In this document: positions 1 to 64,000 of the stretch, piece after piece
How the letters are laid out: each line of letters opens with the position of its first letter
How positions within the stretch are numbered: position 1 is the first letter of the stretch
Notes under the pieces: generated by a model
What the model was told of the DNA's origin: nothing
The model's database searches: none
Seen by the model: only the letters and a program-made list of their open reading frames with translations
Position numbers and translations under genes: made by a program
Assembly: GCF_011064825.1 (NCBI RefSeq)
Contig: NZ_CP048751.1
Coordinates: 558,001 to 622,000, forward strand
Direction of reading: 5' to 3'
DNA: 64,000 nucleotides
From: Brevundimonas mediterranea
Lineage (GTDB): Bacteria; Pseudomonadota; Alphaproteobacteria; Caulobacterales; Caulobacteraceae

Positions 1-1937
1 CGGTTCGTGCCGGTGATCCAGACCTTGCCGTTCTTGATTTCGACATCGGCGGCGGTGTCGTCGCCCGCCCCGCCGAAATAGGTCAGCCGGTCGCTGCCCG
101 AAGCCTGAAGATCGGCCGACAGGGTGGCGACGAACACGTCCTTGCCGCCGGCGTGGGCGTTGGTCACCGTGCCGATGTCCAGCGCGGCGTTATTGGTATG
201 GCCGGTCACGACGACCTTGCCGTTTTCCACCGATACGCCCGCGATTTCACCACTGGCGTAGCCCAGGTCGCGGGTCGAGGCCAAGGTCGGCACACCCCCT
301 GCATCGAGGGTGAAGCGCCGCACGATGGCCTTCCCGTTCTCGACCCCGGCCGTATAGAGGTCTGAACCGGACACGGTCATCGCCTGGACGGAATCGTCGC
401 CGGCGCTGCCGAACTGCAAGGTGGAGGCGTTCACCCCGGTGATCGGCCCGGTCACGGTCAGGGGCTTTTCCTGGAAGGTCTGCAGATAGGAATCCCATCC
501 GCCCAGGGCCACAGTCCCCGACATGGCCGATTTGGACCGTCCCGCCACATACACCACGCCGTCCGCGCCGAAACTGACCTCCGTCGCCTCGTCGGCGGCC
601 TTGGCGCCTCGGCGCTGGGTCCACAGTTCCTTGCCGGAGTCATCGAAAAGCGTGACGAAACTATCGGCGGTCGTGGGGCTGTCGCCGCTCTTGCCCGGCA
701 CCAGCGCCCCTGTGACCGAACCGGCCAGGGCCACGCGTCCATCGTCGTCGATGGCGATGGAGAAGCCGTTCGCGCTGGACGCCGCCCCCAACAGCTTGGT
801 CTGCATCAGATTGCCGGCGGAATCATACTTCATCAGGGCGACGTCGCGCGTGCCCTTGATCGGCTGGGCTGCGTCGCCGGCCTTCAGATCGGCCACGACC
901 CAGACCGAACCGTCCGGAGCCACGGCGCTGGCTCGCACCGCCTCGACGCCCTCGGGCATCTCGGTATGCCCGACCCGGCCCTCGACCCAGAACGGATCGT
1001 TTACGCCCTGCTGCGCGGCGGGCGCAGCGCCGCCGTCGGCCTGGAACTTCAATATCTGTCCCGCGCCGGCCTTGCCGACGCCTTGGGTCACATAGACGGC
1101 GTCGGACGTATCGACTGCCGCGAAACTGACCTTCTCGCCCGCGCCGCTCGTGACCTTCAGAGCCCATTGGTCCGGCCCGGCCGGCAGGGTGATGGTCTTG
1201 TCGCCGGACTTGATCGTCTTGGGCTCCGCGGGGATGTATTGCGTCCCGACCCGCGTCGCGACGCCGGCCGCCTCCAGCTTGCCGTTCATATAGTTGACGA
1301 CATTGACCATCGACCGTTCGGTGGAGCCCATCTCGGACAGGTCCATGGCGACGGTCTGGCTTCCGGTCTCGGTCTTGGCCGTCATCGAGAACTTGACGTC
1401 GCCTTCGAACGCGGCGACCGGGCTTGTGGCGACGCCCTGGTGAAGCGGTGCGGTCGTGAAGGTCGTCGGCGCCCGCTCCAGCGCATAGCTGGTCTTGACC
1501 TTGGTCTGCGACACGCCCTGCACCAGGCGGACGTCCTCGAATTCGGCGGTCTTGAGATAGGCCGACATCTCGGCCAATCCCTCGCTGAAGCGTTTCGACA
1601 CCTGTGCGGCTTCCGCAGCCGTCAATCCCTTGACGCTCGCCCGATCCGCCAGGGCGCTGAGGCTGTTCAGTCCCTGATAAAGGGCGAACATCTTGCGATA
1701 GTCGCTGGACGCGCCCGACAGGTCCAGTTCGACCGAACCTTCGTTTATGATGTTTCGTCCCGCCAGGGCCGCCCGCACCAGCTCGCTGGCCTTGGGCGCA
1801 GTCGCCGACGCGGTCGAAGCCCAGGGCGCCGTGGGCTGGGTCTTCTTTGGCTTGGCTGCAGGCGTGTTTGAGCCGATCAGCGACCCGGTGTCCGTCGTGA
1901 TCCCGTAGAGACCCAGCAGATAGCTGTTGTTGATCAT
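1..1937 (-). CDS. flaEY: FlaEY-like flagellar regulatory protein (C-terminus outside window)
   Basis: An open minus-strand frame starts at ATG 1935-1937 (GGAG about 10 nt upstream) and stays open to the left edge, giving about 645 residues without a stop. The first half is helical and Ala-rich. The second half is a run of beta-propeller-like repeats with recurring patterns such as V-x-V-A-G and F-G-x-A-G-D-D, as in SBBP-type repeat proteins. It lies directly downstream of an FljJ-like flagellin and FlaG, the place where Caulobacter crescentus carries flaEY, a large protein needed for normal flagellin expression and assembly. The name rests on synteny and general architecture; another propeller-repeat protein cannot be excluded. 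Confidence 0.65.
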   Translation of the reverse strand, partial: MINNSYLLGLYGITTDTGSLIGSNTPAAKPKKTQPTAPWASTASATAPKASELVRAALAGRNIINEGSVELDLSGASSDYRKMFALYQGLNSLSALADRASVKGLTAAEAAQVSKRFSEGLAEMSAYLKTAEFEDVRLVQGVSQTKVKTSYALERAPTTFTTAPLHQGVATSPVAAFEGDVKFSMTAKTETGSQTVAMDLSEMGSTERSMVNVVNYMNGKLEAAGVATRVGTQYIPAEPKTIKSGDKTITLPAGPDQWALKVTSGAGEKVSFAAVDTSDAVYVTQGVGKAGAGQILKFQADGGAAPAAQQGVNDPFWVEGRVGHTEMPEGVEAVRASAVAPDGSVWVVADLKAGDAAQPIKGTRDVALMKYDSAGNLMQTKLLGAASSANGFSIAIDDDGRVALAGSVTGALVPGKSGDSPTTADSFVTLFDDSGKELWTQRRGAKAADEATEVSFGADGVVYVAGRSKSAMSGTVALGGWDSYLQTFQEKPLTVTGPITGVNASTLQFGSAGDDSVQAMTVSGSDLYTAGVENGKAIVRRFTLDAGGVPTLASTRDLGYASGEIAGVSVENGKVVVTGHTNNAALDIGTVTNAHAGGKDVFVATLSADLQASGSDRLTYFGGAGDDTAADVEIKNGKVWITGTN

Positions 1938-1999
1938 CTCACATGGCTCCGGCGATTACAGTGCGGCCGAGCCCGATAACGAAGTCTTAAGCCGCGACG

Positions 2000-2917
2000 T
2001 CAGTTCTTGAACAGCGACAGGATCATCTGCGGCGCCTGGTTGGCGATCGACAGGGCCTGGACGCCGAGCTGTTGCTGCACCTGCAGGGCCTGGAGACGGG
2101 CGCTTTCCTTGGCCAGGTCGGCGTCGACCAGATTGCCGATGCCGGCTTCCAGCGAGTCCGAAAGCTTGCCGACATAGGTGGTGTGGCGTTCGATCTGCTT
2201 GGCCTGCGCCCCCAGTTCGGACAGTCGTGAACTGGCCACGGTGATGGCGTCGTCGATCCGCTGCAGCGCGAACTTGGCTTTTTCCTGGGTGAGCAGATCA
2301 GGGGCGGCGTTCAGCAGGGTCTCGTCTTCTGGCGTGCCGGCATTGTCGGTCCAGGCGTCGATCGCCGCAGTCGCCTTGTTCGAGTCATACGAGTTGGCCG
2401 CCAGGCCCAGGCCGACAAGCGTCAGATTCTGACGCTTCATCGCAATGGTTTCATTGCCGTCCGCACTCGCCAGGAACGTCATGTCGGTCGTGGCGGCGCC
2501 GTCGAGAATATTGGCCCCGTCGAAAATCGCGTTGTCGGCGAAGGACTGCACCGACTTCAACAGCGCCTGGAATTCCTGGTCATAGGAGGCGCGCGTCGCG
2601 GCGCTCTGGCTAGGATCGGCTGCAGCGGTCGCCTTCTGCTTCATTTCCAGCAGAATGTCCGAGATCTGTTCGCCCGCGGCCAGGGAGACATCGGCGATCG
2701 AGGTCGCCCGGTTCAGGCTGGTCGTGACGGCTTCCAGAGACCCCTTGTCCGCGCGCTGTCCCTGGGCGACAGCCCAGACGGCGGCGTTATCCTTGGCGCC
2801 CTGGACCTTCAGGCCCGTATTCACCCGGCTCTGCGTCGACGCCAGCTGGTCGCTGGTGCGGTTCAGATTCTGCAGGGCGATCATCGCCGAGGTATTGGTG
2901 TGGATGCTGGTGGTCAT
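2000..2917 (-). CDS. fljJ: flagellin, FljJ-like divergent paralog
   Basis: A 305-residue flagellin. The N-terminal D0/D1 helices begin MTTSIHTNTSAMIALQNLNR and the C-terminal D0 helix ends ALSIANQAPQMILSLFKN. It is built only of D0/D1-type segments with a short variable middle, as in Caulobacter, and has no large D2/D3 insertion. It differs clearly from the five MASINTNYG-type flagellins upstream: a different N-terminus, a Lys/Gln-rich helix 2 and a longer middle. In C. crescentus the order fljJ-flaG-fljK is known, and it matches here. The upstream region holds two inverted TTAACCAT half sites and lacks the A-loop hairpins of the other flagellin leaders, so it is probably controlled differently. 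Confidence 0.85.
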   Translation of the reverse strand: MTTSIHTNTSAMIALQNLNRTSDQLASTQSRVNTGLKVQGAKDNAAVWAVAQGQRADKGSLEAVTTSLNRATSIADVSLAAGEQISDILLEMKQKATAAADPSQSAATRASYDQEFQALLKSVQSFADNAIFDGANILDGAATTDMTFLASADGNETIAMKRQNLTLVGLGLAANSYDSNKATAAIDAWTDNAGTPEDETLLNAAPDLLTQEKAKFALQRIDDAITVASSRLSELGAQAKQIERHTTYVGKLSDSLEAGIGNLVDADLAKESARLQALQVQQQLGVQALSIANQAPQMILSLFKN

Positions 2918-2952
2918 GGCTTCAAGCCCCGGACGTTCTGTTCCCTGCAGGA

Positions 2953-2981
2953 TTAACCATGAGTCGTGAGCGTATGGTTAA
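2953..2981. promoter_or_regulatory. Inverted pair of CtrA-type half sites upstream of fljJ
   Basis: TTAACCAT (2953-2960) and its inverted copy ATGGTTAA (2974-2981) are separated by 13 nt, 36 to 64 nt upstream of the fljJ start. TTAACCAT is the established CtrA half-site octamer in Caulobacterales. A GANTC methylation site (GAGTC, 2961-2965) sits between the arms. Binding by CtrA is inferred. Confidence 0.5.
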
Positions 2982-3051
2982 CGGCGGAGAAAGCATGTTT
3001 GCGCCGCCCGGCGAGCCGGCGACGTTGGGTCCGCTTGACTGAAAGACCTCG

Positions 3052-3348
3052 CTAGATGGAGGTCTTCAGCAGATTTCCGCCCTTGTAGTCCGGGTCCTTG
3101 GCCAGATCCTGAACCACCTCTCGCGGCAGTTTCAGCACCACCTGGCCCGTAACCGGGTCGCTGATCGTATAGATGTAACGGCCGTTCTCAGCCGTCTCGA
3201 TGGTCAGGCGGTAGTTGCTGGACTCGCCCTTTTCCTCGACTGCGGTCTTTGGCGACTGCGGCTTGGTTGGAGGCGAATAGGCTGCGAGGTCGGTGTTTTC
3301 GGAAGCAAAGATCTTTACCGGCGGTACGCTCGCGACATTGTCTACCAT
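3052..3348 (-). CDS. flaG: FlaG family flagellar protein
   Basis: A 98-residue protein with a disordered, Pro/Ser-rich first half and a compact C-terminal FlaG domain. The conserved core is visible as YIYTISDPVTGQVVLKLPRE followed by a Gly-Gly-x-Leu-Leu tail. FlaG proteins modulate filament length or flagellin export, and their mechanism is poorly defined. The gene sits between the FljJ-like flagellin (134 nt downstream) and the first FljK/L-type flagellin (87 nt upstream), as in C. crescentus. The start at 3348 has a GAGGAGCC-type ribosome site. Confidence 0.85.
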   Translation of the reverse strand: MVDNVASVPPVKIFASENTDLAAYSPPTKPQSPKTAVEEKGESSNYRLTIETAENGRYIYTISDPVTGQVVLKLPREVVQDLAKDPDYKGGNLLKTSI

Positions 3349-3400
3349 GGCTCCTCGCGCGGATGGACCGCGCCCTTCTAGGTTTGAACGAGAGCGAAGG

Positions 3401-3426
3401 GTCGGGACGGCGAGCGCCGTCCCGAC
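3401..3426 (-). terminator. Strong stem-loop after flagellin 1
   Basis: Perfect 11-bp stem GTCGGGACGGC / GCCGTCCCGAC with a 4-nt loop, starting about 10 nt after the stop codon of the flagellin at 3436. No U-run follows, so it may stabilise the 3' end of the mRNA rather than terminate transcription. Confidence 0.5.
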
Positions 3427-3435
3427 CGATCATTC

Positions 3436-4233
3436 TTAGCGGAAGAGGCTCAGCAGCGTCTGACTGGCCGAGTTGGCGATCGACAGCGCCTGCACGCCCA
3501 GCTGTTGCTTGGTTTGCAGGGCGGTCAGCTTGGCGCTTTCCTTGGCCAGGTCGGCGTCCACCAGGTTGCCCACGCCGGCTTCAAGAGCGTCCTGAAGCTT
3601 GTTGACGAAGGTGATGCTGCGTCCCAGCGACTTCGACTTGGTGCCGAAATCGGACAGGACGCTGGTGAAGGCGGTGATGGCCGAGTCGACCGTGGCCACG
3701 ATAGTGGCCGCGTCGCCGGCCACGGCCGCCGTCGTGGTCGCCACGGCGGTGTCCGCCCCCGCGATGGCCTTCAGCGTGTAGGAGGTCGAAGCACCCGTCT
3801 GCACGGTGATGGCGGCTGCGTTCGCCTTGTACAGATTGACGCCGTCGAAGGTGGCGCCCGCCAGCGCGCTGGCGATTTCCGTGCCGATGGCGTTGTATTC
3901 CGCCAGATATGAAGTCTGGGCGGCGCCGGTGGATCCGGCGATGCTGACCGCCAGGCCCTTCTGTTCTTCCAGCGCGCTCGTGATCGTATCGCCGGCGGCC
4001 AGGGCCACGTCAACGATGGATTGACCACGCTGGATCGAGCTGCGGACCGCGTCCTGGGACGCGGCGGCGGCGCGTTGCGACGTGGCGATCGAGAAGATCG
4101 CCCCGCTGTCCTTGGCCGAAGAGACCTTCATGCCGGTGTTGATGCGGTTTTGCGTCCGCTCCAGCTCCGAGCTGGTCTTGTTCAGGTTCTGCAGCGCGAT
4201 GGCCGCGCCGTAGTTCGTATTGATGCTCGCCAT
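3436..4233 (-). CDS. flagellin (FljK/FljL-type), copy 1
   Basis: A 265-residue flagellin and the last gene of a five-member tandem array. The N-terminus MASINTNYGAAIALQNLNKT and the C-terminus ALSIANSASQTLLSLFR are almost identical in all five copies. Only the middle (roughly residues 120-205) differs and is rich in Ala, Thr and Val. The protein is D0/D1 only, as expected for a Caulobacter-type filament made of several flagellins. It is preceded by a 113-nt intergenic unit that recurs before copies 2 and 3, and its start codon lies in the CGCCAAAATGGCG hairpin. Exact orthology to fljK, fljL or the fljM-O set cannot be decided from sequence alone. Confidence 0.95.
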   Translation of the reverse strand: MASINTNYGAAIALQNLNKTSSELERTQNRINTGMKVSSAKDSGAIFSIATSQRAAAASQDAVRSSIQRGQSIVDVALAAGDTITSALEEQKGLAVSIAGSTGAAQTSYLAEYNAIGTEIASALAGATFDGVNLYKANAAAITVQTGASTSYTLKAIAGADTAVATTTAAVAGDAATIVATVDSAITAFTSVLSDFGTKSKSLGRSITFVNKLQDALEAGVGNLVDADLAKESAKLTALQTKQQLGVQALSIANSASQTLLSLFR

Positions 4234-4346
4234 TTTGGCGTTCCTTCTTCACTTCGTGATGGCCGTCGTCATTTTGGCGACGGGAGCGTTTTGCTCGGGG
4301 TTCAAGACCTATGGCCCGGCCGTCGAGACGACCGGGCCTCCGGGCC
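4234..4346 (-). repeat. 113-nt intergenic leader repeat A (flagellin array)
   Basis: On the minus strand this holds, in order, a GC stem-loop just after the upstream stop (4321-4346, GGCCCGG...CCGGGCC), an A-loop hairpin GAGC-AAAAC-GCTC, a second A-loop hairpin GTCG...CGAC, an AAGGA ribosome site, and a start-codon hairpin. It is almost identical to the units at 5085-5197 and 6011-6123. I see no good sigma-54 promoter inside. Confidence 0.8.
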
Positions 4347-5084
4347 TTAGCGGAAGAGGCTCAGCAGCGTCTGGCTGGCCGAGTTGGCGATCGACAGCGC
4401 CTGCACGCCCAGCTGTTGCTTGGTTTGCAGGGCGGTCAGCTTGGCGCTTTCCTTGGCCAGGTCGGCGTCCACCAGATTGCCCACGCCGGCTTCAAGCGCG
4501 TCCTGAAGCTTGTTGACGAAGGTGATCTGGCGGCCCAGCGACTTGGACTGGGTGCCCAGAGTCGACAGAGCCGTCGTCGTCGCCGTGATTGCGGCATCGA
4601 CGTTTGCGGTCGTGGCGTTGGCGGCGGTGACGCTGCCCGTATTCACGGCCGTGATCGCCGCATCGGCGCCCAGAGTGGTCAGGCTGTTGACGCCGTCGAA
4701 GGTGGCGCCCGTGATCGCCGAAGCGATTTCGGTTCCCAGGGCGTTGTATTCGGCCAGGTACGAAGTCTGCGCATTACCGGTGGATCCGGCGATGCTGACC
4801 GCAAGGCCTTTCATCTCTTCCAGAGCGGAAGTGATGGTGTCGCCGGCGGCCAGGGCCACGTCGGTGATCGACTGGGTGCGTTGCAGACCCGAGCGGACTG
4901 CGTCCTGGGACGCGGCGGTGGCGCGTTGTGCTGTGGCGATCGAGAAGATCGCCCCGCTGTCCTTGGCCGAAGAGACCTTCATGCCGGTGTTGATGCGGTT
5001 TTGCGTCCGCTCCAGCTCCGAGCTGGTCTTGTTCAGGTTCTGCAGCGCGATGGCTGCGCCGTAGTTCGTATTGATGCTCGCCAT
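4347..5084 (-). CDS. flagellin (FljK/FljL-type), copy 2
   Basis: A 245-residue flagellin, the shortest of the array. N- and C-terminal D0/D1 sequences match copies 1, 3 and 4 nearly residue for residue. The variable middle (about residues 115-180) is short and Ala/Thr-rich. It lies between two 113-nt leader repeats, which implies origin by tandem duplication of a gene-plus-leader unit. Filament subunit, exported by the flagellar type III apparatus. Expression probably depends on readthrough from the upstream sigma-54 promoter and on control at the hairpin leader. Confidence 0.95.
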   Translation of the reverse strand: MASINTNYGAAIALQNLNKTSSELERTQNRINTGMKVSSAKDSGAIFSIATAQRATAASQDAVRSGLQRTQSITDVALAAGDTITSALEEMKGLAVSIAGSTGNAQTSYLAEYNALGTEIASAITGATFDGVNSLTTLGADAAITAVNTGSVTAANATTANVDAAITATTTALSTLGTQSKSLGRQITFVNKLQDALEAGVGNLVDADLAKESAKLTALQTKQQLGVQALSIANSASQTLLSLFR

Positions 5085-5197
5085 TTTGGCGTTCCTTCTT
5101 CACTTCGTGATGGCCGGCGCCGTTTTGGCGACGGGAGCGTTTTGCTCGGGGTTCAAGACCTATGGCCCGGCCGTCGAGACGACCGGGCCTCCGGGCC
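5085..5197 (-). repeat. 113-nt intergenic leader repeat B (flagellin array)
   Basis: Second copy of the unit. It differs from copies A and C only around the second hairpin, which here reads CGCC-AAAAC-GGCG. Pairing is kept even though the bases change. Confidence 0.8.
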
Positions 5198-6010
5198 TTA
5201 GCGGAAGAGGCTCAGCAGCGTCTGGCTGGCCGAGTTGGCGATCGACAGCGCCTGCACGCCCAGCTGTTGCTTGGTTTGCAGGGCGGTCAGCTTGGCGCTT
5301 TCCTTGGCCAGGTCAGCGTCCACCAGGTTGCCCACGCCGGCTTCAATCGAATCCTGAAGCTTGTTGGTGAAGCTGATGCTGCGACCCAGCGACTTGGACT
5401 GGGTGCCCAGGGTCGATAGAGCGCCGGTGACAGCCGTGACGACCAGATCGACGTTGGCGGTCGTGAAGTCGGCGACAGCCGGCGTCGCCGCCGTAAACTT
5501 GGCCAGATCGGTATTGGCGCTGAGAGCGGCGGCCGTACCCAGAACCTTGGTGTCGGTCGCGCCCGTGCCGGTGCGGACCGTGGTGGTCGCGCCGGAGGCG
5601 GTGGTCAGCAGGTTGACGCCGTCGAAGCTCGCGCCGTCCAGAGCGGACTTGATTTCCACACCCAGAGCCTTGAACTCATCCTCGTAAGACGTCTTTGCCG
5701 CGCCGGTGGATCCGGCGATGCTGACCGCGAGGCCTTTCATCTCTTCCAGGGCGGAAGTGATGGTGTCGCCGGCGGCCAGGGCCACATCGACGATCGATTG
5801 ACCGCGCTGCATGGAACTGCGGACCGCATCCTGAGCGGAGGCGTTGGCCCGCTGTCCGGTGGCGATCGAGAAGATCGCCCCGCTGTCCTTGGCCGAAGAG
5901 ACCTTCATGCCGGTGTTGATGCGGTTTTGCGTCCGCTCCAGCTCCGAGCTGGTCTTGTTCAGGTTTTGCAGCGCGATGGCTGCGCCGTAGTTCGTATTGA
6001 TGCTCGCCAT
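5198..6010 (-). CDS. flagellin (FljK/FljL-type), copy 3
   Basis: A 270-residue flagellin with the common D0/D1 ends. The variable region (about residues 115-210) is longer than in copies 2 and 4 and holds a Thr/Ala/Val stretch. Two positions in the C-terminal helix (S-F-T-N-K-L-Q-D-S-I-E) differ from the F-V-N-K-L-Q-D-A-L-E of the other copies, so it has drifted a little more. It is preceded by leader repeat C and followed by leader repeat B. Filament subunit with the same leader-hairpin control as its neighbours. Confidence 0.95.
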   Translation of the reverse strand: MASINTNYGAAIALQNLNKTSSELERTQNRINTGMKVSSAKDSGAIFSIATGQRANASAQDAVRSSMQRGQSIVDVALAAGDTITSALEEMKGLAVSIAGSTGAAKTSYEDEFKALGVEIKSALDGASFDGVNLLTTASGATTTVRTGTGATDTKVLGTAAALSANTDLAKFTAATPAVADFTTANVDLVVTAVTGALSTLGTQSKSLGRSISFTNKLQDSIEAGVGNLVDADLAKESAKLTALQTKQQLGVQALSIANSASQTLLSLFR

Positions 6011-6123
6011 TTTGGCGTTCCTTCTTCACTTCGTGATGGCCATCGCCGTTTTGGCGACGGGAGCGTTTTGCTCGGGGTTCAAGACCTATGGCCCGGCGGT
6101 CGAGACGACCGGGCCTCCGGGCC
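6011..6123 (-). repeat. 113-nt intergenic leader repeat C (flagellin array)
   Basis: Third copy of the unit. The second hairpin here is TCGCC-AAAAC-GGCGA. The stem-loop after the upstream stop codon carries one substitution relative to copies A and B. Confidence 0.8.
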
Positions 6124-6867
6124 TTAGCGGAAGAGGCTCAGCAGCGTCTGACTGGCCGAGTTGGCGATCGACAGCGCCTGCACGCCCAGCTGTTGCTTGG
6201 TTTGCAGGGCGGTCAGCTTGGCGCTTTCCTTGGCCAGGTCAGCGTCAACCAGGTTGCCCACGCCGGCTTCAAGCGCGTCCTGATACTTGTTCACGAAGGT
6301 GATCTGGCGCCCCAGCGACTTGGACTGGGTGCCCAGCGTCGATAGAGCGCCGGTGACGGTGGAGATGGCGGTATCGATCTTGGCGGTTGTGGCGTCTGCG
6401 CGAGCCTTGCTACCGCCGCTGACGTCAGTCACGCCGGCGACGCCCAGAGGCGTCGTCAGGCTGTTGACGCCGTCGAACGAGGCGCCGGAGATCGCAGAGG
6501 TGATTTCCAGGCTCAGAGCGTTGTATTCCGCCAGATAAGAGGTCTCGGCGCTGGAACCGGCCGTCGAGGCCTGGATGCTGACCGCCAGACCCTTCATCTC
6601 TTCCAACGCGGTCGTGATCGTGTCGCCGGCGGCCAGCGCCACGTCGGTGATCGACTGGGAGCGTTGCAGACCCGAGCGGACCGCATCCTGGGACGCAGCA
6701 GTGGCGCGTTGAGCCGTGGCGATCGAGAAGATCGCGCCGCTGTCCTTGGCCGAAGAGACCTTCATGCCGGTGTTGATGCGGTTTTGCGTCCGCTCCAGCT
6801 CCGAGTTGGTCTTGTTCAGGTTTTGCAGCGCGATAGACGCGCCGTAGTTCGTATTGATGCTCGCCAT
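6124..6867 (-). CDS. flagellin (FljK/FljL-type), copy 4
   Basis: A 247-residue flagellin, first of a likely four-gene transcription unit (copies 4 to 1). N-terminus MASINTNYGASIALQNLNKT, common C-terminal D0 helix. It differs from the other copies by ALEEMKGLAVSIQAST in the D1 region. Unlike copies 1-3 it has its own unambiguous sigma-54 promoter (6940-6955) and a leader with tandem A-loop hairpins. Sigma-54 control fits the class IV flagellin genes of Caulobacter, where FlbD and sigma-54 act at such promoters. Confidence 0.95.
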   Translation of the reverse strand: MASINTNYGASIALQNLNKTNSELERTQNRINTGMKVSSAKDSGAIFSIATAQRATAASQDAVRSGLQRSQSITDVALAAGDTITTALEEMKGLAVSIQASTAGSSAETSYLAEYNALSLEITSAISGASFDGVNSLTTPLGVAGVTDVSGGSKARADATTAKIDTAISTVTGALSTLGTQSKSLGRQITFVNKYQDALEAGVGNLVDADLAKESAKLTALQTKQQLGVQALSIANSASQTLLSLFR

Positions 6868-6928
6868 TTTGGCGTTCCTTTCACTTCGTGAGATCCAACG
6901 CCATTTTGGCGAAGGGAGCTTTTTGCTC
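6868..6928 (-). promoter_or_regulatory. Flagellin copy 4 mRNA leader with tandem A-loop hairpins
   Basis: The predicted leader (transcription start near 6928) contains GAGC-AAAAA-GCTC, then CGCC-AAAAT-GGCG, then an AAAGGA ribosome site and the start-codon hairpin CGCCA-AAA-TGGCG, in which the AUG spans the loop and stem. In C. crescentus FlbT binds the fljK leader and limits its stability and translation; this leader is a plausible target. Confidence 0.6.
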
Positions 6929-6939
6929 GGTGGGTAAGA

Positions 6940-6955
6940 AGCAATTGCCGGGCCA
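6940..6955 (-). promoter_or_regulatory. Sigma-54 promoter of flagellin copy 4
   Basis: On the minus strand TGGCCCGGCAATTGCT fits the -24/-12 consensus exactly: GG and GC are separated by the canonical 10 nt. Predicted start near 6928, giving a leader of about 60 nt. Confidence 0.85.
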
Positions 6956-7144
6956 GAGGCGACGGCGAAATATCATCGTAACCTATTGAAAAGTCGCGTT
7001 TACTATTGATTTACCCTCCCTGGATGCCCGGCAATATTTGCCCACTACAGCCCGCACTTCGGCAAATTTTGCCGAGCTGAGCCTAAAGAGGTGGAGCGGC
7101 CGGCGGCCGACCGCGCCCCGAAAGAGACGCGCCTGAAGGCCGCC

Positions 7145-7957
7145 CTAGTTCCGGAAGAGGCTCAGCAGGGTCTGGCTGGCCGAGTTGGCGATCGACAGCG
7201 CCTGCACGCCCAGCTGTTGCTTGGTTTGCAGGGCGGTCAGCTTGGCGCTTTCCTTGGCCAGGTCAGCGTCAACCAGGTTGCCGATGCCGTTCTCGGTAGC
7301 GTCCTGCAGCTTGTTGACGAAGGTGACCTGACGGCCGACCGACTTGGACTGGGTGCCCAGCGTCGACAGGGCGCCGGTGATTTTGGTGATGGCCGCATCG
7401 ACGACCGCCGTCGTCGCGGCTGCTGCGGTGATGGTCTGGCTGGTGATGGTGGTGATGTCGGTGTCCGCCGCCATGCCGCCGGCGACCGTGAAGCCGATGG
7501 CGGTGGTGCCGCCGCTGACGTCCTTGATCAGGTTCGTCGCGGTCGCGCCGGTCCACAGATTGACGCCGTCGAAGGTCGCGCCGGCCAGGGACGAGGTGAT
7601 TTCAGCGCCCAGCGCGCGGAATTCGGTCAAGTAGGAGGTCTGGGCTGCGCCGGTGGAGGCGGCCAGGCTGACAGCCAAACCCTTCATCTCTTCCAAGGCG
7701 GCGGTCACGGTGTCGCCCGAGGCCAGGGCCACGTCGACGATGGATTGGCCGCGTTGCAGAGACGCCCGCACGGATTCCATGGCGCCCATGTTGGCGCGCT
7801 GGCCGGTCGCGATGGAGTAGATCGCGCCGCTGTCCTTGGCGGAGGAGACCTTCATGCCGGTGTTGACGCGATTTTGCGTCATTTCCAGCTGAGCGTTGGT
7901 CTTGTTCAGGTTCTGGAGCGCAATTGCTGCGCCGTAATTCGTATTGATGCTCGCCAT
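7145..7957 (-). CDS. flagellin (FljK/FljL-type), copy 5
   Basis: A 270-residue flagellin. The frame is open upstream to 8140, but the N-terminal methionine of all paralogs (MASINTNYG) lies at 7955-7957 behind a GAAGAGGG ribosome site, so that start is used. It is the most divergent of the five: QLEMTQNRVNTGM instead of ELERTQNRINTGM, IGNLVDADLAKE instead of VGNLVDADLAKE, and an extra C-terminal Asn. The middle segment is Thr/Ala/Ile-rich. It has its own sigma-54 promoter and a 187-nt 3' gap before the promoter of copy 4, so it is probably a separate transcription unit. Confidence 0.93.
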   Translation of the reverse strand: MASINTNYGAAIALQNLNKTNAQLEMTQNRVNTGMKVSSAKDSGAIYSIATGQRANMGAMESVRASLQRGQSIVDVALASGDTVTAALEEMKGLAVSLAASTGAAQTSYLTEFRALGAEITSSLAGATFDGVNLWTGATATNLIKDVSGGTTAIGFTVAGGMAADTDITTITSQTITAAAATTAVVDAAITKITGALSTLGTQSKSVGRQVTFVNKLQDATENGIGNLVDADLAKESAKLTALQTKQQLGVQALSIANSASQTLLSLFRN

Positions 7958-8022
7958 TTTGGCCGCCCTCTTCACTTCTGTGCATGTACGACGCCGTTTT
8001 GGCGTCGGGAGCATTTTGCTCC
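7958..8022 (-). promoter_or_regulatory. Flagellin copy 5 mRNA leader with tandem A-loop hairpins
   Basis: It contains GGAGC-AAAAT-GCTCC and GACGCC-AAAAC-GGCGTC in tandem, then the ribosome site and the start-codon hairpin GCCA-AAA-TGGC. Stems are longer than in the other copies and are kept by paired changes, while the A-rich loops are unchanged. Confidence 0.6.
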
Positions 8023-8033
8023 GCCCTCCTAAG

Positions 8034-8049
8034 AGCAAAGGCGGGGCCA
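8034..8049 (-). promoter_or_regulatory. Sigma-54 promoter of flagellin copy 5
   Basis: TGGCCCCGCCTTTGCT on the minus strand has the -24 GG and -12 GC at canonical spacing. Predicted start near 8022, 65 nt before the ATG. Confidence 0.85.
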
Positions 8050-8179
8050 GGCTGGCACGGCGAGAAAACCGAGATGAACTTTTGATTTTGTTGAATTTTT
8101 CAAAGTCAGCCGCACGCTGACCCGGCATTTTCCGTCGCATGGCGGCAGAAGTTGCCGAGTCGTTTTTGCCGCTTTGCGG

Positions 8180-8494
8180 TCAGGGTCGCTCTTTCGCCGC
8201 CTCCGAGATCCGGGCGTCCTGCATGGCCCGCTCCGCCAGCAGGGTCTCGACCGCCAACCGCCTCGCCCCGTCGCAGGCCAGGATCTGGGCGCCGCGCTGC
8301 ACATAGGCGGCGTCCAGGTCCGCGGCTGTGGGTTCAGCCGGCAAAACCGCCAGGGCGCACGGCCGCCTCGCCGCCTCCGGCAGGCTGAGCCGCACCGGCG
8401 CAACCGTCGAGGTCAGTAGCGAGCGCGCACAGCTCGCGGTCATGAGCGCGCAGACGGTCGGCGCGGCGGCTTTCCAGAGGGATTTCGGCGTCAT
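8180..8494 (-). CDS. o-spanin-like (Rz1-like) small lipoprotein, overlapping the i-spanin gene
   Basis: A 104-residue frame starting MTPKSLWKAAAPTVCALMTA with a hydrophobic segment ending in TASC, a degenerate lipobox with the lipidated Cys near residue 22. It overlaps the 3' third of the i-spanin-like gene (8334-8813) in another frame, the classic Rz/Rz1 arrangement. The remainder is Ala/Leu-rich with a second short Cys motif and no recognised enzyme domain. O-spanins sit in the outer membrane and act with i-spanin in the last step of lysis. The family is inferred from position, length and lipobox; sequence similarity cannot be tested here. Confidence 0.6.
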   Translation of the reverse strand: MTPKSLWKAAAPTVCALMTASCARSLLTSTVAPVRLSLPEAARRPCALAVLPAEPTAADLDAAYVQRGAQILACDGARRLAVETLLAERAMQDARISEAAKERP

Positions 8495-8813
8495 CGGCGT
8501 TCCTGGCCTGTGCGACGGCGGTCGCGGTCGCGCGCGCCGCCGCCGTCTGCTGTTGTTGAAAATCATCGAGACGACGCAACTGTTCGTCCGCCCCCTCGCT
8601 CTCAAGACGACGCGCCGCCGTCTGGGCCCGGGCGTCACGTTCGCCGGACGCGGCCCGCGCCTCGGCCGCCGCCAACCGGCGCTGCTGCAGGCCCAGCGGG
8701 TCCCAGCGGAAACCGAGACCGCCCAGAAGCGCCGCCGCCAACCCCGCCACGACACCCGCGACGGCGAGCCAGCCGAGCGGCGTCAGCGCCTTCAGGATGG
8801 ACACGGCCCTCAT
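8334..8813 (-). CDS. i-spanin-like (Rz-like) membrane-anchored coiled-coil protein
   Basis: A 159-residue protein: one N-terminal transmembrane segment (about residues 10-32, GWLAVAGVVAGLAAALLGGL) followed by a long helical, coiled-coil-prone stretch rich in Ala, Arg, Gln and Glu (about residues 45-115). This is the usual form of phage i-spanins, which span the periplasm. The ATG at 8813 overlaps the stop of the M15 peptidase (ATGA), so translation is probably coupled. The C-terminus is encoded in overlap with the o-spanin frame. The assignment rests on topology and context rather than on a sequence signature. Confidence 0.65.
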   Translation of the reverse strand: MRAVSILKALTPLGWLAVAGVVAGLAAALLGGLGFRWDPLGLQQRRLAAAEARAASGERDARAQTAARRLESEGADEQLRRLDDFQQQQTAAARATATAVAQARNADDAEIPLESRRADRLRAHDRELCALATDLDGCAGAAQPAGGGEAAVRPGGFAG

Positions 8814-9193
8814 GGGAAGATCCTTCGATCCAGTTCGAAATGCGGGCCGTCGCGCAGGCTCTTCCAGTCGCCGCCCCAGACGATGGGGGTCTTCAACTCC
8901 AAAGCCGCCGCCTTGAAGGCCGAGGCGATGCGTCCATACAGCGGCCAGTCCCAACGGACCTGCCCTTCGACCAGGGCCGCCACATCGACGGCGTGGCCGC
9001 TCAGATGGCGAGACCTCAAGGTCCGGCTGGCTCCGGCCTGGACCAGAGCCGCCTGCCGTTCAGGCGATCGCAGCCCCTCCGTGATCATGAAATCAACAGG
9101 GCTGCGTGCGACCGCCGCCTCGACCACAGCCACCAGGGCTGGATGCACCCCCTTCAATCGCGCCCTTGAGCGAACGGACAACAGGCCGCTCAT
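8810..9193 (-). CDS. M15-family peptidase, endolysin-like
   Basis: A 127-residue single-domain D-Ala-D-Ala carboxypeptidase/L-Ala-D-Glu endopeptidase of the VanY/M15 type. Zinc-ligand and catalytic motifs are present: S-R-H-L-S-G-H-A-V-D-V (about residues 61-71) and W-G-G-D-W-x6-D-x-P-H-F-E-L-D near the C-terminus. There is no signal peptide, so it would need a holin to reach the peptidoglycan. It overlaps the holin-like gene upstream and the spanin gene downstream by 4 nt each. Phage and GTA lysis endolysins of this family are common in alphaproteobacteria. Confidence 0.85.
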   Translation of the reverse strand: MSGLLSVRSRARLKGVHPALVAVVEAAVARSPVDFMITEGLRSPERQAALVQAGASRTLRSRHLSGHAVDVAALVEGQVRWDWPLYGRIASAFKAAALELKTPIVWGGDWKSLRDGPHFELDRRIFP

Positions 9194-9477
9194 GGCCGGC
9201 CTCCCGTCAACCGCACCCGCGCATTGGCGATGAGCGCCACCAATTGCTCGGCCGTGGGCGCAACCAGATACAGAACCAGGATCAGGGCCAGCAGCCCCAT
9301 CAGCCCATCGGTCATCTTGGGCAGCATCTCGGCCGGCATCCGCGCCACCGTCCGCATCAACAGCAGCCACAGGCCGACGCTGACGGCGAAGGCGTACAGC
9401 CTGCGCCACAGCCAGCGTCCCTCGGCCAGGGTTCCGTTCTGGGGCCGGATCGGATCCGGCGTCGTCGATCTCGTCAT
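9190..9477 (-). CDS. holin-like small membrane protein
   Basis: A 95-residue protein with two hydrophobic segments (about residues 24-43 and 54-74) separated by a short charged turn, and a C-terminal amphipathic tail. The start at 9477 has a strong AAGGAGGACGAGGA ribosome site; a longer frame starting at 9513 lacks one. It is coupled by ATGA overlap to the small gene upstream and the M15 endolysin downstream. Two-transmembrane proteins directly before an endolysin are usually holins that release it to the periplasm. No specific holin family is recognised. Confidence 0.6.
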   Translation of the reverse strand: MTRSTTPDPIRPQNGTLAEGRWLWRRLYAFAVSVGLWLLLMRTVARMPAEMLPKMTDGLMGLLALILVLYLVAPTAEQLVALIANARVRLTGGRP

Positions 9478-9629
9478 TCCTCGTCCTCCTTGTCGAAGAT
9501 TTCGGTCGCGCACCGGCCGTCGAAGCCGGTCTGGGCGCGCCAGGCCCTGTCATTCAATCTGTCGGGGGCGTCCCAGACTTCGGGCTCCAGCACCTCCACA
9601 GGCTCGGGTCGGTTCAGCCGCCGGCTCAT
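9474..9629 (-). CDS. 51-residue hypothetical protein of the lysis/adhesin cassette
   Basis: A short frame, MSRRLNRPEPVEVLEPEVWD and onward, ending in an acidic K-E-D-E-E tail. It is linked by ATGA overlaps on both sides, to the DUF2793 gene upstream and the holin-like gene downstream, which makes it credible despite its size. It is acidic, has no membrane segment and no recognised domain. Its position between a fibre-like protein and a holin suggests a small virion or chaperone component, which is inference only. Confidence 0.6.
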   Translation of the reverse strand: MSRRLNRPEPVEVLEPEVWDAPDRLNDRAWRAQTGFDGRCATEIFDKEDEE

Positions 9630-11107
9630 CCGACGGCCGTGAGTCGAACCACGCCTCCCCCGCCTGCGCCGCCCGCGCCCGACAGGGTCAGGCCCGCCCC
9701 CCCGCCGCCGCCGCCCGCACCGAACAGGGCGCCCGCGCCACCCGCTGTTCCCGCACCGACGGCGGAAGCGCCGCCCCCGCCGCCCCCGCCGCCGACCCAG
9801 GCCAGGTTTGGCGCCGACGACGCCTGCCCCGCCGCACCGGCCGCGCCGCCCGGCGCCTGACGGACCGCCCAGCCGCCTGCGCCGCCCGGGCCGCCAGACC
9901 GCGCTGTATTGGCTGTGCTCAACCCGCCGCCGCCGCCTCCCCCGCCAGGACCGTCGGGACAGGCGGTCTCGCCGCCGACGAAGGCCGTCGCCGTGATCGA
10001 ACCGCCGCCACCGGCGTTTCCCGCCCGCAGGCCCTGACCGCCGGCGCCCCCCGCGCCTGCCGAAGCCGTTGCGCCGAGGCCGCCCGCCCCGCCTCCGGCC
10101 CGCAGCAACAGGGTTCCGCCCAGGCTCACCGCGCTCTGACCTCCCGCCCCGCCCAAGGCGCCCGCGCCTGAGCCGGCCGTCCCCGCCGCACCGCCCGCTC
10201 CGACCCCGACAACCAGGGTTTCGTTCAAGTCGGCGGCCGCCCAACAGGCCTCGCTCAGTCCGCCCGCGCCGCCGCCGCCGCCGCCGAAGCGCGCGGTTCC
10301 CGACGACCCCGCCATGCCCGATCCGCCGCCGCCGCCCCCGCCGACGCAGACCGCCTCGATCCACCGCGCCCAGGACGGCGGCTCATAGGCGCCGTCGGTG
10401 GTGAAGACCGTCGTCTCCCGTCGCGTCGCGCCCTTGTCGAATGCGATCCGCCCTGTTGCGCGATCCACCCCGAAGGCCCGGAGCCAGGTCGATCCGTCGG
10501 GACTCACCTTCAGGCTCAGGTTCTCGTCGCCTGCCAGGCCCAGTTCCGCCCGGCCGCCGTAGCCGCTCTGGAACAGCAGCGACAGGACATCCCCCGCCGC
10601 CTCCTTGTTCAGGGTCAGACGCAGGTCTCCGTCGCCGCCCTCGGCCACGCCGCGGGCGGTGAACAGGGCGGTGTTGGTCTTGACCGCCAGCGGATTGGCG
10701 GCGTCCGCCGTCGTGCCGAGGCCCAACCGCGAAAGCCCCTGCACTTCGCCCAGCCACTGTCCCAACGGGCTCCAGCCCTCTTCACTCCGCACCACCAGGA
10801 CGGCCGTATCCAGCACCAGGGCGATCATCCCCACCGGCGCGGCCACGACGCTCCAGCCGCCGCTCTCGAACCGCATCAGGGCGCCGGCGGGCCGGCCGCT
10901 CCACGCCGTCCCTGCGGCGCCGTGCGGCAGGATGTAGAGATCGCCGTCGAAGGGGGCGTCCGGCTGGGTCGTCAGGGTCCGGCTGACCACCGCCGTCTGC
11001 AACAGGGCGTCCAGCCGCGTCAGGGCCGCGTTCAGGGTCACATGCTTCTGCATCTGACCGGCTGCGAGATAAGGCAGGGCTAGCCGCGCGGTGAAATCGT
11101 CGCTCAT
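9626..11107 (-). CDS. DUF2793 and glycine-rich fibre/spike-like protein
   Basis: A 493-residue protein. Residues about 1-100 match DUF2793 (L-P-Y-L-A-A-G-Q-M-Q-K-H-V-T-L-N), a domain of phage tail/spike-like proteins also seen in Rhodobacter-type gene transfer agents. Residues 100-245 are beta-rich. From about residue 245 a glycine-rich domain begins with W-I-E-A-V-C-V-G-G-G-G and continues as Gly/Ala repeats to the end, like the glycine-rich tip domains of phage adhesins. It is the first gene of a five-gene coupled cassette. The ribosome site GGAGAT lies inside an 8-bp hairpin. Probably a receptor-binding or decoration protein rather than an enzyme. Confidence 0.8.
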   Translation of the reverse strand: MSDDFTARLALPYLAAGQMQKHVTLNAALTRLDALLQTAVVSRTLTTQPDAPFDGDLYILPHGAAGTAWSGRPAGALMRFESGGWSVVAAPVGMIALVLDTAVLVVRSEEGWSPLGQWLGEVQGLSRLGLGTTADAANPLAVKTNTALFTARGVAEGGDGDLRLTLNKEAAGDVLSLLFQSGYGGRAELGLAGDENLSLKVSPDGSTWLRAFGVDRATGRIAFDKGATRRETTVFTTDGAYEPPSWARWIEAVCVGGGGGGGSGMAGSSGTARFGGGGGGAGGLSEACWAAADLNETLVVGVGAGGAAGTAGSGAGALGGAGGQSAVSLGGTLLLRAGGGAGGLGATASAGAGGAGGQGLRAGNAGGGGSITATAFVGGETACPDGPGGGGGGGGLSTANTARSGGPGGAGGWAVRQAPGGAAGAAGQASSAPNLAWVGGGGGGGGASAVGAGTAGGAGALFGAGGGGGGAGLTLSGAGGAGGGGVVRLTAVG

Positions 11108-11110
11108 CAG

Positions 11111-11133
11111 GATCTCCGTTGTTGTCGGAGATC
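11111..11133 (-). promoter_or_regulatory. Hairpin sequestering the ribosome site of the lysis/adhesin cassette
   Basis: Perfect 8-bp stem GATCTCCG / CGGAGATC with a 7-nt loop, ending 3 nt before the ATG at 11107. The GGAG Shine-Dalgarno lies in the 3' arm. It could act as a translational switch or as a protein-binding palindrome. Confidence 0.55.
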
Positions 11134-11251
11134 AGTCTGCAGGCGCCGCCAGATCAGGCGTGTTGAACGGCGAATTTGTCATTCAACCCACGGTATGAGT
11201 TGAAGAAAATCGCCGAAATTAGGTGATCAGGGCGCGGCTTGCGCCCGTAAT

Positions 11252-11713
11252 TCAGTCGTGCAGATAGACGATGCGGCGCAGCTTCTTGTCGTTTCGAACC
11301 GTCTCCAGGTGGCGCTCGTGGTCGCCGCTGGCCCGGGCGTTGGCTTCGGAATCCTCGACCCAGTGGCTGGTCTCGATATCCTTCTGCAGCGCCTTGGCCG
11401 CCAACAACTGACCGGGGAAGAAGGTGTCGACCACGTCGCCGGCGATCGGCACCGTGCCCGTCGCCGTATCCACCGCCATATAGGCCGCCATCCGCGCCAG
11501 GGTCGCCGGCGACGCCTTGGCCCGCACCGCCTGCATCACCAGCCAGGCCCCGGTTCCGACCGTATAGACCGTACCCACCACCGGGACCCAGGTCAGCAGT
11601 CCGTCCATGCCGATGCCGAACGGTCCTATGCCGATCACCCGGTCGGACAGCTTCTTGATCCCCTCGACATTGGACCAGATCTTCTCGATATCCGTGATGG
11701 ACCGTCTGGCCAT
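11252..11713 (-). CDS. DUF4112 domain-containing membrane protein
   Basis: A 153-residue protein matching the DUF4112 pattern: an N-terminal amphipathic helix, F-G-I-G-M-D-G-L-L-T-W-V-P-V-V-G (about residues 32-47), a hydrophobic helix, then A-G-D-V-V-D-T-F-F near residue 105. The frame is open far upstream, but ATG 11713 has a GGAGAGG ribosome site and begins at the conserved region. Function is unknown; the family is predicted to be inner membrane. It is divergent from the EEP hydrolase at 11783. A GGGCGC...GCGCCC stem-loop follows the stop codon. Confidence 0.85.
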   Translation of the reverse strand: MARRSITDIEKIWSNVEGIKKLSDRVIGIGPFGIGMDGLLTWVPVVGTVYTVGTGAWLVMQAVRAKASPATLARMAAYMAVDTATGTVPIAGDVVDTFFPGQLLAAKALQKDIETSHWVEDSEANARASGDHERHLETVRNDKKLRRIVYLHD

Positions 11714-11782
11714 GTCGCGCCTCTCCAAGCGTCGCCCTAACGCGGTATAGCCCACACCGTTCACCAAGAAAGGCAATAAGCC

Positions 11783-12736
11783 ATGTCCCTGCTGAAGCCG
11801 GCGAGCAATGCGGCGGCCAGCCTCGTTCTGATCGGGCTGTCGGGCTTCGGCGTGGCTGGTCTCAGCGGGATCGGCCATCGATGGGTGGACATCCTGGCCC
11901 AGTTCACCGCCCCCGTGCTGCTGGCTGCGACGGTGCTGACCCTGGCCTGCCTGGTCCTGCGTCTGTGGCCGGCCTTCGTCGTAGGCGTGCTGGCCGGCCT
12001 TGTCCTGCTGGCCGCTGTCTGGCCCCAGTGGATGACGCCCCTTGGCCGTCCTCAACCCGACCAGCCGATAATCCGCCTGTACTCAGCCAATCTCTGGGTG
12101 GACAACACCGACGTCGCCGCGATCCGACGATCCATCGTCGACGCCGACGCCGACATCGTCGTTCTGGTCGAGGTCGGAGATGCGCCGTCGGACCGGCTCG
12201 ACGAGGTTCTGGCCGGCTATCCCAATCGGGCGGTCATGGGCCGCATCGAAGACCCCAGCGGCCGGGCCCTGTCGATCGTCGCCTCGCGCTATCCGATCCA
12301 GGGCAAGCTGCCGTCGTTTCGCGACGATCTGGCGGCGATAGGCGCCGTCGTCGAAACGCCGATTGGGGCCGTCAATGTCTTCGGCGTCCACCTGACCCGC
12401 CCGTGGCCGTATCAGTATCAATGGGGCCAGATAAACCAGGTCATGGCCCTGACCGCACGACGGGAAAAGGCGGCGCCTCATCCGACCATCGTCGCCGGCG
12501 ATTTCAACAGCGTGTCCAGCGCCCGGATCGGCCGTCAGATCCAGTCCGACATGAACCTGTCGCCCGCGCCCGGCTTCCCCGGCACCTGGCCTAGCCGCCT
12601 GCCCGCCTTCGCCGGCATCACCATCGATCAGGTCTATCGTTCGCCGGACTTGGCCCTGATCAGCCGCCGCATCGGCGAACCGACCGGGTCGGACCACTAT
12701 CCCGTCGTCACCGAATTCACGCGGGCGAAGCCATAG
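11783..12736 (+). CDS. endonuclease/exonuclease/phosphatase family protein, membrane-anchored
   Basis: A 317-residue protein with three N-terminal hydrophobic helices (about residues 8-28, 38-60, 63-85) and a C-terminal EEP domain. EEP motifs are visible: S-A-N-L-W, V-V-L-V-E-V (the metal-binding Glu), G-V-H-L-T-R-P, V-A-G-D-F-N-S and the terminal G-S-D-H-Y-P-V. This is the YafD-like arrangement with a membrane-tethered domain facing the periplasm. The substrate (nucleic acid, lipid or inositol phosphate) cannot be told. The last 20 nt overlap the convergent CCA-transferase gene. Confidence 0.85.
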   Translation: MSLLKPASNAAASLVLIGLSGFGVAGLSGIGHRWVDILAQFTAPVLLAATVLTLACLVLRLWPAFVVGVLAGLVLLAAVWPQWMTPLGRPQPDQPIIRLYSANLWVDNTDVAAIRRSIVDADADIVVLVEVGDAPSDRLDEVLAGYPNRAVMGRIEDPSGRALSIVASRYPIQGKLPSFRDDLAAIGAVVETPIGAVNVFGVHLTRPWPYQYQWGQINQVMALTARREKAAPHPTIVAGDFNSVSSARIGRQIQSDMNLSPAPGFPGTWPSRLPAFAGITIDQVYRSPDLALISRRIGEPTGSDHYPVVTEFTRAKP

Positions 12737-13922
12737 CGGCCCTCAGCCGCCCCTCATGCCCGTCCGAGGGAAAATCATCGGCGATCCAGCCCGCCTCGAA
12801 GGCTTTCAGAACACGGCCCGTCTCCGGGCCCGGCTTCAGGCCCAGCCGCGCCAGGTCCCGCCCACCCACCGGCATTTTCGGCGGCGTCCACCCGGCCGCC
12901 AGCCGTCGCAAGGCCCCGCCGTCTCCGCCCGCCGCCTCGGCCCGTGTCAGCCGATCCTCGAAGGCGTCGCGGCCCAGCCGATAGATCGCCGCCCGCGCCT
13001 CGGCCTCGGTCATGTCCGTCGCCACGACCGGCCCCTCCGCAACAGCCGCCGCCAGCCGGTCCCGCGTCCCGTTCGACAGCCGCAGGCTCCCCGCGATCCT
13101 CACGACTGCGCCCTCATCCGCCGGCAACAGGGCCGACAGACGCAGCACCGGATCGCCCGTCAGTCCGCACATCGCCTCGAACAGGTTCAACGGCTGCGCC
13201 TCGGGCAAGACCTGACCCAGAACGCCCGTCTCGGCCATCGCCCGCACCGTGGATCGCGGATCGCGCGCCGCCAGCAGTTTCATTAATTCCTTGGACACCC
13301 GTTCGGCCGACAGTTGCGCCATCCCGGCCTTCAGCGCCGCGCAGGCCGCGAGCCCGGTCGCATCGGGCTGGCCCCGCCCGTACCAGGCCTGGAACCGGAA
13401 GAAGCGCAGGATGCGCAGATAATCCTCGCGGATCCGCGTCTCGGCCTCGCCGACAAAGACGATCCGCCCCTTGGCCGCATCCGCCAGGCCCCCGCCGGTC
13501 GGGTCGAACACCGTGCCGGCCGCATCGGCGTACAGGGCGTTCAGGCGGAAGTCCCGCCGCGCCGCGTCCTCGGCCCAGTCCTCGGTGAAGGCCACCACCG
13601 CGCGCCGCCCGTCGGTCTCCACGTCCCGGCGCAGGGTGGTGATCTCATAGGGTTTACGCTCGGACACCCCCGTGACCGTGCCATGCTCCAGCCCCGTGGG
13701 CACGGCCTTCAGTCCCGCGGCCTGCAAGGCCGTCATCGTCTCTTCGGGCCTCAATCGGGTGGCGATGTCGATGTCGTCCACCGGCTGGCCCAGCAGACTG
13801 TTCCGGACGCAGCCGCCGACGAACCGGGCGCAGTCGGGGCCGCCGGCCGCCTGCAAGGCCGCCATGACCGCCCGTGTGGCCTTGGCCTCAAGCCAGGGCT
13901 GCCCCCGCATGGACACGGTCAT
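12717..13922 (-). CDS. cca: CCA tRNA nucleotidyltransferase
   Basis: A 401-residue class II nucleotidyltransferase that adds or repairs the 3' CCA of tRNA. The N-terminal motifs are G-G-C-V-R-N and D-D-I-D-I-A (catalytic carboxylates), then R-R-D-F-R-L-N-A-L-Y (nucleotide-binding R-D motif) and E-D-Y-L-R-I-L-R-F-F-R-F, typical of PcnB/CCA enzymes. The first motif has Asn where many homologs have Asp. The start at 13922 overlaps the NUDIX stop (ATGA), and it is the last gene of the DUF1285-NUDIX-cca operon conserved in alphaproteobacteria. Confidence 0.93.
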   Translation of the reverse strand: MTVSMRGQPWLEAKATRAVMAALQAAGGPDCARFVGGCVRNSLLGQPVDDIDIATRLRPEETMTALQAAGLKAVPTGLEHGTVTGVSERKPYEITTLRRDVETDGRRAVVAFTEDWAEDAARRDFRLNALYADAAGTVFDPTGGGLADAAKGRIVFVGEAETRIREDYLRILRFFRFQAWYGRGQPDATGLAACAALKAGMAQLSAERVSKELMKLLAARDPRSTVRAMAETGVLGQVLPEAQPLNLFEAMCGLTGDPVLRLSALLPADEGAVVRIAGSLRLSNGTRDRLAAAVAEGPVVATDMTEAEARAAIYRLGRDAFEDRLTRAEAAGGDGGALRRLAAGWTPPKMPVGGRDLARLGLKPGPETGRVLKAFEAGWIADDFPSDGHEGRLRAAMASPA

Positions 13923-14581
13923 GCCGCATCTTCCTCGGCGGCGACCTCGGGCGCCGGCTCGTCGCCGTACAGCCGGACATGCAGCGCCTTCAGAATCCCG
14001 GCCGTCACGCCCCAGATATAGCGTTCGCCCCACGGCATGGCCCAGAACCAGCGCCGCAGTCCCTCGTCCATGTCATAGAAGTCTTGGCGGTGGTTGGCCG
14101 CATCCATCAGGAAGTCCCACGGCGTCTCAAACACCTCGGCCACTTCGGCCGGCGCCGGCGTCGTGACCGGCGCCTCGTGCAGCCAGCCGATCACGGGCGT
14201 GACCAGAAACCCGGTGCCGGTCTCATAGGCGTCGGACAGGCCCAGCACCTCGACCTTCGCCGGGTTCAGGGCCACCTCCTCGTCCGCCTCGCGCAGCGCC
14301 GCTTGCACAGCGGTCTCGCCAGGATCCAACCGACCGCCCGGAAAGGCGATCTGCCCTGTATGCCGCACCAGGGTGTCGGCCCGCCGCGTCAGCAGCACCG
14401 TCGCGCCCTCGGGCCGCGCCACCACCGGGATCAGCACCGCCGCCGGCCGCAACTCCCGCATCGGCCGCGCCGCCTTGGGGTTCAGGTCGAAGTCGGACCG
14501 CGCCGCCAGCCCTTCCGGACGCCAGGCTTCGACCGGGTCCAGCCGCTGGACCAGCCGGTTCCTCAAGGTCGCCAGGGTCAC
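13919..14581 (-). CDS. NUDIX hydrolase (CoA pyrophosphatase-like)
   Basis: A 220-residue NUDIX enzyme that starts at GTG 14581, overlapping the upstream stop. The Nudix box is G-x5-E-x7-R-E-x2-E-E: GGRLDPGETAVQAALREADE, about residues 81-100. The final Gly of the classic box is Ala here. P-A-A-V-L-I-P-V-V and T-G-x-I-A-F-P-G-G upstream of the box are those of NudL/YeaB-type CoA diphosphatases. The likely role is hydrolysis of CoA or related nucleoside diphosphates. The middle gene of a coupled operon with DUF1285 and cca. Confidence 0.88.
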   Translation of the reverse strand: MTLATLRNRLVQRLDPVEAWRPEGLAARSDFDLNPKAARPMRELRPAAVLIPVVARPEGATVLLTRRADTLVRHTGQIAFPGGRLDPGETAVQAALREADEEVALNPAKVEVLGLSDAYETGTGFLVTPVIGWLHEAPVTTPAPAEVAEVFETPWDFLMDAANHRQDFYDMDEGLRRWFWAMPWGERYIWGVTAGILKALHVRLYGDEPAPEVAAEEDAA

Positions 14582-15132
14582 GCCACAGCCCCCAGGGAAA
14601 ACGCCCGCCCGCCGGACCGCACAACCAGCCGCCCATCGACTTCCTCGGCCATCTCGACCAGTTCATAGAAGACCGAGCGCGCAATTCGCGCCCACAGGTC
14701 GCGCCGCACATGCACGCGCGGCGCCGGCTCGCCCGTCTCCGGATCGGTCTCCACCACAATCGCGTCGGCCTCGCCCGCCCGCACCTCGTCGCCGACGTCG
14801 GTGGTGAAGATCAGGTCGTCGCCCTCGCGCCCGACCGCCACGGCCCGGAACGGCAGATCCTCGACCGCGATCTTCAACTTCTCGACCGGCGTCACCAGAT
14901 GATAGCCGTCCGGGTCCTTGCGCAAGACGGTCGAGAACAGCCGCACCAGCGCCTCGCGGCCGATGGGCGATCCCTCGTGCATCCAGACGCCGTCGCGTCG
15001 AATGACGATGTCGATCTCGCCGCAGTGTTCGGGGTTCCACAGGTGGACCGGCGGCAGGCCCCGCCCGGGCGCCTGTTTCGCCGCCTCGACGATCGCTTTC
15101 AGTCCCGGCTTCTGGTCATCCATGTGCGTCAT
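14578..15132 (-). CDS. DUF1285 domain-containing protein
   Basis: A 184-residue protein with the DUF1285 signature: P-P-V-H-L-W-N-P, then C-G-E-I-D-I-V-I-R-R-D-G-x-W and H-E-G-S-P-I-G-R in the first third. The fold is known structurally but not the function. The first gene of the DUF1285-NUDIX-cca operon; its stop overlaps the GTG of the NUDIX gene. A second ATG 9 nt downstream (15123) is an alternative start. There is no signal peptide, so it is cytoplasmic. Confidence 0.88.
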   Translation of the reverse strand: MTHMDDQKPGLKAIVEAAKQAPGRGLPPVHLWNPEHCGEIDIVIRRDGVWMHEGSPIGREALVRLFSTVLRKDPDGYHLVTPVEKLKIAVEDLPFRAVAVGREGDDLIFTTDVGDEVRAGEADAIVVETDPETGEPAPRVHVRRDLWARIARSVFYELVEMAEEVDGRLVVRSGGRAFSLGAVA

Positions 15133-15173
15133 ATCGGACCATGACTTAGGCCCCGCCAAGGCCAGGCGAAAGA

Positions 15174-15671
15174 TCAGCCGATGCGAACAGGCCCGGAGAC
15201 GGTCTCGACGCCTGTCGCCAGCCACAGCACTCGACGACGATCCACCGGCCCCGGCATCTCGGCTTCGGGCGCGCCGACGAAGCCGAAACGTTCGAAATAG
15301 GCCCGGTCGCCGACCAGCAGCACCCCGCCGACCGCCAGGGTCCGCGCTTGGTCCAAACAGGCCTGCACTAGTTCGGCGCCCAGGCCGTCGCTGCGACTGG
15401 CGGCGTCCACGGCGATGGGTCCCAGGAACAGACCCGGCGTCTGACCGATCAGGACCGGCCACAGCCGTACCGAACCGACGATGCGGCCGTCCCGGCGCGC
15501 GACGAATCCGGCCGCTGGGCGCGAACCCTCGCGCAGTCGCTCCGCCGTCTTGGCGAAACGACCCGGCCCGAAGGCGGCCAGAACCAGGGCCTCCACGCCG
15601 TCGGCGTCGGCCGGGATCTCGGCGTCGATACGGCCGGCGACAGCGGCCGTCTGGGCAAGGGCGTGCGACAT
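15174..15671 (-). CDS. GNAT family N-acetyltransferase
   Basis: A 165-residue acetyltransferase. The acetyl-CoA-binding motif is degenerate but present: L-G-P-I-A-V-D-A-A-S-R-S-D-G-L-G-A-E-L (about residues 82-100), followed by Y-F-E-R-F-G-F, a hallmark of the YhbS-type subfamily. The start at 15671 (GGAG 6 nt upstream) is preferred over one 27 nt further up that lacks a ribosome site. The substrate is unknown. It is a single gene with its own short upstream gap. Confidence 0.88.
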   Translation of the reverse strand: MSHALAQTAAVAGRIDAEIPADADGVEALVLAAFGPGRFAKTAERLREGSRPAAGFVARRDGRIVGSVRLWPVLIGQTPGLFLGPIAVDAASRSDGLGAELVQACLDQARTLAVGGVLLVGDRAYFERFGFVGAPEAEMPGPVDRRRVLWLATGVETVSGPVRIG

Positions 15672-15747
15672 GGGCGCTCCAGAAAGAGGCGCGCGCACCT
15701 AGAACCAAAGCTGCGCCAAATCAAGGCGCAGTCTTGTGACGCTGGCG

Positions 15748-16521
15748 TCAGCCCAGCTTGGAAAAGTCCGGCGCCCGCTTCTGGGTGAAGGCCATGAAGG
15801 CCTCCATGGCTTCAGGACTCTTCATCTGCGAACCGAAGGCCTCGCCCTCGCGTTGCATCAGCGCCCACAGACCCTCGGCGTCGCGCATCAGCCGCTTGGT
15901 CTTGCGCAGGGAGTTGGGCGCGCGGGCCGCGACGCGGGCCGCAAGGTCCGCCGCCGTCGCCTCGACCTGATCGGCCGGAACCGCCCGGTTCGCCAGGCCC
16001 CAGGCCACGGCCGTCTTGCCGTCCAGCGGCTCGCCCAGGGCGAACATCTCGAACGCCCGTTGATGGCCGATCACGGCCGGCAGCAGCAGGCTGGACGCCG
16101 CCTCGGGCGCCAGGGCCAGGTTGACGAAGGGCACGGACAGCAGGGAGTCCTCGGCCACCACCACCAGGTCGCAGTGCAGCAGCATGGTCAGGCCGATGCC
16201 GACCGCCCGCCCCTTCACCGCCGCCACCAGCGGCTTGTCGAGATCGGCCAGCGCCTTCAGGAAGCGGAACACCGACATGTCGAACGGCTTTTCGGTCTGC
16301 GACCCTATGGCGATGAAATCGCCGATGTCGTTGCCGGCCGAGAAGCTGTCGCCCTCGGCGCGCAGCAGCAGCACCCGCACCGTATCGTCGGTCCGCGCCT
16401 GTTCGACGGCTTCGGACAGGGCCGAATACATGGCCTGGGTGATGGCGTTCTTCTTGTCGGCCCGGTCCAGCGTCAGGGTCAGGACGCCGTCGGCCAGTTG
16501 GGTGCGGATATGTTCGCTCAC
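15748..16521 (-). CDS. enoyl-CoA hydratase/isomerase family protein
   Basis: A 257-residue crotonase-fold enzyme. It begins at GTG 16521, overlapping the stop of the MBL hydrolase, with AGGAAACGAC upstream. The oxyanion-hole segments are F-S-A-G-N-D-I-G and K-G-R-A-V-G-I-G-L-T, and the catalytic region is S-V-P-F-V-N-L-A-L-A-P-E-A-A. The single Glu in A-P-E-A-A and the Asn-Asp of A-G-N-D resemble delta-3,delta-2-enoyl-CoA isomerases and PaaG-like proteins as much as hydratases. Probably fatty-acid or aromatic catabolism. Confidence 0.88.
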   Translation of the reverse strand: MSEHIRTQLADGVLTLTLDRADKKNAITQAMYSALSEAVEQARTDDTVRVLLLRAEGDSFSAGNDIGDFIAIGSQTEKPFDMSVFRFLKALADLDKPLVAAVKGRAVGIGLTMLLHCDLVVVAEDSLLSVPFVNLALAPEAASSLLLPAVIGHQRAFEMFALGEPLDGKTAVAWGLANRAVPADQVEATAADLAARVAARAPNSLRKTKRLMRDAEGLWALMQREGEAFGSQMKSPEAMEAFMAFTQKRAPDFSKLG

Positions 16522-17600
16522 GTCGTTTCCTCGTCCCATTTGACGGCTGTCCACCAGTCGACGCCGTTCTCGTCGCGCGTCCGCTCGGCGCGGCCGCGCT
16601 TTTCCAGATAGTTCAGGTGCGCCTGGGCCTCGCCCGTGGCCATGCCCAGCACCCCGTCTCCGACCGCCCGACCGAACACGGCCGGGAAGCCGTCGATCAC
16701 CCTAGACGGTTGACGCAACGTCCGCTCAAGCCGTTTCAGCGCGACCTCATGCCCGCGTTTCAGCGCGTCCAGCCTGGCGTGAACGCCGTGGAAGGGTTCG
16801 CCGTGCGCCGGCAGAACGAATGCGCCCTCGGGCAACAGGTCCCGCAGCTTCTCCAGGGAGTCCATCCAGTCGCCCAAAGGATCGGCTTCAGGCTCGGTCG
16901 GCCAGACCGAGATATTGGATGAAATCCGGGGCAGGATCTGGTCTCCGGCGATGAAGACATCATCCGAGCGCCGCCACAGGCAGACATGTTCGGGACTGTG
17001 GCCGGATCCGACCACCACGGTCCAGTCGTCCCCGTCGATCTGGATCACATCCTCATCCGACAGCCGCAGATAGCTGCGCGGCATCGGCGACACCCCCTTG
17101 GCGAAACCGCCGTAGTCCGCGCGCCAGCGATCGATCTGAGCCTCGCTCCAGCCCGCAGCGCGATAATAGCGTTCACCGTCTTCGGGCGCGTCGCCGCCCT
17201 CGGCCATCAACATCCGGGCGGTGACATATTCCAGCCGCGACATCAGCAGGGGCGCGCCACTGCGCGCGCACAGCCAACCCGCCAGGCCGATGTGGTCGGG
17301 GTGCATATGAGTGCAGATCAGCCGGTGGATCGAGCGCGCTTCCAAAGGTCCGGCCAGCGCCGCCTCCCACGCCGCCACGGCGTCCGGCGTCCGCAGTCCC
17401 GTATCAACGACCGTCCAGCCGTCGCCGTCCCGCAGGACATAGACGTTCACATGGTTCAGCTGAAACGGCAGGGCGAACCGCAACCAGAACACCCCGCGCG
17501 CGACCTCGACCGCCACGCCGGGCGCGGGCGCATCGGGCATGGGATAGGTCAGGCCTCGCGCCTCCATCCCCTGGTTCAGGGCCGCTGCATCGTCCGCCAA
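16518..17600 (-). CDS. MBL-fold metallo-hydrolase
   Basis: About 360 residues with the metallo-beta-lactamase signature T-H-M-H-P-D-H, a distal G-S-G-H-S-P-E-H motif, the G-D-Q metal ligand and the final H-G-E-P-F-H. This is the glyoxalase II/RNase Z-like branch with a C-terminal helical extension (from about residue 275) as in putative flavoprotein or hydroxyacylglutathione-type hydrolases. The start is uncertain: TTG 17600 has GGAG 6 nt upstream, TTG 17612 and ATG 17567 are alternatives. It is coupled by overlap to the enoyl-CoA hydratase gene. Confidence 0.85.
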   Translation of the reverse strand: MADDAAALNQGMEARGLTYPMPDAPAPGVAVEVARGVFWLRFALPFQLNHVNVYVLRDGDGWTVVDTGLRTPDAVAAWEAALAGPLEARSIHRLICTHMHPDHIGLAGWLCARSGAPLLMSRLEYVTARMLMAEGGDAPEDGERYYRAAGWSEAQIDRWRADYGGFAKGVSPMPRSYLRLSDEDVIQIDGDDWTVVVGSGHSPEHVCLWRRSDDVFIAGDQILPRISSNISVWPTEPEADPLGDWMDSLEKLRDLLPEGAFVLPAHGEPFHGVHARLDALKRGHEVALKRLERTLRQPSRVIDGFPAVFGRAVGDGVLGMATGEAQAHLNYLEKRGRAERTRDENGVDWWTAVKWDEETT

Positions 17601-17723
17601 GTGCGTCTCCAATAAAAACGATCAAACCTTAGTCAGGTCTTGCCCACGCCGTCCACAGCCGCCTTGACCCCGCCCGATTAGACCGCCACGAAGCCTTCAG
17701 CCGTTCCCAACCGAAGGTGTTCC

Positions 17724-18656
17724 ATGAAAGCCCGCATCGCCGCCGCCCTCGCGGCGCTCCTGTTCAGCGCCATATCGGTCGCTCCCGCCTTCGCGCAACA
17801 GCAGCGCGGCCCCGAAAACCAGCCCGCCACTGTTGAAGGCGGCTCGCGCGCCTCGGCCTCTCGTCAACGTCGCGAACGCCGCCCCGCCGCCCCGACGGCC
17901 GAGCAGATCCAGGCTGCCGCCCAGGAGCAGGCCACCCTGGCCAACACCGGATGCCAGGTCAGCGAATCCAAGCTTCTCGGCCAGACGACCGCCAACACCA
18001 CAGTTTATGAAGTCGCCTGCGCCGCCGGCCCGGGCTTCATCATCGAAGCCAAGACCCCGCCCGAGGCGGCCAGCTGCATCCTGCTGGCCCATTCGGCCGA
18101 AACCCTGCGTGCGCGTGACCCGGCCGCCGACCCTGGTCCCCAGTGCACAATCGCCGCCAACACCGACACGCAGAAATTCCTGCGCGAATACGCCGTCCAG
18201 GCAGGCGTCGCCTGCACGGTCGACGAGGTCAAGGTGCTGGGCAAGGCCAACGACGGCGGCGTCATGTACGAAGCCGGCTGCTCCGACGGCGCGGGCTTCT
18301 GGCTCAAGCAATTGAACAATACCTGGACCAAGACCCCCTGCATCCAGGTGCTGGCTGAAAATGGAACCTGCGCCTTCACCACCTCGGCCGAGAACGCCGC
18401 CCTTGTGAAATCCTATTTCGCGGGTTCGGACGCCGCCTCCTGCGACGTGACCGAAGCCCGTCTGATGGGCCGCAACGCCAACGGCGTCTTCTATGAAGCC
18501 AAATGCGCGGCCGGCGACGGCCTCATCGCCCGCCTGAACACCGAGAACGTCGTGCAGCAGGTCTATCCCTGCGCCACCGCCCAGCAGATCGGCGGCGGAT
18601 GCAAGCTGACGACGGCTCCGGCCGCCGCCCCGGCGCCCGCTGGCGGCCGCCCTTAA
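17724..18656 (+). CDS. secreted protein with three Cys/YE repeats
   Basis: A 310-residue protein with a signal peptide (residues 1-25, cleavage after A-F-A). After a low-complexity linker come three related units of about 75 residues, starting near residues 77, 168 and 245. Each has C-x-V-x-E-x-x-x-L/M-G, then Y-E-x-x-C-x-x-G-x-G and a third Cys, so disulfides are likely in the periplasm. I recognise no named family. A rho-independent terminator follows, so the gene is probably monocistronic. Confidence 0.8.
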   Translation: MKARIAAALAALLFSAISVAPAFAQQQRGPENQPATVEGGSRASASRQRRERRPAAPTAEQIQAAAQEQATLANTGCQVSESKLLGQTTANTTVYEVACAAGPGFIIEAKTPPEAASCILLAHSAETLRARDPAADPGPQCTIAANTDTQKFLREYAVQAGVACTVDEVKVLGKANDGGVMYEAGCSDGAGFWLKQLNNTWTKTPCIQVLAENGTCAFTTSAENAALVKSYFAGSDAASCDVTEARLMGRNANGVFYEAKCAAGDGLIARLNTENVVQQVYPCATAQQIGGGCKLTTAPAAAPAPAGGRP

Positions 18657-18679
18657 GCGACCACTGCAGACCAAACGAA

Positions 18680-18709
18680 GGGCCGCCGGAGCGATCCGGC
18701 GGCCCTTTT
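18680..18709 (+). terminator. Rho-independent terminator
   Basis: Perfect 11-bp stem GGGCCGCCGGA / TCCGGCGGCCC with a GCGA loop, followed by TTTTG and a second T run. It ends the gene at 17724-18656 and lies about 50 nt before the xthA start. Confidence 0.9.
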
Positions 18710-18760
18710 GTTTTGCGCGGCCTCTTTTCCGAAACCGAGACGCAGCCTAGCGTCGCCGTC

Positions 18761-19558
18761 ATGCGCATCGCCACCTGGAACGTGAACTCGGTCAACGCCC
18801 GCCTGCCCACCGTGCTGGCCTGGCTGGAGCAGGCCGCCCCCGACGTCGCCTGTTTCCAGGAAATCAAATGCGTGGACGAGAAATTCCCGCGCGAGGCCTT
18901 CGAGAGCCTGGGCTATAATGTCGAGACCCACGGCCAGAAGAGCTACAACGGCGTGGCCCTGCTGTCGAAATACCCGCTGTCGGACATCCGGCGCGGCCTG
19001 CCCGGCGATGAGACCGATGAACAGGCCCGCTATCTGGAAGCCGTGATCGAGGCGCCCCGGCCGCTCCGGGTGGCGTCCATCTATCTGCCCAACGGCAATC
19101 CGATCGGGACCGAGAAGTTCGACTACAAGCTGGCCTGGTTCGAGCGATTAAACCGTCACGCCCGCGACCTGCTGGCCTTCGAGGAGCCGCTGGCCCTGTG
19201 CGGCGACTATAACGTCATCCCCGAGGCTGAGGACGCCAAGAACCCCGCCGCCTGGACCGACGACGCCCTGTTCCAGCCCCAGAGCCGACAGGCCTTCCGC
19301 GCCCTGAAGAACCTGGGCCTGGCCGACTCCCACGAGGTCGGCGGGGAGCCGGCCGGGACCTACAGCTTCTGGGACTATCAGGCCGGCGCCTGGCAGAGGA
19401 ACCACGGCATCCGCATCGACTTCGCCCTGCTGTCGCCCCAGGCCGCGGACCGGCTGCGGGGGGTCGAGACCCATCGCGACGCGCGCGACATGGACAAGCC
19501 CAGCGATCATGTGCCGGTGGTGGTCGATATCGACCTGTCGGCCGGGACGGAGGCCTGA
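18761..19558 (+). CDS. xthA: exodeoxyribonuclease III
   Basis: A 265-residue EEP-family DNA repair enzyme: AP endonuclease and 3'-5' exonuclease in base-excision repair. Motifs run from the start: M-R-I-A-T-W-N-V-N-S, C-F-Q-E-I-K (catalytic Glu34), L-P-N-G-N-P, L-C-G-D-Y-N-V-I-P (Asp/Asn), F-W-D-Y-Q-A-G-A-W and the C-terminal K-P-S-D-H-V-P-V with the catalytic His. Length and motif spacing are normal for XthA. The ATG at 18761 begins directly at the conserved N-terminus. The gene at 19562 follows after 3 nt. Confidence 0.93.
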   Translation: MRIATWNVNSVNARLPTVLAWLEQAAPDVACFQEIKCVDEKFPREAFESLGYNVETHGQKSYNGVALLSKYPLSDIRRGLPGDETDEQARYLEAVIEAPRPLRVASIYLPNGNPIGTEKFDYKLAWFERLNRHARDLLAFEEPLALCGDYNVIPEAEDAKNPAAWTDDALFQPQSRQAFRALKNLGLADSHEVGGEPAGTYSFWDYQAGAWQRNHGIRIDFALLSPQAADRLRGVETHRDARDMDKPSDHVPVVVDIDLSAGTEA

Positions 19559-19561
19559 GCC

Positions 19562-20077
19562 ATGGCGGAGGTCGTGCGGGTGATCCTGCTGATCGCCTTG
19601 GCGGCGGCCCTGCTGACGACCCTGGCCCTGGCCCTGTCCTGGTGGATGGAGCCGCCGCGCCGCATCCGCCGCGCCTTGCTGAAGGCCCTGGGCGCTCCGC
19701 CCGAGGTCGAGGCCGTTTCGCCCCGCGAGGGCCGGGCCTGCGCCCTGAACTTCGACATCGAACAGGTTGTCGTGCTTTGGGCCAACGGCGCCCACGGCCT
19801 GGCCTACGCCTTCGAGGAGGTCGAGGGCGGCGAAATCATCGTCGACGGCCATGTGGTGGCCCGCATCCGCCGCGGCGAGGCGCGCAAGTCGCTGGACGTG
19901 CTGGCGCCTGACGCCGAACAGGTGGTGCTGCGGCTGATGTTCGCAGACGCCCGCCATCCGGAGTTCGAACTGGCCCTGTGGGACGCCGCCTTGGCGGGCG
20001 AGACCGGCTCGCCCGGCGAGGCGCTGCGGCTGGGCCGGCGGTGGCTGTCGCACCTGGAAGCCCTGTTGAAGAGCTGA
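19562..20077 (+). CDS. membrane-anchored hypothetical protein
   Basis: A 171-residue protein with one N-terminal transmembrane helix (about residues 6-27), a basic stretch P-P-R-R-I-R-R-A, and a soluble alpha/beta domain without recognisable catalytic residues. It begins 3 nt after the xthA stop, so it is likely co-transcribed and coupled with xthA. Function unknown. Confidence 0.7.
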   Translation: MAEVVRVILLIALAAALLTTLALALSWWMEPPRRIRRALLKALGAPPEVEAVSPREGRACALNFDIEQVVVLWANGAHGLAYAFEEVEGGEIIVDGHVVARIRRGEARKSLDVLAPDAEQVVLRLMFADARHPEFELALWDAALAGETGSPGEALRLGRRWLSHLEALLKS

Positions 20078-20157
20078 CCGCCCCCTTCCGATTGGGCGGC
20101 GAGAGGTCTAGAACCCCCGCTCATTCCTATCGACACGCCTTTTTACGGGAGGCCGCC

Positions 20158-21063
20158 TTGGCCCGCCTATTCGACGCCTATGTCGTCGCCGACTGGACCG
20201 CCGCCGAAACCAAGAAACTCGGCGACACCTCGCTGTGGATCGGGGTGGCGAAGCGCGACGTGCGGTTCCGCCTCTATACCGAGACGCACAATGTCGCCAC
20301 GCGGGCCGAGGGCGAGGCCCTGCTGGCCTCGATCCTGGCGGATCACAGGAAGCGCGGCGACCGGGTTCTGGTCGGTCTGGACTTCAACTTCGGCTATCCG
20401 GCCGGCACGGCCGCGCGGCTGAAGCTGGACGGAACCCCTTGGAATTCCATGTGGAAGTTCATCGCGTCCAATGTCGTGGACAAGGCTGACAATACGAACA
20501 ACCGCTATCAAGTGGCGGCCAAGATGAATCGGCTGATGACGGACGAGGCCTGGCCGCTGTGGGGCGCGCCGGCGAAACAGGCGCAGCGCTGGCTGACCAC
20601 GACCAAGCCGCCGGTCGGCGCGGGCGCCGACATTCCCGAGTTCCGGGCGACCGAGAATGCGGCGCGCAAAGGCAAGCTGCAGCCCAAGAGCGTGTGGCAG
20701 ATGCACGGCGCCGGCGCCGTGGGCGGTCAGACCCTGGTGGGCATCCCGGCTGTGCGTAGGCTGTTGGAAAGCCTGGGGTCTTCGGGCGCCGTCTGGCCGT
20801 TCGGCACGGGCTGGCGCGCCCTGACGCCCGAGGATGTCGAGCCCCTGTCGGCCCTGGTGGTCGAGGTCTGGCCGTCCATGTTCGACGGCAAGCCCAATGA
20901 GGGCGAGTTCAAGGATCAGGCCCAGGTCCGGTCCACCGCCGAGGCCCTCGCGCAGATGGACGAGGCCGGCGATCTGGCCAAGGCCTTCGGCCCGCCCAAG
21001 GACGCCACGCCCGAACTGATCGCCCAGGTCGAGCAGGAAGAAGGCTGGATTCTGGGGGTCTGA
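20158..21063 (+). CDS. uncharacterised protein of the D-W-T/S-A (RNase H-like) family
   Basis: A 301-residue protein. The frame is open far upstream, but TTG 20158 follows GGGAGGCCGCC and starts just before the conserved core (F-D-A-Y-V-V-A-D-W-T-A). That strand plus G-L-D-F-N-F-G-Y-P looks like an RNase H-like fold with acidic residues at strand ends. Relatives in alphaproteobacteria are sometimes labelled as molybdopterin guanine dinucleotide synthesis proteins, without experimental support that I know of. It is convergent with nspC, with a perfect palindrome between. Confidence 0.65.
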   Translation: MARLFDAYVVADWTAAETKKLGDTSLWIGVAKRDVRFRLYTETHNVATRAEGEALLASILADHRKRGDRVLVGLDFNFGYPAGTAARLKLDGTPWNSMWKFIASNVVDKADNTNNRYQVAAKMNRLMTDEAWPLWGAPAKQAQRWLTTTKPPVGAGADIPEFRATENAARKGKLQPKSVWQMHGAGAVGGQTLVGIPAVRRLLESLGSSGAVWPFGTGWRALTPEDVEPLSALVVEVWPSMFDGKPNEGEFKDQAQVRSTAEALAQMDEAGDLAKAFGPPKDATPELIAQVEQEEGWILGV

Positions 21064-21073
21064 ACCTGGAGAA

Positions 21074-21107
21074 AACCTCGACAAATTCTGGAGAATTTGT
21101 CGAGGTT
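21074..21107. terminator. Bidirectional stem-loop between convergent genes
   Basis: Perfect 15-bp inverted repeat AACCTCGACAAATTC / GAATTTGTCGAGGTT with a 4-nt loop. It lies 11 nt after one stop and 8 nt before the stop of the convergent gene, so it probably terminates both. There is no long T run. Confidence 0.8.
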
Positions 21108-21114
21108 CTCGATA

Positions 21115-22293
21115 TCAGGACAGGCGGTCGCGGAACTCGGAATAGTCGAATTCGCGGACCAGTTTCAGCGCGTCGGTGTCGCTGTTCCACAGGGCGATGG
21201 CCGGCAGCGGCACCCCGTTGAAGGTGTTGGTCTTCACCATCGAATAGTGGGCCTGGTCCAGGAAGGCGATGCGGGTTCCGGCGGTCGGCGCAGTGGTGAA
21301 GCCATAGTCGCCGATGATATCGCCGGCCAGGCAGGAGGGGCCGCCCAGGCGATAGGTCACGCCGCCCTCGGCCTCGTTCAGCATGGCCGGGCGGTAGGGC
21401 GCCTCGATCACATCGGGCATGTGGCAGGTCGCCGAGATGTCGGTGATGGCGATGGGCAGGCCGTTATGGAAGGTGTCCAGCACCTCGCCCACCAGTATGC
21501 CGGCGTCGAGCGCAATGGCCTCGCCCGGCTCGATATAGACCTGAAGCCCGTAGCGTTCGCCCAGGTCCTTCAGGAAGCCGACCAGGGCGTCGATGCGGTA
21601 GTCGGCGCGGGTCACATGGTGGCCGCCGCCCAGATTGATCCACTTCAGGTCCGGCAGCAGGGGCGTCAGCTTAGGCTCCACGGCGGCCCAGATCCGCTTC
21701 AGCGGCTCGAACCCCTGTTCGCACAGTGCGTGGATGTGCAGGCCGTCGACGCCCTGCAGATGCTCGGGCGTCAGCTGCGACACCGGGAAGCCGAGGCGCG
21801 AACCCAGCTGGCAGGGGTCGTATTTGGCGACCTGCCCCTCCGAGTGCTCCGGGTTCAGACGCAGGCCGATGTCGAACGTCTCACCCCCGGCGCGGGCGGC
21901 GGCGATCAGGTCGGCGAAACGGGCGATCTGGTCCGGGGCGTTGAAGATGACCGTGTCCGACAGACGCAGGATCTCGGGCAGGTCGGCGGGCTTGTAGGCG
22001 GGGGAATAGGTGGTCAGGTGGCCGTGATAGAACTCCCGCGCCAGCCGCGCCTCCCACAGGCCCGAGGCGCAGACGCCGTCGAGGTATTCCCCGACGACGT
22101 CGGCCAGCGACCACATGGAGAAGGCCTTCAGGGCCAGCAGGACCCGGGCGTTGCCGCGCGTCCCGACGTCCTGAAGGACCGACAGGTTGCGGCGCACCGC
22201 GACCTCGTCGACCACGAAGGCGGGCGACGGGACGCGGTTAAGATCGAACCGGGCGAAGCCGCCCGGTCCGCCGGCCTGGGTCTGCATGACCAT
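21115..22293 (-). CDS. nspC: carboxynorspermidine/carboxyspermidine decarboxylase
   Basis: A 392-residue PLP-dependent fold-III (alanine racemase-type) decarboxylase. The PLP Lys is in A-L-K-A-F-S-M-W, about residue 57. G-L-H-I-H-A-L-C-E-Q-G and N-L-G-G-G-H-H are the phosphate and substrate-binding loops, and I-E-P-G-E-A-I-A and the C-terminal S-C-L-A-G-D contain the other conserved acidic and Cys residues. It converts carboxy(nor)spermidine to (nor)spermidine. It lies 10 nt downstream of the synthase gene, the normal operon of the alternative polyamine pathway in bacteria lacking SAM decarboxylase. Confidence 0.93.
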   Translation of the reverse strand: MVMQTQAGGPGGFARFDLNRVPSPAFVVDEVAVRRNLSVLQDVGTRGNARVLLALKAFSMWSLADVVGEYLDGVCASGLWEARLAREFYHGHLTTYSPAYKPADLPEILRLSDTVIFNAPDQIARFADLIAAARAGGETFDIGLRLNPEHSEGQVAKYDPCQLGSRLGFPVSQLTPEHLQGVDGLHIHALCEQGFEPLKRIWAAVEPKLTPLLPDLKWINLGGGHHVTRADYRIDALVGFLKDLGERYGLQVYIEPGEAIALDAGILVGEVLDTFHNGLPIAITDISATCHMPDVIEAPYRPAMLNEAEGGVTYRLGGPSCLAGDIIGDYGFTTAPTAGTRIAFLDQAHYSMVKTNTFNGVPLPAIALWNSDTDALKLVREFDYSEFRDRLS

Positions 22294-22303
22294 GGGCGTA
22301 TCC

Positions 22304-23509
22304 TCAGAAGTCCAGCGGAGCGGACAGTTCCTCGACCGTCCACGGCAGGCCGTGCTTGTTCAGCATGTCCATGAAGGGATCGGGATCCAGCTGCTCCATG
22401 TTGAACACCCCCTCGCCCTTCCACTGGCCGGTCAGCATCAGGGCCGCGCCGATCATGGCGGGGACGCCGGTGGTGTAGCTGACGGCCTGGTTGCCGGTCT
22501 CGGCATAGGCTTCCTGGTGGTCGCAGATGTTCTTGACGTAGACCGTCTTGGCCGCGCCGTCCTTCTGGCCGGTGGCGATCGTGCCGATATTGGTCTTGCC
22601 CTTGGTGATCGGGCCCAGCGACGAGGGTTCGGGCAGCAGGGCTTTCAGGAACTCGATCGGGATGATCTCGCGGCCCTGGAACATCATCGGCTCGATCGAG
22701 GTCATGCCGATGTTCTCCAGCACTTCCAGGTGCTTGAGATAGGAGTCGCCGAAGGTCATCCAGAAGCGGATGCGCTTGATTTCCGGATAGAATTTGGCCA
22801 GCGACTCCAGTTCCTCATGATACATGAGGTACATGTTCTTGGGCCCCACGCCCTCGAAGTCGAAGGTCTGCTTGTGCGACAGGGCCGGACCCTCGACCCA
22901 CTGGCCGTCGGCCCAGTGACGCGACGGGGCGGTCACTTCGCGCAGATTGATCTCGGGGTTGAAATTGGTCGCGAACGGCAGGCCGGTGTCGCCGCCGTTG
23001 CAGTCCAGGATGTCGAGCGTCTCGATCGAATCCAGCAGGTGCTTCTTGGTGTAGGTGGTGAAGACCGAGGTCACGCCGGGGTCGAAGCCCGAGCCCAGCA
23101 GGGCCATCAGACCGGCGGCCTTGAAGCGGTCCTGATAGGCCCACTGCCACTTGTATTCGAACTTGGCCTCGTCGCGCGGCTCGTAGTTGGCTGTGTCGAG
23201 ATAGTTGACCCCGGCGGCCAGGCAGGCGTCCATGATGGCCAGGTCCTGGTACGGCAGGGCCAGGTTGACGACCAGGGCGGGCTTGACCGCCTGGATCAGG
23301 GCCGTAGTCGCCGCCACGTCGTCGGCGTCGATCGCCGCCGTGTCGATGGTCACGCCGAAGCGCGACTTGACGGATTCGGCGATGGCGTCGCATTTCGACT
23401 TCGTCCGGCTCGCCAGGGTGATGTGCGAGAAAATGTCCGCGTTCATCGCCATCTTGTGGACGGCGACCGAACTGACGCCGCCGGCGCCAATGACCAGCAC
23501 CCTGCTCAT
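22304..23509 (-). CDS. carboxynorspermidine synthase (saccharopine dehydrogenase family)
   Basis: A 401-residue NAD(P)H-dependent dehydrogenase with an N-terminal Rossmann motif G-A-G-G-V-S-S (residues 8-14). N-L-A-L-P-Y-Q-D and Y-L-D-T-A-N-Y-E-P are typical of the saccharopine dehydrogenase-like fold. It makes carboxy(nor)spermidine from aspartate semialdehyde and a diamine, which the adjacent NspC decarboxylates. The two are always paired in alphaproteobacteria, and the pairing supports the assignment more than similarity to lysine-pathway enzymes would. Confidence 0.9.
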   Translation of the reverse strand: MSRVLVIGAGGVSSVAVHKMAMNADIFSHITLASRTKSKCDAIAESVKSRFGVTIDTAAIDADDVAATTALIQAVKPALVVNLALPYQDLAIMDACLAAGVNYLDTANYEPRDEAKFEYKWQWAYQDRFKAAGLMALLGSGFDPGVTSVFTTYTKKHLLDSIETLDILDCNGGDTGLPFATNFNPEINLREVTAPSRHWADGQWVEGPALSHKQTFDFEGVGPKNMYLMYHEELESLAKFYPEIKRIRFWMTFGDSYLKHLEVLENIGMTSIEPMMFQGREIIPIEFLKALLPEPSSLGPITKGKTNIGTIATGQKDGAAKTVYVKNICDHQEAYAETGNQAVSYTTGVPAMIGAALMLTGQWKGEGVFNMEQLDPDPFMDMLNKHGLPWTVEELSAPLDF

Positions 23510-23767
23510 GTGTGCTTCTCCTGAAGACTGAAATGCTCTGGCGACATCGCCGCCCGTATAAAGGGCGGGGCTCTTAGCACGATGATGACAGGACCGCTAA
23601 TGCGGGGAGATTCATGCCGGATTCGACGTGTTTCTTATATCGTCGCCGTGCTCTTTCTTCGGCATCCTTGGGAGCACCGACGGACAACTGGATAAGGCCG
23701 GGGATCGGCAACCATCGGCCCTCGCCAGGCGGTCTGGCGTAACCGTCACGTAAGGCGACGGTCGCCG

Positions 23768-23956
23768 TTATTTAGTCGCCACCACCTGCTTTCGCGATCT
23801 TACAGGCTTGCGGGGGGCAGACTTAGGCTTCGGGCTCTGCACGGGCTCGGTACGGAAGTTGAACGTCGCGCCCACGTGCGGCGAGCGGGCGAGTACCGTC
23901 TCCATTTCCCGACGCAGCTTGTCGGAGCGGATGTCGTATTGAACGGTCGTGTTCAT
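23768..23956 (-). CDS. small basic hypothetical protein
   Basis: A 62-residue frame MNTTVQYDIRSDKLRREMET onward, with a C-terminal tail rich in Lys, Arg and Pro. ATG 23956 has a GAGGAGCCCAG ribosome site; a longer frame from 23971 lacks one. No domain is recognised. It is separated by 67 nt from the accessory nitrilase-like gene and may belong to the island. Confidence 0.5.
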   Translation of the reverse strand: MNTTVQYDIRSDKLRREMETVLARSPHVGATFNFRTEPVQSPKPKSAPRKPVRSRKQVVATK

Positions 23957-24023
23957 CTGGGCTCCTCTCACAAATACCTGCTTAGCAGCAAAACGCTTAA
24001 CATAATATGGGGATGCGTAGTCG

Positions 24024-25058
24024 TCACGCCGAGACTTCTAAGTCGGGAAAATCGTCAAACCTCTGCAGCTTGACGCCTTGGACACCGGACAATCTCAGGC
24101 GAGCGCCGCCAGCCTGATCCGCCCGCCTGTCAAGAGTCTGACGGGGATCAGGAGCGAGGGTCAGGGCAAGCAGTAGCCCGTGATGGTTGGCCGGTAGTGT
24201 GAGTGATTCCGCCGCAGCTCCCGGTTCCTTCCAGAGCGCGATCTCACACGGCGGCGACTTGCCCGGCGGCGTCGAACGTCGGATCATACCGAGCGAGGTC
24301 ACAGTAAGAACCGAGCATCCGGGATCCTCGGCGAGTACGGTGGCATAGCGCCCAGGCCAGCGGCTCTCCCACTGAGGTCCATCCATCAGAAGGCCGACCA
24401 ACAACGTGGGTCCGACCGCGTTGATGACGGGCATGACCGGGTCGAACCGCGCCAGATCTTCACAGACGAGGGTAGCGATGGTGGCGCCAGGACGGATGAC
24501 GCTAAAGGCGCAGCTGCGGTTGGAGACGTCGATACATTCCCACCAGTCCCGCTCGGGATTGAGGGCGTAACCGAAGCTATACCGCTTGATCTGGTTCTGC
24601 TCGAGCTTCCAGCGATGGTGTTTGGGCTGACGCCAGCGATGGGCCATTTCTCCGCCAAAATAGCGCACGGTGTAGGCGCAGTTGCGCTCCCTGCCGTCGG
24701 CGTCATGGTCGAGGATGCCAGCGATGAACAGTTCAAGCTCGACATGTCGCGCTCCGAGCGCAGCCGCCACTTGTTCGATCGTCTCGCCGGCGAGCGCCAA
24801 CTCGGGAAGCACGACAGCGTGCACCGTTCCGCTTTCGCGCTCAGCCTCAACGATCATCGCCGACAGAAACGCGACCACCGTGTCCGCGTCTAGTCCGCTG
24901 CGGACCAGCCAAGGCTGGGCAGTGCTGAAGAAACTGTTCTTCGGATCGTGGGGGTTCTCGACGGGATGGAAGTCGCCACCCTCGAGTCGTATGGAAACGG
25001 GATCAGCAGGGTGTTGAGGTGGGGCGTCGCCGTATCGGCGGGCGCGGCATAGAGCCAA
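24024..25058 (-). CDS. nitrilase-superfamily domain, C-terminal part of a split gene
   Basis: The longest frame starts at TTG 25058 (344 residues), but the meaningful sequence begins near residue 20. It holds the carbon-nitrogen hydrolase triad: Glu86 in P-E-L-A-L-A-G, a Lys in Q-P-K-H-H (146) or Q-I-K-R-Y (158), and Cys199 in L-V-C-E-D-L-A-R. The C-E-D-L-A-R form resembles nitrilase domains fused to defence-associated reverse transcriptases more than ordinary amidases. No reverse-transcriptase motif is visible here. The upstream gene fragment runs into it in another frame; one base change would join the two into about 550 residues. Confidence 0.6.
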   Translation of the reverse strand: MALCRARRYGDAPPQHPADPVSIRLEGGDFHPVENPHDPKNSFFSTAQPWLVRSGLDADTVVAFLSAMIVEAERESGTVHAVVLPELALAGETIEQVAAALGARHVELELFIAGILDHDADGRERNCAYTVRYFGGEMAHRWRQPKHHRWKLEQNQIKRYSFGYALNPERDWWECIDVSNRSCAFSVIRPGATIATLVCEDLARFDPVMPVINAVGPTLLVGLLMDGPQWESRWPGRYATVLAEDPGCSVLTVTSLGMIRRSTPPGKSPPCEIALWKEPGAAAESLTLPANHHGLLLALTLAPDPRQTLDRRADQAGGARLRLSGVQGVKLQRFDDFPDLEVSA

Positions 25059-25672
25059 CTTGTCGCCACTAGACTGGAGGGCGGGAGCACCGCTAGGTGA
25101 TTACTTGCCGAGCGCAAGGTGCAACCGACGCTTGGCGTGTTGGTCTTGGGCTGGACGCACAGCACCGAGGGCGGAACTTGCCAGCAAAGACTGCCCGGTA
25201 GGTGCGGCAGCCCAGGGTCGATCCCCTGCTGCTTTTCCGCTAGGGCCTGAAAGACGATGTGGGAATAGGCACCGAGGCCGCCGGCCGGGGGCTGGAAGCC
25301 GACGCCCGAACAGGCTTCGTCAGCAACGGCGAGCATCAGCATGATATCCTGACGCCAGTCCCGACGATACTCGCGGGCGTTCATCACCCGGTTCCACGCT
25401 TCATGGATGGGCTCCGGCGTGAATAGATTGGAATTCCAGAGCTCTGCAAGCCGGGTCACCTCGGCGAGGTGCGCGTTGTCGAAGACGTAGCCTTCGGTGT
25501 CCCAGCCCGCGTTGAATGCGTACTCGGCATAGACGCCAAGCTCCTCGGCGCACAGAGCGGCGAATGCGAATAGGTCCGGCGGCCACTCCGGTGCCGTCGT
25601 GGAGCCCAGCCCATCCGTGCCTTCCGGGAAGAGGCGCTTCCTAAGGCGCTTAAAGTCAGGTTTGCTTGCCAT
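24890..25672 (-). CDS. N-terminal part of the split nitrilase-like gene
   Basis: A 260-residue frame. The first about 200 residues are a soluble helical region with no catalytic motif that I recognise. It reads on sensibly to S-W-L-Y-A-A-P-A-D and L-N-T-L-L-I-P-F-P-Y, the usual lead-in to a nitrilase domain. After that the frame becomes Ser/Thr/Arg-rich noise and stops, while the overlapping frame takes over. I take this and 24024-25058 as one gene broken near 24989. The start at 25672 is 33 nt from the divergent gene at 25706. Confidence 0.6.
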   Translation of the reverse strand: MASKPDFKRLRKRLFPEGTDGLGSTTAPEWPPDLFAFAALCAEELGVYAEYAFNAGWDTEGYVFDNAHLAEVTRLAELWNSNLFTPEPIHEAWNRVMNAREYRRDWRQDIMLMLAVADEACSGVGFQPPAGGLGAYSHIVFQALAEKQQGIDPGLPHLPGSLCWQVPPSVLCVQPKTNTPSVGCTLRSASNHLAVLPPSSLVATSWLYAAPADTATPHLNTLLIPFPYDSRVATSIPSRTPTIRRTVSSALPSLGWSAAD

Positions 25673-25705
25673 GGGCCTAACCTACACGCGATTCGGAGTA
25701 CAATC

Positions 25706-26620
25706 ATGCAACGCCAGAAGGCCGTCCGGTCCTCCGAAATCACACTCATGATGCTGGGGCCTCATCCCGAGGAACACTCTCCGGTTTTTGATGCGGCGGA
25801 GATAGTCTGGGTCCACAGCTATGCGGCTACCAACGCGAAGGGCGAATATCATGTCGCCTTTGGTATAGGGGACGGGATGATGCTGACAGAGGTCGCAAAC
25901 GCGGCGCTCGAGCGGGCATCCCTTTTCGCTACTGATCGAACCAAGCTCTTCGTCCAGCTTGTTGATCGACGCGATACAGCCGCCAGACGCGTCACCCACA
26001 CTTTGCGTGACGCCGAGCCCGGATCGCTCGTCTTCATCGGCTTCCGCGATTCCATGCTGGTGGACGCCGGAATGGCGGCCCTGCACGCCGATCCCGCTAT
26101 AACCGTCATAGCTCCAGACGGGACGGCGATGCGCAAGCTAACGGCCGCAGATCGGATAGGCATCCGAAAGGCAGCAGCTGTGATCCAGGGAGGCATGCCC
26201 GCGCCGCGTCGAACGCCGGTACTTCGCCAGCAGGTGTTCAGGGCGCGTCTCGGTGATCAAGAACGACTGGTTGGTGCTGCCTTAACCTTAGGACCGGTGA
26301 CCGCGAGGCACCTCGAGCAGATCGCGGAGCGTATCGGCGGTGGCCGCGTATTACTAGTGGAGGTGCTCAGTCCGACCAATGGATCGGAGGGGCGAAGTTC
26401 TATCTCGCTCAGCGAAATACTGGCCGAGGACCAGGCCGAAGGAGTGTTTTCAATGATTCACGCCGCAGCTGATCTAGCAACCTATCAGTCAATCATTGCT
26501 GAGTTCAAAGCGGCTGGTTGGCCCACGGTACGCGCAGTCGGCGTCGGCGCGCCGATGGAGGTCAATATCATGCGTGCGAACTGGACAGTTACAAAAGAGC
26601 CTTCCGAACCACCGTATTGA
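25706..26620 (+). CDS. unrecognised island protein divergent from the nitrilase-like gene
   Basis: A 304-residue protein starting at ATG 25706 with GGAG 7 nt upstream. It looks like alternating alpha/beta, with two similar halves each opening with a hydrophobic strand. There is no signal peptide, membrane segment or clear catalytic motif. It has less biased codon use than the flanking core genes, which suggests horizontal origin. The short, divergent spacing from the nitrilase-like gene implies a shared control region and perhaps a two-component system. No homology can be stated from sequence alone. Confidence 0.6.
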   Translation: MQRQKAVRSSEITLMMLGPHPEEHSPVFDAAEIVWVHSYAATNAKGEYHVAFGIGDGMMLTEVANAALERASLFATDRTKLFVQLVDRRDTAARRVTHTLRDAEPGSLVFIGFRDSMLVDAGMAALHADPAITVIAPDGTAMRKLTAADRIGIRKAAAVIQGGMPAPRRTPVLRQQVFRARLGDQERLVGAALTLGPVTARHLEQIAERIGGGRVLLVEVLSPTNGSEGRSSISLSEILAEDQAEGVFSMIHAAADLATYQSIIAEFKAAGWPTVRAVGVGAPMEVNIMRANWTVTKEPSEPPY

Positions 26621-26666
26621 TTTGACGCCGCCAACAGACATTTCCGCAAAGCTCCTACCTAGCCCT

Positions 26667-28364
26667 CTACCCGATCAACGCCCGCGCCGCCGCCCGCGCC
26701 TCATCGGTGATCTCCGCCCCCGACAGCATCCGCGCGATCTCTTCCTGACGCCGCGCGTCGTCCAGGGCCACGACGGTGGTGGTCGTCATCCCCTCGTGGT
26801 CGGCTTTCATCACCTTCCAGTGGGCGTGGCCGCGGGCGGCGACCTGGGGGCTGTGGGTGACGACCAGGACCTGGGCGCCGGTGGACAGGCGTTTCAGGCG
26901 CGAGCCGACGGCCTCGGCCACGGCGCCGCCGACGCCCTGGTCCACCTCGTCGAAGATCATCACCGGCTGGCGCATGTCCTCGCGGCTGGCCAGGGCGGCC
27001 TTCATGGCCAGGGCGAACCGGGCCAGTTCGCCGCCCGAGGCGATGGCGTCCAGCGGCCCGAAATCGGTTCCGGCGTTGGTGGCGATCTGGAAGCGGACGG
27101 TCTCGACCCCGTCGGGGCCGCGCCGGCCCTCGATCGGCTCCAGGGCGACGCGGAACCGGGCGCGCTCCAGCTTCAGCGGGCCCAGTTCGCCCATGACGGC
27201 GGCGGTCAGACGGTCGGCCGCCGCCTCGCGCGCCGAGGTCAGGAAGGTGGCGGCGAGGTCATAGGATTCGGCGGCCTCGGCGGCCTCGCGGCCCGCATTG
27301 GCCAGGGCCTCCTCTCCGTCCTCGATCAGGCGCAGCTGCTCGCGCAGGCGGATGCGCAGCGACGGCAGGGCGTCGACCGTGGTGTTCAGCTTGCGGGCGG
27401 CGGCGCGCAGGGCGAACAGCCGTTCCTCGGCCTTGTCCAGACGGCCCGGCTCATAGTCGAAGGCGTCGGCGGCGGCGTCCACGGCGGCGACCGCCTCGGC
27501 CGCCTCGACCATGGTGCGGTCGATGGCCTCGACGGCGGCGGACAGTTTGACGATGACCGGGTGGTCGCCCTCGGCCCCCGCCTGGCCGGCGCGCTGGCGG
27601 GCGTGTTCGACGGCGCGAAGGGCCGCGCCCAGTTTCTGGCTCAGCTTGTCGCCGCCCAGCTGGGTGCGGGCGTCGGCCAGGTCGGCGATGGCTTTTTCGG
27701 CGGCGCCGAGCAGGGCGCGTTCGCCGGCCAGTTCCGTCTCCTCGTCGGCGCGAGGGTCCAGGGCGTCCAGTTCGGACAGGTTGAGCGTGATCTCCTCGAC
27801 GCGGGCGGCGGCGTCGGCGGCCTGGGCCTTCAGCTCCGCCAGCTTGGCCTCGGCGGCCTTCAGCTTGGTCGAGGCGGCGGCGACGGCCTGGAGCTGGGGC
27901 TGGAGACCGCCATAGGCGTCCAGCGAGCCCCGGTGGGTGCGCCAGTCCAGCAGGCCGACGGTCTCATGCTGGCCGTGAACCTCGACCAGGGCGGCGCCGA
28001 TCTCGCGCAGGGCCGTGACCCCGGCGGGCTGGTCGTTGACATAGGCCCGGCTGCGGCCGTCGGCGTTCAGCACGCGGCGCAGGATCAGGTCCTCGCCCGG
28101 CTGGACCTCGAATCCCTTTTCGGCGATCAGGGCCAGCAGGTCGGGATCGTCCGGGGCGCTGAAGATGGCGGTGGCCACGGCCTGTTTGGCGCCATGACGC
28201 ACCAGGCCGGCGTCGCCGCGCCCGCCCAGGGCCAGACCCAGGGCGTCCAGAATGATCGACTTGCCCGCCCCCGTCTCGCCCGTCAGCACGGTCAGGCCGG
28301 TCTCGACGTCGAGATCCAGCACGTCGACCAGGACGACGTCGCGGATGGAAAGGGCGGTCAGCAT
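26667..28364 (-). CDS. recN: DNA repair protein RecN
   Basis: A 565-residue SMC-like ATPase for double-strand break repair. Walker A is T-G-E-T-G-A-G-K-S (about residues 29-37). A long coiled-coil region (about residues 160-380) follows, then the ABC signature A-S-G-G-E-L-A-R-F and the D-loop V-M-I-F-D-E-V-D. Length is normal for RecN. It is next to bamD, a common alphaproteobacterial arrangement, except that a BrnT/BrnA pair is inserted between them. Confidence 0.95.
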   Translation of the reverse strand: MLTALSIRDVVLVDVLDLDVETGLTVLTGETGAGKSIILDALGLALGGRGDAGLVRHGAKQAVATAIFSAPDDPDLLALIAEKGFEVQPGEDLILRRVLNADGRSRAYVNDQPAGVTALREIGAALVEVHGQHETVGLLDWRTHRGSLDAYGGLQPQLQAVAAASTKLKAAEAKLAELKAQAADAAARVEEITLNLSELDALDPRADEETELAGERALLGAAEKAIADLADARTQLGGDKLSQKLGAALRAVEHARQRAGQAGAEGDHPVIVKLSAAVEAIDRTMVEAAEAVAAVDAAADAFDYEPGRLDKAEERLFALRAAARKLNTTVDALPSLRIRLREQLRLIEDGEEALANAGREAAEAAESYDLAATFLTSAREAAADRLTAAVMGELGPLKLERARFRVALEPIEGRRGPDGVETVRFQIATNAGTDFGPLDAIASGGELARFALAMKAALASREDMRQPVMIFDEVDQGVGGAVAEAVGSRLKRLSTGAQVLVVTHSPQVAARGHAHWKVMKADHEGMTTTTVVALDDARRQEEIARMLSGAEITDEARAAARALIG

Positions 28365-28419
28365 GGGCGCACGCGATTCGGCATGGGGCGCAGTCTAGCG
28401 CGCGGCGGCGTGAAAGGAA

Positions 28420-28710
28420 TCAGAGACCGGAGGCCCGGCGCAGGGCGGCGTTGATGCCCGATTGCCAGCCCGGCCCCTGGGCGCGCCAATGCTCCAGCAG
28501 ATCGGCATCCAGACGCAGGGTGACCTGTTGTTTGGGCGCGTCGGCCTTGGGGCGGCCGGGGGCGCGTTTGAACTGGTTGAGGATGTAGTCGGGCAAGACT
28601 TCACGTGCGGGGCGGAGTTTGGCCGCGCGCTCTGCGGTCAGCTCCGGCGTATCGTCGTCGTCGAGAAAGGGCTCAGTCGCCGCTTCCGACACCCCTTTGT
28701 TCTCGGACAT
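28420..28710 (-). CDS. brnA: BrnA-family antitoxin
   Basis: A 96-residue protein starting at ATG 28710: an acidic N-terminal half, then a ribbon-helix-helix DNA-binding region near the C-terminus (K-Q-Q-V-T-L-R-L-D-A-D-L-L-E-H-W-R). This is the usual layout of BrnA: DNA-binding and toxin-binding in one small protein. It overlaps the brnT 3' end by 38 nt, so it is co-translated. It should neutralise BrnT and repress the operon. Confidence 0.85.
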   Translation of the reverse strand: MSENKGVSEAATEPFLDDDDTPELTAERAAKLRPAREVLPDYILNQFKRAPGRPKADAPKQQVTLRLDADLLEHWRAQGPGWQSGINAALRRASGL

Positions 28711-28957
28711 ATCTCCGCTCCCGGTCATTGGCCTTGCGCAGACTGATGGCCCGCACCCTTGCGTCTCGAACCGTGAAGGCCAGAACGTGCAGCCGCCCGT
28801 CCAGTTCGCCATAGGCGATCCATCTGGGTTCGCCGTAATCGAAGCGATCATCCACCTCGATCAAGGCTTCGTCCATCTGGATTTCGTCGGCTCGCAACAG
28901 CGAGACGCCGTGCTTGACGATATTGACTGCATCCTTCGCCGGGTCGAAGACGATCAT
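28673..28957 (-). CDS. brnT: BrnT-family ribonuclease toxin
   Basis: A 94-residue protein with the BrnT pattern: F-D-P-A-K-x5-I-V-K-H-G-V at the start, D-D-R-F-D-Y-G-E-P-R-W-I-A-Y-G in the centre, and R-A-I-S-L-R-K-A-N-x-R-E-R-R at the C-terminus. BrnT is a RelE-fold RNase that stops translation. The order toxin-antitoxin with a short overlap is characteristic. The start codon lies inside a 20-nt palindrome, a likely BrnA operator. Confidence 0.85.
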   Translation of the reverse strand: MIVFDPAKDAVNIVKHGVSLLRADEIQMDEALIEVDDRFDYGEPRWIAYGELDGRLHVLAFTVRDARVRAISLRKANDRERRYVREQRGVGSGD

Positions 28958-28975
28958 TTATGTAACTACATAAAT
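28956..28975. promoter_or_regulatory. Palindromic operator over the brnT start
   Basis: ATTTATGTA-AC-TACATAAAT, perfect 9-bp arms. It overlaps the ATG of brnT and stands out as AT-rich in GC-rich sequence. It is a likely autoregulatory BrnA site. Confidence 0.7.
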
Positions 28976-28994
28976 TCGACCGTCAAGGGGACGA

Positions 28995-29849
28995 TCAGCC
29001 GGGGATGATCCGCTGCAGCCAGGATTCGCGCTTGGCCTCGGGGGCTTTTTCCGGAGTCTGGCCGTTTTCGGTCAGCAGGGCGTAGGCCTCGGCGTACCAG
29101 GGGCTGCCCGGGAAGTTGTAGCCCAGGACGGCGCCGTTGCGGGTCGCCTCTTCCTTCAGGCCCAGCTGCAGATTGACCTCGACCAGGCGGTACAGGGCCT
29201 CGGGCGTGTGGGAGGTGCGCTGGAACTCGGGGTTGGCGATGACGGCCTTGTAGCGGTTCAGGGCCGCCAGCGGCTGGTTGGCGCGCTGGTAATAGCGGCC
29301 GATGTTCATTTCCTTGCCGGCCAGCTGGTCGTTGACCATGTCGATCTTGACGGCGGCGTCGCTGGCGTAAGGCGTGCCCGGATAGCGGCGAGCCACGTCC
29401 TTCAGCCCGGCCAGGGCGGCGTTGGCGTAGCCCTGGTCGCGGCCCACGTCGGTGATCTGTTCGAAGTTGCAGACCGCCTTCATGTAGAAGGCGTAGGCCG
29501 CCGAGGGATTGCCCGGGAACAGGGAGATGAACCGGTCCGAAGCCGCGATGGCGTCCGCGTAATTATTGTTCTGATAGAAGGCGTAGACCTGCATCAGGAT
29601 CGAGCGGCGCGCCCAGTCCGAATAGGGATGCTGGCGTTCCACCTCCTGGAAATAGTCGACGGCGTCGGCCCAGCGGCGCTGTTCCAGGCGCTGGTAGCCG
29701 GTGTTGTACAGGGCCTCGACCGGCCGTTCCTCATAGGCGAGCTTGGGTCGTGCGTTGCCGGCGCAGCCCGCGATTGTCATTGCGGCGGCGGCCGCAGCCA
29801 TCAGCACCAGGCCGGAACGGATCTTGGAAACGGACAAGGATGACCCCAT
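28995..29849 (-). CDS. bamD: outer membrane protein assembly factor BamD
   Basis: A 284-residue lipoprotein. The signal ends in I-A-G-C (lipobox, Cys about residue 28). The rest is TPR-like helices: L-Y-N-T-G-Y-Q-R-L, A-V-D-Y-F-Q-E-V-E-R-Q-H-P-Y-S, Y-A-D-A-I-A-A-S-D-R-F and onward, the BamD/ComL pattern. BamD is the essential lipoprotein of the BAM complex that inserts outer membrane beta-barrels. The start at 29849 is chosen from the signal peptide; the frame is open further upstream. Confidence 0.93.
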   Translation of the reverse strand: MGSSLSVSKIRSGLVLMAAAAAAMTIAGCAGNARPKLAYEERPVEALYNTGYQRLEQRRWADAVDYFQEVERQHPYSDWARRSILMQVYAFYQNNNYADAIAASDRFISLFPGNPSAAYAFYMKAVCNFEQITDVGRDQGYANAALAGLKDVARRYPGTPYASDAAVKIDMVNDQLAGKEMNIGRYYQRANQPLAALNRYKAVIANPEFQRTSHTPEALYRLVEVNLQLGLKEEATRNGAVLGYNFPGSPWYAEAYALLTENGQTPEKAPEAKRESWLQRIIPG

Positions 29850-30040
29850 GACGAGCAAAGACAGACCCTCGGCCTGGCTTCGGAAACGAACGCGGCGTTC
29901 TCTAGCACCCACGACCGGACCGCGCCATGCCGACGAAAACTCTCCGCACACGACTTGCCCTGCCCGGCACCGCTGGTAAAGAGCGCGCCAACCGACCGCC
30001 GTTCATGGGGGTCGGATGACGGCGAAAGGATGACCAGCCG

Positions 30041-30976
<936 letters not shown>

Positions 30977-31060
30977 TCTTCGGCAAACCACTTTCCTCAC
31001 GTTATAAGCGGCTTCAAGTACACGCCCCGTCCGGGGCCATAGTTCTGTGGACGCGCCCCT

Positions 31061-32161
31061 ATGCCCAAGGCCTTCATGACCCGCGGCCTGTCGATCGCCG
31101 CCCTGGCAGCCGCTGTTTTCCTGGCGAGTTGCACCACCAAGGAGCCAGAGGCGCCCCCGCCTGCCCCGCCGCCTCCGCCGCCGGTTTCGCTGAACGAGGG
31201 CGTGGCCCAGGCGGCCTCGATCTATGTCGCCTTCCTGCGGGAGGCCGAGACCATCCAGCCGGGCGGCTTCCCGGACGCCGAATCCATCCAAGCCGCCATC
31301 CGCAAGGGCGCCTCGTATGAGCCGGCCCAGTTGTCGCGCGGCCTGATCGCCTACGGCTCGATCATCGCGCTTCAGTCGCCCGAGTTCGTGGCCGGGGTGC
31401 GCCAGTTCGCCGCCGATCCCGTCCAGCGCCAGCAGATGATCGCCCAGATCGTCGCCGATCCGGCCTATGCCGCCACCCTGCCCGGCGCCGACGCTGCGGC
31501 GGGCCTGATCACCGCCACCATCGGCAAGGACGCCGTCGCGATGCGCGCCATCGCCGAGGCCGTCGAGGCCGACGCCTATACGGTTCAGGAACGCAACGAT
31601 CCGCGCCGTCGCTGGGCCGTCACCCACGTGCCCAACCGCGAAGTTCGGCTGGAGGGCGCCAAGACCCTGTCGGCGGCGACCATGCTGCCTTCCGGCGATG
31701 AATCGAGCCGTCTGTTCACGGCCGCCAACACCGGCCAGGGCCTGTCGGTCGAGGCGTCGCGCAAGGCGCCGCCCTATACGCCGGCCCTGACGCGGTCGCT
31801 GGCCATCGCCGCCCTGGCCGCTCTCGGGGCCGCCGGCGACGAGGCCCGGGCCAATACCGACGCCCTGGTGGTCGAGACGAACAGCGAATTCTGCCTGAAC
31901 ATGTCCAAACTGATGCTGTTCCAGTGCCTGGCCGCCTCGCGCCCCGCCTATGAGGACATGTTCTGCCTGGGCCGTCACGTCGCACGCGACCTGGCCACCT
32001 GCACCACCCAGGCGGTGCTCACGACCTCGATCACGGTCGGCGATCCCGAAGAAACCAGCACGCCCCCCGCCGCGGTTTCGCCGGTTTCGGTCACCCTGAC
32101 GCAGACGCCCGCGCCGTCGCCGACGGCCTCGCTGAACACCTCGCCGTCTTCGTCGCGCTAA
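31061..32161 (+). CDS. hypothetical lipoprotein
   Basis: A 366-residue protein with a signal peptide ending F-L-A-S-C (lipobox, Cys about residue 25), then a Pro-rich linker and a helical Ala/Val-rich domain. Four Cys lie near residues 285-320 (F-C-L-N-M, F-Q-C-L-A, M-F-C-L-G, A-T-C-T-T), so there may be disulfides. The C-terminal 40 residues are Ser/Thr/Pro-rich. No family is recognised. A rho-independent terminator follows. Confidence 0.8.
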   Translation: MPKAFMTRGLSIAALAAAVFLASCTTKEPEAPPPAPPPPPPVSLNEGVAQAASIYVAFLREAETIQPGGFPDAESIQAAIRKGASYEPAQLSRGLIAYGSIIALQSPEFVAGVRQFAADPVQRQQMIAQIVADPAYAATLPGADAAAGLITATIGKDAVAMRAIAEAVEADAYTVQERNDPRRRWAVTHVPNREVRLEGAKTLSAATMLPSGDESSRLFTAANTGQGLSVEASRKAPPYTPALTRSLAIAALAALGAAGDEARANTDALVVETNSEFCLNMSKLMLFQCLAASRPAYEDMFCLGRHVARDLATCTTQAVLTTSITVGDPEETSTPPAAVSPVSVTLTQTPAPSPTASLNTSPSSSR

Positions 32162-32178
32162 ACCCGTTCAGACGGACG

Positions 32179-32212
32179 AAGGCCCGCCCCGAGCGATCGG
32201 AGCGGGCCTTTT
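32179..32212 (+). terminator. Rho-independent terminator
   Basis: A GC stem AGGCCCGC...GCGGGCCT with a GCGA loop, followed by TTTT. It ends the lipoprotein gene and lies between it and the convergent small gene at 32229. Confidence 0.9.
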
Positions 32213-32228
32213 CCTTGCGCGGGACGGC

Positions 32229-32438
32229 CTATTCGTAGCCGTGAGCGGCCTCGTTGATCACCTGGGACGGCATGGACGAGAAGTCCACGGCGATCGGCTT
32301 GGCGACCTTGGCCTGATAGGTTCGAAGCACATGGGTCATGCGACGGCGCACCTCGCGTTCGGCCTCGGTGCCTGTGTCGAGCGCCAGGGGCGCCAGGCAG
32401 AAGTCGATAATGGCTTCGGTTCGGGTCAGCGGTTCCAT
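32229..32438 (-). CDS. small hypothetical protein downstream of aceA
   Basis: A 69-residue protein with the pattern R-T-E-A-I-I-D-F-C-L-A-P-L-A-L and R-R-R-M-T-H-V-L-R-T-Y-Q. It has no transmembrane helix or recognised domain. It begins 30 nt after the aceA stop and is probably co-transcribed with aceA. ATG 32438 has GGAGG upstream. Confidence 0.65.
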   Translation of the reverse strand: MEPLTRTEAIIDFCLAPLALDTGTEAEREVRRRMTHVLRTYQAKVAKPIAVDFSSMPSQVINEAAHGYE

Positions 32439-32468
32439 GGAGGTTCCTTTCCTTGAGCTGAGGGGGCC

Positions 32469-33749
32469 TTAAGCCGCGTGGGTGAACTGGGCCGTCTCGG
32501 TCGAGTCCTTCAGCGCCGTCGTCGAGGACGTGCCGTTGGAGATGACCGTGGCGACCTGATCGAAATAGCCGGTGCCGACTTCGCGCTGGTGACGCGTGGC
32601 GGTGTAGCCGGCGGCCTCGTTGGCGAACTCGCGCTGCTGCAGTTCGGAATAGGCCGCCATGCCGCGATCGCGATAGCCGTCCGCCAGCTCGAACATCGAG
32701 TTGTTCAAGGCGTGGAAGCCGGCCAGGGTCACGAACTGGAACTTGTAGCCCATGGCCCCCAGCTCGCGCTGGAACTTGGCGATGGTGGCGTCGTCCAGCT
32801 TGGCCTTCCAGTTGAAGGAGGGCGAGCAGTTGTAGGCCATCAGCTTGCCCGGATGCTTCTTCTGGATCGCCTCGGCGAACTTCTTGGCGTCGTCCAGATC
32901 CGGGTGGGAGGTCTCCCACCACAGCAGGTCGGCGATGTTCGCGTACGACAGGCCGCGCGCGATGCAATGATCCAGGCCCGTGCCCTCCTTCAGGCGGAAG
33001 AAGCCCTCGGGGGTGCGGTTTTCGCGGTCGATGAAGGGCTGATCGCGCTCGTCGATGTCCGAGGTGATCAACTGGGCGCTTTCGGCGTCGGTGCGGGCGA
33101 CCGTGATGGTCGGCGTGCCCATGACGTCGGCGGCCAGACGGGCGGCGACCAGATTGCGTTCATGCGCCTGGGTCGGGATCAGGACCTTGCCGCCCAGGTG
33201 GCCGCACTTCTTCTCGGACGCCAGCTGATCCTCGAAGTGGACGCCGGCGGCGCCCGCCTCGATGAAGGCCTTCATGATCTCGAAGCTGTTCAGCGGGCCG
33301 CCGAAGCCGGCTTCCGCATCGGCGACGATCGGGGCGAACCAGTCGCGCTTGGCGCCGCCCTCGGCGTGCTCGATCTGGTCGGCGCGCTGCAGGGTGCGGT
33401 TGATGCGGCGGCACAGTTCCGGCGCGGCGTTGGCCGGGTACAGCGACTGGTCCGGATACATGGCCGAAGCGGTGTTGGCGTCGGCCGCGACCTGCCAGCC
33501 TGACAGATAGATGGCCTTCAGACCGGCGCGGACCATCTGCATGGCCTGGTTGCCGGTGACGGCGCCCAAGGCGTTGATGAAGGGCTCGTCGTGCAGCAAC
33601 TGCCACAGACGGTTGGCGCCGCGCTCGGCCAGGGTGTGGGTGATCGGCACGGAGCCGCGCAGGCGCAGAACGTCCTCAGGGGTATAGGGACGCTCGATGC
33701 CGTCGAAACGGCCGGCGGGCGAAGGAACCAGGTCGGCGAAGGTGGTCAT
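32469..33749 (-). CDS. aceA: isocitrate lyase
   Basis: A 426-residue enzyme of the glyoxylate bypass. The catalytic motif is K-K-C-G-H (around residue 196), with the metal-binding [10 protein letters not shown] upstream and N-C-S-P-S-F-N-W later. It cleaves isocitrate to glyoxylate and succinate, allowing growth on acetate and fatty acids. The frame is open further upstream, but ATG 33749 starts at the conserved N-terminus. The divergent gene encodes an ScfR-type regulator, with operator-like repeats between. Confidence 0.95.
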
Positions 33750-33813
33750 GGTCGAACTCGGTCTCTGAATGGCGCGGCCGCAGCCGCCGTCTCGGAGACA
33801 AGAACACGCTGAA

Positions 33814-33894
33814 GTCACGAATGACACAGTGTCTAAGCCCGTATTGATGTCAGTTTGTCATATCATGACTTTGCATAGTCAGTCATAATGTGAC
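33814..33894. promoter_or_regulatory. Three GTCA-N4/5-TGAC inverted repeats between aceA and scfR
   Basis: GTCACGAATGAC (33814-33825), GTCATATCATGAC (33857-33869) and GTCATAATGTGAC (33882-33894) share GTCA-N4/5-TGAC arms. The last two are exactly 25 nt apart. They lie in the aceA/scfR divergent region, so they are candidate operators for the neighbouring regulator. Confidence 0.6.
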
Positions 33895-33905
33895 ATTCTC
33901 CGACC

Positions 33906-35336
33906 ATGGAAATCGCCGCCGATCGCAAGCTTTTCCTCGGCGCCCGGCTGAAGCGGCTGCGGCGCGACCTGGCTCTGACTCAGACGGCCATGGCGGCCGA
34001 CCTGGGCGTTTCGCCCAGCTATCTCAACCACATAGAACGCAATCAGCGGCCCGTTTCGGCCCAACTGCTGCTGCGATTGGCTGAGACCTATGACGTCGAT
34101 TTGCGCAGCCTGAACCAGGGCGGGGCGGCGGACGAGGCACGGCTGGGCGAGGTTCTGGCCGACCCTCTGTTCGCGGGCCTGTCCCTGCCCCGTCACGAAC
34201 TGGTGCAGTTGCTGGAAGAGGCGCCCGGCGTCGCGGACGCCATGCTGCGCCTGTACCAGGCCTTTGACGACGGCCGCGCCCGGGCCCGCGCCGCCGCCGA
34301 GAACGGCGAAGGCCTGGTGGACACCAGCCCGGCCGAATGGGTTCGCGAATATATCCAGTCGCGCGGCAACCACTTCCCCGAACTGGACCAGATGGGCGAG
34401 GCCCTGGCCGAGGCCCTGGCGGCCGAGGCGCCGGCCCACGCCGACGGTTTCGAACCCGCCGCGCGCCAGCGGCTGGCGGCGAAACACGATCTGGGCGTCC
34501 GCACCCTGCCGGCCGAGGTCATGGTGGAATGGACCCGCCGCTACGATCTGCACCGCCGCCGCCTGCTGCTGTCCGAGGCCCTGGGCCCGTCGTCGCGCGC
34601 CTTCGCCATCGCCTATCAACTGGCCCTGGCCGAGCAGGGCCCGGCCCTGAACGCCATGGTCCAGGCTGCGAACGCCCCGGACGGCCCGACGCGATCCCTG
34701 CTGAAGGTGGCCCTGACCAATACCCTCGCCGCCGCGATCCTGATGCCCTATGCCGCCTTCCAGCGCACGGCGGAAGAGACCGGATATGATCTGGCGCGGC
34801 TCCAGGCCCGGTTCGGGGTCAGCTATGAACAGGCGGCGCATCGGTTGACCACCCTGTCGCGGCCGACGGCGCGGGGCGTGCCCTTCTTCCTGATGCGGGT
34901 CGATCAGGCGGGCAATATCTCCAAACGCTATGCCGCCGGCGCCTTTCCCTTCTCCCGCTTCGGCGGCGCCTGCCCGCGCTGGCGGCTGCACTCGGCCTTC
35001 CGTACGCCGGGCCGGATCATCACCCAGATCATCGAGACGCCGGATGGCGGGCGCTGGTTCACCTTCGCCCGCACGGTCGAACGCCAGGGCCAGGACGGCT
35101 ATGGCGACGCCCACGACCTGGCCGTCGGCCTGGGCTGCGAACTGCGCCACGCCCCCCGTCTGGCCTACGCCCACGGCCTGGATCTGGAACGGCCCGAGGT
35201 CACGCCCATCGGTCCGGCCTGCCGCCTGTGCCACCGCCATCCCTGCGCCGAACGCGCTGCGGCGCCCATCGACCGGCCGCTGGCCGTGGACGACTGGTCC
35301 AAATCGGTCAGCCCGTACCCGTTCGCGGCGATGTGA
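33906..35336 (+). CDS. short-chain fatty acyl-CoA-type transcriptional regulator (ScfR/RamB-like)
   Basis: A 476-residue regulator with an N-terminal Xre helix-turn-helix (residues 8-62: L-T-Q-T-A-M-A-A-D-L-G-V-S-P-S-Y-L-N-H-I-E-R-N), a central region like the ImmA/IrrE-type segment but without HExxH, and a C-terminal DUF2083 domain with a Cys/His cluster (C-R-L-C-H-R-H-P-C). The architecture fits ScfR/RamB proteins that control glyoxylate and short-chain acyl-CoA genes. Being divergent from aceA supports that. Confidence 0.85.
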   Translation: MEIAADRKLFLGARLKRLRRDLALTQTAMAADLGVSPSYLNHIERNQRPVSAQLLLRLAETYDVDLRSLNQGGAADEARLGEVLADPLFAGLSLPRHELVQLLEEAPGVADAMLRLYQAFDDGRARARAAAENGEGLVDTSPAEWVREYIQSRGNHFPELDQMGEALAEALAAEAPAHADGFEPAARQRLAAKHDLGVRTLPAEVMVEWTRRYDLHRRRLLLSEALGPSSRAFAIAYQLALAEQGPALNAMVQAANAPDGPTRSLLKVALTNTLAAAILMPYAAFQRTAEETGYDLARLQARFGVSYEQAAHRLTTLSRPTARGVPFFLMRVDQAGNISKRYAAGAFPFSRFGGACPRWRLHSAFRTPGRIITQIIETPDGGRWFTFARTVERQGQDGYGDAHDLAVGLGCELRHAPRLAYAHGLDLERPEVTPIGPACRLCHRHPCAERAAAPIDRPLAVDDWSKSVSPYPFAAM

Positions 35337-35338
35337 GT

Positions 35339-35360
35339 TCACAACCACTCATAGTTGTGA
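35339..35360. promoter_or_regulatory. Palindrome upstream of the ParD/ParE-like pair
   Basis: TCACAAC-N8-GTTGTGA, ending 12 nt before the ATG at 35373. It is a likely autoregulatory operator of the toxin-antitoxin pair, or the 3' stem-loop of scfR. Confidence 0.5.
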
Positions 35361-35372
35361 CATGGTTGAGTC

Positions 35373-35720
35373 ATGGCCGATCACGTCCTGACCCTGCCCC
35401 TGACCGACGCGGCGCTTGAACGGCTCAAGGCCGCTGCGCGCGCGGCGGGGATAACGCCCGAGGCCTATGCCCTCGCTGTCCTGGACAAGGCGCTCGCGAG
35501 CGGGCGTGACGCCCCCTCCGGCGACTTCGAAGTTCGAGAGAAAGATGCTGCCTTCGTCGTGGACAGCCCAGAGCCTTGGCCTCCGGCCACGCCTTACGAC
35601 ACCACCGAGGCCAAACGTCGGCTGGCTGAGTACGACCGCACCGGCAAGTTCATCGAGTTCGAGGACTGGGCGGCGGATTTCGAGGCTGAGATCGAGGCCA
35701 TGTTGAAGGCCAAGGCTTGA
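35373..35720 (+). CDS. antitoxin-like protein (ParD/RHH-type)
   Basis: A 115-residue protein. The N-terminus (L-T-L-P-L-T-D-A-A-L-E-R-L-K-A-A-A-R-A-A-G) reads as a ribbon-helix-helix, and the acidic C-terminus (D-W-A-A-D-F-E-A-E-I-E) as a toxin-binding tail. It ends with a TTGA overlap with the ParE-like gene. The layout is that of a type II antitoxin, although it is long for ParD. Expected to bind the palindrome at 35339. Confidence 0.75.
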   Translation: MADHVLTLPLTDAALERLKAAARAAGITPEAYALAVLDKALASGRDAPSGDFEVREKDAAFVVDSPEPWPPATPYDTTEAKRRLAEYDRTGKFIEFEDWAADFEAEIEAMLKAKA

Positions 35721-35989
35721 AGATACGGCTTTCGCTTGATGCGATTCAGGATCGCCGACGGGTCATCGGCTTTCTGCGGGGCGTCAATCCAAACGCCGCC
35801 CGACGAGCAGGCCATACCATCACCCGGTCCATAGGCCAGCTGGCGGAGACCCCGATGATCGGGATCGAACTGGACGGTCTACGCCACCTCTACATCCCCT
35901 TCGGCGCCAGCGGCTACGTCGTCCAATACCGCGTCGATGCGGACGCCGTCGTCGTCGCCCGCATCTTCCACGCCCGCGAGGACCGCTGA
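35717..35989 (+). CDS. RelE/ParE family toxin
   Basis: A 90-residue protein starting at TTG 35717 inside the antitoxin stop. The ParE-like pattern is visible: A-I-Q-D-R-R-R-V-I-G-F-L in helix 1, then G-I-E-L-D-G-L-R-H-L-Y-I-P-F and Y-V-V-Q-Y-R-V-D, ending V-A-R-I-F-H-A-R-E-D-R. ParE toxins poison gyrase or cleave mRNA; the target is not predictable here. Confidence 0.8.
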   Translation: MKIRLSLDAIQDRRRVIGFLRGVNPNAARRAGHTITRSIGQLAETPMIGIELDGLRHLYIPFGASGYVVQYRVDADAVVVARIFHAREDR

Positions 35990-35993
35990 GGCC

Positions 35994-36824
35994 TCAGTGG
36001 CTCAGCAGAAGCCAGGACTGGCTGCGGTTCAGCAGGGCCTGGGTGACGCCGCCCAGCACCCATTCCCGCATCCGGGAATGGCCCCAGGCGCCGGCGACGA
36101 TCAGATTGGCGCCGGTCTGTTCGACAAGGGCCAGGATGCGGTCGCCGGCGGGGCGTTCGTCGCGCACCTTGGCCTCGCTTTCGGCGACGACGCCGTGGCG
36201 GCGCAGCCAGGCGGCGACGTCGGCGACCCGCGCGGCGGCGGCGGCGGCGTCGGCCGAGGCGCAGATCTCGACCACCTTTACCTCGCGCGCCTGTTTCATC
36301 AGCGGCAAGGCGGCGGCGACGGCGCGCTGAGCCTCGCGCCCTTCCTTCCACGCCACCAGGACGACCCCGTCGACCGGCGCGGCCGAGGCCCGGGGCGGCG
36401 CGACCAGGACAGGCCGGCCGATGTTCATGATCAGGTCGCCCGCGTCCGGCGCACGATAGGGCAGACGCCCGGCGTCACGCCCCACCAGGATCAGGTCGGC
36501 CGCCCGCGCATGGCGTGCGACACAGGAGGCGGGATAGCCGGTCTCCGCCCGCCATTCGTGATCTATGCCGGTGTCCTTCATGGCTTCGAGGAAACGGGCC
36601 TTGGCGGCGGACAGTTCGCCGTCGGCCTGGTCCCGGCGCAGGGCCAGGATTTCACCGGCCATTCCCCCGGCGACATAGGCGTCGACCAGCGGCGGCTCGG
36701 GCTCGCTGACGGAGATCCCGATCAGGGTCGCGTCGTGAATGGCGGCGAGATCGCGCGCGAAACCGATCCGCGCGACATTGTCGGCCTCGTCATCCACATA
36801 GACCATCAGGCTCGCATAGGTCAT
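35994..36824 (-). CDS. universal stress protein (tandem UspA)
   Basis: A 276-residue protein of two UspA-like halves. The C-terminal half has the ATP-binding G-x2-G-x9-G loop (G-A-W-G-H-S-R-M-R-E-W-V-L-G-G) near residues 247-261. The N-terminal half has only a degenerate V-G-R-D-A-G version. Cytoplasmic, with an expected role in stress adaptation. It is convergent with the ParE-like gene, 4 nt between the two stops. Confidence 0.88.
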   Translation of the reverse strand: MTYASLMVYVDDEADNVARIGFARDLAAIHDATLIGISVSEPEPPLVDAYVAGGMAGEILALRRDQADGELSAAKARFLEAMKDTGIDHEWRAETGYPASCVARHARAADLILVGRDAGRLPYRAPDAGDLIMNIGRPVLVAPPRASAAPVDGVVLVAWKEGREAQRAVAAALPLMKQAREVKVVEICASADAAAAAARVADVAAWLRRHGVVAESEAKVRDERPAGDRILALVEQTGANLIVAGAWGHSRMREWVLGGVTQALLNRSQSWLLLSH

Positions 36825-36895
36825 GGCGGTGCTCCTTGTTGCCGGAGTCTGGATGCGCCCTTCGGCCCCGTCCCGCCTTGATCCGCGTCAAACCG

Positions 36896-38344
36896 TCAGG
36901 TCAGGATCACCCGGCCGTTGTCGAGGCGGAAGGCGACGCCGGTGCGCTGGAACAGGCGGGCGATGACGGCGGAAGGATTGGCGACGCCCTGGTCCAGCAT
37001 GGTCGAGATGTCGTTGGCCAGGGTGGGGTCGCGCGACAGGCGGGTCAGGGCGCCCAGCCATTCGTCGCGGCTCAGCACCCCGTCGTCATTGTCGCGGCGC
37101 TGAAAATCGGCGACCACGTCGAAGAAGTCGCCGCCGCCCGCGCGTCGTTCCGCCGCTTCGATGACCAGGCCCCAGACGGCGCCGCAGGCGTAATAGGCGC
37201 GGTTGTCGCCCCGGTCGCCGGCCGAGGCCACGGGCTTGCCCGCCGCCAGGGTGATGCAGTCGTCCACCTCGCGCTGCAACTCGGCCCGGTCGTCATAGGC
37301 GGGGTCGATGGCCTTCAGCGCGCGCACCGCCATCAGGTCGGCCCCGCCCTCGGTGATCCAGGCCTCGCGGGCGTACTGGTATTTCAGCCCCTGAGAGCCC
37401 AGCCAGAAATGCGCCGCTTCGTGACCGATGAACCAGTGGGCGCGGGCGAGGGCCTGGGCGTCGGGGTCCAGCACCCCCTCCCCTTCGAAATTCATCGAGA
37501 TCAGACCCGGCAGAACGCTGCCGCCCATGCTGGACAGGGATTTGGTCGGGCCGGTCCAGCTGACCATCAGGGTCGGCGCCTCGCCCTGAGCCCGACCCAG
37601 GCGCTGGGCGTAATAGGCCATGACGCGGGGTGTGAAACCGGCCAGTTCATCGCCCAGCCAGCGCGGCAGACCGGGATCGATGACGGTGGTGATCCCTTCG
37701 CCCCGGCGGGTCGTGGCGTCGCCGAACAGGACATAGGTCTGGGCGTCAACGGCCGTGACCTGGGGCGCGCGCTCGCCCTTGAACAGCACCGGGCCGGCGC
37801 GGTCACGCCAGGTCACGCTGGCCGGGCCGCCGGGCACATCGACGCCGTTCAGGTCGCGCGGCAGGGCGCGGGCGACGGCGGCGGACTCCAGCGGGATGAC
37901 GTCGAACTGACCTGAGAACAGCGCCACCGTCCCGTCCGAGAACACCAGGGCCGGATCATACTCCGCCTCCAGATCGCCGGGGCGCGGCGTCATGGCGATG
38001 CGGACATTGCGCGGCACAGGGCCGCCGTCGGTCGAGCGCAGCACGTCGTAATCGCCGATCCGCTCCAGCACGACGCTCGGCGTCTCCACCCGCCACCAGG
38101 CCGGCCGCCACGGCTGGCGGCTCTCGCGCAACAGGGCCGAGCGGAAGAAGGCCCAGGCCGGGGCGTCACGATCCAGCACATACTCCGCCGTCCAGCGATC
38201 GCCGTTGCGTTCGACCGACACGTCGACGCGGCCGTCTCCGGCCATGCTCGGGTCTTGCGACGCGACGACGGCGGGCGAAGCGCAGGCCGCAACGGTCGAA
38301 AAGCCGACAAGGGCGGCGCATATGAGGGCCGTCTTCAGACGCAT
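36896..38344 (-). CDS. secreted gluzincin (M1-like) peptidase
   Basis: A 482-residue protein starting at ATG 38344 (GGAG upstream). The signal peptide ends A-A-C-A, so it may be a lipoprotein. The zinc site is H-E-A-A-H with the third ligand in W-I-T-E-G-G-A-D, the M1 aminopeptidase pattern, but the N-terminal M1 beta-domain is reduced. Cytoplasmic M1 enzymes are larger, so this is probably a periplasmic relative of unknown substrate. A stretch near residue 430 (D-N-D-D-G-V-L-S-R-D-E-W) looks like an EF-hand loop. Confidence 0.8.
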   Translation of the reverse strand: MRLKTALICAALVGFSTVAACASPAVVASQDPSMAGDGRVDVSVERNGDRWTAEYVLDRDAPAWAFFRSALLRESRQPWRPAWWRVETPSVVLERIGDYDVLRSTDGGPVPRNVRIAMTPRPGDLEAEYDPALVFSDGTVALFSGQFDVIPLESAAVARALPRDLNGVDVPGGPASVTWRDRAGPVLFKGERAPQVTAVDAQTYVLFGDATTRRGEGITTVIDPGLPRWLGDELAGFTPRVMAYYAQRLGRAQGEAPTLMVSWTGPTKSLSSMGGSVLPGLISMNFEGEGVLDPDAQALARAHWFIGHEAAHFWLGSQGLKYQYAREAWITEGGADLMAVRALKAIDPAYDDRAELQREVDDCITLAAGKPVASAGDRGDNRAYYACGAVWGLVIEAAERRAGGGDFFDVVADFQRRDNDDGVLSRDEWLGALTRLSRDPTLANDISTMLDQGVANPSAVIARLFQRTGVAFRLDNGRVILT

Positions 38345-38409
38345 GAAGTTCTCCAACAGGTCAGGCCTGCGATAGCGAGGGCCGGCGACAGCGTCACCTT
38401 AAGCCTTCT

Positions 38410-39399
38410 TCATCCGCGAGCCGCGTCCAGAGCGCGCCCGGCCGCCGCCAGTTCCCCGGCCATGACGGCCTTAAGCCGCTCGGGCGCCAGGATCATGGCC
38501 TGTTCGCCCCAGGTGAACAGGTGCCAAGCCAGTTCGCGCATGCCCGAGGCGCGGAACCGGACGATGACGGCGCCGTCCGCCTGATCCTCGAACGACTGGG
38601 TCGGGTGCCAGCGCCAGCTCTTCGCCTCGGCCGCACCCTCAGGGGCGATACGCAGCACCACGTCCTCGATCTCGTCCTGATAGATGCCGAAGGACTGGCT
38701 GGCGAAGACGCCCAGGTCGAAGTCGGCGGGCGGAACCGCCACCCCGTCCTGCGGGGCGACATGGCTCATCCGGTCCAGGCGGAAGGTCTGGATGCGGCCC
38801 GTCTCCCGGTCGGCGGCGACCAGATAGTTGGCCCGGCCGAACATGACGCCGCAGGGGGCGACGGTCCGCCTGCGCGGCTCGGCGCCCGGTCGGGAATAGG
38901 TGAAGCCCAGCGGCTGCTGCGCCAGCACCGCCCCGCGAATGGCGGTCAGCATGGCCTCGTCCGCCGAAGGGCGCGGTCCGGCCTGGACGGCGATGGTCTC
39001 GGCCCGGACCAGGGCCTCCAGGTCCGGGGCCATCCGGTTCAGGGTGGTGGAGCGCATCGCCGCCTTCAGCTTGCGCTCCAGCGCCTCCAGCGCCGCCGCG
39101 CGGGCCGGTTCGCCGGCGGCGCGCAGGGCCGAGGCGGCCTTGGCCAGTTCCAGCATCTCGGTCGCGGTCGGCGCCTGTTCGAAGGCGGACAGGCCGCCGC
39201 GGATGCGCCAGCGTTTCGACGGCGGATCCGACACCTCCTCCACCTGGGGGAACAGCATGAGGACGGCGTCACGCATCCGTTCGGCGGTGCGGCGGCCGAC
39301 GCGCATGTCGCGCGCCATCTCGTCGATGGTCAGGCCTTCGGCGCTGGCGGCCATGCGCCGCGCCAGGTCGATCACCATGGCCGCCTTGTCGTGTCTCAC
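38410..39399 (-). CDS. WYL domain transcriptional regulator (YafY-like)
   Basis: A 329-residue regulator: N-terminal winged helix-turn-helix (about residues 10-60), a helical linker, then a WYL domain from about residue 160 (I-R-G-A-V-L-A-Q-Q-P-L-G-F-T-Y, then F-G-R-A-N-Y-L-V-A-A-D and a C-terminal cap). The start is taken as GTG 39399 with AGGAGCGGC upstream; a longer frame from 39447 lacks a site. The ligand and targets are unknown. It is divergent from the small gene at 39493. Confidence 0.85.
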   Translation of the reverse strand: MRHDKAAMVIDLARRMAASAEGLTIDEMARDMRVGRRTAERMRDAVLMLFPQVEEVSDPPSKRWRIRGGLSAFEQAPTATEMLELAKAASALRAAGEPARAAALEALERKLKAAMRSTTLNRMAPDLEALVRAETIAVQAGPRPSADEAMLTAIRGAVLAQQPLGFTYSRPGAEPRRRTVAPCGVMFGRANYLVAADRETGRIQTFRLDRMSHVAPQDGVAVPPADFDLGVFASQSFGIYQDEIEDVVLRIAPEGAAEAKSWRWHPTQSFEDQADGAVIVRFRASGMRELAWHLFTWGEQAMILAPERLKAVMAGELAAAGRALDAARG

Positions 39400-39492
39400 C
39401 GCCGCTCCTGAAATGATACGTCCGTTTCTGACGCAACAGTGCGCCATAACGCCATCATCGACAAGAGGCCGACCGCTTCAGGAGATCATCAA

Positions 39493-39717
39493 ATGGCTCG
39501 CTTCCAACCGAACACCGCCGTCAACACCAACCGCTATCTGATCGTGCCGTGCGAGGCCGACGGCTCGTTGGACCTGGCCGTCATCTGGGATCGGCTGGAG
39601 GAACAGGTGGTGGACGTCATCTCCGCCGCCGCCATCGCCCGCTATTCGGACGAGGACGCCCTGTGGGACGAGGCGCGGTCGGACCCGGCGGAAACGCCCT
39701 GGCTGATGGCGGCCTGA
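39493..39717 (+). CDS. small hypothetical protein
   Basis: A 74-residue acidic protein: A-R-F-Q-P-N-T-A-V-N-T-N-R-Y-L-I-V-P and D-L-A-V-I-W-D-R-L-E-E. The start is ATG 39493 with AGGAGATCATC upstream; a longer frame exists but lacks a site. It is divergent from the WYL regulator and convergent with the acyltransferase (2 nt apart). No domain recognised. Confidence 0.65.
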   Translation: MARFQPNTAVNTNRYLIVPCEADGSLDLAVIWDRLEEQVVDVISAAAIARYSDEDALWDEARSDPAETPWLMAA

Positions 39718-39719
39718 AT

Positions 39720-40829
39720 TCAGGCGGCCTTGGGCTTGGTCCAGCGGTCGATCAGGCGCTGGGCCGGGCGTTCGACCCGATTGTGCGCCACGACCGCGAT
39801 CACGACGATGAAGCCGAACAGGCCCAGCGCGAACAGGTCGTTCAGCCAGACCGAGCCGAAATCGACGCGCCGTCCGCCCGGCATCCAGTCCAGCTTGCGC
39901 GCGATGATCAGCATCACGGTCAGGATGAACATGTGGACCATGTAGATGGAGAAGGACCAGCGCCCCAGGGTCACGAGCGCCGGATGGTCCAGCAGGCGCG
40001 ACACCCGTCCCTCCTCGCCCGCGAACACCCAGACCAGGACGACGAAGACCAGGGTGACGGCGACCGTCACCGGCCCCTCGGCCCAGGCCACAAAGAGGCA
40101 GACGGCGACGACGGCCGCGATCTCCAGCCCCGTGGCCGCCAGGCCCTTCAGGCGCGGGATGTTCATCCATAGACCCTGCAACAGGCAGCCCAGGAAGAAG
40201 CCGTAGACCGCGCGCGGCACGGCGAAGTCATAGGTGGTGTTCATCCAGCGCCGGGCGTAGCTGACCACCAGAACGCCGCCTATGATCGCGAGCACAAGGC
40301 CGATCCAGCGAAACCGCTTGGGCGCCGCCAGCACCAGGCCGGCGAAGATCAGATAACAGGCCCATTCCGCGCTCAGCGTCCACGACGGGCCGTTCCAGGT
40401 CAGATGCGGATGGACGTGCCAGGCCTGGATCAGGGCCAGATTGGTGAAGATCGCCCACACCGACCGGTCTCCGGTAAACGGCGCCGCACTATCGAAATGA
40501 AAGGCCAGCCGCGCCAGCTCCAGGCCGACATAGGCCGCCAGCATCAGCACGTGCATCGGCCAGATCCGCCCGAACCGCCGGACCATGAACCGGCCGGCGT
40601 CCGCCGCCGTCTTCAACCGTGCGGCATAGGCATGAGCGATGACGAAGCCCGACAGGACGAAGAAATAATCGACGAACAGATAGGCGTGCTGGATGAAGTC
40701 CCAGCTCCGCCAGTGGCTGGCCACCGGCATGTGGAACATGACGACCAGGATGGCGCACACCCCGCGCAGGGAATCGAGCGCCTCGAAACGGCGATGGGCG
40801 ACGGGAGCGGGTTTGGACAGGGCGTTCAC
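39720..40829 (-). CDS. acyltransferase 3 family protein (OafA-like)
   Basis: A 369-residue integral membrane protein with about 10 hydrophobic helices. It opens with F-E-A-L-D-S-L-R-G-V-C-A-I-L-V-V-M-F-H, the acyltransferase 3 signature with the essential His. Such enzymes O-acetylate LPS, exopolysaccharide or peptidoglycan sugars. It stands alone, so the acceptor cannot be named. Confidence 0.9.
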   Translation of the reverse strand: MNALSKPAPVAHRRFEALDSLRGVCAILVVMFHMPVASHWRSWDFIQHAYLFVDYFFVLSGFVIAHAYAARLKTAADAGRFMVRRFGRIWPMHVLMLAAYVGLELARLAFHFDSAAPFTGDRSVWAIFTNLALIQAWHVHPHLTWNGPSWTLSAEWACYLIFAGLVLAAPKRFRWIGLVLAIIGGVLVVSYARRWMNTTYDFAVPRAVYGFFLGCLLQGLWMNIPRLKGLAATGLEIAAVVAVCLFVAWAEGPVTVAVTLVFVVLVWVFAGEEGRVSRLLDHPALVTLGRWSFSIYMVHMFILTVMLIIARKLDWMPGGRRVDFGSVWLNDLFALGLFGFIVVIAVVAHNRVERPAQRLIDRWTKPKAA

Positions 40830-40960
40830 GGACGCGTGATAGCGCCGGTCAAGCTCGGGCGATAGGGGTTTCGGTGGTGGGCGAGACGATGGGCGGCGCG
40901 CCCTTTAGCTTCATCTGCCTGCTTCCCCGGATGACGGAATATGAAGCTGCGCGCTCAACC

Positions 40961-40991
40961 CGTCATCCTGGGCCTCGTACCCAGGATGACG
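40961..40991. repeat. REP-like palindrome after pntB
   Basis: Perfect 12-bp inverted repeat CGTCATCCTGGG / CCCAGGATGACG with a 7-nt loop, 11 nt after the pntB stop. The sequence (CGTCATCC...GGATGACG) has the look of a dispersed intergenic REP element, and a partial arm (CCCGGATGACGG) lies at 40927-40938. It may act as terminator or mRNA-stabilising stem. Confidence 0.6.
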
Positions 40992-41002
40992 ACAGTGGAG
41001 CC

Positions 41003-42424
<1,422 letters not shown>

Positions 42425-42437
42425 CACGCCCCTCCCC

Positions 42438-42704
42438 TCAAGACGTGCGCGCCAGCCGCCACAGGGCGGCGGCGATGAACAACGGGCCGATGAAGAACAG
42501 GGCCCATTCGAAAACCCCCAGCGGCCGCTCCTGGCTCACGACCCGGACCAGTATGGCCGAGAAGACCAGGGCGATGCCGCAGTCGTGCAGCCGCTGACGC
42601 TTCAGCGGCAGTTTCGTCCCGAACCAGCCGTACAGCCACAGGCCGAAGCCGACGCCGGTGGCGATCCATGAGCCGGTTATGGCGATCTGGGCGGGATCGA
42701 TCAT
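42438..42704 (-). CDS. small membrane protein inside the pnt operon
   Basis: An 88-residue protein with three hydrophobic helices (about residues 5-25, 43-58, 64-84) and a charged segment K-L-P-L-K-R-Q-R-L-H. The ATG at 42704 overlaps the pntA2 stop, and pntB follows after 13 nt. It has no recognised family and is not part of the standard transhydrogenase. It may be an assembly or stabilising partner, by position only. Confidence 0.75.
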   Translation of the reverse strand: MIDPAQIAITGSWIATGVGFGLWLYGWFGTKLPLKRQRLHDCGIALVFSAILVRVVSQERPLGVFEWALFFIGPLFIAAALWRLARTS

Positions 42705-43036
42705 GCCGCGCCCTTGGGAGCCGGCCGCTCCTTCTTCTTGTACATGGCCAGCATCCGCCGGGTGACCATGAAGCCGCCGAAGATGTTGACGCTGGCCAGG
42801 GTCACGGCCGCCACGCCCGCGCCCTTGGCGATCCAGGCGCTGGGGCCGGTGACGTCGCCCGACACAGCCGCCGCCGCGATCAGGCCGCCGACGATGATGA
42901 CGCTGGACACCGCATTGGTCACGGCCATCAGCGGCGTGTGCAGGGCCGGCGTCACGCTCCAGACCACGTAATAGCCGACGAAGATGGCCAGGACGAAGAT
43001 GGCCAGGCGGAAGACGGTGGGATCGACATGTTCCAT
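42701..43036 (-). CDS. pntAB: NAD(P) transhydrogenase subunit alpha, part 2 (transmembrane)
   Basis: A 111-residue membrane subunit with four helices, including V-T-P-A-L-H-T-P-L-M-A-V-T-N-A-V-S-S, the conserved proton-channel segment. This is the split alpha subunit found in alphaproteobacteria, where domain I and the membrane part are separate genes. Its ATG shares one base with the pntAA stop (TGATG), so it is coupled. Confidence 0.92.
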   Translation of the reverse strand: MEHVDPTVFRLAIFVLAIFVGYYVVWSVTPALHTPLMAVTNAVSSVIIVGGLIAAAAVSGDVTGPSAWIAKGAGVAAVTLASVNIFGGFMVTRRMLAMYKKKERPAPKGAA

Positions 43037-44175
43037 CAGCTTGCTCCCTTAAGCCCTTCATGCACCACGGCCCCGCCGTGCGTCACCACGGCCGCCTTCA
43101 GGATCTCGTCCTCCAGATCCACGGCCAGGACCCCGTCCTTGATCATCAGGCCCACGAAGGCCGTCAGGTTGCGGGCGTACAGGGCGCTGGCGTCGGCGGC
43201 GATGCGGCCGGGCAGGTTGGACCAGCCGACGATGGTGACGCCGTTCGGGGTGGTCACCACCTCGTTCAGCTTCGAGCCCTCGACATTGCCGCCCGCCTCG
43301 ACCGCCAGATCGACGATGACCGAGCCCGGCTTCATCGAGGCCACATGGGCCGCCGTCAGCAGCACCGGCGCGGCGCGGCCGGGGATCAGGGCGGTGGTGA
43401 TGACGATGTCCTGCTTGACCACATGGCTGGCGGTCAGTTCGGCCTGTTTGGCCTGATACTCGGACGACATGGGCTTGGCGTAGCCGCCGGCGGTCTGGGC
43501 GTTCTTGAACTCCTCGTCCTCGACGGCCAGGAATTTGGCGCCCAGGCTCTCGACCTGTTCCTTGGTGGCGGGACGGACGTCGGTGGCGGTGACGACGGCG
43601 CCCAGACGCCGCGCCGTGGCGATGGCCTGGAGGCCCGCCACGCCCACGCCCATGACGAAACATTTGGCGGCGGCGACCGTGCCGGCCGCCGTCATCATCA
43701 TCGGGAAACCCTTGCCATAGGCGTAGGCCGCCTCGATCACCGCGCGATAGCCGGCCAGATTGGCCTGGGACGACAGCACGTCCATGACCTGGGCGCGGGT
43801 GATGCGGGGCACGAACTCCATGGCGAAGGCGGTGGCGTTGGCGCCGGTCAGGGCCTCGACCGTGGCCTTGTCGCGCCAGGCGTCCAGCATGGCGATGACG
43901 ATTGCGCCGGGCTTGAGCGCGCTGGTCTCCTGGGCCGTCGGGCCGCGGACCTTCAGCACGATGTCGGCGCCGTCCAGCACCGCGCGGGTGTCGGGCTTCA
44001 CCGCCGCGCCGGCGGCGGCGTAGTCGGCGTCGGGAATGGAGGAGCCCAGGCCGGTCCCGGCCTCGACCGTGACGGTCGCGCCCAGGGCGATCAGCTTCTT
44101 GACCGTCTCGGGCGTGACGGCGCAGCGCGTCTCGCCTTCGCGACGTTCACGGGTGGCGGCGATAGCGACGGCCAA
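43036..44175 (-). CDS. pntAA: NAD(P) transhydrogenase subunit alpha, part 1 (NAD-binding)
   Basis: A 379-residue soluble domain I. The N-terminus is R-E-R-R-E-G-E-T-R-C-A-V-T-P-E-T, and the Rossmann core is V-M-G-V-G-V-A-G-L-Q-A-I-A-T-A-R-R-L-G-A. It has the alanine dehydrogenase/PntA family pattern, including S-S-Q-A-N-L-A-G-Y. The start is TTG 44175 with AAGGGGATTCGC upstream. First gene of the pnt operon. Confidence 0.95.
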   Translation of the reverse strand: MAVAIAATRERREGETRCAVTPETVKKLIALGATVTVEAGTGLGSSIPDADYAAAGAAVKPDTRAVLDGADIVLKVRGPTAQETSALKPGAIVIAMLDAWRDKATVEALTGANATAFAMEFVPRITRAQVMDVLSSQANLAGYRAVIEAAYAYGKGFPMMMTAAGTVAAAKCFVMGVGVAGLQAIATARRLGAVVTATDVRPATKEQVESLGAKFLAVEDEEFKNAQTAGGYAKPMSSEYQAKQAELTASHVVKQDIVITTALIPGRAAPVLLTAAHVASMKPGSVIVDLAVEAGGNVEGSKLNEVVTTPNGVTIVGWSNLPGRIAADASALYARNLTAFVGLMIKDGVLAVDLEDEILKAAVVTHGGAVVHEGLKGAS

Positions 44176-44269
44176 GCGAATCCCCTTGTTCCTGTATGGG
44201 ACGCGAGACTAGGCCGGTTCCGAAGACGCCGTCAAAGCGCGTCGTTATTGCATCGTTGCGGACGGGGGC

Positions 44270-44542
44270 TCAGTGGCCCGCGTCGGCCTTGGGCTTCAGG
44301 GCGAAGAAGCCGACGCCCCCCAGCACCACTGCGCCGACCAGGGCCGCCATCAGGTTGCCGCCCGGATGGAACCACAGGGTCAGGAACAGCAGCAGGCAGG
44401 CCACGGCCAACGAGCCCCATTTGGCCAGATCCATGAACAGCTTGAAAGTCGCCGCCTGTTCATTGATCTGCATCCCGCCCCGGACATAGGCGGTCGCGTC
44501 GGCGTCTGCCTCGGCGGTGGCGGGATTGTGAGCGTCGGCCAT
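44270..44542 (-). CDS. aa3-type cytochrome c oxidase subunit IV
   Basis: A 90-residue protein with N-terminal A-Y-V-R-G-G-M-Q-I-N-E-Q-A-A-T-F-K-L-F, the bacterial aa3 subunit IV motif, and two hydrophobic helices behind it. It associates with the aa3 oxidase; other subunits are not in this window. It is followed by the pnt operon on the same strand, with a 94-nt gap. Confidence 0.88.
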   Translation of the reverse strand: MADAHNPATAEADADATAYVRGGMQINEQAATFKLFMDLAKWGSLAVACLLLFLTLWFHPGGNLMAALVGAVVLGGVGFFALKPKADAGH

Positions 44543-44605
44543 GAGAACTCCCTCGGTCTTGTCGTTGAGGCGACTATAGCGCGGGTTCAGCCGGGCGCCA
44601 GCCTC

Positions 44606-46414
44606 TCACCCCAGCGCTTCGAACTGATCCACCAGACGTTCCAGCCGCTTGCAGCCCACGCTCCAGAAGGCCGGATCGCGCGGATTGAGGCCGAAGGGCT
44701 TCAGCGCCTCGACATAGGTCTTAGCCCCGCCCCCGGCCAGCAGGTCGCGGTACAGGGGGGTGAAGCCCGTCGGATCGGCCCGCCGCGCCTCCATCAACGC
44801 CGCCACCAGCAGGTCGCCGAAGGCGTAGGCGTAGACGTAGAAGGGCGAGTGGACGAAGTGGCTGACATAGGCCCACCAGTGCTCATAGCCGGGATTCAGC
44901 GTCACCGCCGGCCCCAGGGAGGCGCCCATCTCGGTCAGCCACAGCTCGTTGATCCGCTGCTGCGAGACCTCGCCCTTCTGCCGCTCGTCGTGGAAGCGGG
45001 TCTCGAACCGGTGGAAGGCGATCTGGCGCACCACCGTGTTCAGCCCGTCCTCGATCCGCCCGGCCAGCAGGCCGCGCTGCTCGCGCTTGGGCGCCGTCGC
45101 CAGCAGGCGATCAAACGTCAGACCCTCGGCGAAGATGGAGGCGGTCTCGGCCAGGGTCAGGGGGGTGTCGGCCAACAGGGTGCCCTGGTCCGCCGCCAGG
45201 GTCTGGTGCACCCCGTGGCCCAGTTCGTGGGCCAGGGTCAGGACGTCGCGCCGCTCGCCCATCCAGTTCAGGAAGACATAGGGGTGGCGGTCGGCGGTGA
45301 CCGGGTGGGCATAGGCGCCCGATTGCTTGCCCGGCCGGGCGCGGCCGTCGATCCACGGCTTGTCGAAGAAACCGGCGGCGCGCTCCGCGAACTCGGCCCC
45401 AAGGTCGGAGAAACTGTCCAGAACGATCTCGCGCCCCTGGCTCCAGGTGAAGGCGCGCGGGGCGGTGGTCTCGATCGGGGCGTTGCGGTCCCAGTGGTCC
45501 AGCCGCGCCTTGCCCATGGCCTTGGCCTTCAGCGCATAATAGCGGTGCGACAGCTGCGGATAGGCGGCGGCGACGGCCTCGGCCATGGCGTCCACCGCCT
45601 CGCCGTCGACCTCGTTGCCCAGGTGGCGGCTGTCGGCGGGGCGTTTGAAGCCGCGCCAGCGATCCTCCATCGCCTTGTCGGCGGCGACCGTGTTCAGCAC
45701 CAGGGCCAGGGTCGGGGCGCGGGCGGCCAGGGCCTCCGACAAACCCTCGGCGGCGGCCTTGCGGCGCGCGGGCTTGGGATCGGACAACCGGTTCAGGGCC
45801 TCGGCCAGGGTCAGGCTTTCATTGCCGGCTTTGGCCCGCAGAGCCGCCAGCTGTTCGTCGAACAGGCGCGGCCACTGGGCCGTGATCGGGCCGCGTTCGG
45901 CGATGAAGGTCTCAAGCTCGCTGGACAGTTCGTGCGGCTTCATCGCCCGCACCCGCCGCAGCCACGGCCGCCAGCGCGATGCGCCTGCGTGGGCCTGAAG
46001 CGCGGCCTCCAGCGCGGCGTCGTCGATCTGGTTGATCTCCAGCGTCAGCCAGACGGTCGGGGTGGCTATGGCGGTGATCTTCTCGCGCACATCCGCCTCG
46101 AACCCCTGAGCGCCCGCATCGTCGCGCGCCGTCGAGGCCGCCAGGAAGGCGTAGGCGCCCAGGGCGCCCAGGACGTCCGAGGCCTGTTCATACAGGCTGA
46201 TCGCCCGATCCAGCGCCGCGCCCAACGAAGCCGGATCGCCGCCCTGCCCCGCCAGCCGGCCTTGCAGGCCGTTCATCTCGTCCACCAGGGCGCGCGCCCG
46301 ATCCAGGTCGGCGGCGATCCGGGCGTCGTCGCGCGAACCATAGAGGTCGGTCAGGTCCCACAGAGGGGCTTCCGCAGGGTCGGACTGGGAGAGGGCTTTA
46401 AAGGGGGCGTTCAT
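44606..46414 (-). CDS. pepF: M3 family oligoendopeptidase (PepF-like)
   Basis: A 602-residue cytosolic metallopeptidase. The zinc motif is A-H-E-L-G-H-G-V-H-Q (about residues 390-399), with the second Glu in T-L-A-E-T-A-S-I-F. W-D-L-T-D-L-Y at the N-terminus is typical of PepF. It degrades peptides of roughly 7-20 residues. The start is ATG 46414; the frame is open further up without a convincing start. It is divergent from the DUF1203 gene. Confidence 0.9.
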   Translation of the reverse strand: MNAPFKALSQSDPAEAPLWDLTDLYGSRDDARIAADLDRARALVDEMNGLQGRLAGQGGDPASLGAALDRAISLYEQASDVLGALGAYAFLAASTARDDAGAQGFEADVREKITAIATPTVWLTLEINQIDDAALEAALQAHAGASRWRPWLRRVRAMKPHELSSELETFIAERGPITAQWPRLFDEQLAALRAKAGNESLTLAEALNRLSDPKPARRKAAAEGLSEALAARAPTLALVLNTVAADKAMEDRWRGFKRPADSRHLGNEVDGEAVDAMAEAVAAAYPQLSHRYYALKAKAMGKARLDHWDRNAPIETTAPRAFTWSQGREIVLDSFSDLGAEFAERAAGFFDKPWIDGRARPGKQSGAYAHPVTADRHPYVFLNWMGERRDVLTLAHELGHGVHQTLAADQGTLLADTPLTLAETASIFAEGLTFDRLLATAPKREQRGLLAGRIEDGLNTVVRQIAFHRFETRFHDERQKGEVSQQRINELWLTEMGASLGPAVTLNPGYEHWWAYVSHFVHSPFYVYAYAFGDLLVAALMEARRADPTGFTPLYRDLLAGGGAKTYVEALKPFGLNPRDPAFWSVGCKRLERLVDQFEALG

Positions 46415-46517
46415 GCCCGCCTTTGTGGGGGCGGCGCGGGCGCGATGCAACGGCCGCAAGCCGCCAGACGGCGAGAACCGAACGTCGCAAGGAAAGACCT
46501 CAATCTGGAGATTCACC

Positions 46518-47003
46518 ATGACCTATCGCATCGAAGCCCTGCCCCTGGCGCCCTTCGTGCCCTATTTCGCCATGTCCGATAAAGACTTAGCCACGGTCGG
46601 CGCGCGCCGGTGGGTCGCCGACGCCCCCGGCCGCGCGCCCTGCCGGGTCAGTCTGCGCGACGCCGACGCCGGAGAGGCGCTGGTGCTGGTCAATCACGCC
46701 CATCTGACCGACCCGACCTCGCCCTATCGCGCCTCGGGACCGATCTTCGTGCGCGAGTCGGCGGTGGAACAGGCGCCGATCACCGGACCGGCGCCGGAGA
46801 TGCTGACCAAACGACCACTGTCGCTGCGCCTCTATGACCGGCGCAACATGATGATTGAGGGGCTGGTGATCGACGGCGCCGATCTGGATGCACGGCTTGC
46901 CGAGGCGTTCGACCATCCGGCCCTGGACCAGGTCCACATCCATTTCGCCCCGCGCGGCTGTTATCTGGCGCGGGCGTGTCGGATCGAGGCGCCGCTTCCC
47001 TGA
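46518..47003 (+). CDS. DUF1203 domain-containing protein
   Basis: A 161-residue protein with the DUF1203 pattern: C-R-V-S-L-R-D-A-D-A-G-E near residue 40, N-H-A-H-L-T-D-P-T-S-P-Y-R-A-S-G-P-I-F-V-R at about residues 59-79, and a C-terminal V-H-I-H-F-A-P-R-G-C-Y. Function unknown. No signal peptide; soluble. Confidence 0.88.
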   Translation: MTYRIEALPLAPFVPYFAMSDKDLATVGARRWVADAPGRAPCRVSLRDADAGEALVLVNHAHLTDPTSPYRASGPIFVRESAVEQAPITGPAPEMLTKRPLSLRLYDRRNMMIEGLVIDGADLDARLAEAFDHPALDQVHIHFAPRGCYLARACRIEAPLP

Positions 47004-47067
47004 ACACCCCCGATCCGGCTAGATGGCGCGCCCAGGTCGGGCTCCGAACCGGACAAAAGGGCGCGTC

Positions 47068-48849
47068 ATGACCACCGAAGCGGCGAATATTCTCGGCACG
47101 GGCTGGGGCGGGACCACGCCGGACGGCGACCGCCGCCGGATCGCCATCGTGCGGCTGACGGTCGGCCTGGTGCAGGGCATCGTCCTGTACCTGCTGCTGC
47201 GCGCCACCGAGGGCGACAGCGCCAGCTGGTCGCAGCGCCATCCCGACCTGTTCGCCCCGGCCCTGCTGACCGCCCTGTTCCTGCCCGCCGTCCTGCTGTC
47301 CGGCGTCGGCAAGCTGAGGCTGTGGGTCTATGTGGTCTGGAGCCTGATCGCAGGTTTGGTGCTGGCCCTGCTGGCCTGGCACGACATCGCCCGTCAGGCC
47401 GACGGCGCCCGCGAGGCGACCTTCCCCCTGTTCGTCTTCGCGGCGGCGGCCCTGTTCATCGCCCATCATCTGGTCGTGCCGGCAGACCGCGAGCGCCGGC
47501 TGGCGGCCTCCTACCCGGCCTATTTCGACGCCGCCTGGATGGCGGGGGTGCAGGGGGTGCTGTCGGTCGGCTTCGCCGGCGCCTTCTGGCTGCTGCTTCT
47601 GCTCGGGGCCAGCCTGTTCAAGATCATCGGGCTGAGCTTTCTCAGCGACCTGCTGCAAGAAAGCTGGTTCTCCCTGCCGCTGACCGGCCTGGCCTTCGCC
47701 ACGGCGGTGCATCTGACCGATGTGCGCGACGGTCTGATCCGGGGCGTGCGGACCGTGGCCCTGATGCTGTTGTCCTGGCTGCTGCTGGTCATCACGGTGC
47801 TGGTCGGCGGCTTCCTGCTGGCCCTGCCCTTCACCGGCCTGGACGGCCTGTGGGAGACGGGCAGCGCGACGGCCCTGGTGTTGTCGGCGGCGGCCGCCCT
47901 GATCGTGCTGATCAACACCGCCTACCAGGACGGCCGTCCCGACCATCGCCCCCCGGTGGTGCTGCGCTACGGCGTCCGGGTCGCCTCGGCCCTGATCGCG
48001 CCCCTGGTTGGCCTGGCCTTCTGGGGCCTGGCCCTGCGCATCGGCCAGCACGGGCTGACGCCGGATCGGATCATCGCCACGGCCTGCGCTGTGATCGGCG
48101 CGGTCTATGGCCTGGGCTATCTGTTCGCCGCCGTCCGCCCCGGCCCCTGGATGAAGCCGCTGGAGCCGACCAACATCCTCGCCGCCGTCCTGTCGGTCGC
48201 GACCATCCTGGCCCTGTTCAGCCCCCTGGCCGACCCGGCGCGACTGTCGGCGGCGGATCAGGTCGCGCGGCTGGAGCGCGGCGCCGTGACGGCCAAGGAT
48301 TTCGACTACGAGTTCCTTCGCTTCGACAGCGGCAAGGCGGGGCTTGCGGCGCTGGATCGGCTGATGCGGTCGCCGGATGCGAAGACGGCCGAACTGGCCC
48401 GCGTGGCCAGAGCCCAAGAGGTACGATCAGGCTATTCGGTTGAGGAACAGGCGGAACGGGTGAAGAGCATCCGCATTCAGCCCGTCCCCGGCCAGATCAC
48501 GCCGCCCAGCTTTACCGCCCAGGAGACGCTGCAGGACACCCTGATGTACGTTTGCGGCGGCGACAAACCCTGCCGGCTTCGTACGCTCGATCTGGACGGC
48601 GACGGCCGTGCGGAGGTTTTGCTGGCGACGTCCGGCGCCATCTTGACCTTCGCTCAAGACGCCGAGGATCAGTGGGTACAAAGCGCGCAATATACCGCCG
48701 TGTGCACGCGCAGACCGGCGGATGATCTGACCAAGCCTTTTGCCGAGGCCATGACCGTCGCCCCCTCCAGCCTGCCCGACCTCGTCATCGGCGGTCAGAG
48801 ATTGCAGGCTCAACCGCAGATCAGCTGCCCGCCGCCGACGCCCCGTTAA
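47068..48849 (+). CDS. DUF4153 integral membrane protein
   Basis: A 593-residue protein with about ten hydrophobic helices in the first 380 residues and a soluble C-terminal domain. The domain has an E/D-rich strand L-D-L-D-G-D-G-R-A-E-V that looks like an FG-GAP or calcium-binding repeat. DUF4153 proteins occur widely in proteobacteria with no known function. The start at 47068 follows an AAAGGG site; the longer frame from 47023 is less likely. Confidence 0.8.
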   Translation: MTTEAANILGTGWGGTTPDGDRRRIAIVRLTVGLVQGIVLYLLLRATEGDSASWSQRHPDLFAPALLTALFLPAVLLSGVGKLRLWVYVVWSLIAGLVLALLAWHDIARQADGAREATFPLFVFAAAALFIAHHLVVPADRERRLAASYPAYFDAAWMAGVQGVLSVGFAGAFWLLLLLGASLFKIIGLSFLSDLLQESWFSLPLTGLAFATAVHLTDVRDGLIRGVRTVALMLLSWLLLVITVLVGGFLLALPFTGLDGLWETGSATALVLSAAAALIVLINTAYQDGRPDHRPPVVLRYGVRVASALIAPLVGLAFWGLALRIGQHGLTPDRIIATACAVIGAVYGLGYLFAAVRPGPWMKPLEPTNILAAVLSVATILALFSPLADPARLSAADQVARLERGAVTAKDFDYEFLRFDSGKAGLAALDRLMRSPDAKTAELARVARAQEVRSGYSVEEQAERVKSIRIQPVPGQITPPSFTAQETLQDTLMYVCGGDKPCRLRTLDLDGDGRAEVLLATSGAILTFAQDAEDQWVQSAQYTAVCTRRPADDLTKPFAEAMTVAPSSLPDLVIGGQRLQAQPQISCPPPTPR

Positions 48850-48962
48850 CCCCCCGGTCACCACGCCCTCTCACCCGATTTTCACCTCGTCCCCCTAGAA
48901 ATCGTCCCGAAACGGGCCAGTCCGCACCACGGGCGGCCTATCGGTGATGACAAGGGGCTCCC

Positions 48963-50411
48963 ATGGCCAAGACCGTTCTGGTGGTCGACGACGATCCGAC
49001 CCAGCGCCGCCTGCTGCAGGCCGTGCTCGAACGCGACGGCTACGCCGTGGTCCATGCGGCCGGGGGCGGCGAAGCCATTGACCGCATGCTCCGGGGCGGC
49101 GGCGCAGACATGCTGTTGCTGGACATGGTGATGCCCGAGATGTCGGGCCTGGAATGCCTGGCCGAGCTGCGCAGCGCGGGCGTGACCACCCCGGTCATCG
49201 TGCTGACGGCCAACGGCGGCATCGACACCGTGGTCAAGGCCATGCAGGCCGGCGCCCAGGACTTCTTCGTCAAGCCAGTCGGACCCGAACGTCTGCTGGT
49301 CGGGGTGCGCAACGCCCTGAAGATGACCCAGTTGACCGCCGAGGTCGGCCGGCTGACCAAACGGGCGCAAGGGCGCGCCAGTTTCGACGATATCATCGGC
49401 GACAGCGCCCCCATGCGAATGGTCAAGGCTCTTGGAACGCGGGCCGCCAAGTCGTCCATTCCGGTGCTGATCACCGGCGAAAGCGGCGTCGGCAAGGAGG
49501 TCATCGCCCGCGCCCTGCACGGCGCCAGCGACCGGGCCGGCAAGCCCTTCGTCGCCGTCAACTGCGGCGCCCTGCCGGCCAATCTGGCGGAATCCATCCT
49601 GTTCGGTCACGAGAAGGGCGCCTTCACCGGGGCGGTCGACAAGACCCTGGGCAAGTTCCGCGAGGCCGACGGCGGCACCCTGTTCCTGGACGAGATCGGC
49701 GAACTGCCGCTGGACCTTCAGGTCAAGCTGCTGCGCGCCCTGCAGGAGAGCGAGATCGATCCCGTCGGCGGCAAGCGGCCGGTCAAGATCGACGTCCGCA
49801 TCGTCTCGGCCACCAATCGCGACCCGGCCCAACAGGTCAAGGACGGCGCCTTCCGCGAGGATCTGTTCTACCGCCTCAACGTCTTCCCGATCGAGGCCCC
49901 GTCCCTGCGCGACCGCCGCGAGGACATCCCGGCCCTGGTCGATCACTTCATCGCCCGGTTCAACGCCGAGGAAGGCAAGCGGATCGTCGCCTGCGCGCCC
50001 GAGACCCAGGCGATGCTCCAGGCCTTCGACTGGCCCGGCAATGTGCGCCAGCTCGAGAACGCGGTGTTCCGCGCCATCGTCCTGGCCGACTCGCCCTTCC
50101 TTCAGCCCTATGATTTCCCGTCCATCTCGGGCGTGGTGGCGCCGATGCCGGAGGCGACGACGACTCCGGCCCAGACCGCCCCTTCCTACGCCGACCTGCC
50201 GCCCCTGCCGGAACAGCCGATCCGCATCCTGGACGACCGCGGCCATCTGCGGACGCTGGAAGACATCGAACGCGACCTGATCCAGCACGCCATCGAGGTC
50301 TACGCCGGCCACATGAGCGAAATCGCCCGCCGCCTCGGCATCGGCCGCTCCACCCTGTACCGCAAGGTCCGCGAACAGGGGCTGGAAGGGCAGCTGAAGG
50401 AGGCGGGGTGA
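48963..50411 (+). CDS. tacA: sigma-54-dependent response regulator (TacA-like)
   Basis: A 482-residue NtrC-family activator. The receiver domain has the phospho-acceptor Asp54 (L-L-L-D-M-V-M-P) and Lys near 104. The AAA+ domain has Walker A G-E-S-G-V-G-K-E, the sigma-54 contact loop G-A-F-T-G-A, and L-F-L-D-E-I-G-E. The C-terminal Fis-type helix-turn-helix ends with [15 protein letters not shown]. Caulobacter TacA, which activates stalk and polar genes, has this order and length. The family is sure; the TacA name is likely but not proven. The nearest partner kinase is not in view. Confidence 0.88.
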
Positions 50412-50727
50412 ACGCCTCCCTCTCCCAGCGGGAGAAAGATAGCCATCTCTCTCTGGTATAATTGTCTGTAATGTAAGACAATTTTCCTAGTGGAAAATGC
50501 CGTGTAGAGTTCGTGTAGATAATTCTTCACGCTCGCAACAAACGATGGCTGGAGTCGGTGGCGGCGTCCAATGATTTGGGCTGCTTGTCAGTATCAGCAG
50601 TTGGGCTCCGCGAGGCGTCAGGCGAAGTCGCCGCAGCCCCTCCTGCGCCCAAGGCGCGGAAGCCCCGCCAGCCAAAGGCCTAACGCGTACGGCGGAAGTC
50701 CGCGCCAACCGTAACCATCCCGCCCGC
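50412..50727. other. 316-nt gene-free region at the left edge of the mobile element
   Basis: Downstream of tacA there is a short AT-rich block (50455-50530) with two hairpins and a direct repeat GTGTAGA (twice, 12 nt apart), then GC-rich sequence with no supported gene. The step in base composition fits an integration boundary. I cannot identify an attachment core without the other junction. Confidence 0.45.
50460..50485 (+). terminator. Terminator of tacA
   Basis: Stem AATTGTCT / AGACAATT with an 8-nt loop and a TTTT run after it, about 50 nt beyond the tacA stop. A second small hairpin (50481-50498, ATTTTCC / GGAAAAT) overlaps it. Confidence 0.7.
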
Positions 50728-51036
50728 CTAGAACAGCGACAACTGCCTGTTCGCCTGATCGAAAGCCCTCCATTCCGGGGAACGCGATGCTTGATCGAGC
50801 CATGCTTCAACGAAAGCTAACACGCTGTCGTAACCCTCCATCGCCGCTTTCGGCGTGAAGTGCGACCTGTAACCTGTCTCGGTGATCGGCAATGGCGCCC
50901 GCTCGGGTGACACGCTCACCACTTCCAGATGGGCCATATGAGTTCGGTCGTCATAGACCAGATAGTCGGCGTTCCATCGGATTTCGATCTCAATGCCGTT
51001 CCAGCGTGTGCGTGTGATTGAATAGTCCTTCTTCAT
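50728..51036 (-). CDS. hypothetical element-encoded protein
   Basis: A 102-residue protein starting at ATG 51036: M-K-K-D-Y-S-I-T-R-T-R-W-N-G-I-E-I-E-I-R and later W-L-D-Q-A-S-R-S-P-E-W-R. It is soluble and alpha/beta by pattern. It sits downstream of a 230-nt non-coding leader and belongs to the accessory region. No function can be assigned. Confidence 0.65.
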   Translation of the reverse strand: MKKDYSITRTRWNGIEIEIRWNADYLVYDDRTHMAHLEVVSVSPERAPLPITETGYRSHFTPKAAMEGYDSVLAFVEAWLDQASRSPEWRAFDQANRQLSLF

Positions 51037-51266
51037 ATCCGCCTCTGGGGTTTGGGTTCGTACTGAACCCTTGCCCGTCGGCGAGACTGGGGGAGCAAAC
51101 GGAGCGGGAGGCTTCGCGGGGCACCGGCTGCAACGAGCAGAGCGAGTGAAACTGGGCGGAAGACTCTCCGAAGTGCGCCAGGGGCAAGGCCCCAAGCTCT
51201 TCGCGATAGGGATTGCAACCCGCATGGGCTGAGATCACCCGCGCAGCCGGAAGCTCAGGGCGAAGC
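51037..51266 (-). other. 230-nt structured non-coding region
   Basis: Between the sigma-like gene and the small gene at 50728 lies sequence with several short hairpins on the minus strand (GGGGC-CTT-GCCCC; GCGCC-GAG-GCGCG) and no supported frame. Overlapping frames here give only Ser/Pro/Arg-rich noise. It could be a structured leader of the gene at 50728 or a small RNA. Confidence 0.4.
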
Positions 51267-51584
51267 CTAAAGCCCGCCGCGCCTCGGCGCGGATCGCCCT
51301 GCTGCTGGGTCTCGCTTTTGCAGTCGCGTGAGTTCCAGGGTCTCTTCACGCTCAGAAATTCTGACCGCCAGCGCGAGCCGCACTAGCGCGGCGACCAGCG
51401 CCGCCTTCACGGCTTCCGGGGCTATTCCCAGACGCAATCCGATCTCGTCGTAGGTTAGTCTTCCGAAACGATGGAGAACGAACACGTCGCGCAGCCTGGT
51501 CGGCAGCCGCAGGATCGCGCCCTTGAGGACATCCGCAGAACTTCGTGCGCGTCCGCGCCTTGGCCGAGGCTTCGATGCCGTCAT
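51267..51584 (-). CDS. sigma-70 region 4-like protein
   Basis: A 105-residue basic protein. After a Lys/Arg-rich N-terminus comes L-P-T-R-L-R-D-V-F-V-L-H-R-F-G-R-L-T-Y-D and then E-I-G-L-R-L-G-I-A-P-E-A-V-K-A-A-L, the region-4 helix-turn-helix of ECF sigma factors. Region 2 is missing, so it is not a complete sigma factor and may be a regulator. The start is ATG 51584 with GGAGGAAAAG. It is adjacent to a Tat-exported protein gene (51632). Confidence 0.75.
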   Translation of the reverse strand: MTASKPRPRRGRARSSADVLKGAILRLPTRLRDVFVLHRFGRLTYDEIGLRLGIAPEAVKAALVAALVRLALAVRISEREETLELTRLQKRDPAAGRSAPRRGGL

Positions 51585-51631
51585 CCGCTTTTCCTCCGAT
51601 CGAAGCCGTGATGGTCTCTTCCGTTTGCGGT

Positions 51632-52186
51632 CTACGCGCCGCACTGGGTCTCCGCCGACAGCGTGATGAGATCTTGCCGCGATCTCGCAATCATGGCGTG
51701 GGCTTCCGGGTGGTCCTCAGGCCAAATCAGATGCTCCAGGACAGCGAGCCTTGCGATGATCGCTTCGAAGCTTACGGATGCGGAATCCGGAATAGCCTTC
51801 AACAGACGCTCACGCCTCTCGAACAACGTGTCCAGGATCCCGTCGATGTCCCGAAGCTCCTTGGACCAGGGCAATGCTTGCTGCTCGGTGGGGCTAAGAT
51901 TGCACCAGGAATGCTCCCGGATCAGCCAACCCTCCAGTTTCGCCCAGCGGTTCTGGAGCCGCCCTATCTGGGCGTCGATAGCCAGCCAGTTCTTGCAGTG
52001 TCTGGTCGCCTCAGTGGAAGCAATCAACGCGGCGGGCGCCAGATTGGCTGAGGCGGAGGCGGCGGCGGTACCGGTGGCAGGGTTGGCCAGTCCAAACGCC
52101 GCGACCGATGTTCCCGCGATGAGCCCGCGCCTGGAAATCTCAGGCAGGCGCGCGTCCTCTACGCCCGTCTTTCGACGTGAGTACAT
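51632..52186 (-). CDS. Tat-exported hypothetical protein
   Basis: A 184-residue protein with a twin-arginine signal S-R-R-G-L-I-A-G-T-S-V-A-A-F-G near residues 18-32. The mature part is helical with W-L-A-I-D-A-Q-I-G-R-L-Q-N-R-W-A. No family is named. It is divergent from the Xre gene, and the 96-nt gap contains an inverted repeat. Confidence 0.75.
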   Translation of the reverse strand: MYSRRKTGVEDARLPEISRRGLIAGTSVAAFGLANPATGTAAASASANLAPAALIASTEATRHCKNWLAIDAQIGRLQNRWAKLEGWLIREHSWCNLSPTEQQALPWSKELRDIDGILDTLFERRERLLKAIPDSASVSFEAIIARLAVLEHLIWPEDHPEAHAMIARSRQDLITLSAETQCGA

Positions 52187-52212
52187 GACTCTACCTTTCT
52201 CTGTGTGTTAGT

Positions 52213-52273
52213 CTTTTAGTACCAAGACACTCCGTTGAGAGCAATCTAAAAATACCATGATCGGCACTAAAAG
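52213..52273. promoter_or_regulatory. Inverted CTTTTAGT/ACTAAAAG pair in the divergent region
   Basis: CTTTTAGT (52213-52220) and ACTAAAAG (52266-52273) are inverted copies between the Tat-protein and Xre genes, the right one 9 nt before the Xre start. A candidate operator for the Xre protein. Confidence 0.45.
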
Positions 52274-52282
52274 TGACACAAC

Positions 52283-52537
52283 ATGCTGACGCCCGCGCAA
52301 ATCCGCGCGGCGCGCTCTCTTTTGGGATGGAATGGAGTTGAACTGGCTAAAGCGGCTGGTGTCTCGCTTCAAACAATCCGCCGGATGGAAAGCGAACTGG
52401 GCCCGGGTCGCAGTTCGGCCGCCAATGTCGAAGGCGTGCGGCGTGCTCTGGAGACCGCAGGCGTCATCTTCCTTGAAGCAGATGACGCGAGCGAAGTCGG
52501 CCCAGGGGTGCGACTGAAAATGGTGAGCGAGAGATAG
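52283..52537 (+). CDS. Xre-family helix-turn-helix regulator
   Basis: An 84-residue single-domain protein. It has Q-I-R-A-A-R-S-L-L-G-W-N-G-V-E-L-A-K-A-A and S-L-Q-T-I-R-R-M-E, the Xre helix-turn-helix. The tail has G-V-I-F-L-E-A-D-D. This short form is common in alphaproteobacterial accessory regions, where it represses its own region. The start is ATG 52283. Confidence 0.85.
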   Translation: MLTPAQIRAARSLLGWNGVELAKAAGVSLQTIRRMESELGPGRSSAANVEGVRRALETAGVIFLEADDASEVGPGVRLKMVSER

Positions 52538-52913
52538 TCCCGGCTTGTCTGGATCGAAATCGGATCAGCCGTGACCGACGAAGCAGTCATTGGCGCGAGA
52601 AGCTAGCGGAACGGCGCGAATAGTAATCCAAGGTGACGTTGGGGACATCTGTCGCGGGATTTAGCCCTCACCGAGCCGTTGCCACGAGCGAACGTTCTAA
52701 AAAGGCGCTCGGGGTGACGGGCTCAGGCGGTGACTCACCACGCTAAGTTTTCTTCGGCGCTGAAGCAGCGGCGGCGGATTTACTTTTCGGCGACTCAGCG
52801 GGCTGAGATCTGGGATCGGTGAGCGGCGTGCTCCGCTGCACCATTGGGATAGGCCGAGTCGAGACCAAGATTGCTGGGCCTCGATATTCACATTTCCGGT
52901 TTTAACCACCGGG
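52538..52913. other. 376-nt region upstream of the serine recombinase
   Basis: No supported gene. It contains several small imperfect inverted repeats and may hold the recombinase promoter and an attachment site, which serine recombinases often keep next to their gene. I could not identify a core. Confidence 0.35.
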
Positions 52914-54296
52914 ATGAAATCAATTGTCCCAAAGTCTCTCATTCCAGCAGCGCAGTATCTGCGGATGTCCACGGACCACCAGCGGTACTCATTGGAAAAC
53001 CAAGGAGCGACGGTGGCGGCGTATGCCGAGGCGAACGGATACCAAATCGTAGCCTCATACGAAGATGCGGGGAAAAGTGGCCTTACGGTGAAGGGGCGCG
53101 ATGGTTTGAAAAGGCTCCTGTCGGACATCCTCACCGGCTCACCGCCTTACAAAACGGTCCTCATCAGGGACGTAAGCCGTTTGGGACGGTTTCAGAACCC
53201 CGACGAGGGCGCCCACTATGAATTCTTGTGCGACCAAGCAGGCGTACACATTCACTACTGCGCGGAAGCGTTCACCAACGATGGATCGACCGTTGCGAAC
53301 ATCGTCAAGCATCTCAAGCGAGTGATGGCTGGCGAGTACAGCAGGGAACTGTCGGAGCGTCTGAAGACAGCCATCCGTAGAACGGTTGTTGCAGGGGGCG
53401 TGAAGGGCGGACCAGCAGCTTATGGAGTCCGTCACCAGGCGTTTGACGATGGCGGAAATGCGCTTGAAGTGCTGACAGGCGGACGCCGGAAGCAGCGATC
53501 TACCGATGTTGTTAAGATGGTTCATGGCCCTGCCGAAGAGGTCGCTACGATCCGGGAGGTCTTTAGACTGTTCACTCACAAGAGCATGCGACGTTCGCAG
53601 ATTGCCGCGAAGCTGAATCAGCAAGGCATAAAGCCCCCGAGAGGCGTTCTGTGGACCGGGATGCAGGTAGACGTCGTTCTTCGCAATGAAGTTGCTCTCG
53701 GGCTCTCCGTGTTCAATCAATCACGGGGTCAGGTAGGCGGACCGCGCACACTAGTGCCCCATGCCGAGTGGGGTCGCATCAAGGTGATGAAGCCCCTCGT
53801 TAGCGAAAGCCTTTTCAGGAAGGCATCTGACCGGCTGGCCGCAACGAGGAGGCGGAAATACACGAATGAGGAATTGCTTGAGGGCCTTCGACGGCTTTCG
53901 CAGGAGAAGGGGGTGTTGTCGGCGGCGCTTATCGAAGGTTGCTGCTATCTCCCAACCTTCAACGTGTTCCGCAATCGCTTCGGCTCGATCCATGAGGCCT
54001 ACAGGCTCATTGGATATAGCTACACTGACAAGCAGCTTCGTTCGATGCAATCGAAGCGAACGAACGACGCGGACGTGATAGCCGCCCTGACCGCGCTCAG
54101 AGAGCGGCACGGCCACCTGACCGCAAAGATCATCGCGGCAGACCGAAGCGTCCCAGCAATGGCTTCTTTGGTGGCACGGTTTGGCTCAACCACACGAGCA
54201 TATGAGCTTGCTGGCTTTGTCGGGAGTCCGCATTTGCTGGCTTGGGATCGCAAACGCGTTCGACGATCCAATGCGGCAGCTAGGGCCGATCGCTAA
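52914..54296 (+). CDS. large serine recombinase (site-specific integrase)
   Basis: A 460-residue recombinase. The N-terminal resolvase domain has the nucleophile Ser in Y-L-R-M-S-T-D-H-Q-R-Y-S (about residue 19), then I-R-D-V-S-R-L-G-R-F (about residues 86-95). The recombinase domain runs to about 300. The C-terminal part (about residues 319-435) holds two copies of a helical repeat ending in R-F-G-S-I-H-E-A-Y-R-L-I-G-Y and R-F-G-S-T-T-R-A-Y-E-L-A-G-F, like homing-endonuclease-associated repeats. It probably moves the element. It is convergent with the DUF6118 gene (4-nt overlap). Confidence 0.9.
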   Translation: MKSIVPKSLIPAAQYLRMSTDHQRYSLENQGATVAAYAEANGYQIVASYEDAGKSGLTVKGRDGLKRLLSDILTGSPPYKTVLIRDVSRLGRFQNPDEGAHYEFLCDQAGVHIHYCAEAFTNDGSTVANIVKHLKRVMAGEYSRELSERLKTAIRRTVVAGGVKGGPAAYGVRHQAFDDGGNALEVLTGGRRKQRSTDVVKMVHGPAEEVATIREVFRLFTHKSMRRSQIAAKLNQQGIKPPRGVLWTGMQVDVVLRNEVALGLSVFNQSRGQVGGPRTLVPHAEWGRIKVMKPLVSESLFRKASDRLAATRRRKYTNEELLEGLRRLSQEKGVLSAALIEGCCYLPTFNVFRNRFGSIHEAYRLIGYSYTDKQLRSMQSKRTNDADVIAALTALRERHGHLTAKIIAADRSVPAMASLVARFGSTTRAYELAGFVGSPHLLAWDRKRVRRSNAAARADR

Positions 54297-54988
54297 TCTA
54301 GCGCCCGGTCCGCTGCCGAATCCTGCGGCGGTGCCACCATCACCGTACACCGCTGCGTCTTCCCGCTCTCGACCGCCGCCGTCCGGCACGCGTCGAGGGC
54401 GTCCCGGTTCTCGTCGGCCAGCCGGGCATCCGCGACCACCCGATCCCAGCCAGCCGGATTCGCCGCCCGCATTAACGCCCCGCCCGCCGTCCACCGATCC
54501 TCCCGCATCACCAGAGCCGCCACCCGCGTGTTCAGCCCGAACGGCAAGACGCCGGCGAGGATCGGCGACAGCAACAGCCCGACCGCGAAGGCCACGCCCC
54601 CGATCCAGCCCAGCAACCGGACCTGCCGATCCTTCGCCCACGCCTGACCGATCAGGCCCGACAGCCGCGCCCGCTCGCGCTCCGCCTCCTGCGCCGCCCG
54701 ATCAAGCCGCTGCGCCGCCTCGCGCACCAGCGCCGAACCCGCCCGCGCGATGCCCTGACCCTGCTGCTCCGGCGTCAGGGTCAGCGCGGGAGAGGCCAGC
54801 ACGGTCTCCAACGATTGCCCGATCTCGTCCAACCCCTTGCCGAGAATGGCGAGGTCCTGGCTGTAGTCAGGCGGCCGGTTTTCGCGCATCGACGCCGGGA
54901 GGCCCTCGATCGCGCGGCGCAGCACCGAGACCTCGGCCCGCAAATCCTCGAACGCCTGGGCGGGGTCGCCCGCCTGATCCTCCGCCAT
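54293..54988 (-). CDS. DUF6118-family protein next to the relaxase
   Basis: A 231-residue protein: helical N-terminal half with heptad-like Glu/Arg, a transmembrane helix (W-I-G-G-V-A-F-A-V-G-L-L-L, about residues 123-138), and a C-terminal soluble part. This layout matches proteins labelled DUF6118 found beside traA in alphaproteobacterial mobile elements. Its 5' end lies 17 nt after the traA stop, so it is likely in the same operon. Function unknown; perhaps a relaxosome or membrane anchor. Confidence 0.7.
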   Translation of the reverse strand: MAEDQAGDPAQAFEDLRAEVSVLRRAIEGLPASMRENRPPDYSQDLAILGKGLDEIGQSLETVLASPALTLTPEQQGQGIARAGSALVREAAQRLDRAAQEAERERARLSGLIGQAWAKDRQVRLLGWIGGVAFAVGLLLSPILAGVLPFGLNTRVAALVMREDRWTAGGALMRAANPAGWDRVVADARLADENRDALDACRTAAVESGKTQRCTVMVAPPQDSAADRALD

Positions 54989-55005
54989 CCTCGCCTCCTG
55001 TTCCG

Positions 55006-57996
55006 TTACAACGCCGGACCCCGATCGCGGTCCCGTCCAATCTCCAGGGCGGCCTGCCGCACGCTCGGCGCGGACATCACCCTACCTAGCGTAGAGCCAT
55101 GACCTACACCCAACTCTCGTGCCCGCGACCGCACCAGCGATTCCAGCTCTGGATCGCGCTTCAAGGTGCCCGCCATCGCCGTCATTCGGCCCTCCAGCCG
55201 TTGGCGCGCCGGCCTGTGTCGCCACCCGTCCAGCCTATCGTGCTGCGCTTCCAACCGCTTCCAGTCCTTGACCAGGCGGTCGGCCTTCAAGGTCGGGTCT
55301 GCCCGCACCCGATCTTCATGGCGGATGGCACCGGCCAGTTCCACGCCACGCTCCTTCCCGCGCAGATCCCGCATCGCGCGCCAAGTGGCCGGTTCGTGAC
55401 GCAGCGCCTCATGCAGGTCACGCGTCGCCCCCGGCCGCATACGATCCAGAGCCGCCCCGGCGTCGCGCAGTTCGCGTGTCTGATGGGCGAGCACTGGCAG
55501 CTTCTGGCTGCGCATCCGCTCCGCGTCATCCATCGCCCGCGCATACCGCTCCACGGAGAGCTCCAGCGTCTGCCCGAGAACGGGAGCCGTTCGCCCCGGC
55601 CCGGAAGACGACAGGCCTTCCACGCGGTCGAGCGACGGGGCCGTCGCACGTTTGTTCAGGGTCAACCCATCGAACATCCCCCGTTTGCGGGGCTCGGCGT
55701 CGTGACCCGTGGCGGGGGGCCGCGCATCAAGGCCCCGTCGCGCGGCATAGTCCAGCGTCGTCTCTTTAAGCCCGGCCCGAGACAGCCGCGCCGACAAGGC
55801 CTCGACGTCCCGGAACGTCTCGCGCCCGGCGTAGAGGGTCACGGTCTCCCGGTGGCGGGTCATAGCCACATAGGTCAGGTGCCTGTCCATCGTGGCGGAC
55901 GCCAGCACATGAGTCCGGTCCACCGTCGCCCCTTGCGCCTTGTGGATGGTGGTGGCGTAGCCGTGATCGACGGCGGCGTAGTCCGCCATCGATACCGACA
56001 CGGCCCGGCCGTGACCGGGGCCCTTGGCGGTGTCCAGCCGTACCTCCAACCGACCGGCCTCGGCCCGTTCCACCGTCCCAAGCATACCGTTCTTCAGCCC
56101 GAGGTCGCGATCGTTCTCCCGGAAGAGCAGGCGGTCCCCGGCGGCAAAGGCTCGGTGGCCCTCGGTTGTCCGGTAGACCTGCTCGCCGCGTAGCTCGCCC
56201 CGGTCCTGCCGTGCGGCCCGGATGGCGTCGTTCAACTTCGCCACGTCCACGCGGCGATGAGCCAGCACCAGACGTGACCCGTCCGGCCGCGCGTCCATGT
56301 CGGCGATCACGTTGCGGACGATCGCGTTGCGGGCCGCGTCGGTATCGGCCCCCAACCGGACCGCGCCGTGTTCGGCATAGGCCGTCAGACCTTCCGCCGT
56401 CCGGTGGCGGGCGAAGTCCACGGAGGCCTCCCGCTGCCAGCCCTCGCGCTGGCGCCGGATCTCGCCCAACTCGACGAAGCCGACGCGTTCGGCCACAGCG
56501 CGGAAGGCCGCGCCCGGACCGATCGGCTGCAGCTGTTCGGGGTCGCCCACCAGCACCACCTTGGCGCCGGAACGATTGGCCTGCGCCAAGACGCGCGAGA
56601 GCTGGCGACTTCCCACCATCCCCGCCTCGTCGATCACCAGCACACTGCGCGGATCCAGCAGGTGCCGACCCCGCTCCCAGCTCCGTTCCCAGCTCGCCAG
56701 CGTCCTTGACGCGATACCCGAGGACTCCTCAAGACCCTCGGCCGCCTTGCCCGCCAGCGCCGCGCCCATCACCCGATAGCCTTCGGCCTCCCACGCTTGG
56801 CGGGCGGCCCCGAGCATGGTGCTCTTGCCGGCCCCCGCCATGCCGACCACGGCCCCGATCCGTTCGGGACCAATGATGTGGCGGACCGCCTGGCTCTGCT
56901 CCCCGGCCAGGAACGGCCGTTCGGTGAGCGCGCGCTCTGTATGTTGGCGGTCGACCCCGAAGGTCCGGCTCTCCGCCATCCGGTCGGCGCTGTCGGCCAT
57001 CGCCTTCTCGACGGCGATCATCTCTTGCGTGGAATAACGCGCCGGCTCCAGGGTGCGCCCGAATTCGTCCCTCTGCTCGGGGCGGAGTTCGACCAGCGCG
57101 GGCGAGGCCATCGCCCTAGCGAAGGCCCGCTGGAAGGCGTCGGGATCATCGACGTAGCGATGGATGACCTTGGCCACATCGGTGCGGTCGAACACGCTCT
57201 TCTCGTTCGTGACGAGCGTCAGCGCCTGTTCGGGCTTTTCGCGGATCAGTGTGGCGTTCCGCTGCGCCTGTTCGGCATCCTGGCGGGCCCGGACCACAGG
57301 CTTGCCGCGCCGGTCCATCTGGGTGGCGTGCACGCCCATATGCTGGGTCGGCTCGATCTCCAGCCCGCAGGCCTGGTGCGAGCGATGATCGATGCGCAGG
57401 TCGTGACCAGCCAGGGCCAGATGCCGGTTGGCCCGATCCTCCCAATCCAGACGAAGGTCACGAAGCTGATCGTGCGACGTCGGCAGGCCGAGCGCGATCA
57501 GCCGCTTGTTCTCCAGCTCTATCTCGGACTTCTCGCCCAACCCCTCGCGTTCGACCTTGCGGGTGGTCAGCAGGATATGGGCGTGGTGGTTGCGCACGTC
57601 GGTGTCGCCGTGCGGACTGTGGATCGCAAAATCCACCGCCACGCCGTAGCGATCGGCCAAGCCGTGAGCAAACTCCCGCGTCAGGGCCAGGCGCTGCTCG
57701 GGCGTCAGCTCGTGCGGCAGCGCGACCTCGACCTCGCGGGCCACACGGGCATCCTTGCGCGCCTCGGCGAACTCCGCCGCATTCCACAGGGCCGATCTGT
57801 CCTGCGCCCACTCCGCATCCGCGCCTTCGGGCAGCACGATCTCGGTGTGCTCTACGCCGCGACGCGCGGTGAAGTCATGGGTCTGGCCGTCGCGTTCGTT
57901 GGTGAGCTTTTGCGAGGCGCGATAGGCGGCGGCAGCGACGGCGCTACGCCCGCTCGAGCGGCTGATCGGCTTCATCGCCAGATGATAGATCGCCAT
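55006..57996 (-). CDS. traA: Ti-type conjugative relaxase/helicase TraA
   Basis: A 996-residue MobA/TraA relaxase fused to a helicase. The relaxase domain has Tyr25 (A-A-A-Y-R-A-S, the likely nucleophile) and H-H-A-H at 137-140 (metal ligands). The helicase domain has Walker A G-M-A-G-A-G-K-S-T near residue 390, D-E-A-G-M-V and Y-V-A-M-T-R-H-R-E. It nicks oriT, leads transfer and unwinds DNA. Start ATG 57996 with GGAGGTCGTC. The plausible oriT lies just upstream at 58101. Confidence 0.93.
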   Translation of the reverse strand: MAIYHLAMKPISRSSGRSAVAAAAYRASQKLTNERDGQTHDFTARRGVEHTEIVLPEGADAEWAQDRSALWNAAEFAEARKDARVAREVEVALPHELTPEQRLALTREFAHGLADRYGVAVDFAIHSPHGDTDVRNHHAHILLTTRKVEREGLGEKSEIELENKRLIALGLPTSHDQLRDLRLDWEDRANRHLALAGHDLRIDHRSHQACGLEIEPTQHMGVHATQMDRRGKPVVRARQDAEQAQRNATLIREKPEQALTLVTNEKSVFDRTDVAKVIHRYVDDPDAFQRAFARAMASPALVELRPEQRDEFGRTLEPARYSTQEMIAVEKAMADSADRMAESRTFGVDRQHTERALTERPFLAGEQSQAVRHIIGPERIGAVVGMAGAGKSTMLGAARQAWEAEGYRVMGAALAGKAAEGLEESSGIASRTLASWERSWERGRHLLDPRSVLVIDEAGMVGSRQLSRVLAQANRSGAKVVLVGDPEQLQPIGPGAAFRAVAERVGFVELGEIRRQREGWQREASVDFARHRTAEGLTAYAEHGAVRLGADTDAARNAIVRNVIADMDARPDGSRLVLAHRRVDVAKLNDAIRAARQDRGELRGEQVYRTTEGHRAFAAGDRLLFRENDRDLGLKNGMLGTVERAEAGRLEVRLDTAKGPGHGRAVSVSMADYAAVDHGYATTIHKAQGATVDRTHVLASATMDRHLTYVAMTRHRETVTLYAGRETFRDVEALSARLSRAGLKETTLDYAARRGLDARPPATGHDAEPRKRGMFDGLTLNKRATAPSLDRVEGLSSSGPGRTAPVLGQTLELSVERYARAMDDAERMRSQKLPVLAHQTRELRDAGAALDRMRPGATRDLHEALRHEPATWRAMRDLRGKERGVELAGAIRHEDRVRADPTLKADRLVKDWKRLEAQHDRLDGWRHRPARQRLEGRMTAMAGTLKRDPELESLVRSRARELGVGHGSTLGRVMSAPSVRQAALEIGRDRDRGPAL

Positions 57997-58424
57997 GACG
58001 ACCTCCAGGGAGCCGCCACGGTGGCGGCCAGACTGGCGGGCCGAGATCACGCAAAGCCAGGACACAACCTGGGTCCGTCGATCTCAAAATACCAAGCCCT
58101 GAGTTGCGCAGCAACTCGTAAGTGCGCCCTTCGCTAATCTTCACTTCGCTCAATAGGCTCGGTGAGGCGCGCTTGTAAGCAAGCGGGTCAGCAAATGGGA
58201 GAGGCGGATCAGGAATGTAGTATCGGCCGCTGGCGCGAATCGAGTCCGCATCGTCGTGATAGCATGACGGGGCTTGCGGTCCGTCGCAACGTCATCGTGA
58301 ACGCAAGGGCATTGCTGGGACGTTGCTGGCAGCGTTGCCGGGTGCGGCGCTGAAGACAGATGACGCCTCTGCGATCTCGCGCTACCTTGGGTTCTGAAAG
58401 AGGAGTGGCGACACGGAGGAGACG
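57997..58424. other. 428-nt divergent region carrying the origin of transfer
   Basis: Between traA and the TraC/TraD-like gene there is no supported gene. It carries the oriT hairpin/nick (58101-58130) and probably promoters for both sides, as in Ti plasmids where traA and traCDG diverge from oriT. Confidence 0.6.
58101..58130. other. Origin of transfer (oriT) with IncQ-like nick site
   Basis: Perfect inverted repeat GAGTTGC-GCA-GCAACTC (58101-58117) is followed at once by GTAAGTGCGCCCT (58118-58130). This is the nick core of RSF1010/Ti-type MOBQ origins (GTAARTGCGCCCT), with a hairpin just 5' of it as required for recognition. The predicted nick is between G58124 and C58125. It lies in the traA/TraC divergent region. 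The call rests on the match to the known core. Confidence 0.8.
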
Positions 58425-58715
58425 ATGGCGAGGCGTTCGATCGCCGAGAGGCTGGCTCAACTGGAGGCCCAGCGCAAATCGCTGCAGACCAAGCTCGGCA
58501 AACAGGAACGGGCCAGGGATACGCGCCGTAAGATTCTGCTCGGCGCCTTGATCTTGCACCGGCTGGAGAAGGGGCAGGACGCCTTCTCCAAAGACCAACT
58601 TCCCGACTGGCTGCGGCGCGAGCTACCCGGCTTCATCACCCGTGACGACGACGTTGCCCTGTTCCCCGATCTGATCGGCGAGAGCGGCGCGGCGCCGCTG
58701 CCAGACAAGACCTGA
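58425..58715 (+). CDS. TraC/TraD-like small mobilisation protein
   Basis: A 96-residue basic, helical protein: A-Q-L-E-A-Q-R-K-S-L-Q-T-K-L-G-K-Q-E-R-A-R-D-T-R-R-K. It is divergent from traA and 13 nt before traG, as in Ti-type traC-traD-traG operons. It probably helps the relaxase at oriT. Only one small gene is present, so it cannot be assigned to traC or traD. Confidence 0.7.
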   Translation: MARRSIAERLAQLEAQRKSLQTKLGKQERARDTRRKILLGALILHRLEKGQDAFSKDQLPDWLRRELPGFITRDDDVALFPDLIGESGAAPLPDKT

Positions 58716-58728
58716 TCGGGGCGCTGGA

Positions 58729-60333
58729 GTGGTGCGCCGGCTCTTCGGATTCGTCGGGCTGATCATCACCCTGATCGGCGGCTACCTGATGGGCACCATC
58801 ATCGGCCTGGTCTTCATAATTCCGTTCATCCTGATCCGGCACACCAATGAGACTGAGCAGAACTGGCTGTTGCTCGCGGCAGGATCGGCGGGAGCTCTCA
58901 TCGCCTGGCTAAAACGGCGGGCGGCGGGCGCGGGACTCGAAGACACCGGCGACGTGCATGGCTCGGCCCGGTGGGCGAGCGAGCGGGAGGTTCGGGCGTC
59001 ACTCGGCGGGGCGGACGGGTTGATCGTCGGTCGCGAGAACCAGCGGGGTGGCCAGCTTCTTCGCTACGATGGCGAGCAGCATCTGATCACCATCGCGCCT
59101 ACCCGGTCTGGCAAGGGCGTCGGCGCCATCATTCCCAATCTGCTGACCGCCAACCGCTCGATCCTCTGCATCGACCCCAAGGGTGAGAATGCGCGGATCA
59201 CCGTGCGGGCGCGGCTCGGCTTCGGGCCGGTCGAGGTGCTGGACCCGTTCGGCGTGTCGGGTGTGCCGTCCGCCGCCTTCAATCCGTTGGACGGTCTCGA
59301 TCCGGACAGTCTGGAGCTAGCCGAGGACGCAGCCCTGTTGGCCGACGCCCTCGTTTACGATCCGCCGGGCCAGATCGGGGAGGCTCACTGGAACGAGGAG
59401 GCCAAGGCGCTGATCACCGGCGTCATCCTCCATGTCGTCTGTTCCGAACATCCGGGCGCCCGCAACCTCGTCACCGTGCGCGACCGGCTTACCGCAGCTC
59501 CCGAGGCCTTCGCCGAAATGCTGGCGGTCATGCAGAAGTCGCGATGCGCCGGTGGCCTCGTCGCGCGGGCCGCAAATCGGCATCTGAGCAAGAGTGGTCG
59601 GGAGGCGGCGGGCGTGCTGTCGTCGGCCCAGCGCCATACCCATTTCCTAGATAGTCAGCGGATGGCGGCGGTGCTGGAGCATTCGGATTTCCGGTTCGAG
59701 AATTTGAAGGCCGAGGTCTGCACGGTGTTCCTGGTCCTGCCGCCCGAGCGGTTGAGCACGCATGCGCGCTGGCTGCGTCTGCTCGTGGCCCAAGCCATCG
59801 GAGACCTCGCCAAAACCACGGCGCGGCCGGAACCGCCGGTCCTGCTTCTGCTCGATGAATTCGCGGCTTTGGGTCGATTGGAGCCGCTTGAGCAGGCCTT
59901 CGGTCTGATGGCGGGTTATGGCCTGCAACTGTGGCCGATCCTTCAGGACCTGCACCAACTGCGGAGCGTCTATGGCGAAAGGGCGGGGACCTTCCTATCA
60001 AACGCTGGCCTGATCCAGATCTTCAATGTCGGCGATGTCGAGACCGCGAGTTGGGTGTCCCGGTCGATGGGCTCGGGGACCGTCGCCTACCGAACGGCTA
60101 GCAGCGGAGAATCCCAATCGCCGGGGCCGATGATGTTCTCGCAGACGTCCACCAACACCTCCACGACAGACCATCTCGTGAAGCGCGAACTGCTGACGCC
60201 GGATGAGGTGATGCGGCTGGACTCCAGCCTCGAGATTCTGCTGCGCCAGGGGCAAGCGCCGGTCGCGGCGCTGAAGGTGCGGTATTTTTCTGATCCAGAG
60301 TTCACCGCTACCCCTACCAATGGGTTGTGGTAG
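58729..60333 (+). CDS. traG: type IV coupling protein TraG (VirD4-like)
   Basis: A 534-residue coupling ATPase: two N-terminal transmembrane helices (about residues 7-30 and 45-60), Walker A A-P-T-R-S-G-K-G-V-G near residue 122 and Walker B V-L-L-L-L-D-E-F-A-A-L-G near residue 375. It links relaxosome to secretion channel. It starts at GTG 58729 (GTG 58732 is an alternative). It is short compared with Ti TraG (about 640 residues), mostly in the C-terminal tail. No mating-pair-formation genes are in this window, so the element may be only mobilisable, or they lie beyond the edge. Confidence 0.9.
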   Translation: MVRRLFGFVGLIITLIGGYLMGTIIGLVFIIPFILIRHTNETEQNWLLLAAGSAGALIAWLKRRAAGAGLEDTGDVHGSARWASEREVRASLGGADGLIVGRENQRGGQLLRYDGEQHLITIAPTRSGKGVGAIIPNLLTANRSILCIDPKGENARITVRARLGFGPVEVLDPFGVSGVPSAAFNPLDGLDPDSLELAEDAALLADALVYDPPGQIGEAHWNEEAKALITGVILHVVCSEHPGARNLVTVRDRLTAAPEAFAEMLAVMQKSRCAGGLVARAANRHLSKSGREAAGVLSSAQRHTHFLDSQRMAAVLEHSDFRFENLKAEVCTVFLVLPPERLSTHARWLRLLVAQAIGDLAKTTARPEPPVLLLLDEFAALGRLEPLEQAFGLMAGYGLQLWPILQDLHQLRSVYGERAGTFLSNAGLIQIFNVGDVETASWVSRSMGSGTVAYRTASSGESQSPGPMMFSQTSTNTSTTDHLVKRELLTPDEVMRLDSSLEILLRQGQAPVAALKVRYFSDPEFTATPTNGLW

Positions 60334-60370
60334 CGTGACCCTAACCTTTTGAACAATTTCCAGGGGCGAC

Positions 60371-61237
60371 GTGAAAACTCTGACGCCCCTTGAACAAGAA
60401 GCCATCGTCCTGAGCGCGGTCGCGGGGATGGTGGATGACATGGTCAATCAGGTCATCTTCTGTTCACTCGGCGAGAAGAAGACCGACACCAACCTCCTTC
60501 CGCAGTCGGCCGATACGCTTCGGCAGTTTGCGATCCTGCTGCGAGATTTCCTGTCGCCCGTGAAGAGCCTTGGAAAGAACCCGATGCCATTCGGACTTCC
60601 CAAGCCTAGCGATAGCGACCGGGCATCGGATCACACCACGCTCTTCTACCTCGCGCGAGTTTGCGAGAACCCCTTGATTGGGACGGATCCCACCTTCTTG
60701 GCCGAACAGGTGCGTCAGTTCAGAGATTGGCTCGACACGACCATCACGGTTCCGAAGGTTTGGCTCTCAAGAATCGGCGTTGAGGTTGACTTGGAGATCA
60801 AGCGCATCGACTTCATCCGGATCGGCGGAGACCTCGGCAAGCACAACTTCCTTCGCTTGGGAGGGCAGGCCGCGAAGCTGAAATCGATCCTTGGAAAGCA
60901 AGGTGTCGAGATCGACGAAAGCCAAGCTTATTCAGCGTTGCCGGACTGTTGGGATTGGTTCCACACCCACCTGCTTGCCTACCACGCGAGCACGATCGCG
61001 GAGTTCCTGAACAACATCAGGTACGCGATCCGCCTGTATGTCGAGCCCACCGCGCAGGCGACCTATCAGGTGAACTACAAGATCGACGAGTACGCGGACG
61101 CTTACACGTTCGAGCGACCGGCGGAGATAACCAATTCCTTCGGCTGGGAGCAGTATTATGGACTGTTGGATTGGTCGCGGCGGAAGCCAAACTTCCCGCC
61201 GTTCACGGTCACGAGGTTTCTGAAGGATCAGTTCTAG
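60371..61237 (+). CDS. unrecognised cargo protein 1
   Basis: A 288-residue protein starting at GTG 60371. It is mostly helical, with W-D-W-F-H-T-H-L-L-A-Y-H near residue 200 and F-G-W-E-Q-Y-Y-G-L-L-D-W near the C-terminus. No signal peptide or membrane segment. Composition is less Ala/Gly-rich than core genes, which suits cargo. Its position right after traG and before the IS-broken gene makes it a candidate accessory trait. No family recognised. Confidence 0.65.
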   Translation: MKTLTPLEQEAIVLSAVAGMVDDMVNQVIFCSLGEKKTDTNLLPQSADTLRQFAILLRDFLSPVKSLGKNPMPFGLPKPSDSDRASDHTTLFYLARVCENPLIGTDPTFLAEQVRQFRDWLDTTITVPKVWLSRIGVEVDLEIKRIDFIRIGGDLGKHNFLRLGGQAAKLKSILGKQGVEIDESQAYSALPDCWDWFHTHLLAYHASTIAEFLNNIRYAIRLYVEPTAQATYQVNYKIDEYADAYTFERPAEITNSFGWEQYYGLLDWSRRKPNFPPFTVTRFLKDQF

Positions 61238-61452
61238 TGGTTAAATGATTTTGACTCACGTATCCGAAGTGGGTCAGGCTGCCTTCCACGATGTCGCTGA
61301 TGGGCCAAAATCAGTTATTGGCGACGGGCCTGAAAGCAGACCTTTCGTCGACGGCCTCGCTGAGGCCAGTTCCGTCCCACTGCAGAAGTTCAACATCATG
61401 GCGAACAATACGCCTGCATGCTCTCTACTATATGGCCTAACCACCGCGCCCG

Positions 61453-63246
61453 ATGGCGCGCCTCCGTGAAGCCTCTCAATCGAGCCTCGCCGTGATACAC
61501 CCCGACCCACAAGCTACGAGAGTGATCGCCGACCTGGGCGACGAACTCGGCCCGCTGAACCCAATGCGCGCTGCGGCCGTCTTGGGCGGGCTGATGACCC
61601 TCCCGGCACTGCAGGCGAACACGCTGCGACTGGAGACGCTTGCGACCACAGCTGCCGCAGTTGCGGCCGGCGGACAGGCACCTGGTCGTGGCCGGCTGGC
61701 CGGCTGGCTCAATAATGGTATGCGCGGCATCGCTTTCGCCGAGGATCCGCCCGAGGACGCTTTCCTGCTGCCGGTCCTGACAGACTTCGGAGAGTTCCGT
61801 GTTTTCGAGGGTGTGTTCGAGAAGAATGCTGCGATGACGGACGGCCTCGTTGAAGCTCTCGCGGATCTCTCGCGGGAAGAGCCCGACGTCACCGAACTCA
61901 TGTTTGAAGCCTTTGCGCTGTTGTCGCTCTCTGAGGTAATCGCCACACGCGCTCGCCTCGCTCGCGCGAAATATGGTGGCGGATCAAACGGCGGGACGAT
62001 CGAGCTGCCGCCCAGCGATCGGCTATCTGCGTTGGGCCGTCGCGTTCAGTTCAGCCGCGCCGACCTAGCGTTAGCGCGCGCGCCGTATCAGTTGTTGAAG
62101 CCATACCTGCTGGACGTGCGGGAGGAGGTCGGCAAACGCGACTCGCTGCGCCGCCAACCGGTGATGACCGACGGGACGACATTCGTAGTCGGCGCGCCAA
62201 GTTTCCTGCTCGCCGCGTGGCGCCAGCGCGTCGCCATTCAGGCCGAGACGGCCTCTTGGGGGCCTCGGCTGGCCGAGAAGCGCGTCTTCGCCGAGCTCCG
62301 TCGGGTGGCGGAGAGCGGCTTCGAGAAACTTCCGGACCGGTTTGTGATGAAGCCGGTCGGTTCGTTCGTAACAACGTCGGTTCTGCGCGACCACGGCCCC
62401 GGTCGATGGGTTCATCTGATGGTCATAGGCGACGGCTTCGCCAATGCATCGGAGGCCAGCCTTGACGAGATGGCACCGAACGCCACCGAGGTCGGCGACT
62501 TCCTTATACAACAGGCGGCCCAGGCTGAGTCTTTCGTCTCGACGCAACCCGGTTTCATCGCCGGTGCCCACCTGGTGATCCTGTGTGGGTGGGGTCGCGG
62601 TCTGATGTGTCGGCTTCCGGCACCTGCGGCCGGTTGGACGGTGATCCATGCTCCAGCCGCTGATTTCGCGACGATCGGCGCTTTGGGCGTCGACCTCGAC
62701 GATCTCTGGCGCATGGAGCAACAGCAGGAGCGTCTGACCGAGGCCGGCATCCGGCTCCTGAATCTGAACGGTACGCTCAATCTGGTTCAGTACTGGCGCT
62801 CGACCGACAATCTGCTCACCCCCAATGTCGACGATGGAGCGGTCCCGGTGACCATCTCCGTAGGCACTGACTACGTCCTGCCCGCCCGGCGCGAGGCGTT
62901 CAATCGACTCGGCCTCCAATCACTTTCCTGGCGCGAAGACGGCCCCTTCATCCGCGTCCGCCGCAAAGCTACGTCGAGCTGGTTCACCGAACCCGAAGAC
63001 CTGATGCAGTTCATGGCGATGGGAATGGTCATGCAGGGCGAGACTGTCGGTGCGGTCGCTATCGACGGTCTCGCGCCGGTGTGGGTTGAAATTCCCAAGG
63101 CCTGCGGGTCGCACACCTATCGGGTTCCGATGCTGGACATCGTGATCGGCTGGACGGAACGCGCGGTGAAGGCTCTCGCATCCGCCGGTAAAGGGCCAGA
63201 CCAAGTTGTGGATCGGCGTGGAAAAGGGACCCCGTTAGCGGTGTGA
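61453..63246 (+). pseudogene. unrecognised cargo protein 2, C-terminus cut by an IS21-family element
   Basis: The frame reads 597 residues from ATG 61453. The native part ends near 63206: the last dozen residues (from D-R-R-G-K-G) are encoded by the IS left end. The native part has a helical N-terminus (about 1-200), then an alpha/beta region. No catalytic motif or membrane segment is clear. It may be the second half of a two-gene cargo module with 60371-61237. It is probably non-functional, unless the truncation is tolerated. Confidence 0.6.
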
Positions 63247-64000
63247 TCGGCGTCGAATAAGGACCCCTCATTCCTGAGGTCTAACGGTGGCGGCTTGGCG
63301 GATGTCAGGCGGCGAGTTCGGGATGTTGGTGTTGGAGACGGTGTTGAGGATTCGGCGCGAGTTTGCGTCCGGGAAGGCGATCAAGGCGATCGCGCGTGAC
63401 CTTCGATTGTCGCGCAAGGTGGTGCGCAAGGCGATCCGGGAGCCGGATGCGGAGTTCGCCTATCGGCGGGCGGTGCAGCCGTTGCCGAGGCTGGCGCCGT
63501 TCCAGGCCAGGCTCGATGAGCTGCTGGAAGAGGACGAGGCGCGGCCGCGGCGCGAGAAGCTGCGGATGACGCGGGTTCATGACCTGCTGGTGCGCGAGGG
63601 GTTCGACGGGTCGTACGACGCGGTCCGGCGCTACGCGGCGGGGTGGCGGCTGAAGCGACGCCGGGGCGTGGCGGACGCGCCATCGTTCATCCCGCTGATG
63701 TTCCGGCCGGGCGAGGCCTACCAGTTCGACTGGAGCCACGAGGACGTGGAGATCGCGGGCAAGCCGATGCGGGTGAAGGTGGCGCACATGCGGCTGTGCG
63801 CCTCGCGGGCGATCTATGTTCGGGCCTATCCGCGCGAGACCCAGGAGATGCTGTTCGACGCGCATGCGCGGGCGTTCGCCTTCTTCGGCGGCGTGCCGAC
63901 GCGCGGGATCTACGACAACATGAAGACGGCGGTGACGACGGTGTTCACGGGCAAGGACCGGGTGTTCAACCGGCGCTTCCTGGTCATGGCGAGCCACTAC
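63207..64000 (+). mobile_element. IS21-family insertion sequence (left end)
   Basis: It starts at about TG 63207 and runs off the window. The left end has two direct repeats, GATCGGCGTGGAAAAGGGAC (63211-63230) and GATCGGCGTCGAATAAGGAC (63245-63264), each followed by CCC, 34 nt apart. Such multiple terminal repeats are typical of IS21 and bind the transposase. istA follows; istB should lie beyond the edge. Confidence 0.85.
63302..64000 (+). CDS. istA: IS21 transposase IstA (partial)
   Basis: It begins at ATG 63302 (ATG 63323 is an alternative) and is open to the edge, 233 residues so far. The N-terminal helix-turn-helix (A-I-K-A-I-A-R-D-L-R-L-S-R-K-V-V-R-K) and the DDE-fold start are clear: Asp in Y-Q-F-D-W-S-H-E-D and the second Asp in I-Y-D-N-M-K-T-A. 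The third acidic residue lies outside the window. Confidence 0.92.
   Translation, partial: MSGGEFGMLVLETVLRIRREFASGKAIKAIARDLRLSRKVVRKAIREPDAEFAYRRAVQPLPRLAPFQARLDELLEEDEARPRREKLRMTRVHDLLVREGFDGSYDAVRRYAAGWRLKRRRGVADAPSFIPLMFRPGEAYQFDWSHEDVEIAGKPMRVKVAHMRLCASRAIYVRAYPRETQEMLFDAHARAFAFFGGVPTRGIYDNMKTAVTTVFTGKDRVFNRRFLVMASHY

Follow-up and report, generated by a model that had tools for sequence, protein, structure and literature searches.

Gene organization of the cassette

The window, i.e., the whole 64,000-nucleotide stretch of Brevundimonas mediterranea DNA analysed here and the reference for all positions below, carries a six-gene cassette on its minus strand (8180–11107). The cassette opens with a 493-aa DUF2793 protein with a Gly-rich C-terminal half (9626–11107), a probable tail fibre or adhesin of a gene transfer agent (GTA). 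This is followed by an acidic 51-residue protein (9474–9629), placed by its ORF and recurring order and without a family match in PHROG and Pfam searches, a 95-aa holin-like protein (9190–9477), a 127-aa M15 peptidase endolysin (8810–9193), a 159-aa i-spanin-like protein (8334–8813) and a 104-aa o-spanin-like small lipoprotein (8180–8494), which lies out of frame with the i-spanin. Read on the sequence, ATGA overlaps occupy all four junctions from DUF2793 through the i-spanin, including both sides of the 51-residue gene. The sequence-only reading had placed all six genes correctly, together with their ATGA joins; the o-spanin that it described as embedded shares no more than the last third (3′ end) of the i-spanin gene and extends beyond it. 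Upstream lies the cassette promoter region (11111–11252, minus strand), which includes a predicted leader hairpin (11111–11133, minus strand; −13.5 kcal/mol, z −5.25) with a putative ribosome-binding site in its 3′ arm; covariation gives the hairpin no support.

The gene order recurs across Brevundimonas and median pairwise dN/dS values range from 0.22 to 0.46, so the arrangement is not due to chance. Among the five genes measured, the endolysin gene has the lowest median (0.22), and in 24 of 28 genomes its stop codon is fused with the start of the following gene in an ATGA or GTGA overlap. The neighbours of the cassette are alike across many species, and no phage structural or integrase gene was recognised in the neighbouring ORFs examined.

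A lysis module of phage origin

The endolysin matches PHROG 465 (E = 4.4e-56) and PF13539 (E = 9.3e-12), and its closest solved relative is ChiX (5opz, E = 4.2e-38), which belongs to the chitinase lysis cassette of Serratia. Its SRHLSGHAVD and DGPH motifs are presumably the zinc site. Phages, too, commonly encode M15 enzymes of this type, with matches in 1,076 phage records, and the clade of cassette endolysins includes three viral ones. Judged by these matches, the enzyme belongs to a phage endolysin family of muralytic enzymes.

Hydropathy profiles reveal two hydrophobic stretches in the holin-like protein and an N-terminal one in the i-spanin. With final coordinates, the holin-like protein matches no Pfam or PHROG family, and neither spanin finds anything in Pfam; weak matches to "Rz-like spanin" PHROGs were obtained for both the i-spanin (E = 0.059) and the o-spanin (E = 0.031), the latter with a weak lipobox-like LMTASC. 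PADLOC returned nothing beyond a weak LeoBC match for the i-spanin (E = 0.005). The holin-like protein has 344 homologues, and among the 120 listed, those with an organism name come from Brevundimonas; a word-based viral scan and tblastn against phage records yielded no relative. Among 53 viral contigs, two (L363 and L364) have holin, endolysin, i-spanin and o-spanin homologues arranged in the cassette order. Since these contigs, fetched through their endolysins, do carry holin homologues, the blank holin searches reflect limits of sensitivity or of the collection. By these sequence criteria the cassette is a holin–endolysin–spanin set, with a holin candidate beside the endolysin and an i-spanin paired with a lipoprotein o-spanin, and its lysis module is assigned a phage origin.

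The viral contigs with the identical four-gene order and the viral endolysins within the cassette clade are also what the remnant of an ordinary prophage, widespread by happenstance, might leave behind. Such a remnant is hard to reconcile with the shared neighbours in many species, with purifying selection, with the neighbouring ORFs examined, among which no phage structural or integrase gene was recognised, and with a promoter of GTA type (see below), and we regard it as highly improbable.

The DUF2793 protein and the GTA of the host

The DUF2793 protein matches PF10983 in Pfam (E = 1.5e-20). Its N-terminus resembles chain S of the phage R4C baseplate (8gtc, E = 4.7e-11), and the top matches of its predicted structure are to the Bxb1 tail tip (E = 4.8e-9) and the Pam3 fibre (E = 6.7e-4), a phage-tail-like fold. 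The model has a mean pLDDT of 75.7, with the Gly-rich C-terminal half as its confident part; fold matches of the N-terminus carry little weight because residues 1–40 fall below 50. Among the Caulobacteraceae genomes sampled, DUF2793 is present in 68/68 GTA_TIM-positive and 7/81 GTA_TIM-negative ones. Co-evolution of this fibre family with GTA genes has been reported (PMC10883770). According to PMC9632790, the C. crescentus gene ccna_02456, homologous to the fibre gene of the R. capsulatus GTA, is strongly induced by GafYZ, and GafY was bound upstream of all but one of the ten most induced loci. Shared family membership suggests that the DUF2793 gene is the orthologue of ccna_02456. The protein is probably a GTA tail fibre or adhesin, encoded by a structural gene outside the main cluster.

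The host genome (G000) carries that cluster ~240 kb from the cassette. Terminase, portal, protease, capsid, connector, gp17, tail tube, tail chaperone, DUF2460, hub and GTA_TIM all exceed Pfam cut-offs, while the tape-measure and NlpC/P60 matches fall just below them. By these matches, the host encodes an RcGTA-type structural cluster; it also carries a gafYZ-like pair. The sequence-only reading had proposed a GTA satellite locus and named a CcGTA-like cluster and GafYZ homologues as what to look for. The cluster and a GafYZ-like pair are found in the same genome, and the idea gains further support from the cassette promoter, which in the DNA searched is like the promoter of the GTA cluster and like no other sequence.

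Distribution within the family

The cassette-type endolysin occurs in 110/131 Brevundimonas genomes. It is present in 7 of the 11 that have no GTA_TIM match and no capsid match either, versus 103 of the 120 others (Fisher p = 0.076); tested by TIM alone within the genus, the link has p = 0.35. With associations this weak, gain and loss within Brevundimonas do not decide for or against a GTA link. Five of the GTA-marker-less genomes (G143, G229, G232, G253 and G254) keep the cassette promoter, and dN/dS was not raised in pairs including GTA-less genomes, a comparison in which GTA-positive and GTA-less genomes are not separated. Cassettes in genomes without a GTA would, on the sequence-only reading, have spoken against it, and the 7 of 11 weigh on it to that extent. 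The synteny it proposed to look for across Caulobacterales holds within Brevundimonas; the 46 GTA-positive genomes sampled from other genera have DUF2793 without the cassette endolysin. The lysis genes are a Brevundimonas feature, not a Caulobacterales-wide one.

Lysis genes also vary in their presence. Two GTA-positive genomes (G178 and G162) are without endolysin and spanins, no lysis genes were recognisable beside DUF2793 in G083, G092 and G204, and of the 36 cassettes with an endolysin that were examined, six yielded no spanins. In G182 a GH19 enzyme occupies the endolysin slot (E = 1.3e-8), and in G224, at a different site, DUF2793 is followed by spanins and a possible CHAP enzyme, whose match (E = 0.0073) falls below cut-off. 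The losses in GTA-positive lineages would suit a scheme in which only the fibre gene is a GTA part and the lysis genes, inserted downstream, serve another purpose or are decaying passengers. We consider this very unlikely, given that the endolysin is the most constrained of the genes measured, is replaced by another lytic enzyme in G182 and is coupled to the next gene by stop–start overlap in most genomes.

Relatedness of the cassette and GTA cluster promoters

A cassette promoter model trained without G000 scored 55 bits at 11111–11252. In ~100 kb of G000 DNA just one further match was significant (17.6 bits, E = 1.9e-4), and it lies at the GTA cluster promoter. Across 545,634 bases of 43 GTA loci, the cassette-only model gave 22 matches at E < 0.01, of which 19 lie at the gtaT promoter and three at GTA promoters where no GTA terminase was found; 849,367 control bases gave none. 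Matches at E < 0.01 were missing from 13 of 32 terminase-bearing GTA loci, and about half of all loci show no promoter match. Among 39 cassette loci, the reverse model had seven matches (E < 0.1), each immediately in front of DUF2793, and none in the other 32 loci. When the cassette promoter was aligned blindly against the whole GTA locus, the top-scoring position lay upstream of gtaT in 16 of 32 genomes, where 1.3 would be expected, and pairwise promoter alignment beat shuffles in 6 of 14 genomes (p < 0.05). Direct pairwise alignment in G000 itself is not significant (p = 0.64), and only the profile detects the likeness there. In Caulobacter, the cassette model ranked the gtaT promoter first in 6/6 cases, weakly (E = 0.0065–1.8), with a match covering an AAATCA-N4-CTTG stretch, which we read as the mapped IHF element IBE1 (PMC11150451). 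Comparison with gafY promoters by eye gave no lead, and neither model matches gafY promoters.

On profile evidence, the cassette promoter is homologous to the GTA cluster promoter. Because the cassette-only matches all fall at GTA cluster promoters and none in control DNA, the cassette is very probably a member of the GTA regulon that serves to lyse producer cells. The model also offers a route to further GTA regulon genes from sequence alone.

Comparison with known systems and proposed model

Type 10 secretion systems (T10SSs) are non-phage holin/endolysin/spanin sets that free transcriptionally coupled cargo, as described in PMC10847048. Those exemplified by ChiWXYZ and YenLC share with the cassette a holin, a ChiX-type endolysin, an i-spanin and an o-spanin, and both are expected to act by lysing a subpopulation. 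A domesticated cassette of this kind could lyse a few cells without any involvement of a GTA and thereby free the co-transcribed, Gly-rich DUF2793 adhesin, and both the kinship with ChiX and the persistence of the cassette in GTA-less genomes fit that scheme. It is nevertheless unlikely, as the occurrence of DUF2793 across the family follows that of the GTA, the N-terminus of the protein matches a baseplate protein of a GTA-like phage, such M15 enzymes are also frequent in phages, and the promoter is of GTA type; here the cargo would be a virus-like particle.

In Rhodobacter capsulatus, as here, the fibre gene rcc00171, the lysozyme-like rcc00555 and the holin gene rcc00556 lie outside the main GTA cluster. 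The RcGTA fibre is reported in the particle (PMC7296036), and disruption of rcc00555 lowered gene transfer and trapped particles, as cited in PMC3423380. Whereas the RcGTA fibre and lysis locus tags are distant, Brevundimonas combines these functions in one operon, whose lysis genes include those for an M15 endolysin and spanins. Caulobacter crescentus, of the same family, shares a homologous GTA cluster, GafYZ and a GafYZ-induced fibre gene outside the cluster. In the accounts given in PMC13236601 and PMC9632790, no holin–endolysin homologues are reported for C. crescentus and lysis proceeds via LypABC; of 11 Caulobacter species with predicted GTAs, PMC13236601 detected complete lypABC operons in only 4. 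When only the best first-look candidates were scored, LypB relatives (E < 1e-100) were present in 6/149 family genomes; this AAA/NLR-type protein of the CARD-NLR-like LypABC system was found in none of the 24 Brevundimonas sampled, G000 included.

We conclude, with a probability of roughly 0.83, that the cassette is an accessory locus of the Brevundimonas GTA, comprising a fibre and a lysis module of phage origin in one operon under a GTA-type promoter. Gene content, order and conservation are shown by the analysis, as are the promoter homology and the tail-like fibre fold. From these we infer GafY/IHF activation, fibre incorporation and every step of lysis. GTA activators (GafY with IHF, by analogy with Caulobacter) would turn on particle production in a few cells together with the cassette operon, and the DUF2793 fibre would join the particles. 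Later, the holin would open the inner membrane, the endolysin would cleave peptidoglycan cross-bridges and the spanins would breach the outer membrane, so that the cell bursts and particles are released.

Somewhat better than even, in our estimate, are the odds of a broader scenario: Brevundimonas took an entire phage lysis module into its fibre operon, under a promoter akin to that of the GTA, with a swappable endolysin (M15, GH19, perhaps CHAP) and the operon logic kept, while some Caulobacter species have LypABC and others show neither system, such that GTA release was rewired between sister genera. If true, particle assembly and cell lysis would form a single regulon with an interchangeable lytic part. 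To the question of how GTA producers of the Caulobacteraceae lyse, the cassette offers a simple answer for Brevundimonas: it would account for how these cells release their GTA particles.

Results

The cassette, window 8180–11107(−), is organized as six overlapping genes encoding a DUF2793 protein (9626–11107(−)), a 51-residue protein (9474–9629(−)), a holin-like protein without a family match (9190–9477(−)), an M15 endolysin (8810–9193(−)), an i-spanin (8334–8813(−)) and an o-spanin (8180–8494(−)); its first four junctions read as ATGA overlaps on the sequence. The predicted endolysin is securely identified by its PHROG 465 (E 4.4e-56) and ChiX (E 4.2e-38) matches, and the spanins show weak "Rz-like spanin" PHROG matches (i-spanin, E 0.059; o-spanin, E 0.031). 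Homologues of holin, endolysin and both spanins occur in cassette order in 2/53 viral contigs searched (L363, L364). In the DUF2793 leader, a hairpin is predicted at 11111–11133(−) (−13.5 kcal/mol, z −5.25), its 3′ arm carrying a putative ribosome-binding site; covariation gave this hairpin no support.

The cassette promoter resembles that of gtaT, the terminase gene that opens the gene transfer agent (GTA) cluster. The 150 bp preceding DUF2793 aligned with the gtaT upstream region of the same genome better than shuffles (p<0.05) in 6/14 genomes, most clearly in G139 and G135. Blind local alignment across whole GTA loci, both strands, placed the best match upstream of gtaT in 16/32 loci (1.3 expected; binomial 1.8e-14, ignoring shared ancestry), a count leaving out 11/43 GTA loci without a detected terminase. 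Forty-one cassette promoters, with B. mediterranea (G000) excluded, were used to train a profile that gave 22 matches at E<0.01 in 545,634 bases of GTA loci: 19 at the gtaT promoter and, in G024, G161 and G165, three ahead of the same first-gene start, where no GTA terminase was found. This profile gave none in 849,367 bases of control DNA (149 sequences), and its two significant matches in ~100 kb of B. mediterranea DNA were the cassette and gtaT promoters. When 39 cassette loci were searched with the reverse profile, trained on 31 gtaT promoters, seven matches reached E<0.1, each directly before DUF2793. The shared part contains a AAATTCAAGGGCTTGG-like stretch (consensus), read as an IHF-type element because, according to passages of PMC11150451, C. 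crescentus PgtaT requires IHF. The GTA loci of G024 (L153), G161 (L329) and G165 (L324) retain the cluster promoter and first codons with no terminase found after them; these GTAs may therefore be defective. In G073, the capsid and TIM frames are split.

Among 149 Caulobacteraceae genomes, the GTA marker GTA_TIM was found in 68 and DUF2793 in 75 (one under cut-off), including 68/68 GTA_TIM genomes. The cassette-type endolysin occurred in 22/24 Brevundimonas versus 0/46 GTA-positive genomes from other genera; G007, a genome of another genus, carries a 63% relative. Across 131 Brevundimonas genomes, matches were obtained for GTA_TIM in 109 (fragments counted), capsid in 116 (some being other phages' capsids), any endolysin in 115 (cassette-type at E<1e-50, 110) and the DUF2793 N-terminus in 123; no DUF2793 match was found in five endolysin-bearing genomes. 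Endolysin and DUF2793 were found together in 105, on the same strand with endolysin 1.28–1.62 kb downstream in 78 and on separate contigs in 26; single-contig G240 alone separates them by 84 kb. Some GTA-less genomes retain the cassette, and some GTA-positive genomes have lost parts of it.

The lysis genes vary. A GH19 enzyme fills the endolysin slot in G182 (E 1.3e-8), and at a different site in G224 a putative CHAP enzyme (E 0.0073, below cut-off) and spanins come after DUF2793. G193 retains spanins without endolysin, G178 and G162 lack both, and G186 spanins are partly deleted; no spanins were found in 6/36 endolysin-bearing cassettes examined (G131, G165, G229, G058, G073, G117). All 36 cassette endolysins group with three viral sequences in one clade (100/99; few columns relative to row number), which fits capture from phage, perhaps with some exchange since.

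The predicted DUF2793 structure (24-row alignment; mean pLDDT 75.7, pTM 0.57; residues 1–40 unreliable) had as its best matches among solved structures the tail tip of phage Bxb1 (E 4.8e-9) and the fibre of phage Pam3 (E 6.7e-4), followed by the phage R4C baseplate (E 0.004–0.013), whose chain the N-terminus also matches in sequence (E 4.7e-11). Viral matches were mostly Gly-rich proteins among the 50 of 616 listed. The Gly-rich C-terminal half (window 9629–10420(−)), matching PHROG 863 "tail fiber assembly" (E 3.8e-10) and likewise the Bxb1 tail tip in fold, may form a polyglycine adhesin tip. Caulobacter DUF2793 proteins examined are shorter than the Brevundimonas one.

As the window spans positions 558001–622000 of the single 3.38-Mb B. 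mediterranea contig, the cassette lies ~240 kb from the GTA cluster. There, GTA_TIM (811520–812395) is surrounded by terminase, portal, prohead protease, capsid, connector, gp17, tail tube, tail chaperone, DUF2460 and hub genes, with tape-measure and NlpC/P60 matches slightly below cut-off. Opposite-orientation genes apparently lie within the GTA cluster in the protease–capsid interval (L073:14300–15800; simple gene finder). At 852963–854030, a DnaA_C-like protein (gafY-like, slightly below cut-off) precedes a DUF6456 protein (gafZ-like), DUF6456 being what we take as the GafZ marker; we regard the divergent response regulator as CtrA-like. The gafY promoter (pair in L083, G000:C1:850500–856500) carries a TAGGA...TTCCTA palindrome that is conserved when 20 Brevundimonas are aligned and may be a repressor site.

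Site conservation was compared in the 31 named records with the closest endolysins (L209–L239), of which 25 are titled Brevundimonas, one is a Bordetella MAG and the others bear names of higher rank. Genes for a flagellin and a DUF4112 protein are both present in 20/31 loci and just one of them in 11/31, several of which are ended by contig ends and some of which are full-length without DUF4112; in some loci DUF4112 lies ~2 kb further away. This site is common to many loci, not universal. The Bordetella sp. MAG record (L233) holds a Brevundimonas-type cassette and is probably a mis-binned contig.

Discussion

In R. capsulatus, according to passages of PMC3423380, RcGTA uses holin and lysozyme-like genes that lie at another place in the genome, and C. 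crescentus reportedly lacks holin–endolysin genes, according to parts of PMC13236601 and PMC9632790. Among the open-licence papers listed, judged mostly on abstracts and passages, we recognized none on Brevundimonas or Caulobacterales GTA lysis. The simplest account is that the cassette is a GTA fibre-and-lysis operon, which we propose is co-expressed with the particle genes.
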